DNA of 64,000 nt, from positions 11,654,001 through 11,718,000 of the forward strand of contig NC_092569.1 in the NCBI RefSeq assembly GCF_037975245.1, read 5' to 3'. The position numbers were made by a program, and so were the translations under genes. This DNA is from Apostichopus japonicus. Taxonomy: Eukaryota > Echinodermata > Holothuroidea > Aspidochirotida > Stichopodidae. The notes beneath the pieces are model-generated. The model did no database searches and was not told the DNA's origin. It saw nothing but the letters and a program-made list of their open reading frames with translations. Below are positions 1 to 64,000 of the stretch, one piece after another (position 1 is the first letter of the stretch; each line of letters starts with the position of its first letter).

Positions 1-682
1 AAAGATAAGTTTGATTTTAATGAGAGTCAATGGAATGTTATCTTTCAAATTCCGTTTAAGTCTTTAAGGGAAACAAGTATACAGTATTTCCAGTATCGCT
101 TTCTTCACCGTATTTTGGGAACAAATTATTTATTATTTCAAATGAAAATGACAGATAACCCTCGTTGTAATTTCTGCGGAGTTAATGATGAAACAATAGA
201 ACATCTTTTTTTGGGAATGTAATATTAGTGCTAGCTTTATTTTAGACGTTGAGCAAAACATTTTCAATAAACAGTTTGTTTTTTCAAAGAAAGACGTTTT
301 CTTTGGATATCAACTGTTATCAAAACATCCATTGAACTTTCTAATTTTATATCAAATATTACATTTTTCAGAAGAAAGTTAACAATGGTTCGTTAATTGT
401 AAACGAATTTTTGTATAAGTTCAAATTTCAACTACAAGTGAAACATCAATTACATAAGAACAAATTACGTGGGCCGTTTCCGTTCCAGACCTTAAAGGCC
501 ACTTTTAGTACGTACCCATTTTTATTTGAAGAATAGTGGTTGATGTTATGCCATTACTGTTTTGTTTATACGTATAAAGGTTTTAATCCAGAATGTTTGC
601 GTTTATGTACTTTAAGGAAAATATGTAATGAATGTTGTTGTTGCAAAAGATGAACAATAAATGATGGCTTAAAAAAAAAAAA
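1..682 (+). mobile_element. 3' end of an L1/Tx1-type LINE, truncated
   Basis: Frame 1 opens at the window edge and encodes the typical C-terminal tail of LINE ORF2, including the stretch FQYRFLHRILGTN, a C-x2-C zinc-knuckle-like NPRCNFCG, and EHLF. The frame stops at 220-222 because of an extra T in a T-run. It resumes in the next frame as FFWECNISA, shifts once more near 355, and ends at a TAG at 534-536. A short 3' UTR follows, with AATAAA at 656-661 and an A-run at 671-682 that fits the LINE tail. The two frameshifts show it is a dead copy. The 5' part lies outside the window. The L1/Tx1 clade assignment is from motif style only. Confidence 0.7.
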
Positions 683-896
683 GTCTTTTCAGAATACAAA
701 AAAAAATCAGAAGTTGTTTCAATGAGAACAATAAAAAACTTTTTCTGTCAATGTTATCAATTTACAATCAAATGTTGAGGTTTTGTTTGCTAAAAACAAG
801 TTGTGCAAGTATATGAAGTCTGCCTGAGTATGGTATTAGTTCGCCAACTTTGTCATCATCATGGCAATTCAAAACATTTACATTTTCATAAAATTT

Positions 897-1577
897 TCAT
901 AATGCAACCCTAACGCAAGAAACAGTAATAAGTGCCCCACCAACGGTCACTTTTAAGTGAAAAATTAAAAATAATAATTGAACGAAATATGTTGTAGCGA
1001 CTTCCAACGTCATTGTTGTCGACACGATAACAGGACTTTTGGAGAATACTGCAAGCCTTGTAAACCAATAGCACAAGAAGTACAATATACCCGTCAAAAT
1101 CGAAGGAAAATACAACAAGAAAGATGCTGGTAGATAAAGGGATATAGTATCGATATATAAACATAACAATGTGGACAATATTAACATAAATCCAAATAAA
1201 TGGTGACGCAATAAGTGATGGGTAGTTTGGTGTATGCATTTATAATTCTGAAGTGTAAATTGTAGCCCGATAGATAACGAGCTTGAAAGTACCAAAATTA
1301 TGCCACAACGACAAACATTTGAATTATCAAGGAAAGCTTCATTTTGCCTGTCGAATATGAATGACGGTTGACTAACGTAAACGACAACAGCAAGATGAGA
1401 GATACAAATGAAAACAAATGTACAGAATTGAGACAATCGCTGTTGTAGTACTGTATTCAAAATGGCGACGGATGCTGGGAAGGTGAAATAGAGAGCTACT
1501 GCATCTCCTGGTTGTGTTGATATTATGACAGACGTAGAAAATGTTAGGGTTCCAGTAGCACCAAATAGTCCACATAG
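897..1577 (-). pseudogene. partial EamA/SLC35G-like membrane transporter
   Basis: An open minus-strand frame of about 227 codons runs from a TAA at 1578-1580 to a stop at 897. It holds several hydrophobic segments. Near its start is GATGTLTFSTSVIIS followed by QPGDAVALYFTFPA, which matches the third and fourth membrane segments of EamA-type transporters (Gly-Asp-Ala and a Pro-containing helix). Near its end is VGGALITVSC, the usual last helix. SLC35G proteins carry two EamA repeats and ten helices. Here the first two helices are missing, and an in-frame TAA with no nearby splice acceptor precedes the homology. It is either a broken gene or an exon whose 5' boundary I cannot find. No second exon was seen. 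Confidence 0.5.
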
Positions 1578-2929
1578 TTATATCAATGGTGCCTCTGTCA
1601 GCTCCATTTTGAATTGAACACGATTCATTAATAACAAGAAACTATAAAGAGAACAGGCTACCACGCGAAATTAAAAAAACAAACCACTAACTCGAAATTC
1701 TCCGTTTCTCTGGATTTCCAAGCAAAGTAATGTTCTGATTGTAGTCGCAACAAGGGACGTACAGGAAAGAGAACATTATCCCGTCAAATTCTGGAGAAAA
1801 ATGTTGGCCATTTATTTATTTCTACTCTAATTATCTAATAGCATACTGTTTAATGTACGACACAGGCCTATAACAACTTTGATAAAGTCGTTTTTACTTA
1901 AGCTTTTACACACGGTACTCTTACCAGTTCGGACATAACCACCTCAGTTTGAGCTCATATGTCAATTTTCGTAGCATAAAGGAGTCAGATATTATGTTGT
2001 TGTTGCATATTCATGGCATAAAACAATTGGGAAACTACTACAATCTGAAGTCAAAGTTTGAAATGAAAGGCTTAACTATACAAACAGAAATGTATGCATG
2101 CCAAGTTTCAGATATTAGGTCTGCTAAAAATGCTAAATATTTTTAAATTCTCAGCTTTTTTGCCTGTTTTTTTTCTTCGAAAAGGCATTAATATGCATTT
2201 AAGCATTCTTTGACAAGTATGTGTTAGTATATATCGGGTCCAATTTTGATATCGAGGCAATGGAATGTTCATAGTACCACAAACAATGAGAAATATATTA
2301 CATAAATCCTCCAAATCAGGCTCACCTACACAATTTGCTCTCTATGTATGCTTTACTGTAAAGGAGGAATTTCGAGAGTAACACCAGTTATGTATTCTTG
2401 ATTGACAGAAAGCAAGAAAAGCGAGACTTTATTAAGCTAATATGTGAATTGCCCATCAAGGTGAATGTTTTAGATTGTTTTTTTTTTTATAAAATACACT
2501 TGCAGCTTGAAAAATGAATGTCACCCGTAAAAATGAAAAGGGAGATTAAGTAGCTAGCATTTGATGTACACGGGTATGTCCAACCTTGTCGTCAGGTATC
2601 TTCAATTTAAAATCTCGTTGAGTCTCGTATAGCTCGCCATCATGAACCACTCCCCTCCCATGCATGAGTGTATGCTTTAGAAAGTTTGACGATTGAAGTT
2701 ATTCACACTTATTTCATAACAAAAAACAGTTATGGTTGTTACAACTGGGTTGCCGACTACATTATCTAATTAAATGAAGCAAATTATATGCGTACAAATC
2801 ACATAGTTATGTAATTAGTTGAATAAAAAATCACTGTTAAAATATTTTAATAACCGACAGTGGGGATTTGCGAGGAAGTATGTTACACCTGTATCCCTCC
2901 TGTCAGGTAAGCAATGCTAAAATGGTTAC
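1578..2929. other. intergenic stretch, no supported gene
   Basis: This is AT-rich sequence between the transporter fragment and the stop codon of the first FReD gene. The only open frames are short and show no family motif. No clear polyadenylation signal for the minus-strand gene was found here. Confidence 0.5.
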
Positions 2930-3189
2930 TCAAGGGGAGATTGGGCGAAGCTTCATTTCGGTAAACTTGATATTGCAGCAACCTCCGGGAAGGCTTCTCC
3001 ATTCGATACTCTGGTAGCATCCATCACAGCCGAAGTACAACCCATTGAGATTAGTATATTCGCAGTTGTTATACCACCAGCCACCAAAGTGAAGGTTTGC
3101 ACACCCACCAACATCATTGGTACGGTCGAAGGTCGTAAAAGATAAGTTTCTGTGGTAAGCAAAATGTTCACTGCCACCAGGATTGGTAC
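2930..3189 (-). CDS. M1 exon 5: C-terminal (P) part of FReD
   Basis: The exon follows acceptor TCTCAG and ends at a TGA (2930-2932). It reads TNPGGSEHFAYHRN, then GGWWYNNCEYTNLNG and ends FTEMKLRP plus three residues, the classic FReD terminus. Eight cysteines are visible, more than usual for this segment. The acidic calcium loop is degenerate. Confidence 0.85.
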
Positions 3190-3473
3190 CTGAGATTTCA
3201 TAAAAACAATGGTAAACAATTGCGGGAATTTTTCATCGCCTGCAGATGAATTACTAGTATTAAACGTTTCACATAGTATTAGCAAAGTTCTAACAAAAAG
3301 AAGTAATTTTTGGCCTTTAAAAGAGCAATTTAATGAAAATATATTGATGACACTTCAATTACAGTCTTGTGTTTATCTGATTGAAGTTATTACATTTTTA
3401 CCAAAATGAAATGTGAAACAAGCAGGTTTGATATCATAGAGCACATAGACAAAAACAAATCTATATAACTTAC

Positions 3474-3744
3474 TAGCTGTACTTTCAGGTTGGTACTCTC
3501 CGAGATTAACCATTCGATAATTAGTTCCCTCATCTGAAATCCTGAAAAGGTCATATTTTGCAAAGTAATCGTTTCCGTTCGTGTTAACTAAATCAATCCG
3601 GAGCTCATAATCTCCTTGGTTTGTTATGTAAGCAATGTTGTCGTTTCCGAGCCAGAATTCTCTTTGTAGGAAACCGAACCCATGCTTATACTCATTCCAA
3701 TTACGATAAAAGTTCACAGCGCCATCAACCCGACGCTGAAATAC
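3474..3744 (-). CDS. M1 exon 4: central FReD segment
   Basis: It is 271 bp, phase 0 to phase 1, with donor GTAAGT. It begins [16 protein letters not shown], with the family hallmarks [14 protein letters not shown] and FRISDE downstream. It is nearly identical to the pseudogene exon at 15920-16189 and similar to P2 exon 4. Confidence 0.9.
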
Positions 3745-3827
3745 CTGTGGGGAAATTATGTGCATGTAAGGGACGTAATGGAAAAGGAAATCGAAGACTT
3801 AAAGAAAACCCCATAAATCAAAGTATG

Positions 3828-3968
3828 TAAAAATAAAGTCCGTTTAAAGAAGCATTTCCACTTTGATGAACATCTTGCGCAATAATGGCATGCAGGAGTG
3901 ACAGCACTTCAATTTTGTTTCTTCAATATTTTACTACTGATGCGATTGTATTATATATGCTTTTCAAT
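3828..3968. repeat. left 141-bp direct repeat flanking the Penelope-like insertion
   Basis: These 141 bp recur at 5827-5967 in the same orientation with about three mismatches, directly abutting the inverted ends of the inserted element. Confidence 0.85.
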
Positions 3969-4020
3969 GAAATGGGGGTGTAGGCGGTTTTACACTATCT
4001 AACGCAACGTAGTGGCCAAG
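3969..4020. repeat. left inverted repeat of the Penelope-like unit
   Basis: A 52-bp sequence starting GAAATGGGGGTGTAGGCGG that is the exact reverse complement of 5769-5820. Confidence 0.9.
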
Positions 4021-4290
4021 AAACTGATGTATTTTTAAGGGAGGGCCCGAAGAACATGAACTTATAGCATGCTCCTCATGGTGAAAATAATTGCACCTAT
4101 TAGGTGAATTGAGTGTACTTTTAATAGTAAGAAAGACTAGCGTAGGTTCTTATGACCAACTAGACCGGTTTCTGCTCTCAACTTTTGTAGGAGGAGCTTC
4201 ATTAGTAGTAAGCCTTTGAATATTTTATATTCGGCATGAGCGTCTCGTTCTCAAAATGCATCTATTTTCTGTGCACGAGTTTTTATGGAC

Positions 4291-4680
4291 TCATAGTGCA
4301 TCTATAAGAGCATCTAAAAGAGCTTCGTGTGAACCTTGAGAGTCAGCTGAATCTTCGTTAGTACGAAACCTTGAGTTAACAAGTAAATCTTTGAGATTTG
4401 GGGCCCTTTTATAGGCAAGAATCGGTTCTTTTGGAAACAGTTTGGATAATTCCGCGTGTTGCGAAATTAAGTGCCAATGCTTCAAAAGTGCTTTTTTTCA
4501 AATGCGTGGTTCTGATGTGGGGTGTATAGGTAAGCTTGAACACCAGTGGTGGTTCCTTTTGTTTAGGATTGGTTGTGAGGTATTGCCTACGGGTTTCAAA
4601 TTTTATGCCTTTAGCGGCTGTGGCAATTTCCTCTTTCTTATAGTTACGGAGTAACAGTTTCTCTGTGAACGCATTCTTTT
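4291..4680 (-). pseudogene. C-terminal remainder of the Penelope-like ORF
   Basis: This continues the reverse transcriptase in shifted frames. The stretch FTEKLLLRNYKKEEIATAA follows the main ORF after a stop (TAG) and a +1 shift. A second shift near 4485 leads into KHWHLISQHAELSKLFPKEP and ILAYKRAPNLKDLLVNSRF, the C-terminal signature of Penelope-like proteins. It ends at a stop at 4291 without a GIY-YIG motif. Confidence 0.65.
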
Positions 4681-4683
4681 TCT

Positions 4684-5733
4684 CTAGAAGTCAGTCTCGT
4701 TGTTACAGAGACGTGCGTATCGTAATATTTCCCCTTTAATGAAGCCTTTAAAAGTGGCAAGTGGGTGTGCAGAGTTTCTGTCGAGGTATTGAAAGGTTTC
4801 CGTGGGTTTGGTGTGGACTTTAGTGTCTAATAACCCATTGGTTTCGAGCCTTGTACCTTTGAAGATTTTCAAATCTAGGTATGTTACCTCGGTGTTTGAT
4901 ATTTCTACCGTAAACTTTAAGAAGCGGTGAATTTCATTCAACTTTTTTACTAGGTGTTCAAGTTCCTGATGTGTACCGTCGTAGAGCAATAGAATGTCAT
5001 CTCTATAGCGGAGCCATTTTAAGAGTTTATTATCTGTCGGTAAAATCTGGTTTTCAAGTCTATGCATGACGATATCGCAGATTTCCGGAGAGGCTTGGCT
5101 ACCCATGGCGCAACCGATCTTTTGTAGATAGAATTGGTTATAGAACTCGAAACAGTTTCTTGTTAAGATGAGTTCAATTAGTTTGCGCATGGATATGGAA
5201 GATATTTTATTTATTCCATATTCGCTTTGTTCCGTCTTTTCATAGACTTCTTGACATATATCTAATGCCTCCTCTTGGGGAGTATTGGTATACATGGCGA
5301 CGACATCGAGTGTAGCGAGTACTACCGTTTTTGGTAACGGGGTGGCTTCCAAAATTTGCAGAATGTGATTTGTGTCTTTCACATAAGTGCTTTGTTTTAT
5401 TACAATAGGAAGCAAGAAATAGTTCACAAATTCCGATATTTTTTCGGTCGGTGATCCGTTTCCACTTATTATCGGTCTACCGGCAAATTTTGAGTTAGCC
5501 GGGGGTGCTTTATGAATTTTTGGTAGAACATATATGACCGGTGTGCGGATCTTGTGGCTATATGGTGACAAGTACTCGAAGGTGCTTTTATCGATCTCTT
5601 TTGCAGAGAACATATCAATTAGTGTTTCCTGGACTAAACTTTTAGTTTGAAACGTCATATCACTTGTTAACTTTTCGTAGTGGTGACTAGCTAATTGCCT
5701 TTCAATTTCGGCTTGATAGTCTGAGTGATTCAA
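4684..5733 (-). CDS. Penelope-like reverse transcriptase fragment
   Basis: A 349-residue open frame that belongs to the element, not the host. Reverse-transcriptase blocks appear in order: YVLPKIHK, GRPIISGNGSPTEKIS, LATLDVVAMYTNTP (catalytic Asp), GCAMGSQASPEICD, RYRDDILLLYDG (catalytic Asp pair in Y-R-D-D rather than the usual Y-V-D-D), and YLDLKIF. After these, VHTKPTETFQYLDRNSAHP is typical of Penelope-like elements. Upstream of the first Met the frame continues as LDKGRGIAIL, the usual DKG block, so the true start lies in the missing 5' part. The product is unlikely to be active, because it is truncated and frameshifted at its C end. Confidence 0.85.
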   Translation of the reverse strand: MNHSDYQAEIERQLASHHYEKLTSDMTFQTKSLVQETLIDMFSAKEIDKSTFEYLSPYSHKIRTPVIYVLPKIHKAPPANSKFAGRPIISGNGSPTEKISEFVNYFLLPIVIKQSTYVKDTNHILQILEATPLPKTVVLATLDVVAMYTNTPQEEALDICQEVYEKTEQSEYGINKISSISMRKLIELILTRNCFEFYNQFYLQKIGCAMGSQASPEICDIVMHRLENQILPTDNKLLKWLRYRDDILLLYDGTHQELEHLVKKLNEIHRFLKFTVEISNTEVTYLDLKIFKGTRLETNGLLDTKVHTKPTETFQYLDRNSAHPLATFKGFIKGEILRYARLCNNETDF

Positions 5734-5768
5734 TATAGCAATGCCTCTACCTTTATCTAACGAAGAAT

Positions 5769-5820
5769 CTTGGCCACTACGTTGCGTTAGATAGTGTAAA
5801 ACCGCCTACACCCCCATTTC
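5769..5820. repeat. right inverted repeat of the Penelope-like unit
   Basis: Exact 52-bp reverse complement of 3969-4020. Confidence 0.9.
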
Positions 5821-5826
5821 ATTTCA

Positions 5827-5967
5827 TAAAAATAAAGTCCGTTTAAAGCAGCATTTCCACTTTGATGAACATCTTGCGCAATAATGGCATGCAGGAGTGA
5901 CAGCACTTCAAGTTTGTTTCTTCAATATTTTACTACTGATGCGATTGTATTATATATGTTTTTCAAT
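5827..5967. repeat. right 141-bp direct repeat
   Basis: Same-orientation copy of 3828-3968 with about three substitutions. It begins TAAAAATAAAGTCCG and ends TTTTCAAT. Confidence 0.85.
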
Positions 5968-6007
5968 ATCAAACTCCTGTATCCTTTTATAACTATTTTA
6001 CTAAATT

Positions 6008-6009
<2 letters not shown>

Positions 6010-6079
<70 letters not shown>
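6010..6079. repeat. TA microsatellite
   Basis: An uninterrupted TA run of about 70 bp in M1 intron 3. It borders the palindrome that follows, and a second TA run lies on the palindrome's other side at 6301-6346. Confidence 0.95.
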
Positions 6080-6083
<4 letters not shown>

Positions 6084-6112
6084 AGACTAGTTGAGACAAG
6101 TGGAACACTAGT

Positions 6113-6157
6113 AGTTGTAAATCAGAGTTTCACGCGTTGAGCGATCATCAGACAACT
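6113..6157 (-). ncRNA. hammerhead-ribozyme-like motif, minus strand
   Basis: The 45-nt minus-strand sequence contains AGUUGU, the core CUGAUGA, a short C-G-C/G-C-G stem II, the core GAAA, a short loop, then ACAACU. The first and last hexamers pair perfectly as stem I. This is the arrangement of a small type I hammerhead. Stem III is damaged (A-U only), and a U-U pair closes stem II. Such motifs are known from Penelope-like elements. It is probably a decayed copy. Confidence 0.4.
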
Positions 6158-6159
6158 CT

Positions 6160-6209
6160 GTTGTCTGAGTCTGATGATCGCTCAACGCGTGAAACTCTGA
6201 GTTACAACT
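6160..6209 (+). ncRNA. hammerhead-ribozyme-like motif, plus strand
   Basis: The inverted partner of the previous motif has the same CUGAUGA (6171-6177) and GAAA cores and stem II. Here a 3-bp stem III (ACU/AGU) is intact, but six extra bases (CUGAGU) separate the stem I strand GUUGU from the core. Each copy has lost a different part. Confidence 0.4.
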
Positions 6210-6296
6210 ATTAGTGTTCCACTAGTCTCAACATATATTCCGCTCTGTCCCCCGGACATAGAGCACTCTGCGCCAAGATAGACGCCAACCAACCTA

Positions 6297-6300
<4 letters not shown>

Positions 6301-6346
<46 letters not shown>
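6301..6346. repeat. TA microsatellite
   Basis: A second TA run on the far side of the palindrome. A short CA/GCAC and CATA tail follows. Confidence 0.95.
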
Positions 6347-6356
<10 letters not shown>

Positions 6357-6483
6357 GCACGCACATACATACATACATACAGAAGACGTTGGGTAACAGA
6401 TTAAGAGTCAATGGAACAATTAATCTTCAAGTTGATAGTCTGCAGAGATGAATTGAGTCATTATAACCTTACAGCCTACTCAC

Positions 6484-6660
6484 CGTCCATTTACCGCCAT
6501 CAACTGAATTATTACAAAACACGTTGAAAGGTTCTGGTGCCACCATCAGGCTGGATCATATAAACTCCAGATTCTTGAGTTTGAAATTCGCAACGATTGT
6601 TGTAAACATCTTTGCAATCTCTTGGATATTGTGGTTCTTGATAGTAGAAATACGCGTTAC
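6484..6660 (-). pseudogene. M1 exon 3: N-terminal FReD segment with +1 frameshift
   Basis: The exon starts NAYFYYQEPQYPRDCKDVY and proceeds to SGVYMIQPDG. One base more than in P2 then shifts the frame, and stops appear within about ten codons. The donor GTGAGT and the acceptor are intact. The 177-bp length, against 176 bp in P2, confirms an indel rather than an alternative junction. Confidence 0.8.
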
Positions 6661-7084
6661 CTAAAACATTATTAAAAATAGCAGAAACGATTAGATCAAA
6701 GATGTTGCTGATTGCCCTCTTAAAATGTGTTGTCAGTAGGTATCATATTGTTAAATTATCTAAGCCCGATTTATGTATTTCTTTATCAAGAGAGGAAATG
6801 GAAACCTTGGTCAGCAAAATGCGCTTTACATAGTGTATTCTCACTTCAACAATTCTGAGTTTGCCAACAAATTCGACCGCTAATAAAGTATACTTCTCGG
6901 TGGTACATGTATCTATAACCAGTGAACTGCTCCTGCTTAGTTTCCTTCTACAAATTTTCAATGGTGTGAATAATAATGTAACTTCATTGAAATATACTGA
7001 ATATCCTTAATGTCTTACTGTTTTTCAATGAGTAAAATAATTGTCACACTTCAACAAAACTTTAATTCCAGCAAGAGAACTTAC

Positions 7085-7133
7085 CATCAGTGCTTCTTTT
7101 CACACGTGAATTGTCATCATGAATTGGGTTTAC
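7085..7133 (-). CDS. M1 exon 2: linker with furin-type site
   Basis: A 49-bp micro-exon, acceptor TTCAAAG, donor GTAAGT. It encodes VNPIHDDNSRVKRSTD plus one base. R-V-K-R before Ser fits the furin consensus R-x-K/R-R. It aligns codon for codon with P2 exon 2. Confidence 0.75.
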
Positions 7134-8189
7134 CTTTGAAGGAAAACACGGAAGCTTATAAATTAATGAAAGCCGTGGAATAAAACGAAAGAAAAACAAG
7201 TGGCACGGGATGAACACTTTTAGTGTCAATTTAGTTTCATGTCAATTTTACTTAAACCACTAAAGTGCTTGATATGCCGGACACCTCCACTATGGACATA
7301 AATATTGTCTTCATATTAGATATGATAAAAGGGACATAAACCAGTGTGATTACTCCATGCTACCCATCCCACTCTCTGCAATCCACTGGCTTGAATCCGG
7401 GACATAGTCCTGTAAACTCATTTACGTGCATATGATCTAATGTTGATTGTTTTAGTGGTTGGTAAAAGAGTAATATGTTTTTTTTAGTAGGAAAGGCGAG
7501 TGAAGACTTGTCAATCGCATTTAATTTACTAAAAACATACAATTATTTTCAGGAAGTGTCTCTCATTTTAATCCTCCATCCATTTGTACTCTTAGTCAAA
7601 TCTCTCTCAATTAAGCCATTGCCTGTCTTGGTTCGAATTCCAATCGTCAAATCGAATCGTACTTCAAACTGGAGGGATCAACACTACCCATGGTCTAACG
7701 AATGCCTATGTAACTAGGTATGCACAAAAGGTTGCCACTAACGCCCCGAAAATCGTAAGGTCAATGGACATCCAAACATAAAATTTGAGAGTGCGTCCGG
7801 GTATGTATGTTATGCATGGCATCAGTCATTTATGACGTCATGCATCAATGTTAAAGCTCAAATGTTCAAACGTTTACCGTTTCGTCCTACCAAAATGACA
7901 AAATGACCGATACCTTTGTCGAATGTAATAAATAAATGCCATATATTAAAGTGCTGTTATTATGAAATAAAACATGCTCACGAGCACTGTACAAAAGAAC
8001 CAATACCTGGAATATAAAGTTACCAAACTTAAGAAAATCTAATAGTAATAACAACAGCAGTAAAAGTAAAAAAATGATATAAGACAGGGTTATAAAACAC
8101 AATTAAGCACATTAAAATATAAATATACATAAAACTGGGCACAGTAATGTGAATAAAACAATGTAATGTAAATAAGATTAATGCCCATA

Positions 8190-8756
8190 CTAAAGCCTAA
8201 AAAGATTAGTTTTCAAATGCTTCTTTAAAGTGTCAATAGATGTGACATTTCTCAAGTGATGAGGAAGAGAATTCCAGAGTTTAGGACCTGCTGCACTAAA
8301 AGAACAATCTCCATATGTGACTTTGTTAGTACGAGGAATGACTAGAGAACGATGACTTTGGGACCGTAATGCTCTAGCTGGCGTGTAGCGTTTCACCAAA
8401 TCAGTCATATAACTCGGAGACTGATCATGAAGAATACGAGAAACGTGCAGAATGAGCTTTTGATTTATCCTGCGATGAATTGGCAACCAACGCAGGTCTC
8501 GGAGTACAGGAGTGATGTGTTCGTAACAAGGGCTGCTGGTGATAATGCTGGCAGCCGTATTTTGGACCCTCTGTAGTTTTTTGATAGAGGAGCATGACGT
8601 TCCAATCAGGAGAGTATTACAGTAATCGTGACGAGATGTAACCAGCGAATAGACGAGAGAATTAGTTACCTCCTCGTTAAGGGATGGACGAATTCTCCCG
8701 ATGATGCGTAATTGGTTGTAACAAGAGCGACTAATTAAATTTATATGGTTTTCCAT
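8190..8756 (-). pseudogene. LINE ORF2 C-terminal part
   Basis: A 188-residue frame with KLQRVQNTAASIIT, LRDLRWLPIHRRI and, at the end, GPKLWNSLPHHLRN followed by LKKHLKTNLF. These are standard C-terminal signatures of CR1-like reverse transcriptases. It continues the next piece after a frameshift around 8750. Confidence 0.85.
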
Positions 8757-9439
8757 AGAAAAATAGAGTCGAACAACACAACGAGATTCCGTACTGATGT
8801 CGAGGGTGGAATAACATCATTTCCCATTCTCAATGAAGGAAGGTGGATCGTTCGTTTGCTATGCTTTGAATGGAAAAATATCAAGTCTGTCTTGTCATCG
8901 TTAAGCTTAAGTATGTTATCAGCCATCCATTTTCTGACATCGCCAAGACATGTCTCCAATATATGTAAAGGATTAATTGCATCAGGAAAATCAAGTGGCT
9001 TAAACGAAAGGTAAATTTGGATGTCGTCAGCATACATATGGTAATCAAGGCCATGCTGCCAAGGCTCGCCCAGTGGTTTAGTATACATGGTGTATAACTT
9101 TGGTCCTAGTACTGATTCCCGAGGAACACCATATTCAAGTAACAAAGGTGCAGATTTTATGTTATCAATGACGACGGACTGGCGTCTATTTTGAAGATAA
9201 GAAGTCATCCATTTTAAGGCGTTTCCGGTTATCCCATACATATTACGAACCCGATTTAGCAAAATTGAGTGATCGATGGTGTCAAATGCAGCAGATAAGT
9301 CCAGTAAAACTAATGCTACTGCCTTTCCGTCGTCTATGTTATGCATGATGTCGGACTGTACCTTGATTAGGGCTGTTTCGGTCGAATGTAACTTGGTATA
9401 GGCACTTTGATATTTTCCTTGAAGTTCGTTGTCGTCCAT
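8741..9439 (-). pseudogene. LINE reverse transcriptase core
   Basis: A frame of about 230 residues with LLDLSAAFDTIDHSILL, YADDIQIY (catalytic Y-A-D-D) and DKTDLIFF. The normally invariant GVPQGSVLGP reads GVPRESVLGP, so activity is doubtful even apart from the frameshifts. Confidence 0.85.
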
Positions 9440-9470
9440 GTACTGATCAGGGCGCCGAGCGACAACTCTC

Positions 9471-9665
9471 TTACCTTTGACGAGGGCGGTAGTTTTGAAG
9501 GATATTCTGATCTAGGCTTGCCTTCTTCAAAAGAGGTCGAATGTGCGCAGACTTGAAGTTATCAGTTACTTCACCATTCCGAAGAAATATGTTTATCAGT
9601 GATGTAATAATCGGTAGTAGAGGCTCCAGGCAATCTTTGAGTAACCAGGTAGGTATAGGGTCCAT
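9471..9665 (-). pseudogene. LINE reverse transcriptase N-terminal fragment
   Basis: Reads MDPIPTWLLKDCLEPLLPII and later RPLLKKASLD and NYRP, the first reverse-transcriptase block. A deletion or frameshift near 9440-9480 separates it from the core piece. In frame upstream is NRSGNTSCE, so the Met is internal. Confidence 0.75.
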
Positions 9666-9712
9666 TTCGCAAGATGTGTTACCGGATCTGTTTTTAGTGT
9701 TTCCAATCTGTA

Positions 9713-11089
9713 ATATATCAACTCAAATTTTGCAGCACACAAACATAAAACGCCAAAGCTGAAGTGGTCAATTGAAGTCAACGAAGGTCAAACTTGGCCA
9801 AATATTTATGAAATTGTCTGTTATTAGCAGGGGTGGACTAATCGTGATCTGGATCCAGAGCAAAAAAACACCCATTACACCATTCATCAGCGAGCACCAG
9901 CGGCATACCCAGCAATAAAAACATGATTAGAAGGCTATATTGGCTAGTGTGCCCCAAAGCTGTGGCCCTTGGCCATTACTCGTTTGTCCGACTTATTAGC
10001 CAGGTCATGCTCTAAATATTGACAGCAAGTAGGATAAAACGTCAGTTGAGGCAGAAATTCAAGGGGACACAGAAACAACAAGTTGCCAGTCACTCCACGT
10101 ATTCAACAATCGAATGTACTACGCATGATATGCTTTAGTAAAGGATAGAAATTCTATATAGATAAATATATTCTTAAATCCTCGTATGCATTATTCACGT
10201 GTATATACTCTTCCCTGTTCTTCTTCAAACCTGACATCCCGTAATTCGTTTACAATGAATTAAGGCTTGACCTTACGGTCCTAAATCTTCCTGAATTATG
10301 GCATATATGTTTTTACCGTCTATAAATGTCTATATAAAGGTGACTCGACACCCTGGCTTTTATTGATATACTTCATGATACAGAACAGAAACAATAACAT
10401 ACTATTATAAATGTATGTTGATACTGTGCTGCACTGTCAATCTATTTCCTTCCGTGAAGTACAATACTGAAAAATACGTAGTATGTTTGTTACACTGTAA
10501 AAGAAAACAGATCTCGTCGGTTGGCTATAATAATGCTGGTACAAATGATCGCTTCTGCAATAGTCTAATGGAAAAGAAATTTAAAAAAAGTTGTTTAAAT
10601 ACTATGATGAATTACCAATGGCAGCGCATAAGCGGATGTGGCAGTGATTATAAAACTAAAAAAATAGTTATTTTACGTCCCAAAACTTTTCAAAAAGCAA
10701 GGTTGTAATAACGAGTGCAGTTTGTGTTCTTTTGTTTTTTTTACATAATCAAAGTATATAAGATGATAGAACTAAAATATATGGTTCAATAAACCGTTCT
10801 AAAAGGGAGATTTTATACACTAACTCAAATGAGGGTTAGAGTGTTTTATACCTCATATCTCGATATAAGTTAACTTTCAGAGTAACCCCTCTTTCTTAAA
10901 TGTATTTAGTCCCTAAAAATCAATATGAGAGAACATTTTTGCATCTTCCGGGACTTTCTTGTATCCTCCTCAGCGCTCTTAATAAGTGTAGTATCTTCTA
11001 AATGCATTGATATGCATACTGATAATTAATTGAAGCCCTGTGACAACCGACATCAATTAAATCGGGTAACCAAGAGCAACAGTTCGTGA
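9713..11089. other. M1 intron 1 sequence mirrored in P2 intron 1
   Basis: No gene. Segment 9860-10150 is the inverted counterpart of about 57570-57840, and 10340-10480 of 56890-57010. A third copy of the latter lies at 53155-53290. The open frame at 10415-10708 sits in this repeat and has no family motif. Confidence 0.65.
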
Positions 11090-12870
11090 TAGATAAGTGA
11101 TAGAAAATCGTAAAGATATATGTCGGCTTAAAGATGCAAGACTCTTCTTAGTTAAGCAGAACCTGTCGTTCAGGGTCACAATGATTTCGTCGATAGTGAT
11201 CGGGAATTACATACTTCCAATTCCTGCTTTGGAAAATCGTCACAAGATGGTAACTTTCTTGAAATCAAAACTGTTGGTCTAGTACGACGTTTTCTTTGCA
11301 AAACATCTAGCAACAGCTCCAAAGAATGTAACCTATTTAAGTATTCAAATTCAGAATGAATTCATCAATTCCATAACAGAGGTACTAAAAATCGTTTAGT
11401 TGATAAGGTAAAGAAGGCACATTAGTTTGGTGTAATTATAATTCAACAGTTGATATATCACACGTGGTCCAACTCTTTTACTGTATCAGATATGTTGAAG
11501 AAAATTTCATAGTTCAAGAACGGTTTCTATTTTTTTCAGACATAAAACAATCAAATGCCAATTCCGTATTTGACCAATTAAAGATTTAGGGCTAGAAGAA
11601 TTCAATCATATAGCTAAATGTTTGGCCTAAAGACACATGTAACAGAAGAAAACAATTTTGCACTCTGTGAACACTGTTGCGCTCATAACTTAAATCTGGT
11701 GTTGTGAGACGCATGTACTGAATGCACAGACCCGGTAACTTGTTTGGGATTTTGTAGAAATCAAAGAATATACAACTTTTTTCACAAACAGCCAACCAAT
11801 GCTCTCGAAAATGCACCAAAAGAGATGTGACTCCCTGCCAAAAGGCTGCAAAAAAAATAAAGGGATACTAGGTGGTATTGTGCGCAAGAAGCAGTTAGGT
11901 CAATCCAAGAAACATATTCTGCTTTGTGGTTAGCACTTGAGAAACATGGTAAAACAGAACGAAATGCAGACAGTGCAGTTGAAAATGAAGGGTTGCTTGG
12001 GATCATTAGCAGAGATTGAATTCCTTCTTATTATGGAAATATGGATGGATATATTAATTGATATCAAAACGTTATCAAAATACCTCCAGAAGGAATCAAT
12101 TGATCTTTTCATTGCAAGTAACACTGTCAAATCCACCCTTAAAACATTGAGTGAAATCAAACTGACATGCACTTCCATCAGTTGCTTAGAAAGGTCAATA
12201 CTAATGCTGAAAAGGAAAACATTGCAGGGTAATTTGCAGCACCCACAATTCGTAGACCGAAAGTCATTACAGGTAAACATGTACGCGATAACCCGGCCAT
12301 CGATCCAGTAGTTCGATTTAGAATCAATATTTTTTTATCGTATGTATAACACCCTAAGCATTAAATTGGAATCCAGATTTGAGGACCACCACTCTAGATT
12401 GAAAACAATTTCATGTTTGATGCCACCATTCATTGGAGATATGGAAGGCATTCAGTAGCTTGCATCAATTTATGAAAGGGATGTGGATCAGAACTGGGTT
12501 GTGTCTGAATATTAGCAGTTTACTCAATTCTTTAAAGAAAGCCGAGTATTTCCTCATTCGACCTAAGTCAGTGACAGACATGCTCACGGCTATCAAGGAA
12601 TATAATGTTAATCCGAATTTGACGATTTTGTAGGTGATTATTGACACAGTTATAAAATCATCTGGCACTTCAGAAGGGTCCTTCAGGTGATTGACACTGA
12701 TTAAATCATACTTAAGATCAAAAATGTCTGAAGAAAGACTTAGCTCCTTGGCATTAATAAGCGTTGAATTTAATATTGCTGACACAATTGACTTTGATTC
12801 AGTTTTAGATACGTTTAGTATATTGAACCGTATTGCAAGGCGTATTAATCTTTGCTGATAAACAAAAAAA
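11090..12870 (+). pseudogene. decayed ZMYM1/DUF4371-type hAT transposase, copy A
   Basis: A degenerate plus-strand coding region in the antisense direction inside M1 intron 1. Recognisable blocks in several frames are RLKDARLFLVKQNLSF, then a block resembling NGNF-LL-AKYD, then TLSKYLQKESIDLF, then QHPQFVDRK. At the C end KSYLRSKMSEERLSSLALIS followed by FSILNRIARRINL is the hAT dimerisation segment. Family proteins of this type are domesticated or active hAT transposases. Many stops and shifts make this copy nonfunctional. Copy B at 49700-53145 is a direct-orientation relative. Confidence 0.7.
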
Positions 12871-13827
12871 TCAAGACTGAGAGATATGATCTTATTTAAA
12901 GTATTATTGAGAGATTCCATGAGAGTGTCAAATATGAATTATCACTTCTTTTGACTGAACGAATACTCAGAAACCCTTTCAAGCAGTAACTTAACAGAAT
13001 TTATAAAGATGAAAATGAAAGTAATTGTGTGAACGGTTACTATAATTGACATTGTATTACGAATAAAGGGTTGGATTCAACGTGTTAGAAACACACATTT
13101 CTTCCTGCAGAGGATTGAATTGCTTTAGGCTAAAGCATTTCAGGCCGCGTTTAGTATGTGAATATCTTAACAAGCATTACATATGAGAAAAAAAGGAAAA
13201 ATCCCCCGTTTCATAGACTGAGTGTTAATATCAGCCTGAAGGAAAAGTTATTTTGATTGTATGTTTGACACAATGCACGGCCGAAAGCTAACTTTAACAT
13301 GCATCGTGTCACCATATAGAACTGTTTATGGAAACTTGGATACCTGGAAACACGTATCTGTTCATTTTGCTTACCAAATTTGAATTTGGACCACGGTTAA
13401 ACCATCAATATATTGCAAATGAAAATTAAGCAGTTCATTCATTTTGAAAGTCACAACATTCTCTCGTGGTGACCACATAGAGCGGGGTGTCAGGATGCGG
13501 GAGGGGGTTAAAGGGAGTCTATGTTTGTGTCCTGCAAGACATGTTTGCTGATTATTATGGTCAGCTCGTGGACACTGTTTACATGAGAACAAAATCACAG
13601 TTCCACCAATCCCCAGATTATTAGTTAACACGTTAACACGTATGGTATGACACGTTAAACAGATAGACATTTCTTTACACGTTATGTCAAGCGTCGCTTT
13701 TACATATTGAATTTTGAATATTGGCTTTTAAGTTATCATGTTCATATCAAAGGTCGGAGAGGCATTGAATTCAGTGTTTATAGTCAAGATAAATACTTGG
13801 TGATGAATCGTTAGATAAAGTACTTAC
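12871..13827. other. M1 intron 1, promoter-proximal part
   Basis: No gene. Parts are inverted counterparts of P2 intron 1: 13200-13250 matches about 56400-56440, and 13375-13480 matches about 54295-54405. This supports descent of M1 and P2 from one duplicated unit. Confidence 0.6.
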
Positions 13828-13911
13828 CATATGTCCATCGCAAATCATTAGGAAGTCATCAGCCAGTATCGAAAAAATAATGACGGTAATAGCTATCACG
13901 TGATACATCAT
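13828..13911 (-). CDS. M1 exon 1: signal peptide
   Basis: Codes 28 residues starting MMYHVIAITVIIFSILADDF. A hydrophobic core is followed by LMICDG and donor GTAAGT. Two adjacent ATG codons are available (13909-13911 and 13906-13908), and the upstream one gives the same length as P2 exon 1. The sequence upstream to about 14120 is conserved in inverted form upstream of P2, and is probably 5' UTR and promoter. Confidence 0.8.
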
Positions 13912-15089
13912 TTTTGACGTTCTGTTCTGCCACACGAGTAATGCGTCCACAACCAAATAACGTCTGATTAAATATGAACACGTTCACTACTCTTTCTTCG
14001 GAATTGAAACTACAAGGCACTGGAAAATTTATTATGTATCATATCTGCATCAATGTGGTATTAACTGAGATTGAACGCGGAAGGAAATGTAGGAAAAATA
14101 AGGAAGGTTGTTGGTGTCGCGTAATCGAATCCATTGCAATATCTGGTATGAATGACTACATGTACAAAGGATCAAAGAAACACGCGAACGAAGGTACGGA
14201 GAACTTAATGAAACATAAACATTACATTTTACATAGAAAAGCGAGACCGCGCGAGGTTTTTTGTTGTTCCTGTATTCGACGTTTCTTTAATTCAACCATC
14301 GGAACGATTACTCCATCGACTGTTTTGGTATCAATTGCTCCTGCTGAAACCGTGATCGTTAAAGTTAGCATATTATGGAATATGAAGCATAAATATACCA
14401 CCAGCGGGCCTCAAAAAAGCACAATTAAGACAGGCAGTTGAAAGCATCGCTCACATCGTCTTAAGACTGTATTGAAGGACTTTATTTTTGTGACGTCAAC
14501 GCTATAAACTAATCAACGCTATAAACTAATCAACGCTATGAACTAAAGTACAATCTACTCGAGATTATTTACGTGTTAACGTCTCTACAATTACTGTGGC
14601 TACAAATCTCCTATTTCCTTCACGTGTAAAATCTATAAGTTACACATCTCAGAATCGTAATACTTCACTAGTCAAACTACCAAGTACACATATACCTGTC
14701 AAACTCTACCAGTCTGGCTGTAGTACCGAAGAGAATATGAAGGTGAAAACAACACAACTTTCAAGACAGTTTCTTGTGCCACAGATCCACAGACAACAAT
14801 ATGGGAACTGTCACTGCATTTGGGGGATACTTCAACCTTCCACACTTCATAACACGGATTCATCTTGACACAGTTCGCCCTATACGTGGTAATTTCGCCC
14901 CATTCAACCTCATTTTCTCAACACAAAGATATGAATTATTCAACCAACCTCCAGCCCAAGCTTCCCTTTCCACCACCCTTTCCACTTCCTTCAGCCCTCC
15001 TCATGTGCACCTTGAGACACATCGTGTCCATAATCCACATTCACATGTTTCTTCTACCTAAACCTCATTTATTTTCAATACGTTTCACC
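13912..15089. other. upstream region of M1
   Basis: The first 200 bp are shared, inverted, with 53690-53897 upstream of P2. Three perfect or near-perfect copies of a 17-bp unit TCAACGCTATAAACTAA lie at 14496-14546. The open frames at 13974-14441 and 14596-15061 have no recognisable motif. Confidence 0.5.
14496..14546. repeat. 3 x 17-bp tandem repeat
   Basis: The unit TCAACGCTATAAACTAA occurs three times, the last with one A-to-G change. Confidence 0.9.
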
Positions 15090-16189
15090 TTGAGATTAGT
15101 ACATTCGCAGTTGTCATACCACCAGCCACAAAAGTGAAGGTTTGCACATCCACCAATATCATTGGTACGGTGGAAGGTCATAAAAGATATGTTTCTGTTT
15201 GTAGACAAAATGTTCATTGCCACCAGGTTTGGTACATGAAATTTCACACAAACAATAGTAAACTTATTAGGCCCTTACTTCAGAGAATGTATAGGCTACA
15301 TTTTCATCTCACCTATGAAATTGTCAAATTTGTCAGGATCATATCATGACATAAAGATTGTATTTGACTTGCATCAATATTTAACTTTTTTTTTCTACAC
15401 AAGTAAGAGTATATCCGAGTAATTGCAGGAATGTTTGATCTACTGCCGAGGAGTGATTATTATTGAACGTTTATGCGCTCTATGATTAATTTGCGTTGAG
15501 TTCCTAAATGCATTCAAAAGTTACGTGAAATGATTCGAATATCAATCAATTATAAGAAAAGTTCTAACAACGAGAAATCATTTTTTAGTTCTTAAAGAGG
15601 AATTTAATGTTAAGAAATTGATGACACTTCCAAACAATTTTTACTAACCGTTTTGCAAATAGCTGATTGAAGTTGTCACATGTTTACCAAACTGAAACGT
15701 GAAACAAGCAAGTGTGATATCATAGAGCACGTTGAACAAAAAAAGTTCCGTTTTTTTCGTCTTTATTTGTCACTCTATTGAGTTAACCCTTGATTGCGTA
15801 CATCACTTGACTGCGAGAGAAGGCACAGTGGCTATGGCAGAAGGTAATTCTCTATATGATATTAATTTGATATAAACCTAACAATCTTTGTTATTTTATT
15901 CAATTCTATATTAACTTGCTAGCTGTACTTTCAGGTTGGTACTCTCCGAGATTGACCAATCGATAATTACTTTCCTCATCTGAAATCCTGAAATGTCATA
16001 CTTTGCAAAGTAATCGTTTTCGTTCCTGTTTACTAAATCAATCCGGAGCTCATAATCTCCTTGGTTTGTTATGTAAGCAGAGTTGTCGTTTCCGAGCCAG
16101 AATTCTCTTTGTAAGAAACCGAACCCATGCTTATACTCATTCCAATTGCGGTAAAAGTTCACAGCGCCATCAACCCGACTCTGAAATAC
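15090..16189 (-). pseudogene. dead copy of M1-type exons 4 and 5
   Basis: The exon-4-like part (15920-16189, 270 bp) is nearly identical to M1 exon 4, but one base is deleted after FAKYD and its donor is GC instead of GT. The exon-5-like part (about 15090-15235) has a one-base insertion after the conserved NEHF, and its acceptor AG has become TG. Homology stops after CTNL, so the C-terminal EMK-x-RP end is missing. The intervening intron is also homologous to M1 intron 4. Exons 1-3 are absent. This is a partial duplicate, not a working gene. Confidence 0.85.
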
Positions 16190-17813
16190 CTGTGTGGATA
16201 TTATGTGCAAGAGACATAATGGAAAAGGAAATCGAAGACTTAAAGAAAACCCCATAAAACAAAGTATGTAAAAATTAATTTATTGTCCTCATGTTGGGAG
16301 CCTGTTCCGTTGCTTAAGTATTCAAACAACCCAAGTCCGATTAAGGGAATAATATGTAATGAAACTATACCAGATGGGTTTAGATAAAACGTCTTGCCAA
16401 GGATTCTTCATGTTTTCTCTGGTTCACCAATTCTCATGTGCATGGACGCTGTCTCGTCTATTTCTTTCGCTGTTATTGGTCACCATCAATGAACCCTTTG
16501 ATGAGCAATACGTTTGTTACCTTGCCTGCCTTCATTGACGTAAACGTCATAACATTGGAATGTATCCTGACAACATCTGTAACCGATGGTAACGTAACTG
16601 TTAGGAAAGCCCTTGCCCAAATCCTTGCTGACGTCATTATAACCTTCCCTTGGGAGACTTACACATTGAATGACAAAATCATCTTTTTCAAAGAGTCGAT
16701 GTTGAATTGCAACACGAAGCTTACTGGGATACATAATTAAATGTCATTGAGAAAAAGTGATGTCTATCATTTTCGCAAGTTACAAGCTCTAAACTGAGTT
16801 ATTATTCTTGTTGATGCCCCGTTATCATTGCCTTGGGTGGTTCAACCCTCCCATCCCTCTTCGTTTCTGTCTCTCCCCCTACCTCATCCCCTACTTTCCT
16901 TCTTCTCATTCCTTCGTTTTTAAAGAGGAGAGATTTAAACAATTAAGTTTAAAACATGTTTGTCCTTAATTAGGCATAAACGGTACTCGGAAACGAATTT
17001 TCTTGGATTTCCTTCATAGGCCAGTAAGTAATCACATCTTTATTTGGGTCGCAAAATGAGTACACCACGGCCGGACGCATATCTAGGGCACGTGTCACAA
17101 TGGTCAATGTTAACGTTACCAGCAGGTCTAATGGAATGTTCAGAGAGAATCGATTCATTCTCGTTTTAGCTGTGTGAGATTCGGACGGTAATTTGATGTA
17201 AATATATTGAAAGAAGTAGACGTTGTGTATTGTAACGCACATACAGTTTCCTTATGGGGAAAACAGCTTATTTTTCTGTTTAAGATTGGCATAATATTGG
17301 GAAAATAAATAAGATTGGGAAAATAAACAAAATTTGAATTGTTTACCATCTGATGCAAACTTAATAAATTATTACGTTGCAAAAGTTTCAATTGACTAGG
17401 CTCATGAAATTAAATTAATCAATGATTTTCCTGCAGATTGCTGAAATGGTTACTAAATTGATACCATTTGATAAATAATTAATTTGCACCACAATGTTGA
17501 TTTTTTTCATTGAAAACTGTTAATACAATTAACCATAGTGTTGAAATTGCAATGCAACAGAATATTAACAAAGAGTTCTTAATATTAAAACGACACTTCT
17601 ACGGTTCCGTATTTTCTGAAACCAACGATTTAAACGTTCCAAGATGACACAAGGAGAGTAACAATTTCTACTGTCAGTATTTAGTCCATTGTCACGTAAC
17701 AAATTGTGTTATTACAAATGCTACACAAAATGTTATGAAATAAAATTGCCACACGATGTTTCGAAGAACACAATATTTAAATCAAGTTGTTGAGTGGCAG
17801 TGTCGGTGTGTGA

Positions 17814-17840
17814 GGGGGTGGGTTGGGTGGTTTGGGTGGG
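17814..17840 (+). other. G-quadruplex-capable G-rich tract
   Basis: Five G-runs of three or more (GGGGG, GGG, GGG, GGG, GGG), separated by loops of one to six bases, lie on the plus strand about 470 bp beyond the M2 stop codon. Confidence 0.6.
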
Positions 17841-18144
17841 TGCTAAAACCATACGGATACTCTGCTCGTTTCTGTCATTTTCAGGTCACACCGGGCTTTA
17901 TCCATCATCCAGTGTAATTAGGAATTGAAATAAATAAATTGGTAAATATGAGAAAAGAAGTGTTTATTTTTCTGAAGGTTGTAATTTCAATTTATTGTTT
18001 AGAATATTCAACGTTATATTTCTTTTAAATGAGCAAACATTGATAATAGAACAAGAAACATGTCCATTACTACGGTGTATTGCGTTGATATATCTTGATA
18101 TACATTAACGTCATCACTGGAGTATATTCATTGTTTTCCTGTAC

Positions 18145-18150
18145 TTTATT
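18145..18150 (-). terminator. polyadenylation signal for M2
   Basis: AATAAA on the minus strand, about 160 nt downstream of the M2 stop codon. Confidence 0.55.
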
Positions 18151-18310
18151 GTGACGTCGATGTACTTTTCTTCAATATCAGTCACGTGACTTTTCTATCC
18201 ATATTTCAAGTAAGATGATTTCTATATACTTATTGAAGAAAAGGAAACAACTTCGATCTGCTCAAATATTTGTATACGCATTTTTGTCTAGAAATCCCTC
18301 GTGCTCTCTG

Positions 18311-18573
18311 CTAAAAGGGACGAATCTTCATTTCTGTATATTTGATGTTGTAATAGCTGCCGGGTAAGTAATACCAATAAGGACTGGTATAACTACCTTG
18401 GCTTGCATGGTAGTTTCCATTGAGGTTGGAATAATCACAATTCTTGTACCACCAGGCACCGTGATAAAGAACAGCACAGTTGGAACCATAGACATCGCTG
18501 TCACTGTCCTTGGTAGTGAACTGGTAGTTGAGGTGATATCGAAGAGCATAACCATCAGGGTTGCTGCGAGAGT
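18311..18573 (-). CDS. M2 exon 8: C-terminal FReD segment
   Basis: Acceptor TTTGCAG, stop TAG at 18311-18313. It carries [13 protein letters not shown] (calcium loop), [20 protein letters not shown] and the terminus YTEMKIRPF. Confidence 0.9.
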
Positions 18574-21500
18574 CTGCAAAGAAGAACAAAGTTCAGATAT
18601 ATTAACATTCCATGTAATGGTCACTAAAAATCAGACATATTGATGTTGCTTGACATGAGAGATTTACTTATTAAGAGTTTCATTAATGAATTAACTTCCT
18701 TTTATCAGTCATTATGCCACTAATGCAAATTAAATATTATCGTATATTATTCTTAGTTTCTTTCTATTAGTTTTTTATTTTTATTTATACCAAAACTATA
18801 TTTCGGTACTGTGAAATTCCATATTATGCTGTAATATCTAATGACTAAGAAAAAGAAAATGAAATAAAATACATAAAAAAGCAAGATGAAGTAATTAATC
18901 CCATTTATAGAATTGACGTATAATAAGGTGTATCATAAAGTTCATACTGTTTTCAATGGACTAAACCGTAGTGAAGTAGTGTTAACTGGTACGGCATCTT
19001 TGGTGTTAGCAAAGTACACAAAATCAAACATTTTGTCCTGAATCTTCGGTTTGCCCTTCTGATATATTTTGTATTTTGTATATTCGAAGTAAGTATTGTA
19101 TATATGGTGCATGATTGCTGCTTGGACGTGTGTGCATAGGTCAGTGCATAGCAGAGGTGTCTATGTGTAGGTCTGAAATTGGACAAGAACATGTTATGAT
19201 AATGATTTACTTTGATGTTGATATTTAATGGGGTTGGTAATCTTATTGTGTCTTTGTTTTAGTGATTTATGAAAGGAAAGATACAAATCTCAAGAAGAGA
19301 AATATGGATAAATCAATCCATCCACTCGTCATCATGTTAATATATGACTGCATTATCACTGCAAATCATTTACCTATTAAAGTCTTCGGTCAAATATATG
19401 TAGGAAACCTTATAATATGATATTCCAAAGATAAAAAATGATAAAGAACAATTAACTACGTACAGACCGTAGAAGCATTTATAGTTGTAGAAGTGTGCAG
19501 ATATCTAAAGGATGTGTATGTTACCAAATAAATTGTAACAAACCCGCTGTTCCACTGTAGGTTCCAAGTTGAGATAACCGATATTTATCGCTTTCGTCAT
19601 TAATCCGGAAGTTGTCAAACTTGGCATAATATGGAGTACCATCTCTGTTCACCATATCAATCCTAATTTCATATCATTTTTGATTGGTCAAGATAGAAAG
19701 CTTATCATTTCCAAGCCAAAACTCGTGGTCTAAATCTCCAAAACCTTCTTTGTAGCTACTCCATCCGAGGTAGAAATCCACGGTTCCATCCACACGACGT
19801 TGAAAAACCTTTGTTTAAAAGTGTGAATAAAAGGAATACTTTTGTCATGATCAAATATAGCAAACTATTAACTAAATTGTCACATTTTAAGAAACATAAG
19901 AGTTGAAAATCGTTGACTTAAACGAATTTCAAGGAACTGATAAAGAAAAACCTCTTTAAAACATTTTTCATTAAAGCAATTTCCATTACGTAGATCGTTC
20001 ATTCTACTGCAGATATTAGCCTGTAATGAGAGTATGACAAAATCACAAAACGTTTGAAAGGGATCTTTAAATCGTGAGAAAGCAGATACATAGTAATGGC
20101 TTCAGTGTGGATCTGAAGGAAAATACAGTTCAGTATTTGTTCACTATAAGAATATATTATATTTGCATATTTTACTGATCGTTTAATATTCTATATAGAA
20201 TGGAACAGGGTAATTTTGATATATGGTAACTGTGGTTTAAAGTGAATCCATTAAGAACGAATATCCATTTTTATTTATAGCCTTGTATCAATAACGGTCA
20301 CTACACTGGTATGTGATTTACACTTGTTTGTCAAGATACCTATTCTACTACAATCGACCAGAAGGTATATTCTATCACTGTTGTACTTTTGTGTACAATA
20401 GTGCTTTGTAGTGCAATGTAATGCATTGTATTTTCTTACGTGCAGCTAGGGTATTGATAATGTTTGTTACAGTACAATGTAGTGTAGTCTTGTGTGTTCA
20501 TTGTGGTACAATATCTAAAGTGTAGTTTAATACAGTGTATTACCTAATAAGTGTGATCAATGCGGTTATGATCAATGGAATGACTTACCGTCCATCCTCC
20601 TCCGTCAGTCATGTTGCAGTAAACCTCAAAGGCCTCGCCGGTCCACCCGGTTGGTTTGATTCTGTATATATCGTTATCCTCGGATCCATCCTCGTAAATT
20701 ACCTGACAATCTTTAGGATGGCATGCATATTCTTCATCCCATGTGATCTGCCCGTTGGTACAAACACCTTTTCTTGTACATGCAGGGTTCACGTAAGAGC
20801 CACCTTCCTGAAACACAAAATTATTCTCCACTTTAGTGTTTACAGATTATATTTAACCCTGATGTTGTTTTTCTTATCATCCATGGTAAATACTGTTCTG
20901 TATCGTAATGTCCCTTTGTAAGCACTAAAATTCCCTACGCGGAGTAAACTATAATTTGACAGGTATTCCTATAACCGTATAGTTAAATGGACTCAAAAAT
21001 TAATTTATTTATTGGAGTTTGATTGAACTTATATTGCATTCATTATAAAAGATAGTATTTTCAGTGACTGACTGGTTATATGGAGAAATCTTCAACAATG
21101 CTGTTGTTTGTAGAATAGTTGTTGAAAACTGTCATAGTGAATATTCTTTGACATATAGCTCCAGATTTGACTGCCTAAAAGTTTACAAATCAAATGAAAA
21201 ACAAACAACTTACTGGAATAACTGTTTGTCCCTCTGATTCGTAACATCCACACTGTTCTTGAGGTACACAGTCTGATCCCTTCATGAAGTATCCATCGGA
21301 ACAAACACAGGCTTCGGCTTCATTACAGACCCCATCCTGACACACTTCTGGAGCACCACAAGTCCGCTGACAGGAGTTACTGCAGTTTCTATAGACCATG
21401 TTGTAGGGACATAGTGTTATAACGTCTGCGGGAATAAATATGTCGGTAAAATTGAAACATATTGATGGTGTAAACTTCGTTGTGTATTTTAACTGCAATG

Positions 21501-24500
21501 AACACGCTGTGAAACTTGTATCAAATGCCTATATTACAACATACTCCATCAGAAAAACAAACACATGGCCAGGTGTAAATGATCTCTAGCGATATCATCA
21601 TATATTGTTATTGTTCTCAGATAAGCTCTTAACATACGTGGCAACTGTTTACCTGACAAAACTGAACCCATTAGTTGTCAGCCTAAAAATGAAGCAGTAA
21701 TTTCCTTAAGTTACTGTTTCACATAATAGTAATACAAATAGCAAATGGAAGGTACAAGTTACACTGGTGATTGGGTAAACATTGGCAGATCCACGAAGTA
21801 AACAGTAAGGCAGTGTGGCACATGGGTCGTTAAAGCTGATTACCATGTAAGGGAATCTGCGGTTGCTCTCCCAGAAAAAAAGTTTCGACTTTAGATTGCA
21901 GATTTAGGCTATAAAATATGTCTAATATAAGGCTTTTACTTAAGAATGTGCCAATAACTACATTTGTTTGTGTTGCGTTGAAGGGGAGGGGGTGGGGGTC
22001 ATCACAGGTTTCTGGATCCGCGCCTGATACGGCTATATGAAGTCCAAGCTGCCAATTGTGGTGAACTAAAGGTCATCTGACCTGATAACTGGGCTAAGGG
22101 GAACAAATATTAAGGATATTAAGCAGAAATGTTGATATAACTTACCTGTTCTTCCAGAAAAATTTCCGAGACTGAACAACTTGAAGTTGTTGAATTCATC
22201 ACTAATGCGGAAGTTATCGTAAGAAGCACGGATTAAGGAACCATGTGATGACGTCATCTCAATCACCAATTGATACTTCTTTTGATTGGTCAAGTGAGAA
22301 ATCTTCTCATTACCGAGCCAGAATTCCTGAGATAAAAAGCCGAAGCCAGACTTGTAGCTGTTCCAGTCACGACTGAAGTCGATGGAACCGTCAATGCGAC
22401 GTTGTATTACCTAACAGGGTAAATGATTTAGGAAATGATATCAAAGTCATTAATGTGTGTATTGTGAAAAAAACGTCATTAGAAACCATTATTTTGCCAA
22501 AGATAGTCTATAATGCTTTATATCAGGATATGCATACTGTGCATTATGTATGCGCATCTACCTATTGTGGTATCACCCGGAAAAATTGGTAAATAAAAAG
22601 GGGGAGGGAAAGAAAAACAGAATAAGAGAGAAAGAAACATGTAAAAGTAAACAGACTGTAGAGACCTACCGTCCATCCACCAGAACTGTCTGCGTTATCA
22701 CAGTAAACCTCAAACGGTTCTAGATAACCATCTGGTTTGATCATGAAGACACCAGTAGAGTTATGAGATGAACATTGCTCCTGGACTTCTCTGCAATCTC
22801 TCGGGTAATTCGATTGTTGGTAGAAGAAAAACGACGAACCTAGTACGTCCAAGAAAGTAAATTGGTTTGCTTTTGAGAGTTGGTTAACAGTGAAGTTTAA
22901 ATAAAATGTTATTGTCATGTCTAACTAGCATGCGATGAATCTAAATATTAACGTATTTTAATATTAATGTATTTAGCACGCTGTATTGTCTGTTCTAGCT
23001 GATATCCAACTTATCATTTGAAGGACACAAATCTTTCGAAATCGAAAGAAAACGAAAAGTATATTTGTATAAAACATTCACAAGAAATGATCACTGAATG
23101 TTAATAACGATTGCTAAGGAAGTAACATCACAAATATAACATAAACCTATGTATTCAAGAAATTCTAATGATATTTAATCATGACGTCTTACCTGAAGAC
23201 TTCATTTACATAACATTAAAGGACTGCAAAGTTAACTTACTTAAACTATTATCACTGACCGTTTAATAACCACTGATTAGGAAATAGCATCATAATTATA
23301 ACGTTAATCCACATATTCGTATAATTTTTATGTTACTTAATCATGACGTCATATTTTGATGACTCATTTACATAAGATTAGAGGCCTGCCCAGTTCACTT
23401 ACCCACACTAGTATCACCAGTGTTGTCATTGATTGTCTGTAGAGCATCCTGTCAAATGGAAATTAATACAAAATATAACAGCGCAGTTATTTGGCAAATT
23501 TACGTATTCAGGTGTAACTAAGGTGATGTATACTTTACTCAGTATTTTAAATGACTGATATGCTGCAATGCAGGGTGTGGTAAATGTGTGTGTGTATTGG
23601 GAGGGGTGCATGGGGCTGGCTTGGTGACAATACCGTCCTGCCTAACTCGCCACTTATTGCTACATGCGAAAAAATCTGGGAGGTGAGTAGGTTGATGGAA
23701 CGAGTTGGAACTTTCTAGTTCGCAGTGCAACAATGCAATTAATCAGGCTATGTTTCGAATTGTAAATTCGTTTAACAAATGCTTATCCATTTAACCTCCA
23801 ATTATGAAGCTTGTTTGTTGATATCAAATACACAAACTTAACGGAGAGTATATCATTTGGAACGAGTGACTATATAACGACACTACTATCACCCTAATAT
23901 ACCTAGATATAAGTTACGTTTTGTAAAATAAACAAATGAATTCACAACTTCGCATATTTATGTTGAAAGCGTTACAGAGCCATTAGACGTACAAGTTTAG
24001 GAAAAGGCAATTTCTCTAACCTAGATATTCTATCTAGTACTTTGATATATATCTATGCCTCTTAAACATAAACGAAGTATCATTTAGCAATAATTTCCTG
24101 GTTGGCACAAATATATCAAACATATTGCGCTTCGAAAATCACTCTGGGGAAGTTGTGACAACAAAATCACAATACTTGTATTGGCAGAAATGATAAAGTC
24201 ACGAAAAACAATATTTTTAATTTAAAGGAAGAATAGTCAATGACAAGATTTCCCTGTTTTTTTAAGAGACAAAGATTTCTCAAAAATCGTGTTTTTTGAA
24301 GTAGCAGTCACAATTAGATAAAGAAATCCACAAAAGCTATAAAGCTGTGAGCAACTAAATATTACTGTGTCTTGGAGCATTTGTAATTAGAGCTCTTTGA
24401 AGTAACATTCTTCACCAGAAGCGAACCAGGCGGCTGCGTAGAGTACGTTTAAGATAACATCAATATTACAACGAGAACCCTAAATTAGCAAACAGGTCGC

Positions 24501-27500
24501 GAAAGGGGTAGACAATTTTGTATATAATATTCGATGCATGAGGCACCTGCCTCCGTGCTCTCATCACTTTACTTACAAAACTACAACTACTTAGAAAAAT
24601 ATTTTAGCTTCAAATCACCAAGGCCTACAGACACAAGTTAGTTACCTAACCACCACTGCCTAGAGACAGACTTTAGTTACAAAACCTCCATGGCCTAGAG
24701 ACACAATTTAGTCACAAAACCATCATGGTCTAGAAACACAATCTCATTTGTATCCCAATAAATATTCAGCTGTATTTATTTAAAATAAAATTTTGTTAAC
24801 AATTTGAAGATACACAGTCATCATCATTTCCGCGGTAGAAATGTTTTTCAAGAATGATTAAAAGAAGTATTATTTTCTGGGCGACGGGGAGATACCTACG
24901 TCCTGTCATTAACTGTTTTTTATTTGTATCTGAGAATTACACTAACAAGGATGTCACCATGACAAAGAAGTTTAGAATTTGTTCCCTTTTTGTTGATGAT
25001 TCAAACGCTGTTAACTAACCAAACGGGAAAATCTAATTCTTGAACAAATAATTATTATACCTTCCTGGTAAACACTGATTGGATGGGAATATCCTGATTT
25101 TGCTCCAAACTAGTGAGTTTTGTCATTCTATAAGATCTTAGTTTGCAAAAATTTACAGTGAGGAAATATTGAAATAAATTGGAACAGATGCTTTTAAGAT
25201 ATTTTCCACACGTTTCAAGCAGACTTTATCAGCAATGGTGTAAATTTAACATTAACCAAACATATACGCTATGCCCGAAAGTAAAGAAGACTTTATTTTA
25301 TGAAAACAAAATTTATTTATTGTTTTTAAAATAAGTACCATGGAATTAATACCAAAGTACGGTACTACAATTTTATTTAAAAAATAACAAAACATACACA
25401 GCTATCAGCTGGATTTCCCGATGCAGATTTTTGTAACAGAGACTTTTCAAAAATTGGGTGATAATTTTCTGTGTTACGAGGTGTAAAATACATTGCAAAC
25501 AAAATCTCTGCTTTCATGGTGGGTGGGGGGTGGGACTTTAATATTGAGTTATAATTTACTATTATAATATCCCGATTCTGTTCCAGACTTGTGAATGATT
25601 TCACTCTGTAAAAGATCGATTAAAAGAAATACTCGCACCTCGGAAAATGACTGTTCGAAATTCTACCAGATATTTATACGGTTCCAGCAGACATTTCCAA
25701 CAATAGCATAAAGGAAAAAAATGATGTGTTCTAATATGTGTTCCATGAAATGAGCATCGAACGATTTCCTGCAGTGCGAAAACTGAATGATTTGAATTTA
25801 TGTCATGATTAAAAAAAAAAGCATACACAAATATGGAAAAGGGTTATTACTAATATAGTGTCAAATATTTTCGTCCTTGAAGCTAGCTTCACAATTTCTA
25901 GCATCGGAATGCTCCTTGTAGTTATATTTCAGCAAATTCCTTACGACCGTACAGCAAAATCTCAATAAATTTGAATTTAAATGAAACTTATGGATACTGG
26001 TACAACAGCAACTACAGGGTCAGCTCCTAGGCAAGAAAACAGGAGATGGTAAACAAAATTTGCTTGTGTAGTATTTCGACCGATTGAAAGGTTTAAATAA
26101 ACTTATATTTTATAACACGTTACCATGCCCTTCTAACGATACAGAGCAAATACAGTTCTGAATGCGTTTATTTCCTGATTTTAATCGATAAATCCTGTTG
26201 TTAGCACAAGAATATATTTTGGTCGGAAAGAAATGCGTCATTTGAAGTTCTAATTTAATAATGATTAAAATAATAAAAGTTTAAGACAAATTAAAAGTTA
26301 TATACTGGAGACGGTGTATGTCATATGACTAAAGGCAAACCGCATTTGTCTATTTTTTTTTTACTACTGAAAAAACGCTTACGTCTTATAAAATAGCAAT
26401 GAAGAGAACATGCTGATGGTTTTCTCAATGTATCATTTAACGTTACATGTGTCCATAACATTGTTATCATTTACGAATCATATCTTTACAGAGCGATACT
26501 GTTCATTATTCATGATTGTGAAACATCAGTGAGTAGACGTCGAATAAGCAAACGAACAAAAAAAATGAATTCAAATTAACGAAACACGTCTTTTTTATAG
26601 ATGTGTATTAAAAATTATGACTTGCAATTTGTCAACATTTACGACAGATAACAGCTGAAAATGATCAGACAAAACCCCATTAGAATATTTGTCACTACTT
26701 TGGCAATGCACGAATATGATAGATGCTGTTTATTTTCAAAATACTTTTCTAGTCCTTACAAAATGTTGTTTGCGACTTGATTGTTTCTTCCTTTAACCAT
26801 TAAAAAATACTTTTACCTAAACTATTGATCCCAGCAAATAGAGATTATATTCACATTTTTATAACAAAATGAAACATGTTCTGTATGAATCATATCCTCC
26901 CAAATCCCAAATCCAGGTTTCCAGAATGGATATCAAAATTGGATTGCTTAACTTTTTTTTTTAAAACAAGAAACTGCTTTCAATTAAATTTAGATTAAAG
27001 AAACAGAGATCAAATAAACTTTTTATTCTGATATAGAAATTTCAGAGCCTGACACAGGTATATCTTACGTAAACTTGCAGGTCTATGTATAACGTCACTA
27101 ATTTGATTTGGCTCTAAAGGTTCCATTGTTTCGTAAATTTTGAAAGTGAAGAAATAGGTAAGAAAGACAATATTTAGGTCATGATATGTGATAGCTTTTG
27201 ATTATTGGCATATTATTTAGAACTTGAAGTTGTTACTAAAATTAAAAGGCTTAAAGCGTATACGAATTAAATTTATGTAGAAAAGAGATTACAGTTTGAG
27301 CCAGTGATATAATTAACATATGATTATTTTGCTAAGTTCCACGATCGTAAATGATATTAAATTAAACATTTAAACAAGTTTGTGTAAATACCACTAATAT
27401 ATCGGGAGATGCAATAGCTTGATTTGTTAGAAGATTTCCTATAAACCTTTTATTCTCTTTTAAATATGCTTGAAATGAATTTTCAGTTAGCGCTAAACAT

Positions 27501-28721
27501 GAAGGCAAAATTACTTTCGAATAGTATGTTTTAGAGTTTGAAGATAAAACACGATTTATTGAAAGTCAGTTGTGTAAACTTGAAAACAACTTGAATAAAA
27601 ACGCCACACATATTATATTTGGTAACAAGGAAAATATATGCTTTGGTAAATTCTAACAAAAAATACTTGAAAATGCAAAAATACGTTGATCTCGTTTGAA
27701 TTTTCCGACTTTTTTTTCTAATGTTAGCTTAAAAGGCAGAATATACCATAAAAGAAAGTTTTGTCTTATCAGCGTATCTCAAATTTAAATGAATCGATTA
27801 ATATTTTCATTAATACTACTTCATGGGAGCTTATCCTTTTATTCGTAATTTTGAGGCATTTAAACTGGCACAATTAGGATCAATTGTCACTTTAAATAGA
27901 TTTTTACTTTCATTTTCATAAATTTTGAAAACTACTATATATCAATTGTAAAATCAAGTTCTTGTTTGACTAGCTGTCAATGAAACACTTGTTTGGAGTT
28001 GTTAAAATATACTACTTAATTCAAGGCAAGGCTTTAATGATATTTTGGAATTTTCACTCGGAAGGAAAATTAGTTTTGCTGTGTTCAGTTATGCGAAAAA
28101 ACCAACATTAATGTTCCAATTTTTGAAACTCACTATCTTTAACATTTGATATTGATTCTTAGACAAGGTTGTGGAGAATATTCACAATTTATTTCTATAA
28201 AATAAAAGTGTTTGACTTTGGTATAAAGGAGTCAATGAAATATAAATCTAATATGAATGACATATTTGCCTTAAAATGATGATAAACTGTTGACAAATTT
28301 AATTAATTACTTGTATTTTTTTCTAGTTTACATGCTTTTCCAAGAACTTAAGGTAATATTGCATTTAAAATAAAAAGTATGGGCCAGAATAAGTTTGCTC
28401 AAATTATTTTCCAGTGAAAAGATTAATAATGATAACTTTTAATACCTAAGAAGTTTTAATTAGAAACACAACAACTTTTTTTTTACTGCTGGGAAGGGAA
28501 ACGTTACCTACATAAATTGGTATACTCTATCATGGTGACTGAACCTTAATATTACCTGCAGCTAAATAACACGTCAAGCTAATTGAATTAATTAATGGGA
28601 GCGTTAATAACAAAGTATCAAGATATCAAAATCTAACACTCACCACTCGTTGTGAAAAGAGACAGCCTGTTGTCCAAAAGAAAAGAAAAACTCCAAAAAC
28701 TTTGCACAATTTGCTGATCAT
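18311..28721 (-). CDS. FReD gene M2: partial FReD-TIL-linker-FReD secreted protein, in-frame TGA
   Basis: Eight exons: 28644-28721, 23403-23448, 22670-22839, 22146-22410, 21214-21425, 20589-20807, 19544-19808 and 18311-18573. They total 1518 bp (505 codons plus stop), with all phases consistent. Order of modules: signal peptide (1-26), short acidic linker, first FReD segments A and B (42-186), TIL-type cysteine-rich module (187-257), cysteine linker, then complete second FReD (about 290-505). The first FReD lacks its C-terminal P segment; the TIL exon is spliced in its place. The second FReD has [15 protein letters not shown], a good calcium loop. Codon 375 is TGA at 19674-19676, after TNQK and before YEIRID; a basic residue would be expected, as in a CGA or AGA to TGA change. 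It is otherwise intact, so it may be a null allele, sequencing error or young pseudogene. FReD-TIL proteins are secreted; the ligand is unknown. Confidence 0.85.
19544..19808 (-). CDS. M2 exon 7: central FReD segment with internal TGA
   Basis: Starts [16 protein letters not shown], then [29 protein letters not shown] and [12 protein letters not shown]. 265 bp, donor GTTTGT. The frame is open on both sides of the single stop. Confidence 0.85.
20589..20807 (-). CDS. M2 exon 6: cysteine linker and start of second FReD
   Basis: Codes [19 protein letters not shown] (the post-TIL cysteine-rich stretch), then [20 protein letters not shown] and the family motif [14 protein letters not shown] up to donor GTAAGT. 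The 3' end of this exon type is what is repeated in the array at 35331-35677. Confidence 0.9.
21214..21425 (-). CDS. M2 exon 5: TIL module
   Basis: Ten cysteines in a trypsin-inhibitor-like arrangement: [49 protein letters not shown] modules occur in mucin/von Willebrand-type proteins and in protease inhibitors. Joined in phase 1 to the first FReD. Confidence 0.9.
22146..22410 (-). CDS. M2 exon 4: central segment of first FReD
   Basis: Starts [20 protein letters not shown], followed by [20 protein letters not shown] and [14 protein letters not shown]. 265 bp, phase 0 to 1, the standard FReD phases, so a P segment or the TIL exon could equally follow. Confidence 0.92.
22670..22839 (-). CDS. 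M2 exon 3: N-terminal segment of first FReD
   Basis: Codes [30 protein letters not shown] and [17 protein letters not shown]. Donor GTAGGT. Confidence 0.9.
23403..23448 (-). CDS. M2 exon 2: acidic linker
   Basis: A 46-bp exon ([15 protein letters not shown] plus one base) between acceptor TTGACAG and donor GTAAGT. It restores the frame between exons 1 and 3. No furin-type site, unlike the M1/P2 pair. Confidence 0.7.
23449..28643 (-). other. M2 intron 1, 5.2 kb, AT-rich
   Basis: No gene or clear coding remnant. It contains a short minisatellite (24605-24745) and a decayed duplication in which about 25080-25260 resembles about 25550-25740. Confidence 0.6.
24605..24745. repeat. approx. 40-bp minisatellite, about 3.5 copies
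   Basis: The unit is roughly CCTAGAGACACAATTTAGT followed by ACAAAACCACCATGG, with several substitutions between copies. Confidence 0.7.
28644..28721 (-). CDS. M2 exon 1: signal peptide
   Basis: 26 codons starting [20 protein letters not shown], a typical hydrophobic secretion signal, ending with donor GTGAGT. No alternative ATG in frame upstream was found before a stop. Confidence 0.8.
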
Positions 28722-30029
28722 CTTGATAATGGAGAGAATTGTAGTGTTCGGTGACCTGCTCTCTTCTGATGTAAGCGGTGATAATGATTTCCTCTAAGGT
28801 GAAGCTACAAAATACTAAGCCACATAAATTAACCTGTAGCCTACAGTAGAGGAGACTGGCCATGCAGCTGGACATAAGCAGTGTTGCCCATCGTGTTAAT
28901 TGTCATATTAAACTGATAAAATAACCTTCAACACTATGACTTTGGTGAAAAACGTCACTTATCCACATCGGTAGATTTTTCAACACGGATATACGTATGA
29001 TTATATTATGCGGTGTGTATTAATAGGCTTTTATTGGCAAAGGTTCATGGGGTTACATAAACGTCGGTCGTAGGGGAAATATTCATAGTATAAATATTAA
29101 ATTAATAAAGCAGGTGGAAACAGTCAATTTGTAATAATTGTCTTCTAAAATATATTTTAATCTATTTTGTGCAAGTAGAGTAATTAATGTGAAAATAATA
29201 ACACATGGACATATAATAGCTATATTGCTTCATTTGCTTCTGGTGAATTGAACACGATAAATGTACAAATCAGAGAGTTTTCTGTTTGGCTGTATTTTAC
29301 AAACTATTGAAGAAGGAAACGTGTTAAATCAATGTATTCTTTATCGTTGTAGTTACCATGACAGTTCTGGGCAAATAAATTCAATATCTTGAACATTTTC
29401 GATTTATTATATTTGTCATCTGAATTTCTATTGTATATATGTCGAATTTTTAGTTGTATTTGCCTTCTTAGGGCCAATTAAAATTTAAACTATATGTTTT
29501 ACAAAGAACCAGTTCAACCAATTAAGTGAATTTAGATCACAAGAAGAACTTAAAACCTTCCGTATATAATACTTATTTCTTCTTCAAGTGTGAACGATGC
29601 GTACACTCTTAACCGACTCTGAACCGGTAGGGCAATATATACAGGTACTTTCTTTGAAACCTTACCTTTTGTGTGTATAAATAATAATACATTCCCCTGA
29701 GGTGTAAAAAGAAGTATGGAGCGGGATATATGTTCTCTCTCACTTTGAACATGATCAAACCAAGTACTGGAGATGATCGTCTGCTAAACTCTATGACTCA
29801 CACCGTTGCAGATTATGATGGCATACACAGGTTGGACCGATTAACTAGTCACACGACCACATGATGCATATGCAGTGTAACTTTTGAATACTCTAGTTCT
29901 TTGGTGAAATGAAGTGGTTTAGAATAATTGACCCAATCTTCGGGCTTCCTTGACTAAGAATCTGCAAGTTTTATAATCATTTATAATAATAGTGCTATGA
30001 ATGGCGAACGTGTACGTAATCCTCTAAGT

Positions 30030-30387
30030 CAGGGCAACCTATGGCCTGCGGGCCACATGCGGCCCGCCAATGATTACTTTGCGGCCCGTGAGATGTCTCA
30101 AGAAAAAGAAAAAAAAAGTCAATATATTTTGCATCATCACAAAAAACGAGCTAGTTGCTTAAGTTTATCGGCACTAATGAATGCCTATTATCCCCATTCA
30201 TTATCAACTGTACTGTATTGATATCATATTTTTTTTTGGAATACAGATTTAGTACACACACCTATGGCTTGAAAGTCCTCGGAATGAAATATTTGAAATC
30301 AACAGCAGGTCGTTGGTTAGGTGCGGCCCAGTTAATTTTTTACTTCTTATATCTGGCCCATTTATTCAAAAAGGTTCCCCACCCCTG
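30030..30387. mobile_element. hAT-type MITE with 8-bp target duplication
   Basis: A 358-bp element with ends CAGGGCAACCTATGG and GGTTCCCCACCCCTG (imperfect inverted termini, CAGGG type). It is flanked by identical CTCTAAGT at 30022-30029 and 30388-30395. Internal GCGGCCC/GGGCC blocks stand out in AT-rich surroundings. No coding capacity. Eight-base duplications are characteristic of hAT transposition. Confidence 0.85.
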
Positions 30388-32199
30388 CTCTAAGTGATCA
30401 AGTGTACCCCCCCCCCAAAAAAAAAAAAACCTACAACGCGACAAAATCCGCATTCAATAAACGAAGTGTTGTTGAAATTAGGACATTGTGAGGAAATGCT
30501 TCCTGGATGGCTTCCAAGTCCGATATGACAATATATAATCAAAGCAAAAAGAATATATCTCTTGTAAAGTTTAATAACCTTGTGAAGTTCGTTTAGATCA
30601 TCTTCGAATTTGAGAAGGTATACTGGACCTTACAAAATGGTTGCTCTTTTTAATATTTAAAAACACTACGCTATCGGTCGTGGTTTTACTTGGGTATATA
30701 TGTTCAAAGTTACTTAATGCGTGTGTGATAGAATCAGCTGTCGCTTTTACAAATATCTACTTTTTTAAAAGATTGTCATATGACATATTTTTAAAGAGAG
30801 ACAAAAGCTGTGGTGATATAAAGATGGTAGAAAACAAATGAATATCTCGTTCGCAGCTTTATCAGTGGTATTTTGTTACTCTCTTCTGCAGGAGTGTCTT
30901 GGCAATACCTCTTATTAACCAAGTTTACCTTTGCACTGAAAAGTGAAATCAAACGTGAACATCACATGTTCACGTTTTAAGCACATAGCATTGTAAGCAC
31001 ATATCACATTGGATGATGATATACTTCAGTAGCAGAATAACACTTATCCACGTCGGTAGAAATACACACAGATCTGTCTTTTCGTACTTCCATCAAGTGA
31101 ATTTTGAAGATTAGATGTTTGATAGCCTTGCAGGATAAGAATTTTGTCTGTATCAATTAATTGAATGACTGAGATATAACTTATAACATAGATCGATGTT
31201 ATTACATCCAGTGGTAATAATAATTAATCTAATTATAAAAGGTATTCAGTAATAAGCGCCACAGTTTTAGGTTGTTGGCAATCTTATCTTATACGGATCC
31301 GCCAGTGTTGATGTGAAATGCACACCACGAGAACAAACAGAAAGTCTTCATACGAGTTAAATTACAGTATCCTATTTCAATGTCAAAATCTTATATATAT
31401 GTTGATTGGTAATTCAGGACAGATGGAACGCACACTTGGTTTTTCGTGTTGGTGGGTCTGGGTTGCGCTTAGATTTAAATATAAATGGAAAATATCTCTT
31501 AAACCTGAAGAGCAACAACAATCGAGGGTATGGGGGTGAAAATGAGGGTAAAACAAAAACATAAAAAATTATATAAAAAATAAGTAAAAAAAAACAATCG
31601 AGGGTATGGCCCATAGAAGACACATTAGACAAGTAATATGAATTGATGATGGTAAACGATAAGCGCTAGGGTTAGGGGTATGTTTAGGGTAAGAGAATAG
31701 GGTGTTTAATGTTACAGGGCTATGGGTTGGGTTTAGTAATGAGGTAAATGGTTGAAGAGAGAGGGGTAGATTGTCGTAGGTAGAGGTACGTGATGATTAT
31801 GTTACACCCAAATCATGTTCACAATACTGGTCTCCCTATCCATTAGGTCAAAATTCATATAACGTAGCATGTATCAGTTACCAGTAACATACAAACCTGC
31901 CACACATATCACAGTCGGCATCGAATATAGAGGTAGGTATAAAATGTACAGGGGAACTGTTACAGAATAGTAGGGCTAGTAGATCATTGCAAGAAGGGAG
32001 TTATATCGTATTGCGTGAAAAGCCAAACAGCGGAATATGAAATGGGAACTGTCATACCGACACAACATGGATTATTTTAAGAAATAAGGCAGATATGAGG
32101 TAGTAAGGATCCTTTATGCCATTCCCCGGCCACTTACCCAGACTATTTTATTAAAATATAAGTTTAATCAGGGTGCATAGCGGTTAAATCCATATTAAC

Positions 32200-32945
32200 T
32201 GGAAAACTGGAGATGAGTATTGATTTCTTGCGGCATTGTAAAAAAAAATTACCAGAGTATGTCCATAATTCCCCTTTCTGATATGGAGTTTTGAGAACGA
32301 AACACATATGAAATTGGTGCACTGCCCCTTGACCAAGCACTTCCCCTCATTCGGCACCTTGCCTCTAGCGATGAGGCATAGACACTTTGGCAATCATTCA
32401 AATATTCATGAGGAAATAATAGTACCAGTTGTGATTCGTTGATTCAACATGGAAGAGCAAACCCTTAACGTTGAGATTAAATTGTCAATGGCAGCTAATA
32501 ATATCTTCTGTTTTAGAACCCATTCAGCAAATTCAGAAACAACCTGCTTACAAGTGCATTCCAATTATCCTTGCGTTAAACACCTAATTTTGCCTCATTT
32601 TCAAACAAGAGAATGAAAACTTCACTGGGATGTCTTTAAAACCGATATACTTGTACTATAAAAGCTCAGCCTTTTATACCACGTAAAGTGTACAAATGGT
32701 AGTTATATAGGCTAAACAGGAAACAATTCGCCATTTGTGAGTGAGATGTCATTGTCAGAAAAAAAGTTACGAAGAGACAAGAACAAGTAAACAAATTTCA
32801 GAGACATAAATATTGATAACTGTAAGGCTTGAATAACATGTAGTTTCCGGTAATATCCTGTTTGGTGTTATAGGTGTATCAAATGGTAACTTTAATAACT
32901 TAAAGACGGAAGACTGAAAATCACTTCAGACCTTCATATTTCAAC
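32200..32945 (+). repeat. dispersed repeat, copy 1
   Basis: Direct-orientation relative of about 47815-48715, starting near TTTCTTGCGGCATTGTAAA. Copy 2 has an extra segment of roughly 140-160 bp near 48070-48230. No open frame, type unknown. Confidence 0.75.
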
Positions 32946-32999
32946 ATAACATAACTGTGGAGGTTTGAGTGTGTGGAATAGGTAAGAAGTAAATGTAGA

Positions 33000-33083
33000 C
33001 GTGTGTGTGTGTGAGTTCGCGCGAGAGAGTGTATGGAGTATGCGAGTGGTAAGTGGGTGTGTGTGTGTTGGGGGGGGGGGGGG
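33000..33083. repeat. GT microsatellite with G-run
   Basis: Two GT tracts separated by GAGAGAG-type sequence, ending in about fourteen or more consecutive Gs. Confidence 0.9.
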
Positions 33084-34852
33084 TAGTTGGAGACAAATGT
33101 AAACGATATAGATAGAATAAACCCAAAATGTTACGTTAAATGTTCAACTTGTTCAATGTTCAAATGCACAAACTTGTTATAGTTCCTTACAGAGCATATG
33201 TCACTGGAAACAAATTCTGCTATTTAAGTTCAGACCAAAAACAGAACTTTAGTTTTTATTTCGTTATTGATGTGATTTCATATTTAAGCAATTCGGCGTT
33301 CTGGTTTCGATCAGACATACGCAACAAAGAAGAGACAACGTAAAATGCAAAGACTTGAAGTAGATAAAAATTGTAGAGGTAAGTTTAGAGTAAATCTTGA
33401 AGCCTTGAAATCACGCTGATATGAATAGAAAATACCAAACAAATATGAGAAACAAAACAAAGTAAAACCGAAAGTTCATTAGTACTGTTTACTCTACAAA
33501 ACTGACCGGTTACACCTCGCACCTCACACAAGAAAAATTGAGAAGAACAGGCAAAAAACTTACCTAAAATACTTTCTCAGATGTAAAGGTGTTTAACAAT
33601 TCGACCAATAAAGCCGAACCCAGGTATATATTATTACCTTAATAAATTTTGAAATAGCATTTCGACTCGTCAGTCACGTCATACTTTCATAACGTTCAAA
33701 TCGGTTACGCATTTAGCAAGACTTGCTCATTAATGTTCCAACGTTTAAAAAAATCTCCATTAGTATACACATCCCCGCTGGCAACTATCTTTCTAAAGCA
33801 TACATCAATTAATGTATGCCTAACTGTGATAATAAGATGCAAATCACTCATTACATATACATTTGGTAAGCTTTTATCATACTGACCATGCGCATAAGCT
33901 GTAGCTTCAAGTACACATTTCCTGCCGCAGTTTGGCAAGTCTAGTCATCGTTGTCGTAAGTGGGAAGAGGGTAAGCTGAAGACAAATACTGTTTACTGAT
34001 AAATCGCTCAACATGGAAAGAAGCAATCGCGACTCATTTGCCTCTTCCTGCTGTTCGATGTATCGTTTGAATCTCTGAGCTAGTAGTCAGTTTAAAAACC
34101 CTACAACTACTTAAATTGATAGTTAAGTTTATGGTACAGCAAAACCTGGCCTAAATGTAAGGCAATGGTAATTTAAAATGCAAAAAACTCTTTATCTGTA
34201 TCACTTACAGAGTAATAATTTCCATACTATGCAACAAATAACCTTGCCAGGTAGTTTCTTTCAAAGTATTCAAAGTCATCCGTATCGGGCCCCAAAGTTT
34301 AGCATGCTACAAAGCTTTCAAAAGGACTCTGTTAGGGTTACTCTGATCCTCCAAATAAGTCCATGTCATTGTGGATTATAAAATAGACAATTTAATATCT
34401 CAGTGTGAATATGAACTTTTAGAGTGACAAAAAAATGATTATTGAAATTTTACTAATGAAGGACCACTTGCTTACATTCTTGCATATTTGTTAGTATTTC
34501 CGATAACCTTCAAGTGGAAATTTACAGTGGGTTTTCACAGACATACCAGGTAATATCCAAAGTGAAACGGCCCCCTAAATGATCAAAGCACACGCGGGAT
34601 GTCTACTACGAATATTGTAACAATTTCCCTACTTCCCTACCAGAATCATTACTGAGATGGGTTTTTTCATGAGGTGGTGTTGTAGCGGGGTGAGGATGGT
34701 TGTGGAGGAGGAATACAGCTATGATATAGTTGAGTGAGTGAGTATGACTTCATGTATTTTTTTTCAATTTATCTTACAATTAGACTAACAATTCCATCTG
34801 ACTTCTCCACCTCTCCCTCATCTTCAACCCGAATATCGATTCGAAAACATGT

Positions 34853-35161
34853 TCAGGTGCAACCGTTAACTTCAAACTCATTTGATGAAGGAGACAGTTG
34901 CCATTCAGCACAGCACAGCTTACTGACATGTATTTTTTTTCCCTCGCCGAAAGGGCAAGAACTATCTGAAATGCTGCAGCTCCCAGGGATTCGTCCCACC
35001 CCTGTCTCACAGCCGATGACAATGTACACAGTCGGATATACCTGCTGTGAGTCTGCATTAAACGATATAACAGAAATTGACGCTTTTGTTGGCGTCCTTT
35101 TCGAAACATTGCTAGAATAGTCAACGAGTGTCTCAATAAACCTAGTTGGTTTTGAAATCAA
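34853..35161 (-). other. 102-codon open frame overlapping other frames, unproven
   Basis: The frame encodes a moderately cysteine-rich peptide (CETGVGRIPGSCSISDSSC and KLCCAEW). It overlaps a 118-codon minus frame and a 128-codon plus frame over the same DNA. The base composition is less AT-rich than the surroundings, which alone can open frames. No family recognised. Confidence 0.2.
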
Positions 35162-35330
35162 TCAACACCTTCAGAAAGTGTTGTATGTACGTACAATCAT
35201 AATCTGTCCTGCGAGATTATCGGGGCTAAGTAGGATTGCTACCATCATGGCTTCATCATAATTTGGATAGCAATCGCAGCAAAATGTTCAAAAAGGACTC
35301 AAGAAACCCTTATATGCCCAACACCCAACA

Positions 35331-35677
35331 TCGTCTATACTATAGGATGTCTTATTTAATTTAACGTCCATCCTCCTCCGTCAGTCATATTATACTTATG
35401 TAAGTTATCGTCTATACTATAAAGTTGTCTTGCTAGATTTATCGTCCGTTCTCCTTCTTCGTCGGCCATACTTCATAAATATACAATACATTGTCTATAC
35501 TATAGGATGCAATACTAGACTTACCGTCCATCATCCTCCGTCAGTCATATTATACATATACAATGTATCGTATATGTAACAGGATGTCATACTAGACTTA
35601 CCGTCCATCATCCTCCGTCAGTCATATTGTCCATATACAATATATCGTAATGTAATAGGATGTCATACTAGACTCAT
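35331..35677 (-). repeat. tandem array of a FReD exon end with splice donors
   Basis: Four units plus a partial fifth, spaced 77-81 bp (cores at about 35364, 35443, 35524 and 35601). On the minus strand the core reads ATGACTGACGGAGGATGATGG then ACG, followed in units 3 and 4 by GTAAGTC. That is the MTDGGGWT exon end and donor seen in M2 exon 6, with one-base differences. Unit 2 is the most diverged, and units 1 and 2 have lost the donor. The rest of each unit is AT-rich and resembles no coding sequence. Confidence 0.85.
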
Positions 35678-36006
35678 TCATTTACATCTTCATTTACTTC
35701 CTCCTTTAAAATTACATCAGCCGCTTGCAGATTTGCGCATTAGAACGCTGTCACACCCAACTATGTCACTCCGAGACATTTCGTAGCTTCTATTTACATA
35801 CATCCTAACGGAAGACTAGAAGGGACTTGTCAAGATGGGATGGTTTACTAGTTGCAAACGTCATGTAATACGATAACAACCTTTCAAAGTTTCAACAAGC
35901 GTCTTCGGTACTTATTTTTCGAGAATTTACGCAGTTGAGGTGAAACGGCGAAGATAATTCCTGAAGATAATCTCAGTTATCATTCGCAAAGCACAGGGCT
36001 CGCAAG

Positions 36007-36087
36007 ATGGAGTACCAAAGAAGGGAACTTTTCTGCGTCAACTTTTTCACATTGTTGATGGGATGGAATGTCCTTGCATTAATAACG
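36007..36087 (+). CDS. P1 exon 1: signal peptide
   Basis: 27 codons starting [20 protein letters not shown], ending LALIT at donor GTAAGT. The assignment to P1 rests on phase, position and signal character, because intron 1 is 5.2 kb. Confidence 0.7.
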
Positions 36088-36549
36088 GTAAGTTTCTCAA
36101 AAAGGTTTTGATGTGGTTGGGTGAGATATCTTTAGGCTGTGGACTGCAGACAAAGATTAAACAACTCCGTTATTTTTTCACATCAAATATCATTTTTGGT
36201 GTTCTTTCAAAATTGAAGATGAAACATTTATGATCACTGCAATGTTTGTAACACCAAGTTGTATTTACCATAACTGGTACCGAAATACAGTTTACAATTT
36301 TCGGGAAGGTATTCTATTCGATTTTCGAATATTTCACATCTCAGCTGTTCAATTATCAAGAGATAAAAATTAGAAATAGTAAAGTTGTCTTAATAGGTGA
36401 TGTAGGTTAACTATCAGTTAAGTGAAATAGTTATCTTACGAAACACTTAGATGGAGGCTTCACTTCTATTTTCTTTCACCGAGTTAATAAAATCAACTGT
36501 TCTTTTAAATCTATTATACATGTAATTTTAATACGTCAACACAACCACA

Positions 36550-36639
<90 letters not shown>

Positions 36640-39600
36640 ATGGACTATAGCTGAATGTAATGTTTCGTGCTCTAAATTCTTTACTAGACCTGTCCTAAAA
36701 AAAATTTAAATTTAAAAAAATAACGGGAAATCAACTTTAAACGACAAATGTATTTTATAGGACTTACTTCTTATTTACAAGTGTTATATCTTTACAAGTC
36801 CGACTTAGTTTGATATATTTCTTGTCTAACAAGATATCACAGATATTACTTTGTATAACATTCATTTTTCAATATTTTTCATTATAAGAAATGTAGCGTG
36901 CTTAGCAGACGTGATCTTAAAAGTTTGAACCTAAACTTGATCTATACAGTGCACTAAATAATGATATTCATCATCAAAAGTTTGCCCACACTGTCGAATG
37001 ATGATTTCCTTTGGCGGGGAAGAATTTTTCAGCTAGGATAATCCCCGCTTGTCGGTGTGAAATATACTTAAATGATTAAGACTCAAATTATTCAGTTTAA
37101 AAATGTCGTTATGAGGAACTAAATTGAAGCCTTTTTTTGTATCCATATAGTTGATTTTTTTGGGGTCATTCCTATCGGTAAGACTATAGGTGTTAAGGCC
37201 ATGTATTTGAATCCCTGGTTAAGGATTATCTTGGATAATTTTTCTGTTCATGCAGTTAATCTTTGCAAACAATCTCTGATAACGATGAAGATATAGTACT
37301 TTATTATATTTCTGCGTTACTTCGAATTTGCCCCTCATTAAATAAACTAAATCTCAGCTCTGCTTAGTTTTTTTCGTCTTAAGCAATGACGAACGGATTA
37401 ATTTTTATTTCGTCATAAACATTTACGTACGAAACAAAAAGTCAATGTTTCCTCATCGGTTAGAACTTACACAAAGTGTCAAAGAATGTAATAGAAAATT
37501 AAAAGCCCACAATTTAGAACATTTTATTTTGTTTCACTGACAGAATGTGTTGTAAAGATGCATATTTATAGTATTATATTTAACCAGAACTTTTAATCCA
37601 AAGCAGCTCTTTTTCTGAATCACTTTACTATTTCTGGATATCTAAACTTAACAACCAAAAAATAAGGATTCACAAGACGTTCAAAGTGTCAAATAATACA
37701 TCAGTTTGAAGTTTTTCAAGTTGGTAGGCTATCTCTTGAATATTCTGTAGACTAAACATATTTTATGTAATGAAAAATACGAAATGCTAAAGAATCCTTG
37801 AGAAAATTGTACTCTTTATCAATACATACCAAAGAAACTTTTTCCATCTATATAAGACGCCATATTAAAAAACATATAGATATCTTATTTTCAGTTCTAA
37901 TACACTATATTGACAAAAACAAAATATCATCCTACTTACTTGAGCAATTTACGTTGCGAGACGTACAACATGAAACGGTTTTGAATCACAAAGTGTTACT
38001 TGAACATTCGACCACTTTGTATAGGAAACTAAAGCTAAAACTATATAACAGCGTTCCTATTTAATATCATGTGAATTGTCTACTTATTTGTGTACTTTAA
38101 AATTTAATTCTTAAAGCTGATTTTGACAGCGTTAACTGTTTTGAATTTTTCTTCCTCCGATAAACGAAAGTATTGTCTAAATGAAGAAACAGGCTAATTA
38201 TATATATATATTTTTTTTTGAAATATTGGCAAGCTTGGACGGAAGCATTATTGCTCCGAAAGTGATTGGTTTTTGACCTGAAAATGTGCAATGTTTATTT
38301 CATATTTACGGTGAGAAAGATCAAACTTGACACGATGATAACGTCCCTGTTTTTGTGAGGGCCTATTTCTACGACATTTATTCAATTGTCTTCTCCAGTG
38401 TATGCGGCATGTATGCGGCATCTACATTTGAAAGAGATGCCGCATTACGAAGTTCAATATTTATAAAAAAAACGTTTTCACAAATGATAGTCCGTTTTTA
38501 TCATTTGCACCCAAAGTATCATTCCTACGTACTCATTTCATATTCTTCTGGGTTTTATCCATGATATCTTCATGGTTTTTAATCACTGTAGGTTGTCTAT
38601 TGGCAGCCTCGAACTTTTTCGTAGGGTATGAATGAACTTACACTTAAAGACTTTCTTAAGGAGTCTAAGTATAGTTTTTAACTTGGATAGATCTCAAGAA
38701 AATATAGGTTAGAAGTGAAGCACAAGAACCGCTTTTGATTTCATTTAACAGTAACTGTATTAGTTGGTTTCACAAATTTAGTTACTAGAGGATGTACTCT
38801 AGTTCTGCTTCTGGTTTCGCCTTACTAAGTAGAAGTGAATATTTAGGGTTAATATGCTCTTTATGAACGGATTTCTATTTTTAACACGTTTTTTGAACAA
38901 TAAAATATGTGTTAAATAACAAAAATTGAACATGAGTTTATATCAGTGAAGGAAAGTATTAGGCAGCATTATAGTTTTGGTTTCAGTGTGTTTTTGAAGC
39001 AGCATGATATGAAAGAAACCTTAGTCGCAAAACTATAGACGGGATCTAAAATAAGAAAAGGCAACAGCCCATATTAAAGTTATAGGCTTACTGCTTTGAT
39101 TAAACCGATTCCATATTTTTAGATTCAAAACCAAAATGTGTAGAATTGTATGAATAACGGTAAGATCAACATTTTTACAAATATATTGATAAATTAAGCC
39201 ATCATTTTATCAAAATTAACAACGATAATTCCTTTGGGTATCCAAGCGAGTTATCTTCAGTGTAACATTGTTTGAACATTTTGCGTTATAAGAAAGATAT
39301 GATAATACCATATCCTAACACTATAAACTTCGTGTAGGTTATGAGTCAAGAAACTCATTCTTTAAAATATTACTGATAACGCTGATGACGCTTTAAACTA
39401 TTTTATGATAAAGCTAGAAATCCAATGCAGATGAAGGAAACTGTCGAATTAATGCATTAAACACCTAGTTCATCCGTTTTATAATTTTAGTATTAATCAG
39501 ACACAAGACCAAACTAATTATAATTTAAGAACGAATCGTTTTTCTGGTTAATCAAAATAATACATCTGACAATATGCAAAGATTCGCAGGCTTTCAGTTA

Positions 39601-42600
39601 TGCTACGACAAAATCTGTGGTTAAAATACCAAATATCAGCGTTATCCTTTACCTCCGCCTTGTTTTGGTTACCAATTCACTTACACATCCTTGTGTTAAA
39701 CCCAAATGGATCTCCGTAATCGCTCTTACAGAAATGGCTCGTATGGTCACAGAACAATTGCCTAACAGTTTTGGTAGGCGTATGTATGTAGGTTACCGTG
39801 CACATCAAATGAATGTTGAAAAAAAATATCATAACATTGTGTTCTAAGAACATGTGAAACGTTAACTAGTTGTACACGTGATGGTAAAATTTAGGGTCTT
39901 ATCTTCCAGTTTATGTTTATTGTTGATTTATACAGCTTTCTTTTTTTTTTATTAATATAGCAGATTTTTAACTTTAAGTAAAGCTACACATCAGGGGTCA
40001 CTGAGTCGAGTTGTGTTCTAAGAACTTTACAAATACACGGTAAACGCATAAGTTGATGATAATGTGATGATTACATTTTGGGGTTAACTCGCTTGCAATT
40101 TATGTATATTTTAATAATTAACCGCTCTGTTCTGGACATACCAATCAGATTTGTAATGTTATATAAAGCTACACATCAGTAGCTAATGAGTTAACATTAT
40201 CGGTATAACTTCATTTCATGCTCGCAGAAAATATCGCAATTTGGTGAATAATGAAAAGATTGAGACATTAGATTTAACAAATAAATAACCAATGTGCACT
40301 TATACTTGCCAGAGCGATATTTCTCTCTGCAAAGGACTTGTCCAAGCGGCTAAGCGTTGATTCCGTTCATACGAAACAGTATTTCCATGTTATATCCAGA
40401 TACCAGACAAAGGTACTGAGTTAAATTCATGCGATCTAATGAAATTCATCATTATTTTTTCCAGAACATAGGGATTGAGCATTTGTTTTTAATTCCTACA
40501 ATGTCTTTGTTCACTGCGATAGGATCTCGTGCCAAGAATGTCTATTTAAATTTATTACGTTTTCCTGTCGAACGTTATTGACACTTTGCCTTATTTTGTT
40601 GGGAGACTGTAGTGAGAAACTGATCTGGCAACTTCCAAACAGAATGAAAATGTTGCTTGCGAAAACGATGAAATGATAACAAAAATAAGTGAGAGGAAAC
40701 ATAAACTATATAGCGGTAATAGTCATCTCGCATCATATATTTCGTGTAAGCTCTGCTTTCGTACATCATCAAATTGAAACGAAAAGAAAAACATTTGCAT
40801 AATCAACCTTTTTTTGAGAGAGAAAGAAAAGCAATCGTTGAATGTGTTGCTCAAAAATATCAAATATCAAATGTTTCCTAAAAAAGGAAAAATCATATAC
40901 CGAGAAGGGATTAGACAAAGAAAATATGTGTTTGACAGCTGTTGTTATTCTGAAGATATCTGAATCTGATAACGTGAATATGATTTTTAAGACGACCGAA
41001 CACTTTGTCTAAGATGCTTCTTTAAAGAAAAAAAAACGGTCCTTTGTCCAGAAAATACTTTTGATCCCGAACTGCTATACTTTAGTTGTTGCCGTAAATA
41101 CTATTGTTTTGTTTAGACTATGTATTTAGAATTTGCGATCATTTCAATAGTAATGACAATTTTACGCACTTCATCACTTCGTCACAGAATTAATGCTTTA
41201 ATATTTAATAAAGTAAAAGGAAACATAAACACATGATTATGGTAAAATGGAACGTATCTTACTCGAACAATTCATTGATATTTACGGGCATTGAGATATA
41301 AAGATCAGTATATACGTTCATTGTCTTATATGCAGGCTTCTCCTGACGTCACAGATCAATCATCGAGTAAGTTACCATTTGATATTGACTATAAGTATAG
41401 TTCCTTACGATTTAGCTTAAAAAGATTCAAAAGACCCTTTACGATTCCAGGTGATAGTATTCGTATTTGAAATCATCTGCACGTTTGTTCATTAATGTAG
41501 ATCTTTCCGTCAGGATAAATTTACTATAAGAAATTAGAATCAAAATTGTTATAACATTTTATACAAATTGTTGAGGGAGGTAGAATTGTAATTCATTAAC
41601 AGACACTAGCTTTCTCGATTGTTTTAAATGTTGTTAAGATGATTTGATTGGCTCTGAGTAATCGGCGTGTCAACTAACTGTGTAATTGTATTGATGAAGA
41701 GAAAGACCTACATGAAAAAAAGGACCCTATACAAAATTAAATAAAACAATTAGACGACTCTTCCTTAGCAGCAATGCTGGTAGACATTATTGCAATTAAA
41801 CATCTACATGTTTATAATCGAATAGCTAACCTATACGTCCATATATACTGATGGCTGCAGTTCTCGGAAGAAAAAGATAAAGTTAATGTTGCTTTCATCC
41901 ATTTGTTCTGTTATAGGTTTATCTTACTTTATATATCAATCAACCGAGAACCTTAAAGATTGCCAAGAAATCCTCAATACATGTTCCAATACCCAAAATG
42001 CATCTGGTGTCTACAAAATCAAACCTGCTGGTTTCCCAGAGGTGTTCGAAGTGTACTGTGATAACGACTTAGGCAATGATGGATGGACGGTAAGTTGAAA
42101 ACGTTAGCTAAGCTTATAAATAGTTTCAAAACTTTAAAATAATGCAGCACTAGTCAATAAAATAGACCAACGGATACCTAAAACAACCAGGAACTTTATT
42201 ACTGACATTTTTTGCGTTGCTCTTCGAACAACAGGAGACCCAATTTTGATTTTACTTCATTAAGCAGCATTAAAATTTCATACCAACGTAGTAAACGAAG
42301 TTGATGCCATTCAAAAGCTTTAATTATGTTATTAAAATTCTCTTGTTGATTTATTCTTGAAACCTGATAAATTTAGAATGTTAACTTAGTTAAGAAATGT
42401 TCTCCGTACTAAGAATTTTCATCAAAATATATCTTTGTTGTAGAAATATTATTTTGTTCTGTGGATAATTATTTCTGCTGTTGCCAGATGGATTTGCAAA
42501 TATCATGGAAACTGAAATTATCAAGTCTTTGCGTTGGAAACATCCTATGAGGATATGGTTTTTGGCAAAAATACTCAGAAAATTTTAAGCAATTTTGCCA

Positions 42601-45600
42601 AACAATCAGTTCCAACCGTCAAAAGAAAACAAAATTCTCTCCATTGTGGAAAATATAAACATAGACCTACGTTCATTTTTATAACGACAGGTAATACAGC
42701 GACGGACGAATGGATTCATCAACTTTAATCGGAATTGGGAAGATTACAAGCACGGTTTTGGATTTTTGGGAAGTGAATTTTGGTTAGGAAATGAAAAAAT
42801 CGCTCACCTAACAAATCAAAAGAAGTATCAACTTAGGCTGGACTTTACGAATGCTGCAGGGCACTTGTATCACGTGACCTATGACGAATTTCGTATCGTT
42901 GGTGAATGGAGCCAATATTCTATTCAAAGTCTTGGAGACGAAGGTGGCAATGCAGGTAAATGTCCTGTATTTACATGTAGGTTTTATCTCAACGAAGATC
43001 GATTTTCAATCTTATTTCATGTTTTTGTAAGAACTATGTTAAAAGAAGACAATGTGGGTACGTGCCACGTTTCTCTTGAATTGTTCAAGGTCTCCTTTAG
43101 AGTTTCTAGTAGAATTATTGAAAGATATATTTATCACCCAAGAAGAGAAAAACTCAGAGCACCAAAATTTGAATAGAACTATTAACCTTAATGTAATAAT
43201 AGAATACAACAATGTCCTTGTTGTTGTCAAGAAGTGTTGCTTACCATAACTATAATACGGGTTAATCTTTTCACCCCCCCCCACTGTCTGTACTGTAGGT
43301 GACAAAGGGTTTATCGGCAGCGATTACGACATTATTTCTGGACCATTTAATAATTTCAATGCGTCAAACCTTCAAGTCAATTTTAAGATTATTTTTTCTT
43401 TAACCTTCACCCAGGTCCATTTATTGAGTGGTGTCCATCGAATACGAGGTTTTCTAATAATACATGCGAGAGACGTTGTACCGAACCCAATACGTGTATC
43501 ACTTCAGCATCTATGGAATCAGGAAGATGCATCTGTCCAGACGGTTATATGATACAAGGAGAATACTGCATACCTGAAAGTCAGTGTGGATGTTTTGTAC
43601 AAGAAATGGGAAGTGTGCTTAATGTAAGTCAATTGATCAGTGAGAAGTTTGTTTTTTCTCATTGAAGCTGTTCCAAAAATATATGCTGATTTTGTATACT
43701 TCTTCCATAAGCTAATAATGGTATGGAAGATTTTGCAGCACTAGTCAATTCCTCATTTCCACATGCTTTATTACTTATATTTACGATGTTCCTTCTTTGC
43801 TAAATCTCTCCGGTTACTGTTTACATAGATTATTCTATGAAATAATAATGAGCATTGCTTGAAAACAACACTGGTTATGGCAATTTGACTTAAATTATTT
43901 AGCAGCAAATGGGTTTTTGATAAACTGAAATTGTTAAAGTCTATTTTCCACGACAGGACGGTGAATCATTTGTCAATTCTGACTGTACTTCCCGTGTAAA
44001 CTGCAGCGATAATCGGCTGATTTATGAAGACAACTACCGGTGTAGTAATGATGCAACGTGCTAGGAGAGAGACGGTATGCGAAGATGTATTTGCAACGAT
44101 AGATTTGAAGGAGATGGGATAACATGTATTCGGAAAGAACCCCTGAAGGATTGCTACGAGATATACAATACAGGGATCCATACCGACGGGGTTTATACCA
44201 TCTATCCTACTGGCTGGGAGGACTCTGGCTTCCAGGTCTACTGTGAGATGTCAACAGACGGAGGAGGATGGACGGTAAGTCTTCACATTTCACAAGAGAG
44301 TGATAACTTCTAACCGTCTTGATCGAGTCATGGAGCTATAAACAGATCGAGTTGAACGCAGGCCCACGGGCAGTATAGGTCTAAATATTAAAAAAAGGCA
44401 CTACGAAGCTTCTTCTCGATTAAGCAGGACAATTTTGTCGATATATCAATTCGAATGTGCATCACCATGTCTGACGTTGAATATCTATTGAACTTCACAC
44501 TCACCGGAAAGATGATTTCACATAACAAACTGAGTGTTTTGTTTTGCTGAGTGTGTTTATTGAGCGAGATAAGTCCAATGCACTTACGATGTTTTATCGC
44601 TACTAGCTCTCAGTAGCGTAAGCCTTGTGTCGTCTTACAGGAAACAGCTTCTAGACACAAATATCAGTATCTAAACATAACGGTACTGGCTGGCCTAGCT
44701 TTCTTCGCGAGAGAAACATTATCAATGGTCTGAGACAATTTTAAGAGCAACACTCTGTGGCAGAAATTGTTTGCTGGCGATAAACTTATGCATAAATTTA
44801 CCTTTTTATTTTCTTTTGTACAGTATTATACGATTTCCTTATCGTTACTACGTATTTACAACACATGTGTTACGTTTAAAACGGGTTGCGAACCAAATTC
44901 CTTGAAATGTGTGAGTGCGTTGCCATCCATCGGGTTTTGAAAAAAAAATCTGCTGGGCACTAGGAAGATATAATAAATGATATATCAGATAAAAATGTAC
45001 GAGGAACAATGACGAAAACAGCATTGGAACGATATTTAACTTTATATCATGTTTATACCTTTACATATTTCTAGGTTCTCCAGCGAAGGAGGTCTGGTTC
45101 AGTTAACTTCTATCGTGTTTGGAATACGTACAGGAACGGGTTTGGAAGTCTAAGCGGTGATCACTGGCTTGGTAACGACAAGATTTACGACCTTACAACT
45201 CAGAAGACATACCAACTTAAGGTGGATCTGACAGATTCAGCTGGTTCACAGTACTATGCCCTCTACTCCAGATTCAGCATTGGAGATGAGGATGACAAAT
45301 ATACGCTCACTTTAGGCACGTTCTCTGGAAATGCAGGTTGGTGTATTTTGCAACATTTACTTTATAAAGCTTTGGTTTGATAACTTTCGTTCTTGGTTTG
45401 GTTTACATTGCACAACACACTCCACGGGATTCACAGAAAAATGCTCGAAAAAAAGAAAGTTGCTAAGTGAAACAAAAAATATAAACATATAATATATAAC
45501 CCCTTACACTTCTTGTTACTCGTAATCTACTACATCAGTATTGTCTTAAATAGTGATTTTAATAAACCTCCAAGACATCGTGGCTAAACTTTGTGAAGGG

Positions 45601-47001
45601 AATGGGAAACAAAATGCAATCAAGTTTAATATAATTTGACCAGCCACACGTTTGGCATTACTCACTCATTGGAAGATGCAGTTATTAAATATATCATAAT
45701 TAAAACAAAAACTGAGCCTAATGCTATTCAATCCACTTGCTGATCGAAAAGATACGAACAATGATGACCTTAACTGTTCGAATCTAAAAACGGGAATTTC
45801 AGAACACTTTAAACGTTTTAAACTTGACACAACAACTGAATCTGCTGTAATAGATGTGGGCAATATCACTATTAACCAAAAATCGCTTGTAGTGTTACTG
45901 TGATACGCGATAGAGTTGCGTGGTTTGGCGGGATCACGACCACTACACCAGTCTATATTGGTTTTCAATTCATCTTTTTTGTTATATTGAGAAGATTTCA
46001 ATGTCCACGGTATTCATATCATGTCCTCATTAATCACTTTACTATGATATCATTAATCTGAACAAATACAATGATGTACATAATTTAATCGAATGTGACT
46101 CATGCACACCACACATATGTCAGTGATGATATTGACACCATATATGATGTGATGTTAAATTGGTGAATGTGTCTCTCAAAGGCGAAAACAAGTTTTGAAC
46201 TAATACACAATTGGGTAGTTATAATCTCGTTGACCAAAATACTTCCTGAATGATGCATTTTATTCCTTTAGATTTGCCCTGAAACAAATTCATCTAATCG
46301 CACATTTCGTTCACTTCCGATGAATTGAGTATATTGGAAAACCTTAATGTACGAACCTGGCTAACAGAAAGAATGAAAGCGTATAGTTTTCAAACCGAAG
46401 TGGCGATAAATTATATCCATTTATCCCCACCCACCACCCCCCCCCCCCCTCCTCTCACTATAAATAACCATACTTCCTTTTGCCCTTAAACAAAATCATA
46501 ATAATATTCACATACAAGCATGTATTGTATACTTGCAAGCATGTTTACATAAAAATTAAAGGTTAAATACGGTAATTAAATAAATTCTAGAAGCTGTTTA
46601 ACTGACAAGAAAATTCCTACCATGTTATGGTTTGAGTTTTTCAGTTACCTTTGTATGCGATGCTGATTAAATACCTCCTCATTTCCATCCTTTCAGGTTA
46701 TAACTCTATGGGCTTGAACTCCGGAGATCCGTTCAGCACGCGTGATAGGGACAACGATGGCACGGATGATTGCAACTGTGCACAGTGGCATCAAGGTGCC
46801 TGGTGGTACCCTCATCGTTATTATAATGATAACAATAATTGCTTTAAATGGTATGGATGGTGGTATTACAGCCATTGCACTTATGCTAACCTCAACGGAG
46901 ACTACCAGTACAGCGACTACCGCGGAATCTTCTGGTATAAACTTTCTGGGAACGATTGCGGTATCGCGGGCACAAAAATGAGGATACGACCAGTTGGATA
47001 A
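36007..47001 (+). CDS. FReD gene P1: partial FReD-TIL-EGF-FReD secreted protein, in-frame TAG
   Basis: Eight exons: 36007-36087, 41336-41366, 41917-42089, 42691-42955, 43415-43623, 43957-44274, 45075-45336 and 46697-47001. They total 1644 bp (547 codons plus stop) with consistent phases. It is the plus-strand counterpart of M2: signal peptide, linker, FReD segments A and B without a P segment, TIL module, then an additional EGF-like module, then a full FReD. Codon 289 is TAG (44062-44064), between ATC and ERDG of the EGF-like module; no other stop interrupts the frame. The last exon has an insertion of about 20 residues in the P segment, between AWWY and the conserved Cys, which repeats the WWY motif. 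The protein would be secreted and its ligand is unknown. A null allele, sequencing error or recent pseudogene are all possible. Confidence 0.85.
36088..41335 (+). other. P1 intron 1, 5.2 kb
   Basis: Nearly the same length as M2 intron 1. It holds a long TA microsatellite at 36555-36637; otherwise no gene or element was recognised. Small open frames such as 37798-38064 show no motif. Confidence 0.6.
36555..36637. repeat. TA microsatellite
   Basis: About 80 bp of uninterrupted TA. Confidence 0.95.
41336..41366 (+). CDS. P1 exon 2: linker micro-exon
   Basis: A 31-bp exon ([10 protein letters not shown] plus one base) between acceptor TATGCAG and donor GTAAGT. It is needed to join exon 1 (phase 0) to exon 3 (phase 1). 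Confidence 0.6.
41917..42089 (+). CDS. P1 exon 3: N-terminal segment of first FReD
   Basis: Codes [39 protein letters not shown] and NDGWT, with donor GTAAGT. Confidence 0.9.
42691..42955 (+). CDS. P1 exon 4: central segment of first FReD
   Basis: Starts [20 protein letters not shown], then [20 protein letters not shown] and [10 protein letters not shown]. 265 bp, the same length and phases as M2 exon 4. Confidence 0.9.
43415..43623 (+). CDS. P1 exon 5: TIL module
   Basis: Cysteine-rich: [20 protein letters not shown], then [20 protein letters not shown] and GC. Acceptor ACCCAG, donor GTAAGT. Diverged from the M2 TIL but with a similar cysteine spacing. Confidence 0.88.
43957..44274 (+). 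CDS. P1 exon 6: linker, EGF-like module with TAG, start of second FReD
   Basis: Reads [20 protein letters not shown], then [30 protein letters not shown] and C (EGF-like), then [20 protein letters not shown] and [15 protein letters not shown] at donor GTAAGT. 318 bp against 219 bp in M2, the difference being the EGF-like part. Confidence 0.88.
44750..44935 (+). repeat. dispersed repeat shared with 47490-47765
   Basis: In P1 intron 6. Both copies start GGCAGAAATTGTTTGCTG and share a run of about 180-250 bp with many substitutions, including TTTTGT..ACAGTATT and CGTTACTA.GTATT. Confidence 0.6.
45075..45336 (+). CDS. P1 exon 7: central segment of second FReD
   Basis: Starts [20 protein letters not shown], then [20 protein letters not shown] and [15 protein letters not shown]. 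Donor GTTGGT. Confidence 0.9.
46697..47001 (+). CDS. P1 exon 8: C-terminal FReD segment with insertion
   Basis: Contains [16 protein letters not shown] (strong calcium loop), [38 protein letters not shown] and the terminus TKMRIRPVG, stop TAA. The region between the first WWY and the conserved Cys is about 20 residues longer than in the other copies and contains one extra cysteine. Confidence 0.9.
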
Positions 47002-47380
47002 AAAAAAAGCAATATCTCTCATATACATATAGATTGTGAAGTTTCGTAAAATATGGATCCTGAAATATCGTTAGCAATTATGCAAATACAGTTTCATCTG
47101 CTTTTCAGAATTTACTCGTCAGCCTTGCATACAAACAAATCATCTGACTATATCATTTGTTCTCTCTGTTTCAGAGAACTATTGAGTATTACAACAACAA
47201 TAAGGAGGACACATTCAAAAGCATAGGACTCTCAGTCCACTGAGACAGTTATGTGTAGAAAAATTGAAGTGGAAGAAAGATCTAGGAAAGTTCACATAGG
47301 AAATATACATCTGTTGCATCCATTTTGTTTATCATTTTAAAGTAAAACACGAACTTCTGTGTACGCTAACCAAAACGCAA

Positions 47381-47402
47381 AATAAAAATATAAACAAATA
47401 AA
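47381..47402 (+). terminator. polyadenylation signals for P1
   Basis: AATAAA at 47381-47386 and again at 47397-47402, about 380-400 nt after the P1 stop. Confidence 0.5.
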
Positions 47403-47489
47403 AGAGTCTCGATCTGTCTTCATTTGAGAGTACCAACACGACATGATGTATTCAAGTCTTCAGTTGTGTCTGCCTTGTATATGGATGAC

Positions 47490-47765
47490 ATTTGGCAGAA
47501 ATTGTTTGCTGACGATACAGATCTCTATACCTTTCTCAGAGGAAAGATATATGGGCTTTACTTGTATCTTAGGCTATATTATATAAATACATTTCCATTC
47601 CCAAATTACATTTGCACCATTTCAGATCTTTGGCTTACCTTTTGTTTTCTTCCGTACAGTATTGTAAGAATTCCTTAGCGTTACTAAGTATTAAAAACAC
47701 ACACGTGTTTACCGGTAAAACGAGTTGTGAACCAACTTACATGAAATGTGTCTCTTTCCCATCAA
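47490..47765 (+). repeat. dispersed repeat, second copy
   Basis: Relative of 44750-44935. The frame here reads MDDIWQKLFADDTDLY over a short distance, but that is not enough to call a reverse transcriptase. Confidence 0.55.
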
Positions 47766-47814
47766 CGACAGTAACAAGTGCCGTCGAATTCAATGCAAAA
47801 CTGGAAATAATTAT

Positions 47815-48715
47815 CGGTTTCTTGCGGCATTGTAAATGAATGTAGCAGGGTGGGTCCATAATTCCCATTTCTGATATGGATGTTTGTGCTTTAAAAGCTC
47901 TACGAGAGAACGAAAAACCTATGAAATTTCTGCACTGCCCCTCAATCCAGCTGTTCCCTTTATTCGGCACATTGTCTCTAGCTATCAGGCATAGACACTT
48001 TGGTAATCATTCAAATATTCATAAAGGAACATGAATACCAGTTGTGATTCGTTAATTTTATATGGAAGAGCAAACCTTGGGGAGCCTCTGGACTGTTGGG
48101 CCTTGGTTCAATTAATGAATCGCTTGAACCGCATATTTCTACGCCTCTTCATTTCACAACTGATGACTGGTGACGCAATCAATATTATTTGAAGAGTTGT
48201 TCGGTAAAATTTGAAATATTGAAATAGAACAAAGGACGTTAAGATTGAATTGTCAATGACAGCTAATAGTATCTTCTGTTTAGGCACCCATTCAGCAAAT
48301 TCAGAAACAACCTGCTAACAAGTGCATTCCTACTATCCTTGCGTTTATTTATAACACAGCAAAATTTGCCTCATTCTCAAACAAGAGAATGAAAACTTCA
48401 CTGGGATATTTTTAAAACCAATATACTTGTACTATAAAAGCTCAACCTTTTGTGCCACGTTAAGACTACAGATCGTCGTTATATAGGTTAAACAGAAACA
48501 ATTCGCCGTTTGTGAGTGAGATGTCATTGACATAAAAAATGGTACGAAGAGACAAAAACAATTAAACAGATTTCAGAGACATAAATATTGATGACTCTAA
48601 GCCTTGAATAACATGTAGTTTCCCGTAATATCCTGTTCAATGTAATAGGAGTATCAAATGGTAAATTTTTATAACCTAAACACGGAAGACTGAGGTCACA
48701 TCAGACCTTCAAACA
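47815..48715 (+). repeat. dispersed repeat, copy 2 of the 32.2-kb repeat
   Basis: Direct-orientation relative of 32200-32945, with an extra segment near 48070-48230 that copy 1 lacks. Confidence 0.75.
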
Positions 48716-48937
48716 AAACTATGGTTAAATATCTTCAGTTGTAGTTTTGTACTTTGTATATGGTTTGTTAAGCGCATTGAACCCTGGGATTTTCGCTGTA
48801 TAAGCACTGGTGTAATAATAATAATAATATATATATTTATATATATCGTTTATATACTACCATTGTTCGATACATGTGACAGGTGCCTACACTGGCATTA
48901 CGACATTAACGGTTTCGAACCTCTGGACATACAATCA

Positions 48938-49009
48938 GCGTCCATAGCCTAGTGGTTAGGGTGTCCGCATATAAAGCGGGAGGCCCGGGTTCGAATCCCA
49001 GTGGAGGCT
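48938..49009 (+). tRNA. tRNA-like gene, possible tRNA-Tyr(AUA) or tRNA-derived element
   Basis: A 72-nt cloverleaf: acceptor GCGTCCA/TGGAGGC with one G-G mismatch, anticodon stem TCCGC/GCGGG, seven-base loop ATATAAA (anticodon AUA by position), and a T arm with one C-A mismatch. The A box TAGCCTAGTGG and B box GGTTCGAATCC match the pol III consensus. A T-run follows. The AUA anticodon is unusual and two stems have mismatches, so a tRNA pseudogene or a SINE head is as likely as a working tRNA. Confidence 0.55.
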
Positions 49010-49014
49010 GGAAG

Positions 49015-49021
49015 TTTTTTT
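49015..49021 (+). terminator. pol III T-run terminator
   Basis: Seven Ts start six bases after the tRNA-like sequence, as expected for RNA polymerase III termination. Confidence 0.5.
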
Positions 49022-50600
49022 CACTGTTCTGTATTTTCAACTCACTACAATCTCAATTATATATATTCATTTACCTTTGTTGTTATTACCATTTCATTTA
49101 ACAGTCTGTTCAAAGTATCTCTTTCGAGTTCGGCTTTAGGAATCACAAATGATTTCGAGTTGGTTGGCATCATGTTTGATCTCTTGAGTAAGGCAAAGCA
49201 TGTCACCAAAACAGCACTAGCAATGTTTGATACAGGTGACAAAATGCCTGCAGTGAAATTATGACCTTCCTTCTCACGATAGGTACGTTTACGCCAATTT
49301 AGATCATATACGCTGAGTTTATTTTTTTAACGAATAGGTAATAGGGGGTGGAGGGGTACTCAATAACACATACTGACATTGACTTTCGGGCAAATCTCAC
49401 AAACAGGAGTTATTTAATGGAGTCGTATTATTTAAATGTTATTTACGATACTTCTAAGTTTTCTGTAGAACTGCACCAAATTTACATATTGGGAACTTGA
49501 CAAAGAAGCTATATGGTTTGTATTCAATAAAGTTGACACAAATTTTAATATGGACTTTGAAGGAAAGAAACATCATTGTAATGATGTTTTAAAATTTTCT
49601 TAAAAAAAAATATGAGCTCATAAAGGTTGCAAAAGGAAAATCGTTGTGTTTGAAAAGACGGAAATTTTACAAAATCGTTAAGTCGTAAGAAAAGGATTCC
49701 AACCGAACACGTTCAATACTTCCCATTCATGCTTTGGGAAATCGTCACCAGATGGTAACTTCTTGAACTTATTAAACTGTTGGCCAAGTACGACGCTTCC
49801 TTCGCAAAACATCTTGCAACAGCTCCTAGGAATGTAAGCTATTTAAGTCCTCAAATTTAGAATCAATTCATCAATTCCATGGCAGAGGTAATAAAAAATC
49901 GCATAATTGATGAGGTTAAGAAGGCACATTAGTTTGGTGTAGTTCTGAATTCAACAGTTCATATATCACACGTGTTTCAACTCTTTTACTGTATCAGATA
50001 TAGTTTGATGAAAATTTCATAGTTCAAGACAGTTTCTCCTTTTTACAGACAAAAATAATCAGATGCCTATACCTTATTTGTCCAATTTAAGGAACGTTGA
50101 CAGATTTAGGGCTAGAATCAACCTCATAAGAATCCAATCATATGATGGTGCTGCAACATGAGCTGGAAAATTTCAGGCCTGAAGACACGTGTAAAAGAAG
50201 AAAACAATATTGCTCTGTGTGTACTGTTGTGCCCATAACTTAAACCTGGTGTTGTGTGACGCCTGTAGTGCATGCACAGATTCGGTATAATATGTTTTGA
50301 AATTTCCTTGGAATTCAAAACTTATACAACCACAGCAAAATACTTTCGAAGATGCCCAAAAAGAGCTGGGACTACCTACCAAAAGGCTGCAAAATCAGAG
50401 CGATATTAGGTTGTATTTTGCCCAAGAAGCAGTGAATTCCATAAAAGAAACATGTCCTGCTTTGTCGAGAAACTTGATGAAATGGAACGAAATGCGTCAC
50501 AGTAGAATTTAAGTTGAAGGGGTTGCTTGGGATAACAGGCAACACTGAATTCATTCTTATGATGGACATATGGATGGATATATTGACATATATCAAAAAG

Positions 50601-51016
50601 TACGGAGAGCCAAACGTTCCATAAATGTCGAAAAAGAAAGTGAAGTGTCCAAGTTAATATATATATGTCCAAATCGATATCAACATGTTACAATTCGATA
50701 TCAGCATGTTACAATTCCATATGAACATGTCGAAACAAAATACAATATGCCATTGCGTCTATCAACATGTCAAATTCAACATCAGCATGTCGAAAACTTG
50801 TAACAGCATGCCATTACTACATTGGTCATGTCAACATGCTATATTTACGTCGTGCTATAATTTTGGCACTTCGGCGCGCGCCAACGTTTCGTATATGTCG
50901 AGATTTATTTCAGTATGTCCAAAACTTGTGTCAGCATGGTGAGCGAAGAGTAGTGAAGTATTGCCATGACAACGTTGCACATGGTTCGTGTCGTTCACAC
51001 GGTACTATGGTTGAAT
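50601..51016 (+). repeat. left arm of the foldback element
   Basis: Begins TACGGAGAGCCAAACG. The 85-codon open frame at 50685-50942 is repeated residue for residue in the right arm, reflecting near-identical DNA rather than a gene. Confidence 0.9.
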
Positions 51017-51152
51017 ATACTGTAGCGGAAAGCTACGACTTTTCCTTAGTGAGATACGTTTCGTTCCCTCAGGGGTTACATCTGTTGCGCTCCGCGGAGG
51101 TAACGAGAGATGTTTATCCGAAACAGGAACAGGAACTGATTACGTAATTTTG

Positions 51153-51550
51153 CTATATCGATGTATTCCCGTGACTGGCATAGGCAGGCACGGCGGTGGG
51201 TGTGTGAGTCGATCCCATTGTTCGCAACTCATCTAAAAAACTGTGACCTTCACCTGCAACAGACATACAGTTTAAGTACTGTAAAAATATTAAAGCATTC
51301 TGAGTACTCTTAACTTTCATGTAACGTTTTTTAAGGGCAAATGGCACATAACCTGCTAATTATCTTAGAATTTGTTCCTCATGTTTTTCAACAATTAATG
51401 TATCTTCCAAATTTATGTCGTCTGGAACATCCATCCTCTCAAACTCTTCAATCATCAGCTTCACCATAAATTCAACTATATCCTGTAGCATGAACATTTC
51501 TAATGTCCTCGGCGGATGCAAAGTTTTTTGGCAGCCATGTTTCGTGTTAA
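51153..51550 (-). pseudogene. internal ORF remnant of the foldback element
   Basis: One continuous minus-strand frame with a single stop: HGCQKTLHPPRTLEMFMLQD, then EEQILR, stop, LAGYVPFALKKRYMKVKSTQ, then LNCMSVAGEGHSFLDELRTM. It is not recognised. It may be the end of a transposon-encoded protein carried between the arms. Confidence 0.4.
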
Positions 51551-52267
51551 ATTAATTTTGTTAATTTTATAACACTAGGTTCCCAATGCAATAACAAACA
51601 GCACTAACGTTATTTGCCTAACGAACGAAGAAAAGTTTTATTTCATTTATTTTATTTTTCCATTTCCTCACAATGTTTATATAATAATAGGACTGTGAAG
51701 ACAATACCATGCAAAGAAAATAATAAGTAATAAATCATATAAAAGAAAAATAATGGAAATTTCGGAGAGAAAATGGTGGAAGGGCTTGGAAGCCGTAGCT
51801 TGTACAAGAAGCCCACCAAAAATAAAGATAACAAGTATAAGGTATATGGGCAAGATAGTAAAGCCCCTTACACTTGACTAAAAGTACCTATTTCGCCATT
51901 ACTTGTTCATATATTGCGATGAAATATATGCTGAGATAAACAATTAATTATTAAATACGAATCTTCGCATGATTCGGTGAGAAATGAAAGATATATTCCG
52001 ATCGAAATTCTCACAGGTATGCGTAACGTAACATATATGAGTACTGTGTATACTATTTCAATTACATATACGTTAGGATCGGAGTGTCTGTTGTTATGTT
52101 GTGAGGGACGCTATATACGAAATGACCTTTGTACCAGGATTACGTAATAGCTGATGATGGCTTTACCCGTGTTTGTGCCCTGAGGCATGTTTACTTATGG
52201 CGATCAAATTTTGTCGGTTACAATGATACTTCAAAGTGGGTTTTCTCCTTCTGTTTATAGCTCCATG

Positions 52268-52683
52268 ATTCAACCATAGTACCGTGTGAACGACACGAAC
52301 CATGTGCAACGTTGTCATGGCAATACTTCACTACTCTTCGCTCACCATGCTGACACAAGTTTTGGACATACTGAAATAAATCTCGACATATACGAAACGT
52401 TGGCGCGCGCCGAAGTGCCAAAATTATAGCACGACGTAAATATAGCATGTTGACATGACCAATGTAGTAATGGCATGCTGTTACAAGTTTTCGACATGCT
52501 GATGTTGAATTTGACATGTTGATAGACGCAATGGCATATTGTATTTTGTTTCGACATGTTCATATGGAATTGTAACATGCTGATATCGAATTGTAACATG
52601 TTGATATCGATTTGGACATATATATATTAACTTGGACACTTCACTTTCTTTTTCGACATTTATTGAACGTTTGGCTCTCCGTA
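52268..52683 (-). repeat. right arm of the foldback element
   Basis: Reverse complement of 50601-51016; the one difference I found is C against A near the outer end (GTTCCATA against GTTCAATA). Confidence 0.9.
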
Positions 52684-53154
52684 AAAAAGTTATCAGAGTA
52701 CCTCAAGTAGGAATCAATGGATCTTGCCAGTGCAAGTGACACTGTCAAATCACACTGTAAACTTGAATGAAATCAAACTGACATGCACTTCCACCAGTTG
52801 CTTAGAAAGGTCAATACTAAAGCTGAAACAGACAACTTTGCAGGGTAATTTGCAGCACCCAGAATTTGTGGACGGAAGGTCATGTCAGGTAAACATGTAC
52901 GCGATCACCCAGTCATCGATCTAGTAGACTGATTTGAATCAATGTATTTTATCGTATTTATAACACCCTCACCAGTGAATTAGAATCCAGATTTGAGGGC
53001 TTCCACTCTAGATTGAAAACAGTTTCATGTTTGATGCCACCACTCATTGGAGATATGGAAGGGATTCGGGCGCTTGCATCAATTTTTGAAAGGGATGTGG
53101 ATCAGGATTGAGTTGTTTCTGAATATAAGCAGTTTATTCAATTGTATAAAGATG

Positions 53155-53290
53155 ATTCGAAACCCTGGCTCTTTATTGATATGCTTCATGCTAAAGATCA
53201 GGAACAATAACATGCTCCTGTAAATGAAAGTTGATTCTGTGCTGCACTGCCAATCCATTTCCTTCCGTGATTTCATTACTGAAATATGAG
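53155..53290 (+). repeat. short dispersed repeat
   Basis: Shares AAACCCTGGCT and GTGCTGCACTG...TTTCCTTC with 10340-10480 (plus) and 56890-57010 (minus). Adjoins the end of hAT copy B. Confidence 0.65.
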
Positions 53291-53310
53291 TGTAGCCTAT
53301 ACACGTATAT

Positions 53311-53598
53311 ATGCCGAAGGCAATAAATGTTAGCCCTGTTCGACCATTAGGAGGGGGAGCAGAGGAGGGGATCGTCCGGGTGAATGAACAATATTTACAT
53401 GAAAGAGACGGGAAAGCCATAGTTGAAATTTGTAAACAATGTTTTAATTCTATGACGGCTGAAAATGCACCCAAAATTCGTAGACGGATGATCTTGTCAG
53501 GTGAACGTGTACGCTATAACCTAGTCATCGATCTAGTAGATCAATGTATTCATCGTACTTATAACACCCTGACCAGTGAATTGGAATCCAGATTTTAG
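53311..53598 (+). pseudogene. third hAT transposase fragment
   Basis: A 95-codon frame whose second half, RVRYNLVIDLVDQCIHRTYN followed by TLTSELESRF, is a better-preserved version of the equivalent regions of copies A and B. It ends in a stop soon after. Probably a separate fragment of the same family. Confidence 0.55.
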
Positions 53599-53897
53599 GA
53601 CTAAAAATGTTAATTAAGTCCTTTGTTCTTTCATTCTCGTGATCATTCGTTCCTTCGTTCATTTACTCATTCATCCATTGAGTGCATTATATTCGATTAC
53701 GCGACACCAACAACCTTCCTTAGTTTCCCAACGTTTCCTTCCGCGTTCAGTCTCAGTGAATACCACATTGATGCAGCCACGATAGTTATTTAAGTTTTCC
53801 ATTGCCAGTTTCCATTCCGAAGAAAGAGTGCTCATATTCAATCATACCTTCGCCGTCTATATTTGCATCACTCTTGTGGCACAACAGAAATTCAACA

Positions 53898-53981
53898 ATG
53901 CTGAATCACCTAATTACTTGTACCGTCTTTATTTTTTCTATACTGGCTGCTGGCTTCCTAATGATTTGCGATGGACAGGTG
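53898..53981 (+). CDS. P2 exon 1: signal peptide
   Basis: 28 codons starting MLNHLITCTVFIFSILAAGF with a hydrophobic core, then LMICDGQV and donor GTAAGT. The same length as M1 exon 1, and it shares the SIL-A and FLMICDG residues. Confidence 0.88.
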
Positions 53982-56900
53982 GTAAGTAGTTCATCTAGCA
54001 ATTCATCACCAAGAGAGCATAATTAGTTCTTTTTTTTTTATTTTGACACTATATACACAGCGCTTAATTACTCTCCGACCATTGCAAAGAACATGATAAC
54101 TTTAATGTCAATATTGAAATTCAATATTTTAAAGCGACGCTTGACATAACGTTTAATGAAATTTCTATTTGTTTAACGTGTCATACCACACTCCTCCTGA
54201 CACCACGCTCTCTCTCTCTCTTTCTCTCTTATATTTGAAGGCATATTCTAAACAAAACATGTTTGATAGCCACACATAATTGGAAACCAGGTTTTCTATG
54301 TGGTTACCACGAGAGAATGTTGTGACTTCAAAATTAATGAACTGTTTAATTTCCATTTACAATATATTGATGGTTTAACCGTGGTCATCGTTCCTTATTC
54401 AAATTTGGTAAGCAAAATGAACAGATATGTGTTTCCAGGTATCACAGTTCCCATAACTGTTATATATGGTGACTTCATACATGGCACAATTTGAAGCAAC
54501 AAACAGCTTCAAAACAATGTTTTGACTGTGTCCTTTACTATGTGGGTAAACAATAGTTAACTCATCATTATTTTGAGTTAGTATGTTTATATGGTAAAAT
54601 CAACATATTATCGTTAATTTTTAATCGATTCAGGCGCGGATTGAACCTTAAACACAAAAACACAACCAGGCGTGGTAATAAGTACAATCTTAATAAACTT
54701 AGTTATCAGAACTAATTTATAGTCTAAATTTGATACAGAATGCGTCATATGTAGTCTAAATTTAATTTTTTTTCTGGGAAATTGCCACTATATGAGAGGC
54801 CTCTTCAAGAAAACAACGGCCACATCCTTGCCTTTCTGAAATCCTGATCGGTGATCATCTCTGATCGGTGATAATTAAAATAAAATACTATATAATGGAT
54901 ATCTCCGAATTACAGGTGATTCAAAGTTTGCGGCAATGAAAATAATCTGTAAAGTAATATAATATGTTAATGAAATTATTTTACAGGATGCTTCCCTTCT
55001 TCGAATATAAATTTGCATTAATATAAGCCCCTTGGGTTAAATAATTTGTATTCATTCTTGGTCGGTGCTTATTTAAATGAAATACTATATTATGGATATC
55101 TCCGAGGTACGAGTGATTCAAAATTTGCTGCACTGAAAACTATCTGTAAAGATAATATCATAATTATGTTAATGAAAATATTTAACAGAATTGCTTCCCT
55201 ACTGCAAACATAAATTTGTATTAATATAAACCCCATGGGATAAATAATTTGTATTGATCTTTGATCGGTGCTAATTAAAATGAAATATTATATTATGAAT
55301 ATCGCTAAGGTACAGGTGATTCAAACTTTGCGGCACTGAAAACTATATGTAAAGATAATATGATATGTTAATGAAAATACTTAACAAGATGCTTCCCTAT
55401 TCCCACAAACTTTTAAAAAATACAATAAAAACGGTTGATTCTCTCTGTAATAAGTATTTTGGAAATGATACACGCTGTGTAACTAGATCAATACATATTG
55501 TTTTCAATATAATGCAATAAAGTCGCTAAATCAATGATCTTTGGTAATTGATAATTAATATTCGATGTATGATAGCTGGCATGATAGATTGCCACATGAA
55601 AGCTAATATCAACAAGACAAAACTGCAGCAGCACTGCAAATACTGTAACGAACGCCTCGTGTTACATATCAATGGTCTTAGGTACTTGATTATTTATTAT
55701 CGATGCATGGCGACATTCACTATAGGGATTGTAAAGTGAAAGTTAATATCAAATATAGAAACAGTACAACAGCACTGCAGTTACTGTCATCATAGTATCG
55801 TGGTATACAGGGGAGAAGCCTCTTATTCAGGGTGGACAAAGTTGGACAATTTCCCCCAAGGAAAACCTAACACTGTTTACTGACTATATCTCTGGACGTA
55901 ATAAGTTTAAGCAGTGACTTTTGTATCACTAAAAAATATGATGAAAACACTCTTTTTCACTCAAAATAAGATTTCAGCGGGTCATTCGATACGTTTGTCA
56001 ACGTTTTGTCACCAAATGAACATTTTTACAGTAAGATATGATCCAAAAAGGAAACACGTGACAAGCTTTTGTTACATTTCGAGACAATTTTGTGTGGTTA
56101 TTGCCATGTCACGTTTAAGATGATGCTCGATGCCGCAATAGATCAACTACAAGGATATGATAATTCCCCAAAAAGTGAGTTAATGAAGCTTCCTACCAAA
56201 CCAGGAACCAATAACAAGTATTGCGCACACAGTAGTTCTTCGTAGTGTCAGTTAACTCTTCTACCATTAAGTACATACTTACCACAATCTTCCTGTTTTG
56301 CTACTTAATTGCTATATTATTTTTCACGCGGTTTTGATATATCGAGGGAAGTTAGGTTTTGTTAGTAAAATGTGTTAAATAAAAGAAGAAGATAATTCTT
56401 CCCTCGGGCTGATATTAACACTCAGTCTATAAAAATGTTATTAATATTTTACTTTCTACTTATTCTATAGCTGATATTGCCACACAAATGTTGTATGCTC
56501 AGCAAATATTTCCTTTAGTCTTTGAAGCATCATATTACAAGTTTCCGGGATAATACCCTCAGCCAAAATAAACCAAATATGATTTTTTCTGCATGACGTA
56601 TTAACACCACCTTCTGGATGGTAAAAGCCAGGAATCTTCATCTGAGAAAATATTTTTTACGTCAAGTCACATGCATTTCCTTATTGGGTTTACCTAGCTC
56701 AAGGGGTAGCCAATTCTCTCATTCAATGTTGGCAAGGTTTGGACGAGTTTCCAAAATTACAAAAAAATACAAATTCAACTATGGCTTTCCCATCTATTTC
56801 ACGTCAATATTGTTCATTCACCGGGACGTTGCCACCCCCCCCCCCCTCCCACCTATATAAACGTGTAAAGGCTAAACTCGTATTTTTCATTATTGTAAAT

Positions 56901-59900
56901 CACTGAAGGAAGTAGATTGTCAGTGCAGCACAGAATCAGCTTTCATTTATAGGAGCATGTTATAGTTCCTGTTCTTTAGCATGAAGCATATCCATAGAAG
57001 CCAGGGTTTCGAGTTAGCTTTATCTATCGACGGTAAAAAGGTAGTAGTAGTAAGTAGTAAGTTGAGTCTTGTCTATCCGACATGCTCAGTGACAAACCTC
57101 CGTCACGTATCACGATCTTGCGCAAGTTTTATTGCTTCCTCGAAATTGTTAATATTAATGTCCTTTAATTGCGATTTTATTTTTCCAAGCAAGGTAGTCA
57201 CGGTTTAGCAGTATGTCTCAGTGCTTCTCTTAAGGCCACCTTTGCTGGAGCTTCCTCCTGGAGTCTTGCTACATGACCGAAAAATCTCAATCTTCTATGT
57301 GCGACTAGATGACCAAGGTGTTTGGTGGGTTTCGTTGTAGAGCTCATCATTTGATAACCAATTGTTATTAGTCCATCAAATGTTGAGAATATTTCGAAGT
57401 AGTCTCCTTTGAAAAGTGTCAATTTTGCGATCAAGATCCTTCGTTGTGCCCTACAGTAGATGACATAATTCAGGAACATTTCGGACCGTTAGAAGGTCAA
57501 GCCTTGAGTATATGCAAGTGCATTATACATTAGAGGATTTATCAATATGTTCTACCTATATAGAATTTCTGTTCTTTACTTAAGCAAATCATGCGTAGTT
57601 CATTCAATTGCGGAACACATGCAGTGTATGGCAGCTTGTTGTTCCTGTCTTCTGCCTCAACTGACCTTTTATCCTACTTTCCTGTCAACATTTAGAGTTG
57701 GACCTGGCGAATAAGTCGGACAAACGAGTAATGGCCAAGGGCCACAGCTTTGGGGCACACTAGCCAATATAGCTTTCTACTCATGTTTTTATTGGCTATG
57801 CCGCTGGTGCTTGCTGATGAATGGTGTAATGGGCGTTTTTGTTTGGGACCATGGACAGTGTGGATCCCTCCATTTTGAACTATCAGTCAATTTGCCGCAA
57901 CAAGACTATTGTAATTCGAGCCAAGACAGACAATGACTTAATTAAGAGACAATTGACTAAGAGTACAAATGGATGGAAGACTAAAATGAGAGGCTACTGT
58001 CTTTACAGGCACTAATGCAATTAAGATTAGATTATATGAAGGTAAAAAACTTTTACAGGACTACGTCCCTGATTCAAACCAGAGGATTGCAGGGAGTGGG
58101 AAGGGTAGCATGAAGGAATCTGACAGGTTTATTTCCCTTTTATCAGATCTAATATGAAGACATTGTAATATTTATGTCGATAGTGGATTTGTCCGGCATA
58201 TCAAGCTCCTTAGTGGTTCAAGGGTAGAAAAATTTACATGAAACAAAACTGACATTACGAGTGTTCATCCCGAGCCATTTGTTGTACTTTCTTTCTATTC
58301 CACCGCTTTCATTAATTTATAAGCTTCCGTCTTTTCCTTCAAAGATAAACCCAATTCATCATGGCAATTCACGTGTGAGAAGAAGCACTGAGTGTAAGTT
58401 CTCTTGCTGGATTTGAAGTTGTGTTCAAGTGTAACTATTATTTTACTCAATGAAAATCAGTAAGAAATTGAGGTTATTCAATAAAGTTACAATAATATTC
58501 AGACCAAGCAGATTTTCAGGAGCAGTTCACTGGTTAGGGATGCATGTACCACCGAGGAGTATACTTTATTAGCGGTTAACTTTGTTGGCAAACTCACAAT
58601 TGTGGAAGTGAGAATACATCATGTAAAGCGCATTTTGCTGACCAAGGGTTTCATTTCCTCTCTTGATAAAGAAATACATAATTCGGGCTGGAATGACATA
58701 ACAATGTGATATGTACTGGTAAGATTATAGGGCAAACAGCAACATCTTTGATTAAATCGTTCCTGCTATTTTGAACAAAGGTAACGCGTGTTTATACTAT
58801 CAAGAAGCACAATATCCAAGAGATTGCGAAGATGTTTACAACAATCATTGCGACTTTCAAACTCAAGAATCTGGAGTTTTTATGATTCAGCCTGATGATG
58901 CACCAGAACCTTTCAACGTGTTTTGTAATAATTCAGTTGATGGCGGTAAATGGACGGTGAGTTGGCTGTAAGGTTATAATGGCTGCGGTAGTTCATCTAT
59001 GCAGTTTATCAAGATTAATTGTGCCGTTGACGTTGATGATAAATCCACCCCTTTTCACCCTCGTAACATCCTATGTTGGTCTTCGTTGGCGGGATACGTC
59101 TATCCGCCATCAGAGCTGATAGTTTGGCCTAGCATTGAAATTGCACAGATTGCCATCTGTTTTGTTTTTCGAGAAAAGGAACAGTTTTGATTTTCAACCT
59201 ACTAGAACAACATAGCCACATCATTTGCTTGACATATTGAAGAAATATGCATTATTGAATGAAACAGACACAAACTTTCACCAGACTGGCTTCTAACTTT
59301 TCAGCAATGACAATGAATGCTCCTTATGTTGCATTGGTTTCCATATTTGTAGGTGTTTATGTTAATGTTTTTGTTTTGTTTTTGGACGACGTCACAGCAT
59401 TGTGTCACAAATTTCGAGAAAAATTGTAAACACGGATCACCTTACAATATGTCTATCTTGCATGTCATGTCGCACGTGCTTAACGGTTTATTTTTGTTTT
59501 CGGATTCTGCAAAGGTATTTCAACGTCGAATGGATGGCGATGTCGACTTCTACCGTACCTGGGATGAATATCGAGAAGGCTTTGGCTTTTTACAACGTGA
59601 ATTCTGGCTTGGTAACGACAAACTGGCTTACTTGACCAATCAGGGAGAATACGAGCTTCGGATCGACCTCGTTAATAAGATCGGAAACGCCTACCACGCA
59701 AAGTACAACCTCTTCCGCATTAGTGACGAATGGTCTAAGTACCGACTGGTGGACCTAGGATCGTTCTTACCTGAGAGTACAACAGGTGTGTTTACCTTTC
59801 ATTGGTGGTTAAAGTACGATCCTTCATTTTGTCTAGTCGTAATGTGATTGTAAGAAAAATCATTTATCCTTTTATGAAGCGCTCAGATTGTCTTCTGTTG

Positions 59901-60428
59901 CTACATGCTTCATGCAACGCAGAGCAATTTTCAAACAAACTAGAACAGTTAATTTCTTTTTCAAAGATAGGTGAGCAAGCTCAAACAGGGTCGGTACTTG
60001 GTATATTTAGATTCATTCAAAATTAAAAGTATAGGAAACTACCATGGCCAAGATGAAAATTATATATTCAGATTGTCAACTTGATGTTTTAATTGACTGA
60101 CAAACTCTTTCTACACTAGCCTCTTTATCATAGCAACTGTTGAAGTTGAGCACGTTCTTTTTCCACAGTTTATGACGCGCTTTCTTATCATCGAAATATG
60201 TCATTCAGCACCTATGACAATGACAATGATATTGCAGGTCATACGTATGGTCCGAACTGTGCTGTTAATTACCACGGTGCCTGGTGGTATAAAAATTGTT
60301 ACATATGTAACCTCAACGGTGACTACTTTGGCTGCAACGACTGTCTGCAGAGTATTAATTGGCAACAACTTCCTGGAAGCCGACATAACATAATGTATTC
60401 GGAAATGAAAATTCGCCCTATAGCCTGA
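53898..60428 (+). CDS. FReD gene P2: intact secreted fibrinogen-like protein A type
   Basis: Five exons: 53898-53981, 58345-58393, 58781-58956, 59515-59785 and 60169-60428. They total 840 bp, 279 residues, all GT-AG, no stops. Signal peptide (about 1-25), linker INPIHHGNSRVRR ending in a furin-type R-V-R-R (38-41), then one fibrinogen-related domain (about 56-279). Exon 3 carries YPRDCEDVY and PFNVFCNN. Exon 4 carries VFQRRMDGDVDFYRTW and [15 protein letters not shown]. Exon 5 carries STYDNDNDIAG (calcium loop), [25 protein letters not shown] and the terminus SEMKIRPIA. Length and order match the fibrinogen-like protein A of sea cucumbers. A secreted lectin-like role binding acetylated or carbohydrate ligands is family knowledge and not shown here. 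Confidence 0.93.
54862..55405. repeat. approx. 200-bp satellite, nearly three copies
   Basis: Units start near 54862, 55060 and 55263 with GATCGGTG (or GTCGGTG) followed by AATTAAAAT. They share TATAATGGATATCTCCGA and GTGATTCAAA.TTTGC..CA, with about 10-15% differences. Confidence 0.85.
55531..55803. repeat. 139-bp tandem duplication
   Basis: Two copies starting TCAATGATCTT and TCAATGGTCTT, sharing CGATG.ATG, GAAAG.TAATATCAA and CAGCACTGCA. Confidence 0.75.
57198..57480 (-). mobile_element. LINE C-terminal fragment
   Basis: The minus frame ends with HRRLRFFGHVARLQEEAPAK and VALREAL, the RRL-FGH-AR motif common at the end of RTE/CR1-type retrotransposon proteins. The upstream part, LITIGYQMMSSTTKP, is weaker. 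No intact element. Confidence 0.6.
58345..58393 (+). CDS. P2 exon 2: linker with furin-type site
   Basis: A 49-bp exon, INPIHHGNSRVRRSTE plus one base. The R-V-R-R is conserved with R-V-K-R in M1. Confidence 0.8.
58781..58956 (+). CDS. P2 exon 3: N-terminal FReD segment
   Basis: 176 bp, NACLYYQEAQYPRDCEDVYN to PFNVFCNNSVDGGKWT. Acceptor AACAAAG, donor GTGAGT. The correct-frame reference for M1 exon 3. Confidence 0.92.
59515..59785 (+). CDS. P2 exon 4: central FReD segment
   Basis: 271 bp, VFQRRMDGDVDFYRTWDEYR to FRISDEWSKYRLVDLG, then SFLPESTT. Acceptor TGCAAAG, donor GTGTGT. Confidence 0.93.
60169..60428 (+). CDS. P2 exon 5: C-terminal FReD segment
   Basis: 260 bp ending in TGA. Carries the calcium loop [20 protein letters not shown] and SEMKIRPIA. 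Confidence 0.94.
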
Positions 60429-60475
60429 ACTTGTTTTGCTAATGTATACGAGGAAAAGCATTGACTATCGCGGAA

Positions 60476-60481
60476 ATTAAA
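60476..60481 (+). terminator. possible polyadenylation signal for P2
   Basis: ATTAAA variant 48 nt after the stop codon. The nearest AATAAA is about 0.9 kb away. Confidence 0.35.
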
Positions 60482-63400
60482 AGCTGGTTCATGCTACCGT
60501 GGTGCTTAAGTTAATATTTAATGATTTAAAATACCGTTTTAAGTTATTAATTAGAGTCTAGCGCAGGCAAGATATATTATAGGTATTTGTTTAATTTTAT
60601 TGCCTATAACATGATGTTACGATCAGCAATGAGCTGTAAGACTGCATCCAGGAACATCCTACACCTCCTGATTCTCACCCATGTGAATACGCTTCGTCTT
60701 GCGCACCTTTCCTTTGTGAATGAAATTTCTTTACGATTTTCTTTTTCTTTTTATATTTTACCCCATGAGGCTGATCATTGCCACTGCGTCCACACGCAGA
60801 CTGCTTATGTGCTCAGGGGCAGCGAAAGAGGGATCAATCTTGTGGGAGGTGAAAGGTGAAGGGGAGTGGCACAAAGGCTGAGATGATCTAGGCACGTGAC
60901 TTGAGGAGGAGGGATGGCGGGGCTGGGATAAAGTTGCCGTCCCACAAAATGGATCCTATGTGTAATCCGTGGCCAAGAATTCCGATCTTTGATTGCTTTT
61001 CTTTTCAGATAAACTTGTTCTTAATTTTCAACACCGGGGAGTACTTTGTAAACATAATTGTATTAATGTATTTAATTTTTAAACAAAATGTCAGTTCATT
61101 AATGTTAAAATGACTCCTTTGAGTTGCAAAGTTGGAAGAAGGAAATTTGTTTTGCTATATAAATGTTTATTAATGACAGAGTGGCATTTTTTAGGTATTC
61201 CACAAAACTGGGGGACTCTGTCCGGATCTGCGGTCTCTGCTAGCTCTTCGGCTCTACATAGGCTAAAAAAGGCTAGGTCAAAACTGTAGTTCTTTTCCAT
61301 ATTTGTGATTGTATTTATGCACAATAAAAAAATGAAGAAATATGTTCGGCATGTAAGTCGACATTAGTATTGACTCTTTGTTTTCGCCTATTTTCATGTC
61401 ATATTATATTTACTGCAACATTGTAAACGTTACGGTCACTATCTTTGTAGTATACGGTAAAGCTGTTTAGCGAACTACCAACCGAATAAGTGGACAACAG
61501 CGCATAGGTGTTTAAGTTATCGGTTTGTGTAAGGAATACGTATACGGACAGCAGCTATCTAGTACCAATTAATGCCCTAAGTAATAACTGGGTCATTAAA
61601 TGTAAATATAATGTATATATAATGTATATATAATGTATATATATATATATATATATTATATATGTGTCTTCCGGCAGCAAAATAATATAATATCAGTCGT
61701 GCTTGTGAACATGATTTCTTGGCAAGCGATCAAGCAAAGTTATCCACTGTCCGTCTGTATCTGATTGCTGACAATATTACGTCATATACCGGTATTGACC
61801 AAAGCTTTTGATAAAATGTTGAGTAGTCAGAACGAAATTCGATCATAGGAATTCTCGAAGATACCAAATGATTGAAGTCGTAGTTAGTTTAAAGGAGTAT
61901 AACACTCTCATATATGGTTTGTCACTGATGAGAGCAGAGCCTTTCTACATCTGAAATCACTGTTTAATTTGGGATAAAATCACTTCGGTTAACCAACCAC
62001 AAAGTAATATCCAGTTAAAAAGTATAATTATTTTACCACATATATATGTACTGCCCTCGCTTGGTTACTCTGAATTTTAAATGATAAATTCAGCAAGCTT
62101 GATGAAGTATGAACACTCAAAATCTGAACCCGTCATCAAGAATACGCCGGATATATACCGGCAATGAAGAAATAAAATAAACCAATAATCCCTTGATATA
62201 ATTGACCGTGATTACCATTAAGGCTTAAAAGGGGAGTCGTAAGCATTGTACACTTAGGTAGGTAGAGAATTCCAGACGTTATATTTATTATGATATAAAA
62301 ACATAACATTGTAGGTTTCATGATCATAAAATCGTACAACATATATCCTACGTAATTATATTGTAATGTAAAATATGTAAAACACATTTACACTAGAAAT
62401 ATGAGTGAACATTAAATACCCTGCAGTAGACTGACATCTGCGCTATACATATTATCGAACGTACCTCGTGCTACGCAGGAAAATTCAAAGTGAAATGATT
62501 GGGGTATTTACCTCAAATTGTCTGAAGAGATGACTTAAGAGATGAGTGAAAAGGGGGTTTGTGCTATAACTCCAAGTGAAAACATTGAATTGACAAGGAA
62601 CGTTTGCATGCATAATTGAAATGTCTCGTTGTAGTTGCCGTAATGTTAACTGGGTCGCAAATTGCGTCATAGAATTTCGAGTAAACGGCTGGCCCTGTTT
62701 TCCCCAAATTTTGTATGCAGCTATATGTAGTTACCATGTTAACTAAGGTCAAGGTTAATGATCAGTACTCAAATTAGCAGAACAATAGATTATGCTTTAA
62801 ATCTTACAGGCTGCATTGGATTGACTTGGAATCTTGACAGGTATCAGATGTCAGATAGTAATAAAATATGTGGTTGCTATGGTGGCAAAATTCAGCGGTC
62901 AGAGTTAAAATATCAAAATAAGCAATAATTGAATTTTTGTTTTAATTTCAACGGGAAGCACTGAATCGACTTGCAACTTTTTGAACCATTATCGATTTAG
63001 AAAAATACAGAAATGGTATATAGAAAAAAACCATGACAAAGTAGAACAAAGTGAGGTGGCTGAAAGCCAACATTGTTTCTATAACTTTGAAACGCCAACA
63101 TAGAGATAACATGGCTTGATTCTGGTTTGTAAGGTCAGCACCATCGATATCATTACGGTACTGTACCTGTACCATCATTACCAATACAAAGGTTTGAAAC
63201 ATGAGTATGTTGGAATTTCTGGCCATTGTTTGGGAGCCCTAGATCAATCTACAAGGGGTAACATCTCCTTGGCGAGAGCCTGTATATGACAAAACCAACT
63301 GTAGCAGCAAAACGTATGATTTGTGCATTTGTTTATTACAGTTAACCTTCCGTCCTTTTTTAACCTCAGTTTAAGTACGTATCCGCTTCTTCGCGTGTAC

Positions 63401-64000
63401 CTCGAAGCTGATTTACTGATACCAAGCATATTGCTCTTATATATAAGTGTTTGTTCTCATCAAAGTACAGTTCCTCTTGACAAAATTCATAAAGCCTAGC
63501 TGTGATTAAAACAATTAGTCAGTTCTCACATCTATTAATGAATATACTAACTGGTGTATTGAACACAAAAAAAAGCTTTATTCAAGACGATATGTTTCCT
63601 TCGATTTTTTGGTTACCATGGAGTGGCATGGCTATCGAGAGACTTAGAATGGTTTTGTAAATTTATCTTTGTTGCAGTTGCCATTGAATCAATTTTTAAT
63701 ATGTTCAGATGAGAATCACACCTTATTAAAGACTTCGATTTTCTTCAATTTTATTGATAGTGAATAACCGAAAATATCATTTTATTTATTACGTTGTTGA
63801 TATATGATTGCATGATATGTATATCAACCTTAACTGCTGTCTCTTCACAAGAGTTTGAGCGATAATTAATCAGCGCCAATATTGAATATTCTGAATGGTA
63901 TATTGAACACAAAAGAAGCTGTATATCAATACAATATGTTCCCTTCGATTTTAGTTATCATGGACAGGCATGGCTTCAGAATAAATTATTAAAGATCAAC
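60482..64000. other. downstream flank, no supported gene
   Basis: Contains TAATGTATATA/TA repeats at 61608-61660 and an imperfect direct duplication about 350 bp apart (near 63540-63640 and 63890-63985). A minus frame at 62948-63226 begins with a signal-peptide-like MARNSNILMFQTFVLVMMVQ, but no following exons were found. Confidence 0.5.
61608..61660. repeat. TAATGTATATA/TA repeat
   Basis: Several 11-bp TAATGTATATA-type units running into a plain TA tract. Confidence 0.85.

Follow-up and report, generated by a model that had tools for sequence, protein, structure and literature searches.

The minisatellite of the human gene 6-16 (G1P3/IFI6), reportedly described by Turri et al. in 1995, is said to supply multiple splice donors from a repeat unit much shorter than that of the fibrinogen-domain (FReD) arrays presented here. 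According to the available portion of PMC4526556, two downstream units of this 6-16/IFI6 minisatellite are used as donors. FReD arrays resemble it in holding donor sites inside a tandem repeat but, unlike in 6-16, every later donor would be predicted from the sequence to bring a stop codon.

One of the closest described systems is found in amphioxus, where tandem repeats of the exon–intron boundary in the Adh3 and globin genes were named 'mirages' (PMC3087553). The accessible parts of that report describe instability of these repeats, the presence of cryptic splice signals, and a seemingly undisturbed splicing. A minisatellite made from an exon–intron boundary had been considered unusual in the original prediction; it is indeed unusual, but it has a precedent, since the class of the mirages is already in print. 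Like the mirages of Adh3, BflGb6, and BflGb9, as far as the available text describes them, FReD arrays repeat the boundary within the gene, hold many units with splice signals, and probably undergo array turnover. However, the amphioxus mirages are presented there for one gene at a time; they have few units (two BflGb6 haplotypes hold 3 and 6) and are homogenised within clusters. FReD arrays, in contrast, share one unit among at least 41 family members on at least seven contigs, reach up to 68 copies, and exhibit almost no clustering by gene. A further difference from amphioxus is the array found in the window (the whole stretch of 64,000 nucleotides analysed here, C9:11654001-11718000 of a genome of 671.6 Mb), which is a copy outside its gene.

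Variable families whose diversification has also been linked to repeats include Sp185/333, KIR, with its intron-1 minisatellite, and SmPoMuc, with its exon-2 repeats (available portions of PMC5103432 and PMC2576457). Similarly, FReD genes hold repeats within or around the family members and include mosaic genes produced via exchange. What sets the FReD genes apart from those families is that the exon boundary itself is repeated, with an effect on exchange no greater than in an array-free control. Literature searches on FReD minisatellites and tandem repeats, and on exon-boundary and splice-donor minisatellites, returned no FReD case in the titles and abstract openings listed. The intron arrays of the FReD genes are classed here as mirages, new as a family-wide form, and the window array as a displaced relic of these intron arrays.

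The window array and its promoter copies

The window array extends over 35328-35676 on the minus strand and consists of 4.3 tandem units of ~77 bp each. Read on this strand, a complete unit comprises a FReD exon end (MTDGGGWT), a splice donor, and ~45 bp of intron. A core of 30 bases, covering the exon end and the donor, was used to compare the units with the rest of the window, where the following features are relevant:

35632..35676, minus strand: partial first unit; unit-model match to model positions 30-75, without exon part
35553..35628, minus strand: unit with MTDGG*WT and intact GTAAGT; core at 35596-35625, 1 mismatch
35479..35552, minus strand: unit with MTDGG*WT and intact GTAAGT; core at 35519-35548, 1 mismatch
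35394..35470, minus strand: diverged unit (ATGGCCGAC...), donor changed to ATAAAT; unit-model match
35328..35392, minus strand: unit with intact MTDGGGWT, donor changed to TTAAAT; core at 35359-35388, 2 mismatches
36007..36087, plus strand: first coding exon, 27 codons followed by GTAAGT, of the gene with the array in its promoter; read from the sequence
20589..20711, minus strand: real FReD exon ending in NMTDGGGWT, with a GTAAGT donor; tblastn, exact core, single unit-model match

The existence of a tandem array derived from a FReD exon end and its splice donor, as originally predicted, was confirmed by Tandem Repeats Finder (35342-35674, period 77, 4.3 copies, 74% matches), by a minus-strand search with the unit model, which recovered four complete units and one partial unit, and by the core matches. 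GTAAGT is intact in two of the four complete units, the third and fourth in plus-strand order, just as had been claimed, and in both of them the third Gly codon has become TGA. Another complete unit holds MTDGGGWT without a donor, and the remaining one is diverged. The claim that every unit carries the exon end holds for the other complete units, but not for the diverged one (35394-35470), which reads MADEEGERT, lacks a donor, and deviates by 21.9% from the intron-array consensus. In the partial unit, clear similarity starts at donor position +4 (AGTCTAG...). With up to three mismatches allowed, the limit applied to both the window and the shuffle counts, the core matches the window at four places: three belong to the array, and the fourth, an exact match at 20583-20612, lies at the end of the real FReD exon. 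The unit model yields a single match at this exon (20589-20711), with no array behind it.

The array is antisense to a plus-strand, fibrinogen-like gene of the immune type whose ATG lies at 36007, which bears out the predicted distance of ~330 bp. The right flank of the array together with this first coding exon has 16 matches on contig C9, including the window itself and one partial match, and the left flank has 12. Ten of these 16 promoters, the window included, hold at least two clear units at nearly the same place, another three (L046, L047, and L049) retain weak fragments of 5-8 bits, and the unit-model search detected no units in the remaining three (L043, L045, and L050). An empty-site test on these unit-free promoters could not define a clean insertion junction, because L043 and L050 each lack a different stretch of the flank and L045 has no left-flank match. 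Contrary to the mirages, which are located in the intron beside the parent exon, the window array sits in the promoter of another gene, and no FReD exon, exon relic, or match to the introns of array-bearing genes was found in its flanks.

Complete promoter units deviate on average by 12.8% from the intron consensus, compared with 3.6% for the intron units. GTRAGT is kept in 13 of the 34 complete promoter units, with at least one in each of the ten promoter arrays, so that a reading based purely on decay must ascribe these remaining donors to shared ancestry. Of the three explanations proposed in the original prediction, a relic is the one that fits best, the array being decayed and, in 6 of the 16 promoter copies, either missing or reduced to fragments. 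Neither a decoy donor cluster nor a seed for new exons is supported at this place, where the array is antisense, decayed, devoid of a flanking FReD exon, and missing or fragmentary in those same six promoters.

Some promoter arrays exhibit a higher level of organization. In that of L002 (1283-1722), three units recur together as a higher-order repeat with a period of 235 bp (92% matches), and in that of L003 one order of three unit types occurs twice. It seems, from these two cases, that the promoter array expanded again after leaving the intron.

The window also contains a separate tandem array at 54855-55399 (period 203 bp, 2.7 copies, 83% matches in Tandem Repeats Finder). The region 50670-52614 holds one 21-bp repeat and one open frame on opposite strands at both of its ends, suggesting a large inverted repeat. 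Two minus-strand open frames, at 4684-5805 and 8190-9511, resemble by eye pieces of the reverse transcriptase of retroelements.

Intron arrays of the FReD genes

At least 227 matches to the window array were found throughout the genome, many of them within arrays of several kb, and the core, with up to two mismatches, occurs at 1249 genomic sites, compared with none for a reversed-pattern control. Twenty-one array-bearing FReD genes from seven contigs were fetched. All 21 have the real exon end (...NMTDGGGWT) and its donor as their first unit; L008, L017, and L018 differ here by one amino acid. Each intron unit is composed of 28 bp of exon end, the donor, and the spacer. From 6 to 68 units per gene, counting first and partial units, run into the intron, a number that differs between genes within one assembly. 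The array is unbroken in 17 of the 21 genes and bears one interruption of 0.2-3.7 kb in each of L005, L008, L017, and L018. Nineteen genes have the next FReD exon within reach, and in these it starts 0.2-1.8 kb behind the end of the array. The exon before the array is free of stop codons in 21/21 genes, as is the next exon in 19/19, and example exons from both sides were assigned to Fibrinogen_C by Pfam. The terms 'exon 6' and 'exon 7' for these exons are working names that follow the original prediction, rather than part of a full gene model.

A search for exact exon-end sites (TTCTGTAAY...) revealed that 32 of 48 are followed by another unit in register. Together with one site outside those 48, these make 33 places, to which eight further array genes among those fetched (L008, L012, L014, L018, L022, L024, L028, and L064) have to be added, indicating that at least 41 genes carry an array. 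Three signature features of mirages are present in these arrays: the units span the exon–intron boundary and the authentic boundary constitutes one end (both in 21/21 genes), and many but not all of the units carry splice signals, with GTRAGT in 501 of the 588 later units. In 16 array-free FReD genes, including the one in the window, the unit model matches the exon end and donor alone, with 27-32 bits and no spacer.

The exon-like part of the unit is merely ~28 bp long, which could favour the view that the likeness of the window array to a FReD exon end is due to chance, or that the repeat is an unrelated satellite. However, none of 100 dinucleotide shuffles of the window contained a core match, and a chance resemblance was the outcome named beforehand as the one to count against the prediction. 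Furthermore, the unit, spacer included, begins at the real exon end in each of the 21 fetched genes. This explanation is refuted by both results and retains practically no probability.

Splicing, homogeneity, and exchange

GT is conserved in 556 of the 588 units beyond the first (eight of which have no letters at the donor), and most also keep the whole GTRAGT, as mentioned above. Reading past the first donor leads to an in-frame stop within 24 nt in 21/21 genes (the 9 nt of L018 reflect a unit start set 3 bases late), and consequently any later donor would give a truncated product. These features, along with the use of the human 6-16/IFI6 minisatellite as alternative donors in the available text of PMC4526556, would be compatible with a function of the arrays in splicing, in which successive decoy or poison 5' splice sites, arranged like a ladder, set the amount of correct FReD mRNA and the copy number works as a dial. 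Against this idea, among the units beyond the first, the donor comes 38th in conservation out of 66 hexamer positions, and its deviation of 4.5% does not fall short of the values for the intron spacer (3.9%) and the exon part (2.7%), so neither measure reveals any donor-specific conservation in units 2 and later. Likewise, RT-PCR of the amphioxus globin mirages suggests no interference with splicing, according to the accessible parts of PMC3087553. Because later donors add an early stop and donors are not specially conserved, a role of the arrays in splicing appears unlikely, with no sign of selection for extra donors in the sequences, and the dial mechanism in particular is quite improbable.

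The sequence of the units is almost uniform across the family. When majority units were compared over 77 positions in 23 loci, which are parts of the 21 genes, they were identical in 19 loci and differed at only one or two positions in the other four. The surroundings are far more variable, with differences between array genes of 23% (median; mean 19%) in the exon preceding the unit, 18% (mean 16%) in the next exon, and 53% (mean 40%) in the intron tails of 16 genes, a value that includes tails not truly aligning. The difference between individual units is 6.2% when they come from one locus and 7.1% when they come from different loci, the latter being 6.9% between different contigs and 7.4% on the same contig. 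Single-linkage clustering sorts the introns before the exon into six groups and the tails into seven, with no alignment between groups. Neither of these two flanks can be aligned in 119 of the 210 gene pairs, in which the units differ by 7.45%. Near-uniform units in unalignable backgrounds are not expected of descent without exchange, but of exchange or recent spread. Since units differ by 7.5% across unalignable introns and by 6.2% within a gene, this pattern argues for arrays having been exchanged or spread between FReD genes on at least seven contigs, probably through conversion or crossing-over. A comparison of the first four and last four units at the array ends provided no clear locus signature or record of exchange among related genes.

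Two other potential signs were discarded. Uniform codons at the exon end were rejected as an indication of conversion, because array-free FReD genes from the 6.3 and 11 Mb clusters use identical codons. The exon part of 319 of 561 repeated units still reads MTDGGGWT, and the apparent coding constraint was not taken as selection, the excess in third-position rate being mainly due to one CpG site.

Exchange between FReD genes takes place at this intron. Every possible pairing of two 5' types with two 3' types is found. From just behind the array, L014 and L026 are 94% identical over ~5 kb, but their identity is 76% in the exon preceding it and, still further upstream, either 78% or absent. For L026 and L027, identity reaches 94% along the 1.7 kb preceding the array and 85-91% in pieces up to 8 kb, with a tail behind it at 76%. 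Both pairs place the switch somewhere from the exon to the 3' end of the array. AU tests on 7 of the 21 genes also reject a shared grouping (p=4.7e-4 upstream and 5.8e-13 downstream). It has been considered on these grounds that the arrays function as a recombination platform, whose blocks of shared identity let FReD genes swap the parts before and behind the array, thereby diversifying the family. However, array-free FReD genes also switch at the same intron, and the proportion of discordant pairs is similar, with 7/13 without arrays and 20/32 with arrays (Fisher p=0.74), in a test that counts pairs with one close side, which are not independent, and where some discordance in both sets reflects poor coverage (as in L062-L063, whose next exon is shared at 94%). 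The 18-gene concordance test left out L009 and L017, with the next exon out of reach, and L006, with a short upstream stretch. The 17-gene 'array-free' control consists of 16 array-free genes and L064, which carries 7 units; none of its seven discordant pairs involves L064, and two include L061, where the next exon is out of reach. An effect of the arrays on exchange above the array-free control was not found, and a platform role is doubtful.

The three array-free genes L067, L068, and L069 look plainly mosaic, with L069 near L067 upstream and near L068 downstream, and exchange at this intron is consequently not confined to array genes.

A broader reading would regard the exon-boundary array as a moving satellite specific to this gene family, copied onto the exon ends of other genes and kept as a homogeneous set across chromosomes, with the donor serving as a common site of exchange, at which the 5' and 3' parts of the genes are recombined as well. 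What would allow this copying is that FReD genes of this group have one exon end and donor in common. This reading is tentative, and its odds are below even.

Proposed origin and significance

The window array is best explained, with a probability of roughly 0.8, as a decayed and displaced copy of a mirage, in which an ancestral FReD boundary was duplicated and spread among genes, and a piece of it landed in a promoter, where it is now decaying. According to this model, the last 28 bp of the NMTDGGGWT exon of an ancestral FReD gene, together with GTAAGT and ~45 bp of the intron, would have been duplicated in tandem, probably by means of the short word TGTA shared by the exon and intron breakpoints. 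The duplicated boundary would then have expanded up to the 6-68 copies present in the intron today, with the real exon end remaining as the first unit (21/21). Subsequent exchange or spread of the arrays among FReD genes on at least seven contigs would have decoupled the sequence of the units from their gene background. A small piece of an array may have entered the promoter of another FReD subfamily in antisense orientation, presumably before this promoter multiplied on C9, because its place and flanks are shared in 10 of the 16 promoters, including some of the most diverged ones. Having left the homogenisation with the intron arrays, the promoter piece would have decayed and disappeared from some copies, and the three unit-free promoters would have lost the array, rather than never having had it.

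The promoter array most likely has no present function. The intron array, in turn, is most likely a tolerated repeat that turns over by itself and would be removed by splicing from the first donor.

Exon-boundary minisatellites have so far been described in individual genes. In this case, dozens of members of an expanded immune-type family carry them, with hundreds of intact-looking donors in their introns. The FReD arrays represent a natural test of how the spliceosome chooses the first donor in a long series of near-identical ones, as well as of the way in which a repeat stays uniform in genes with surroundings too diverged to be aligned. The copy in the window illustrates the fate of such a repeat once it is outside the pool, which is decay.
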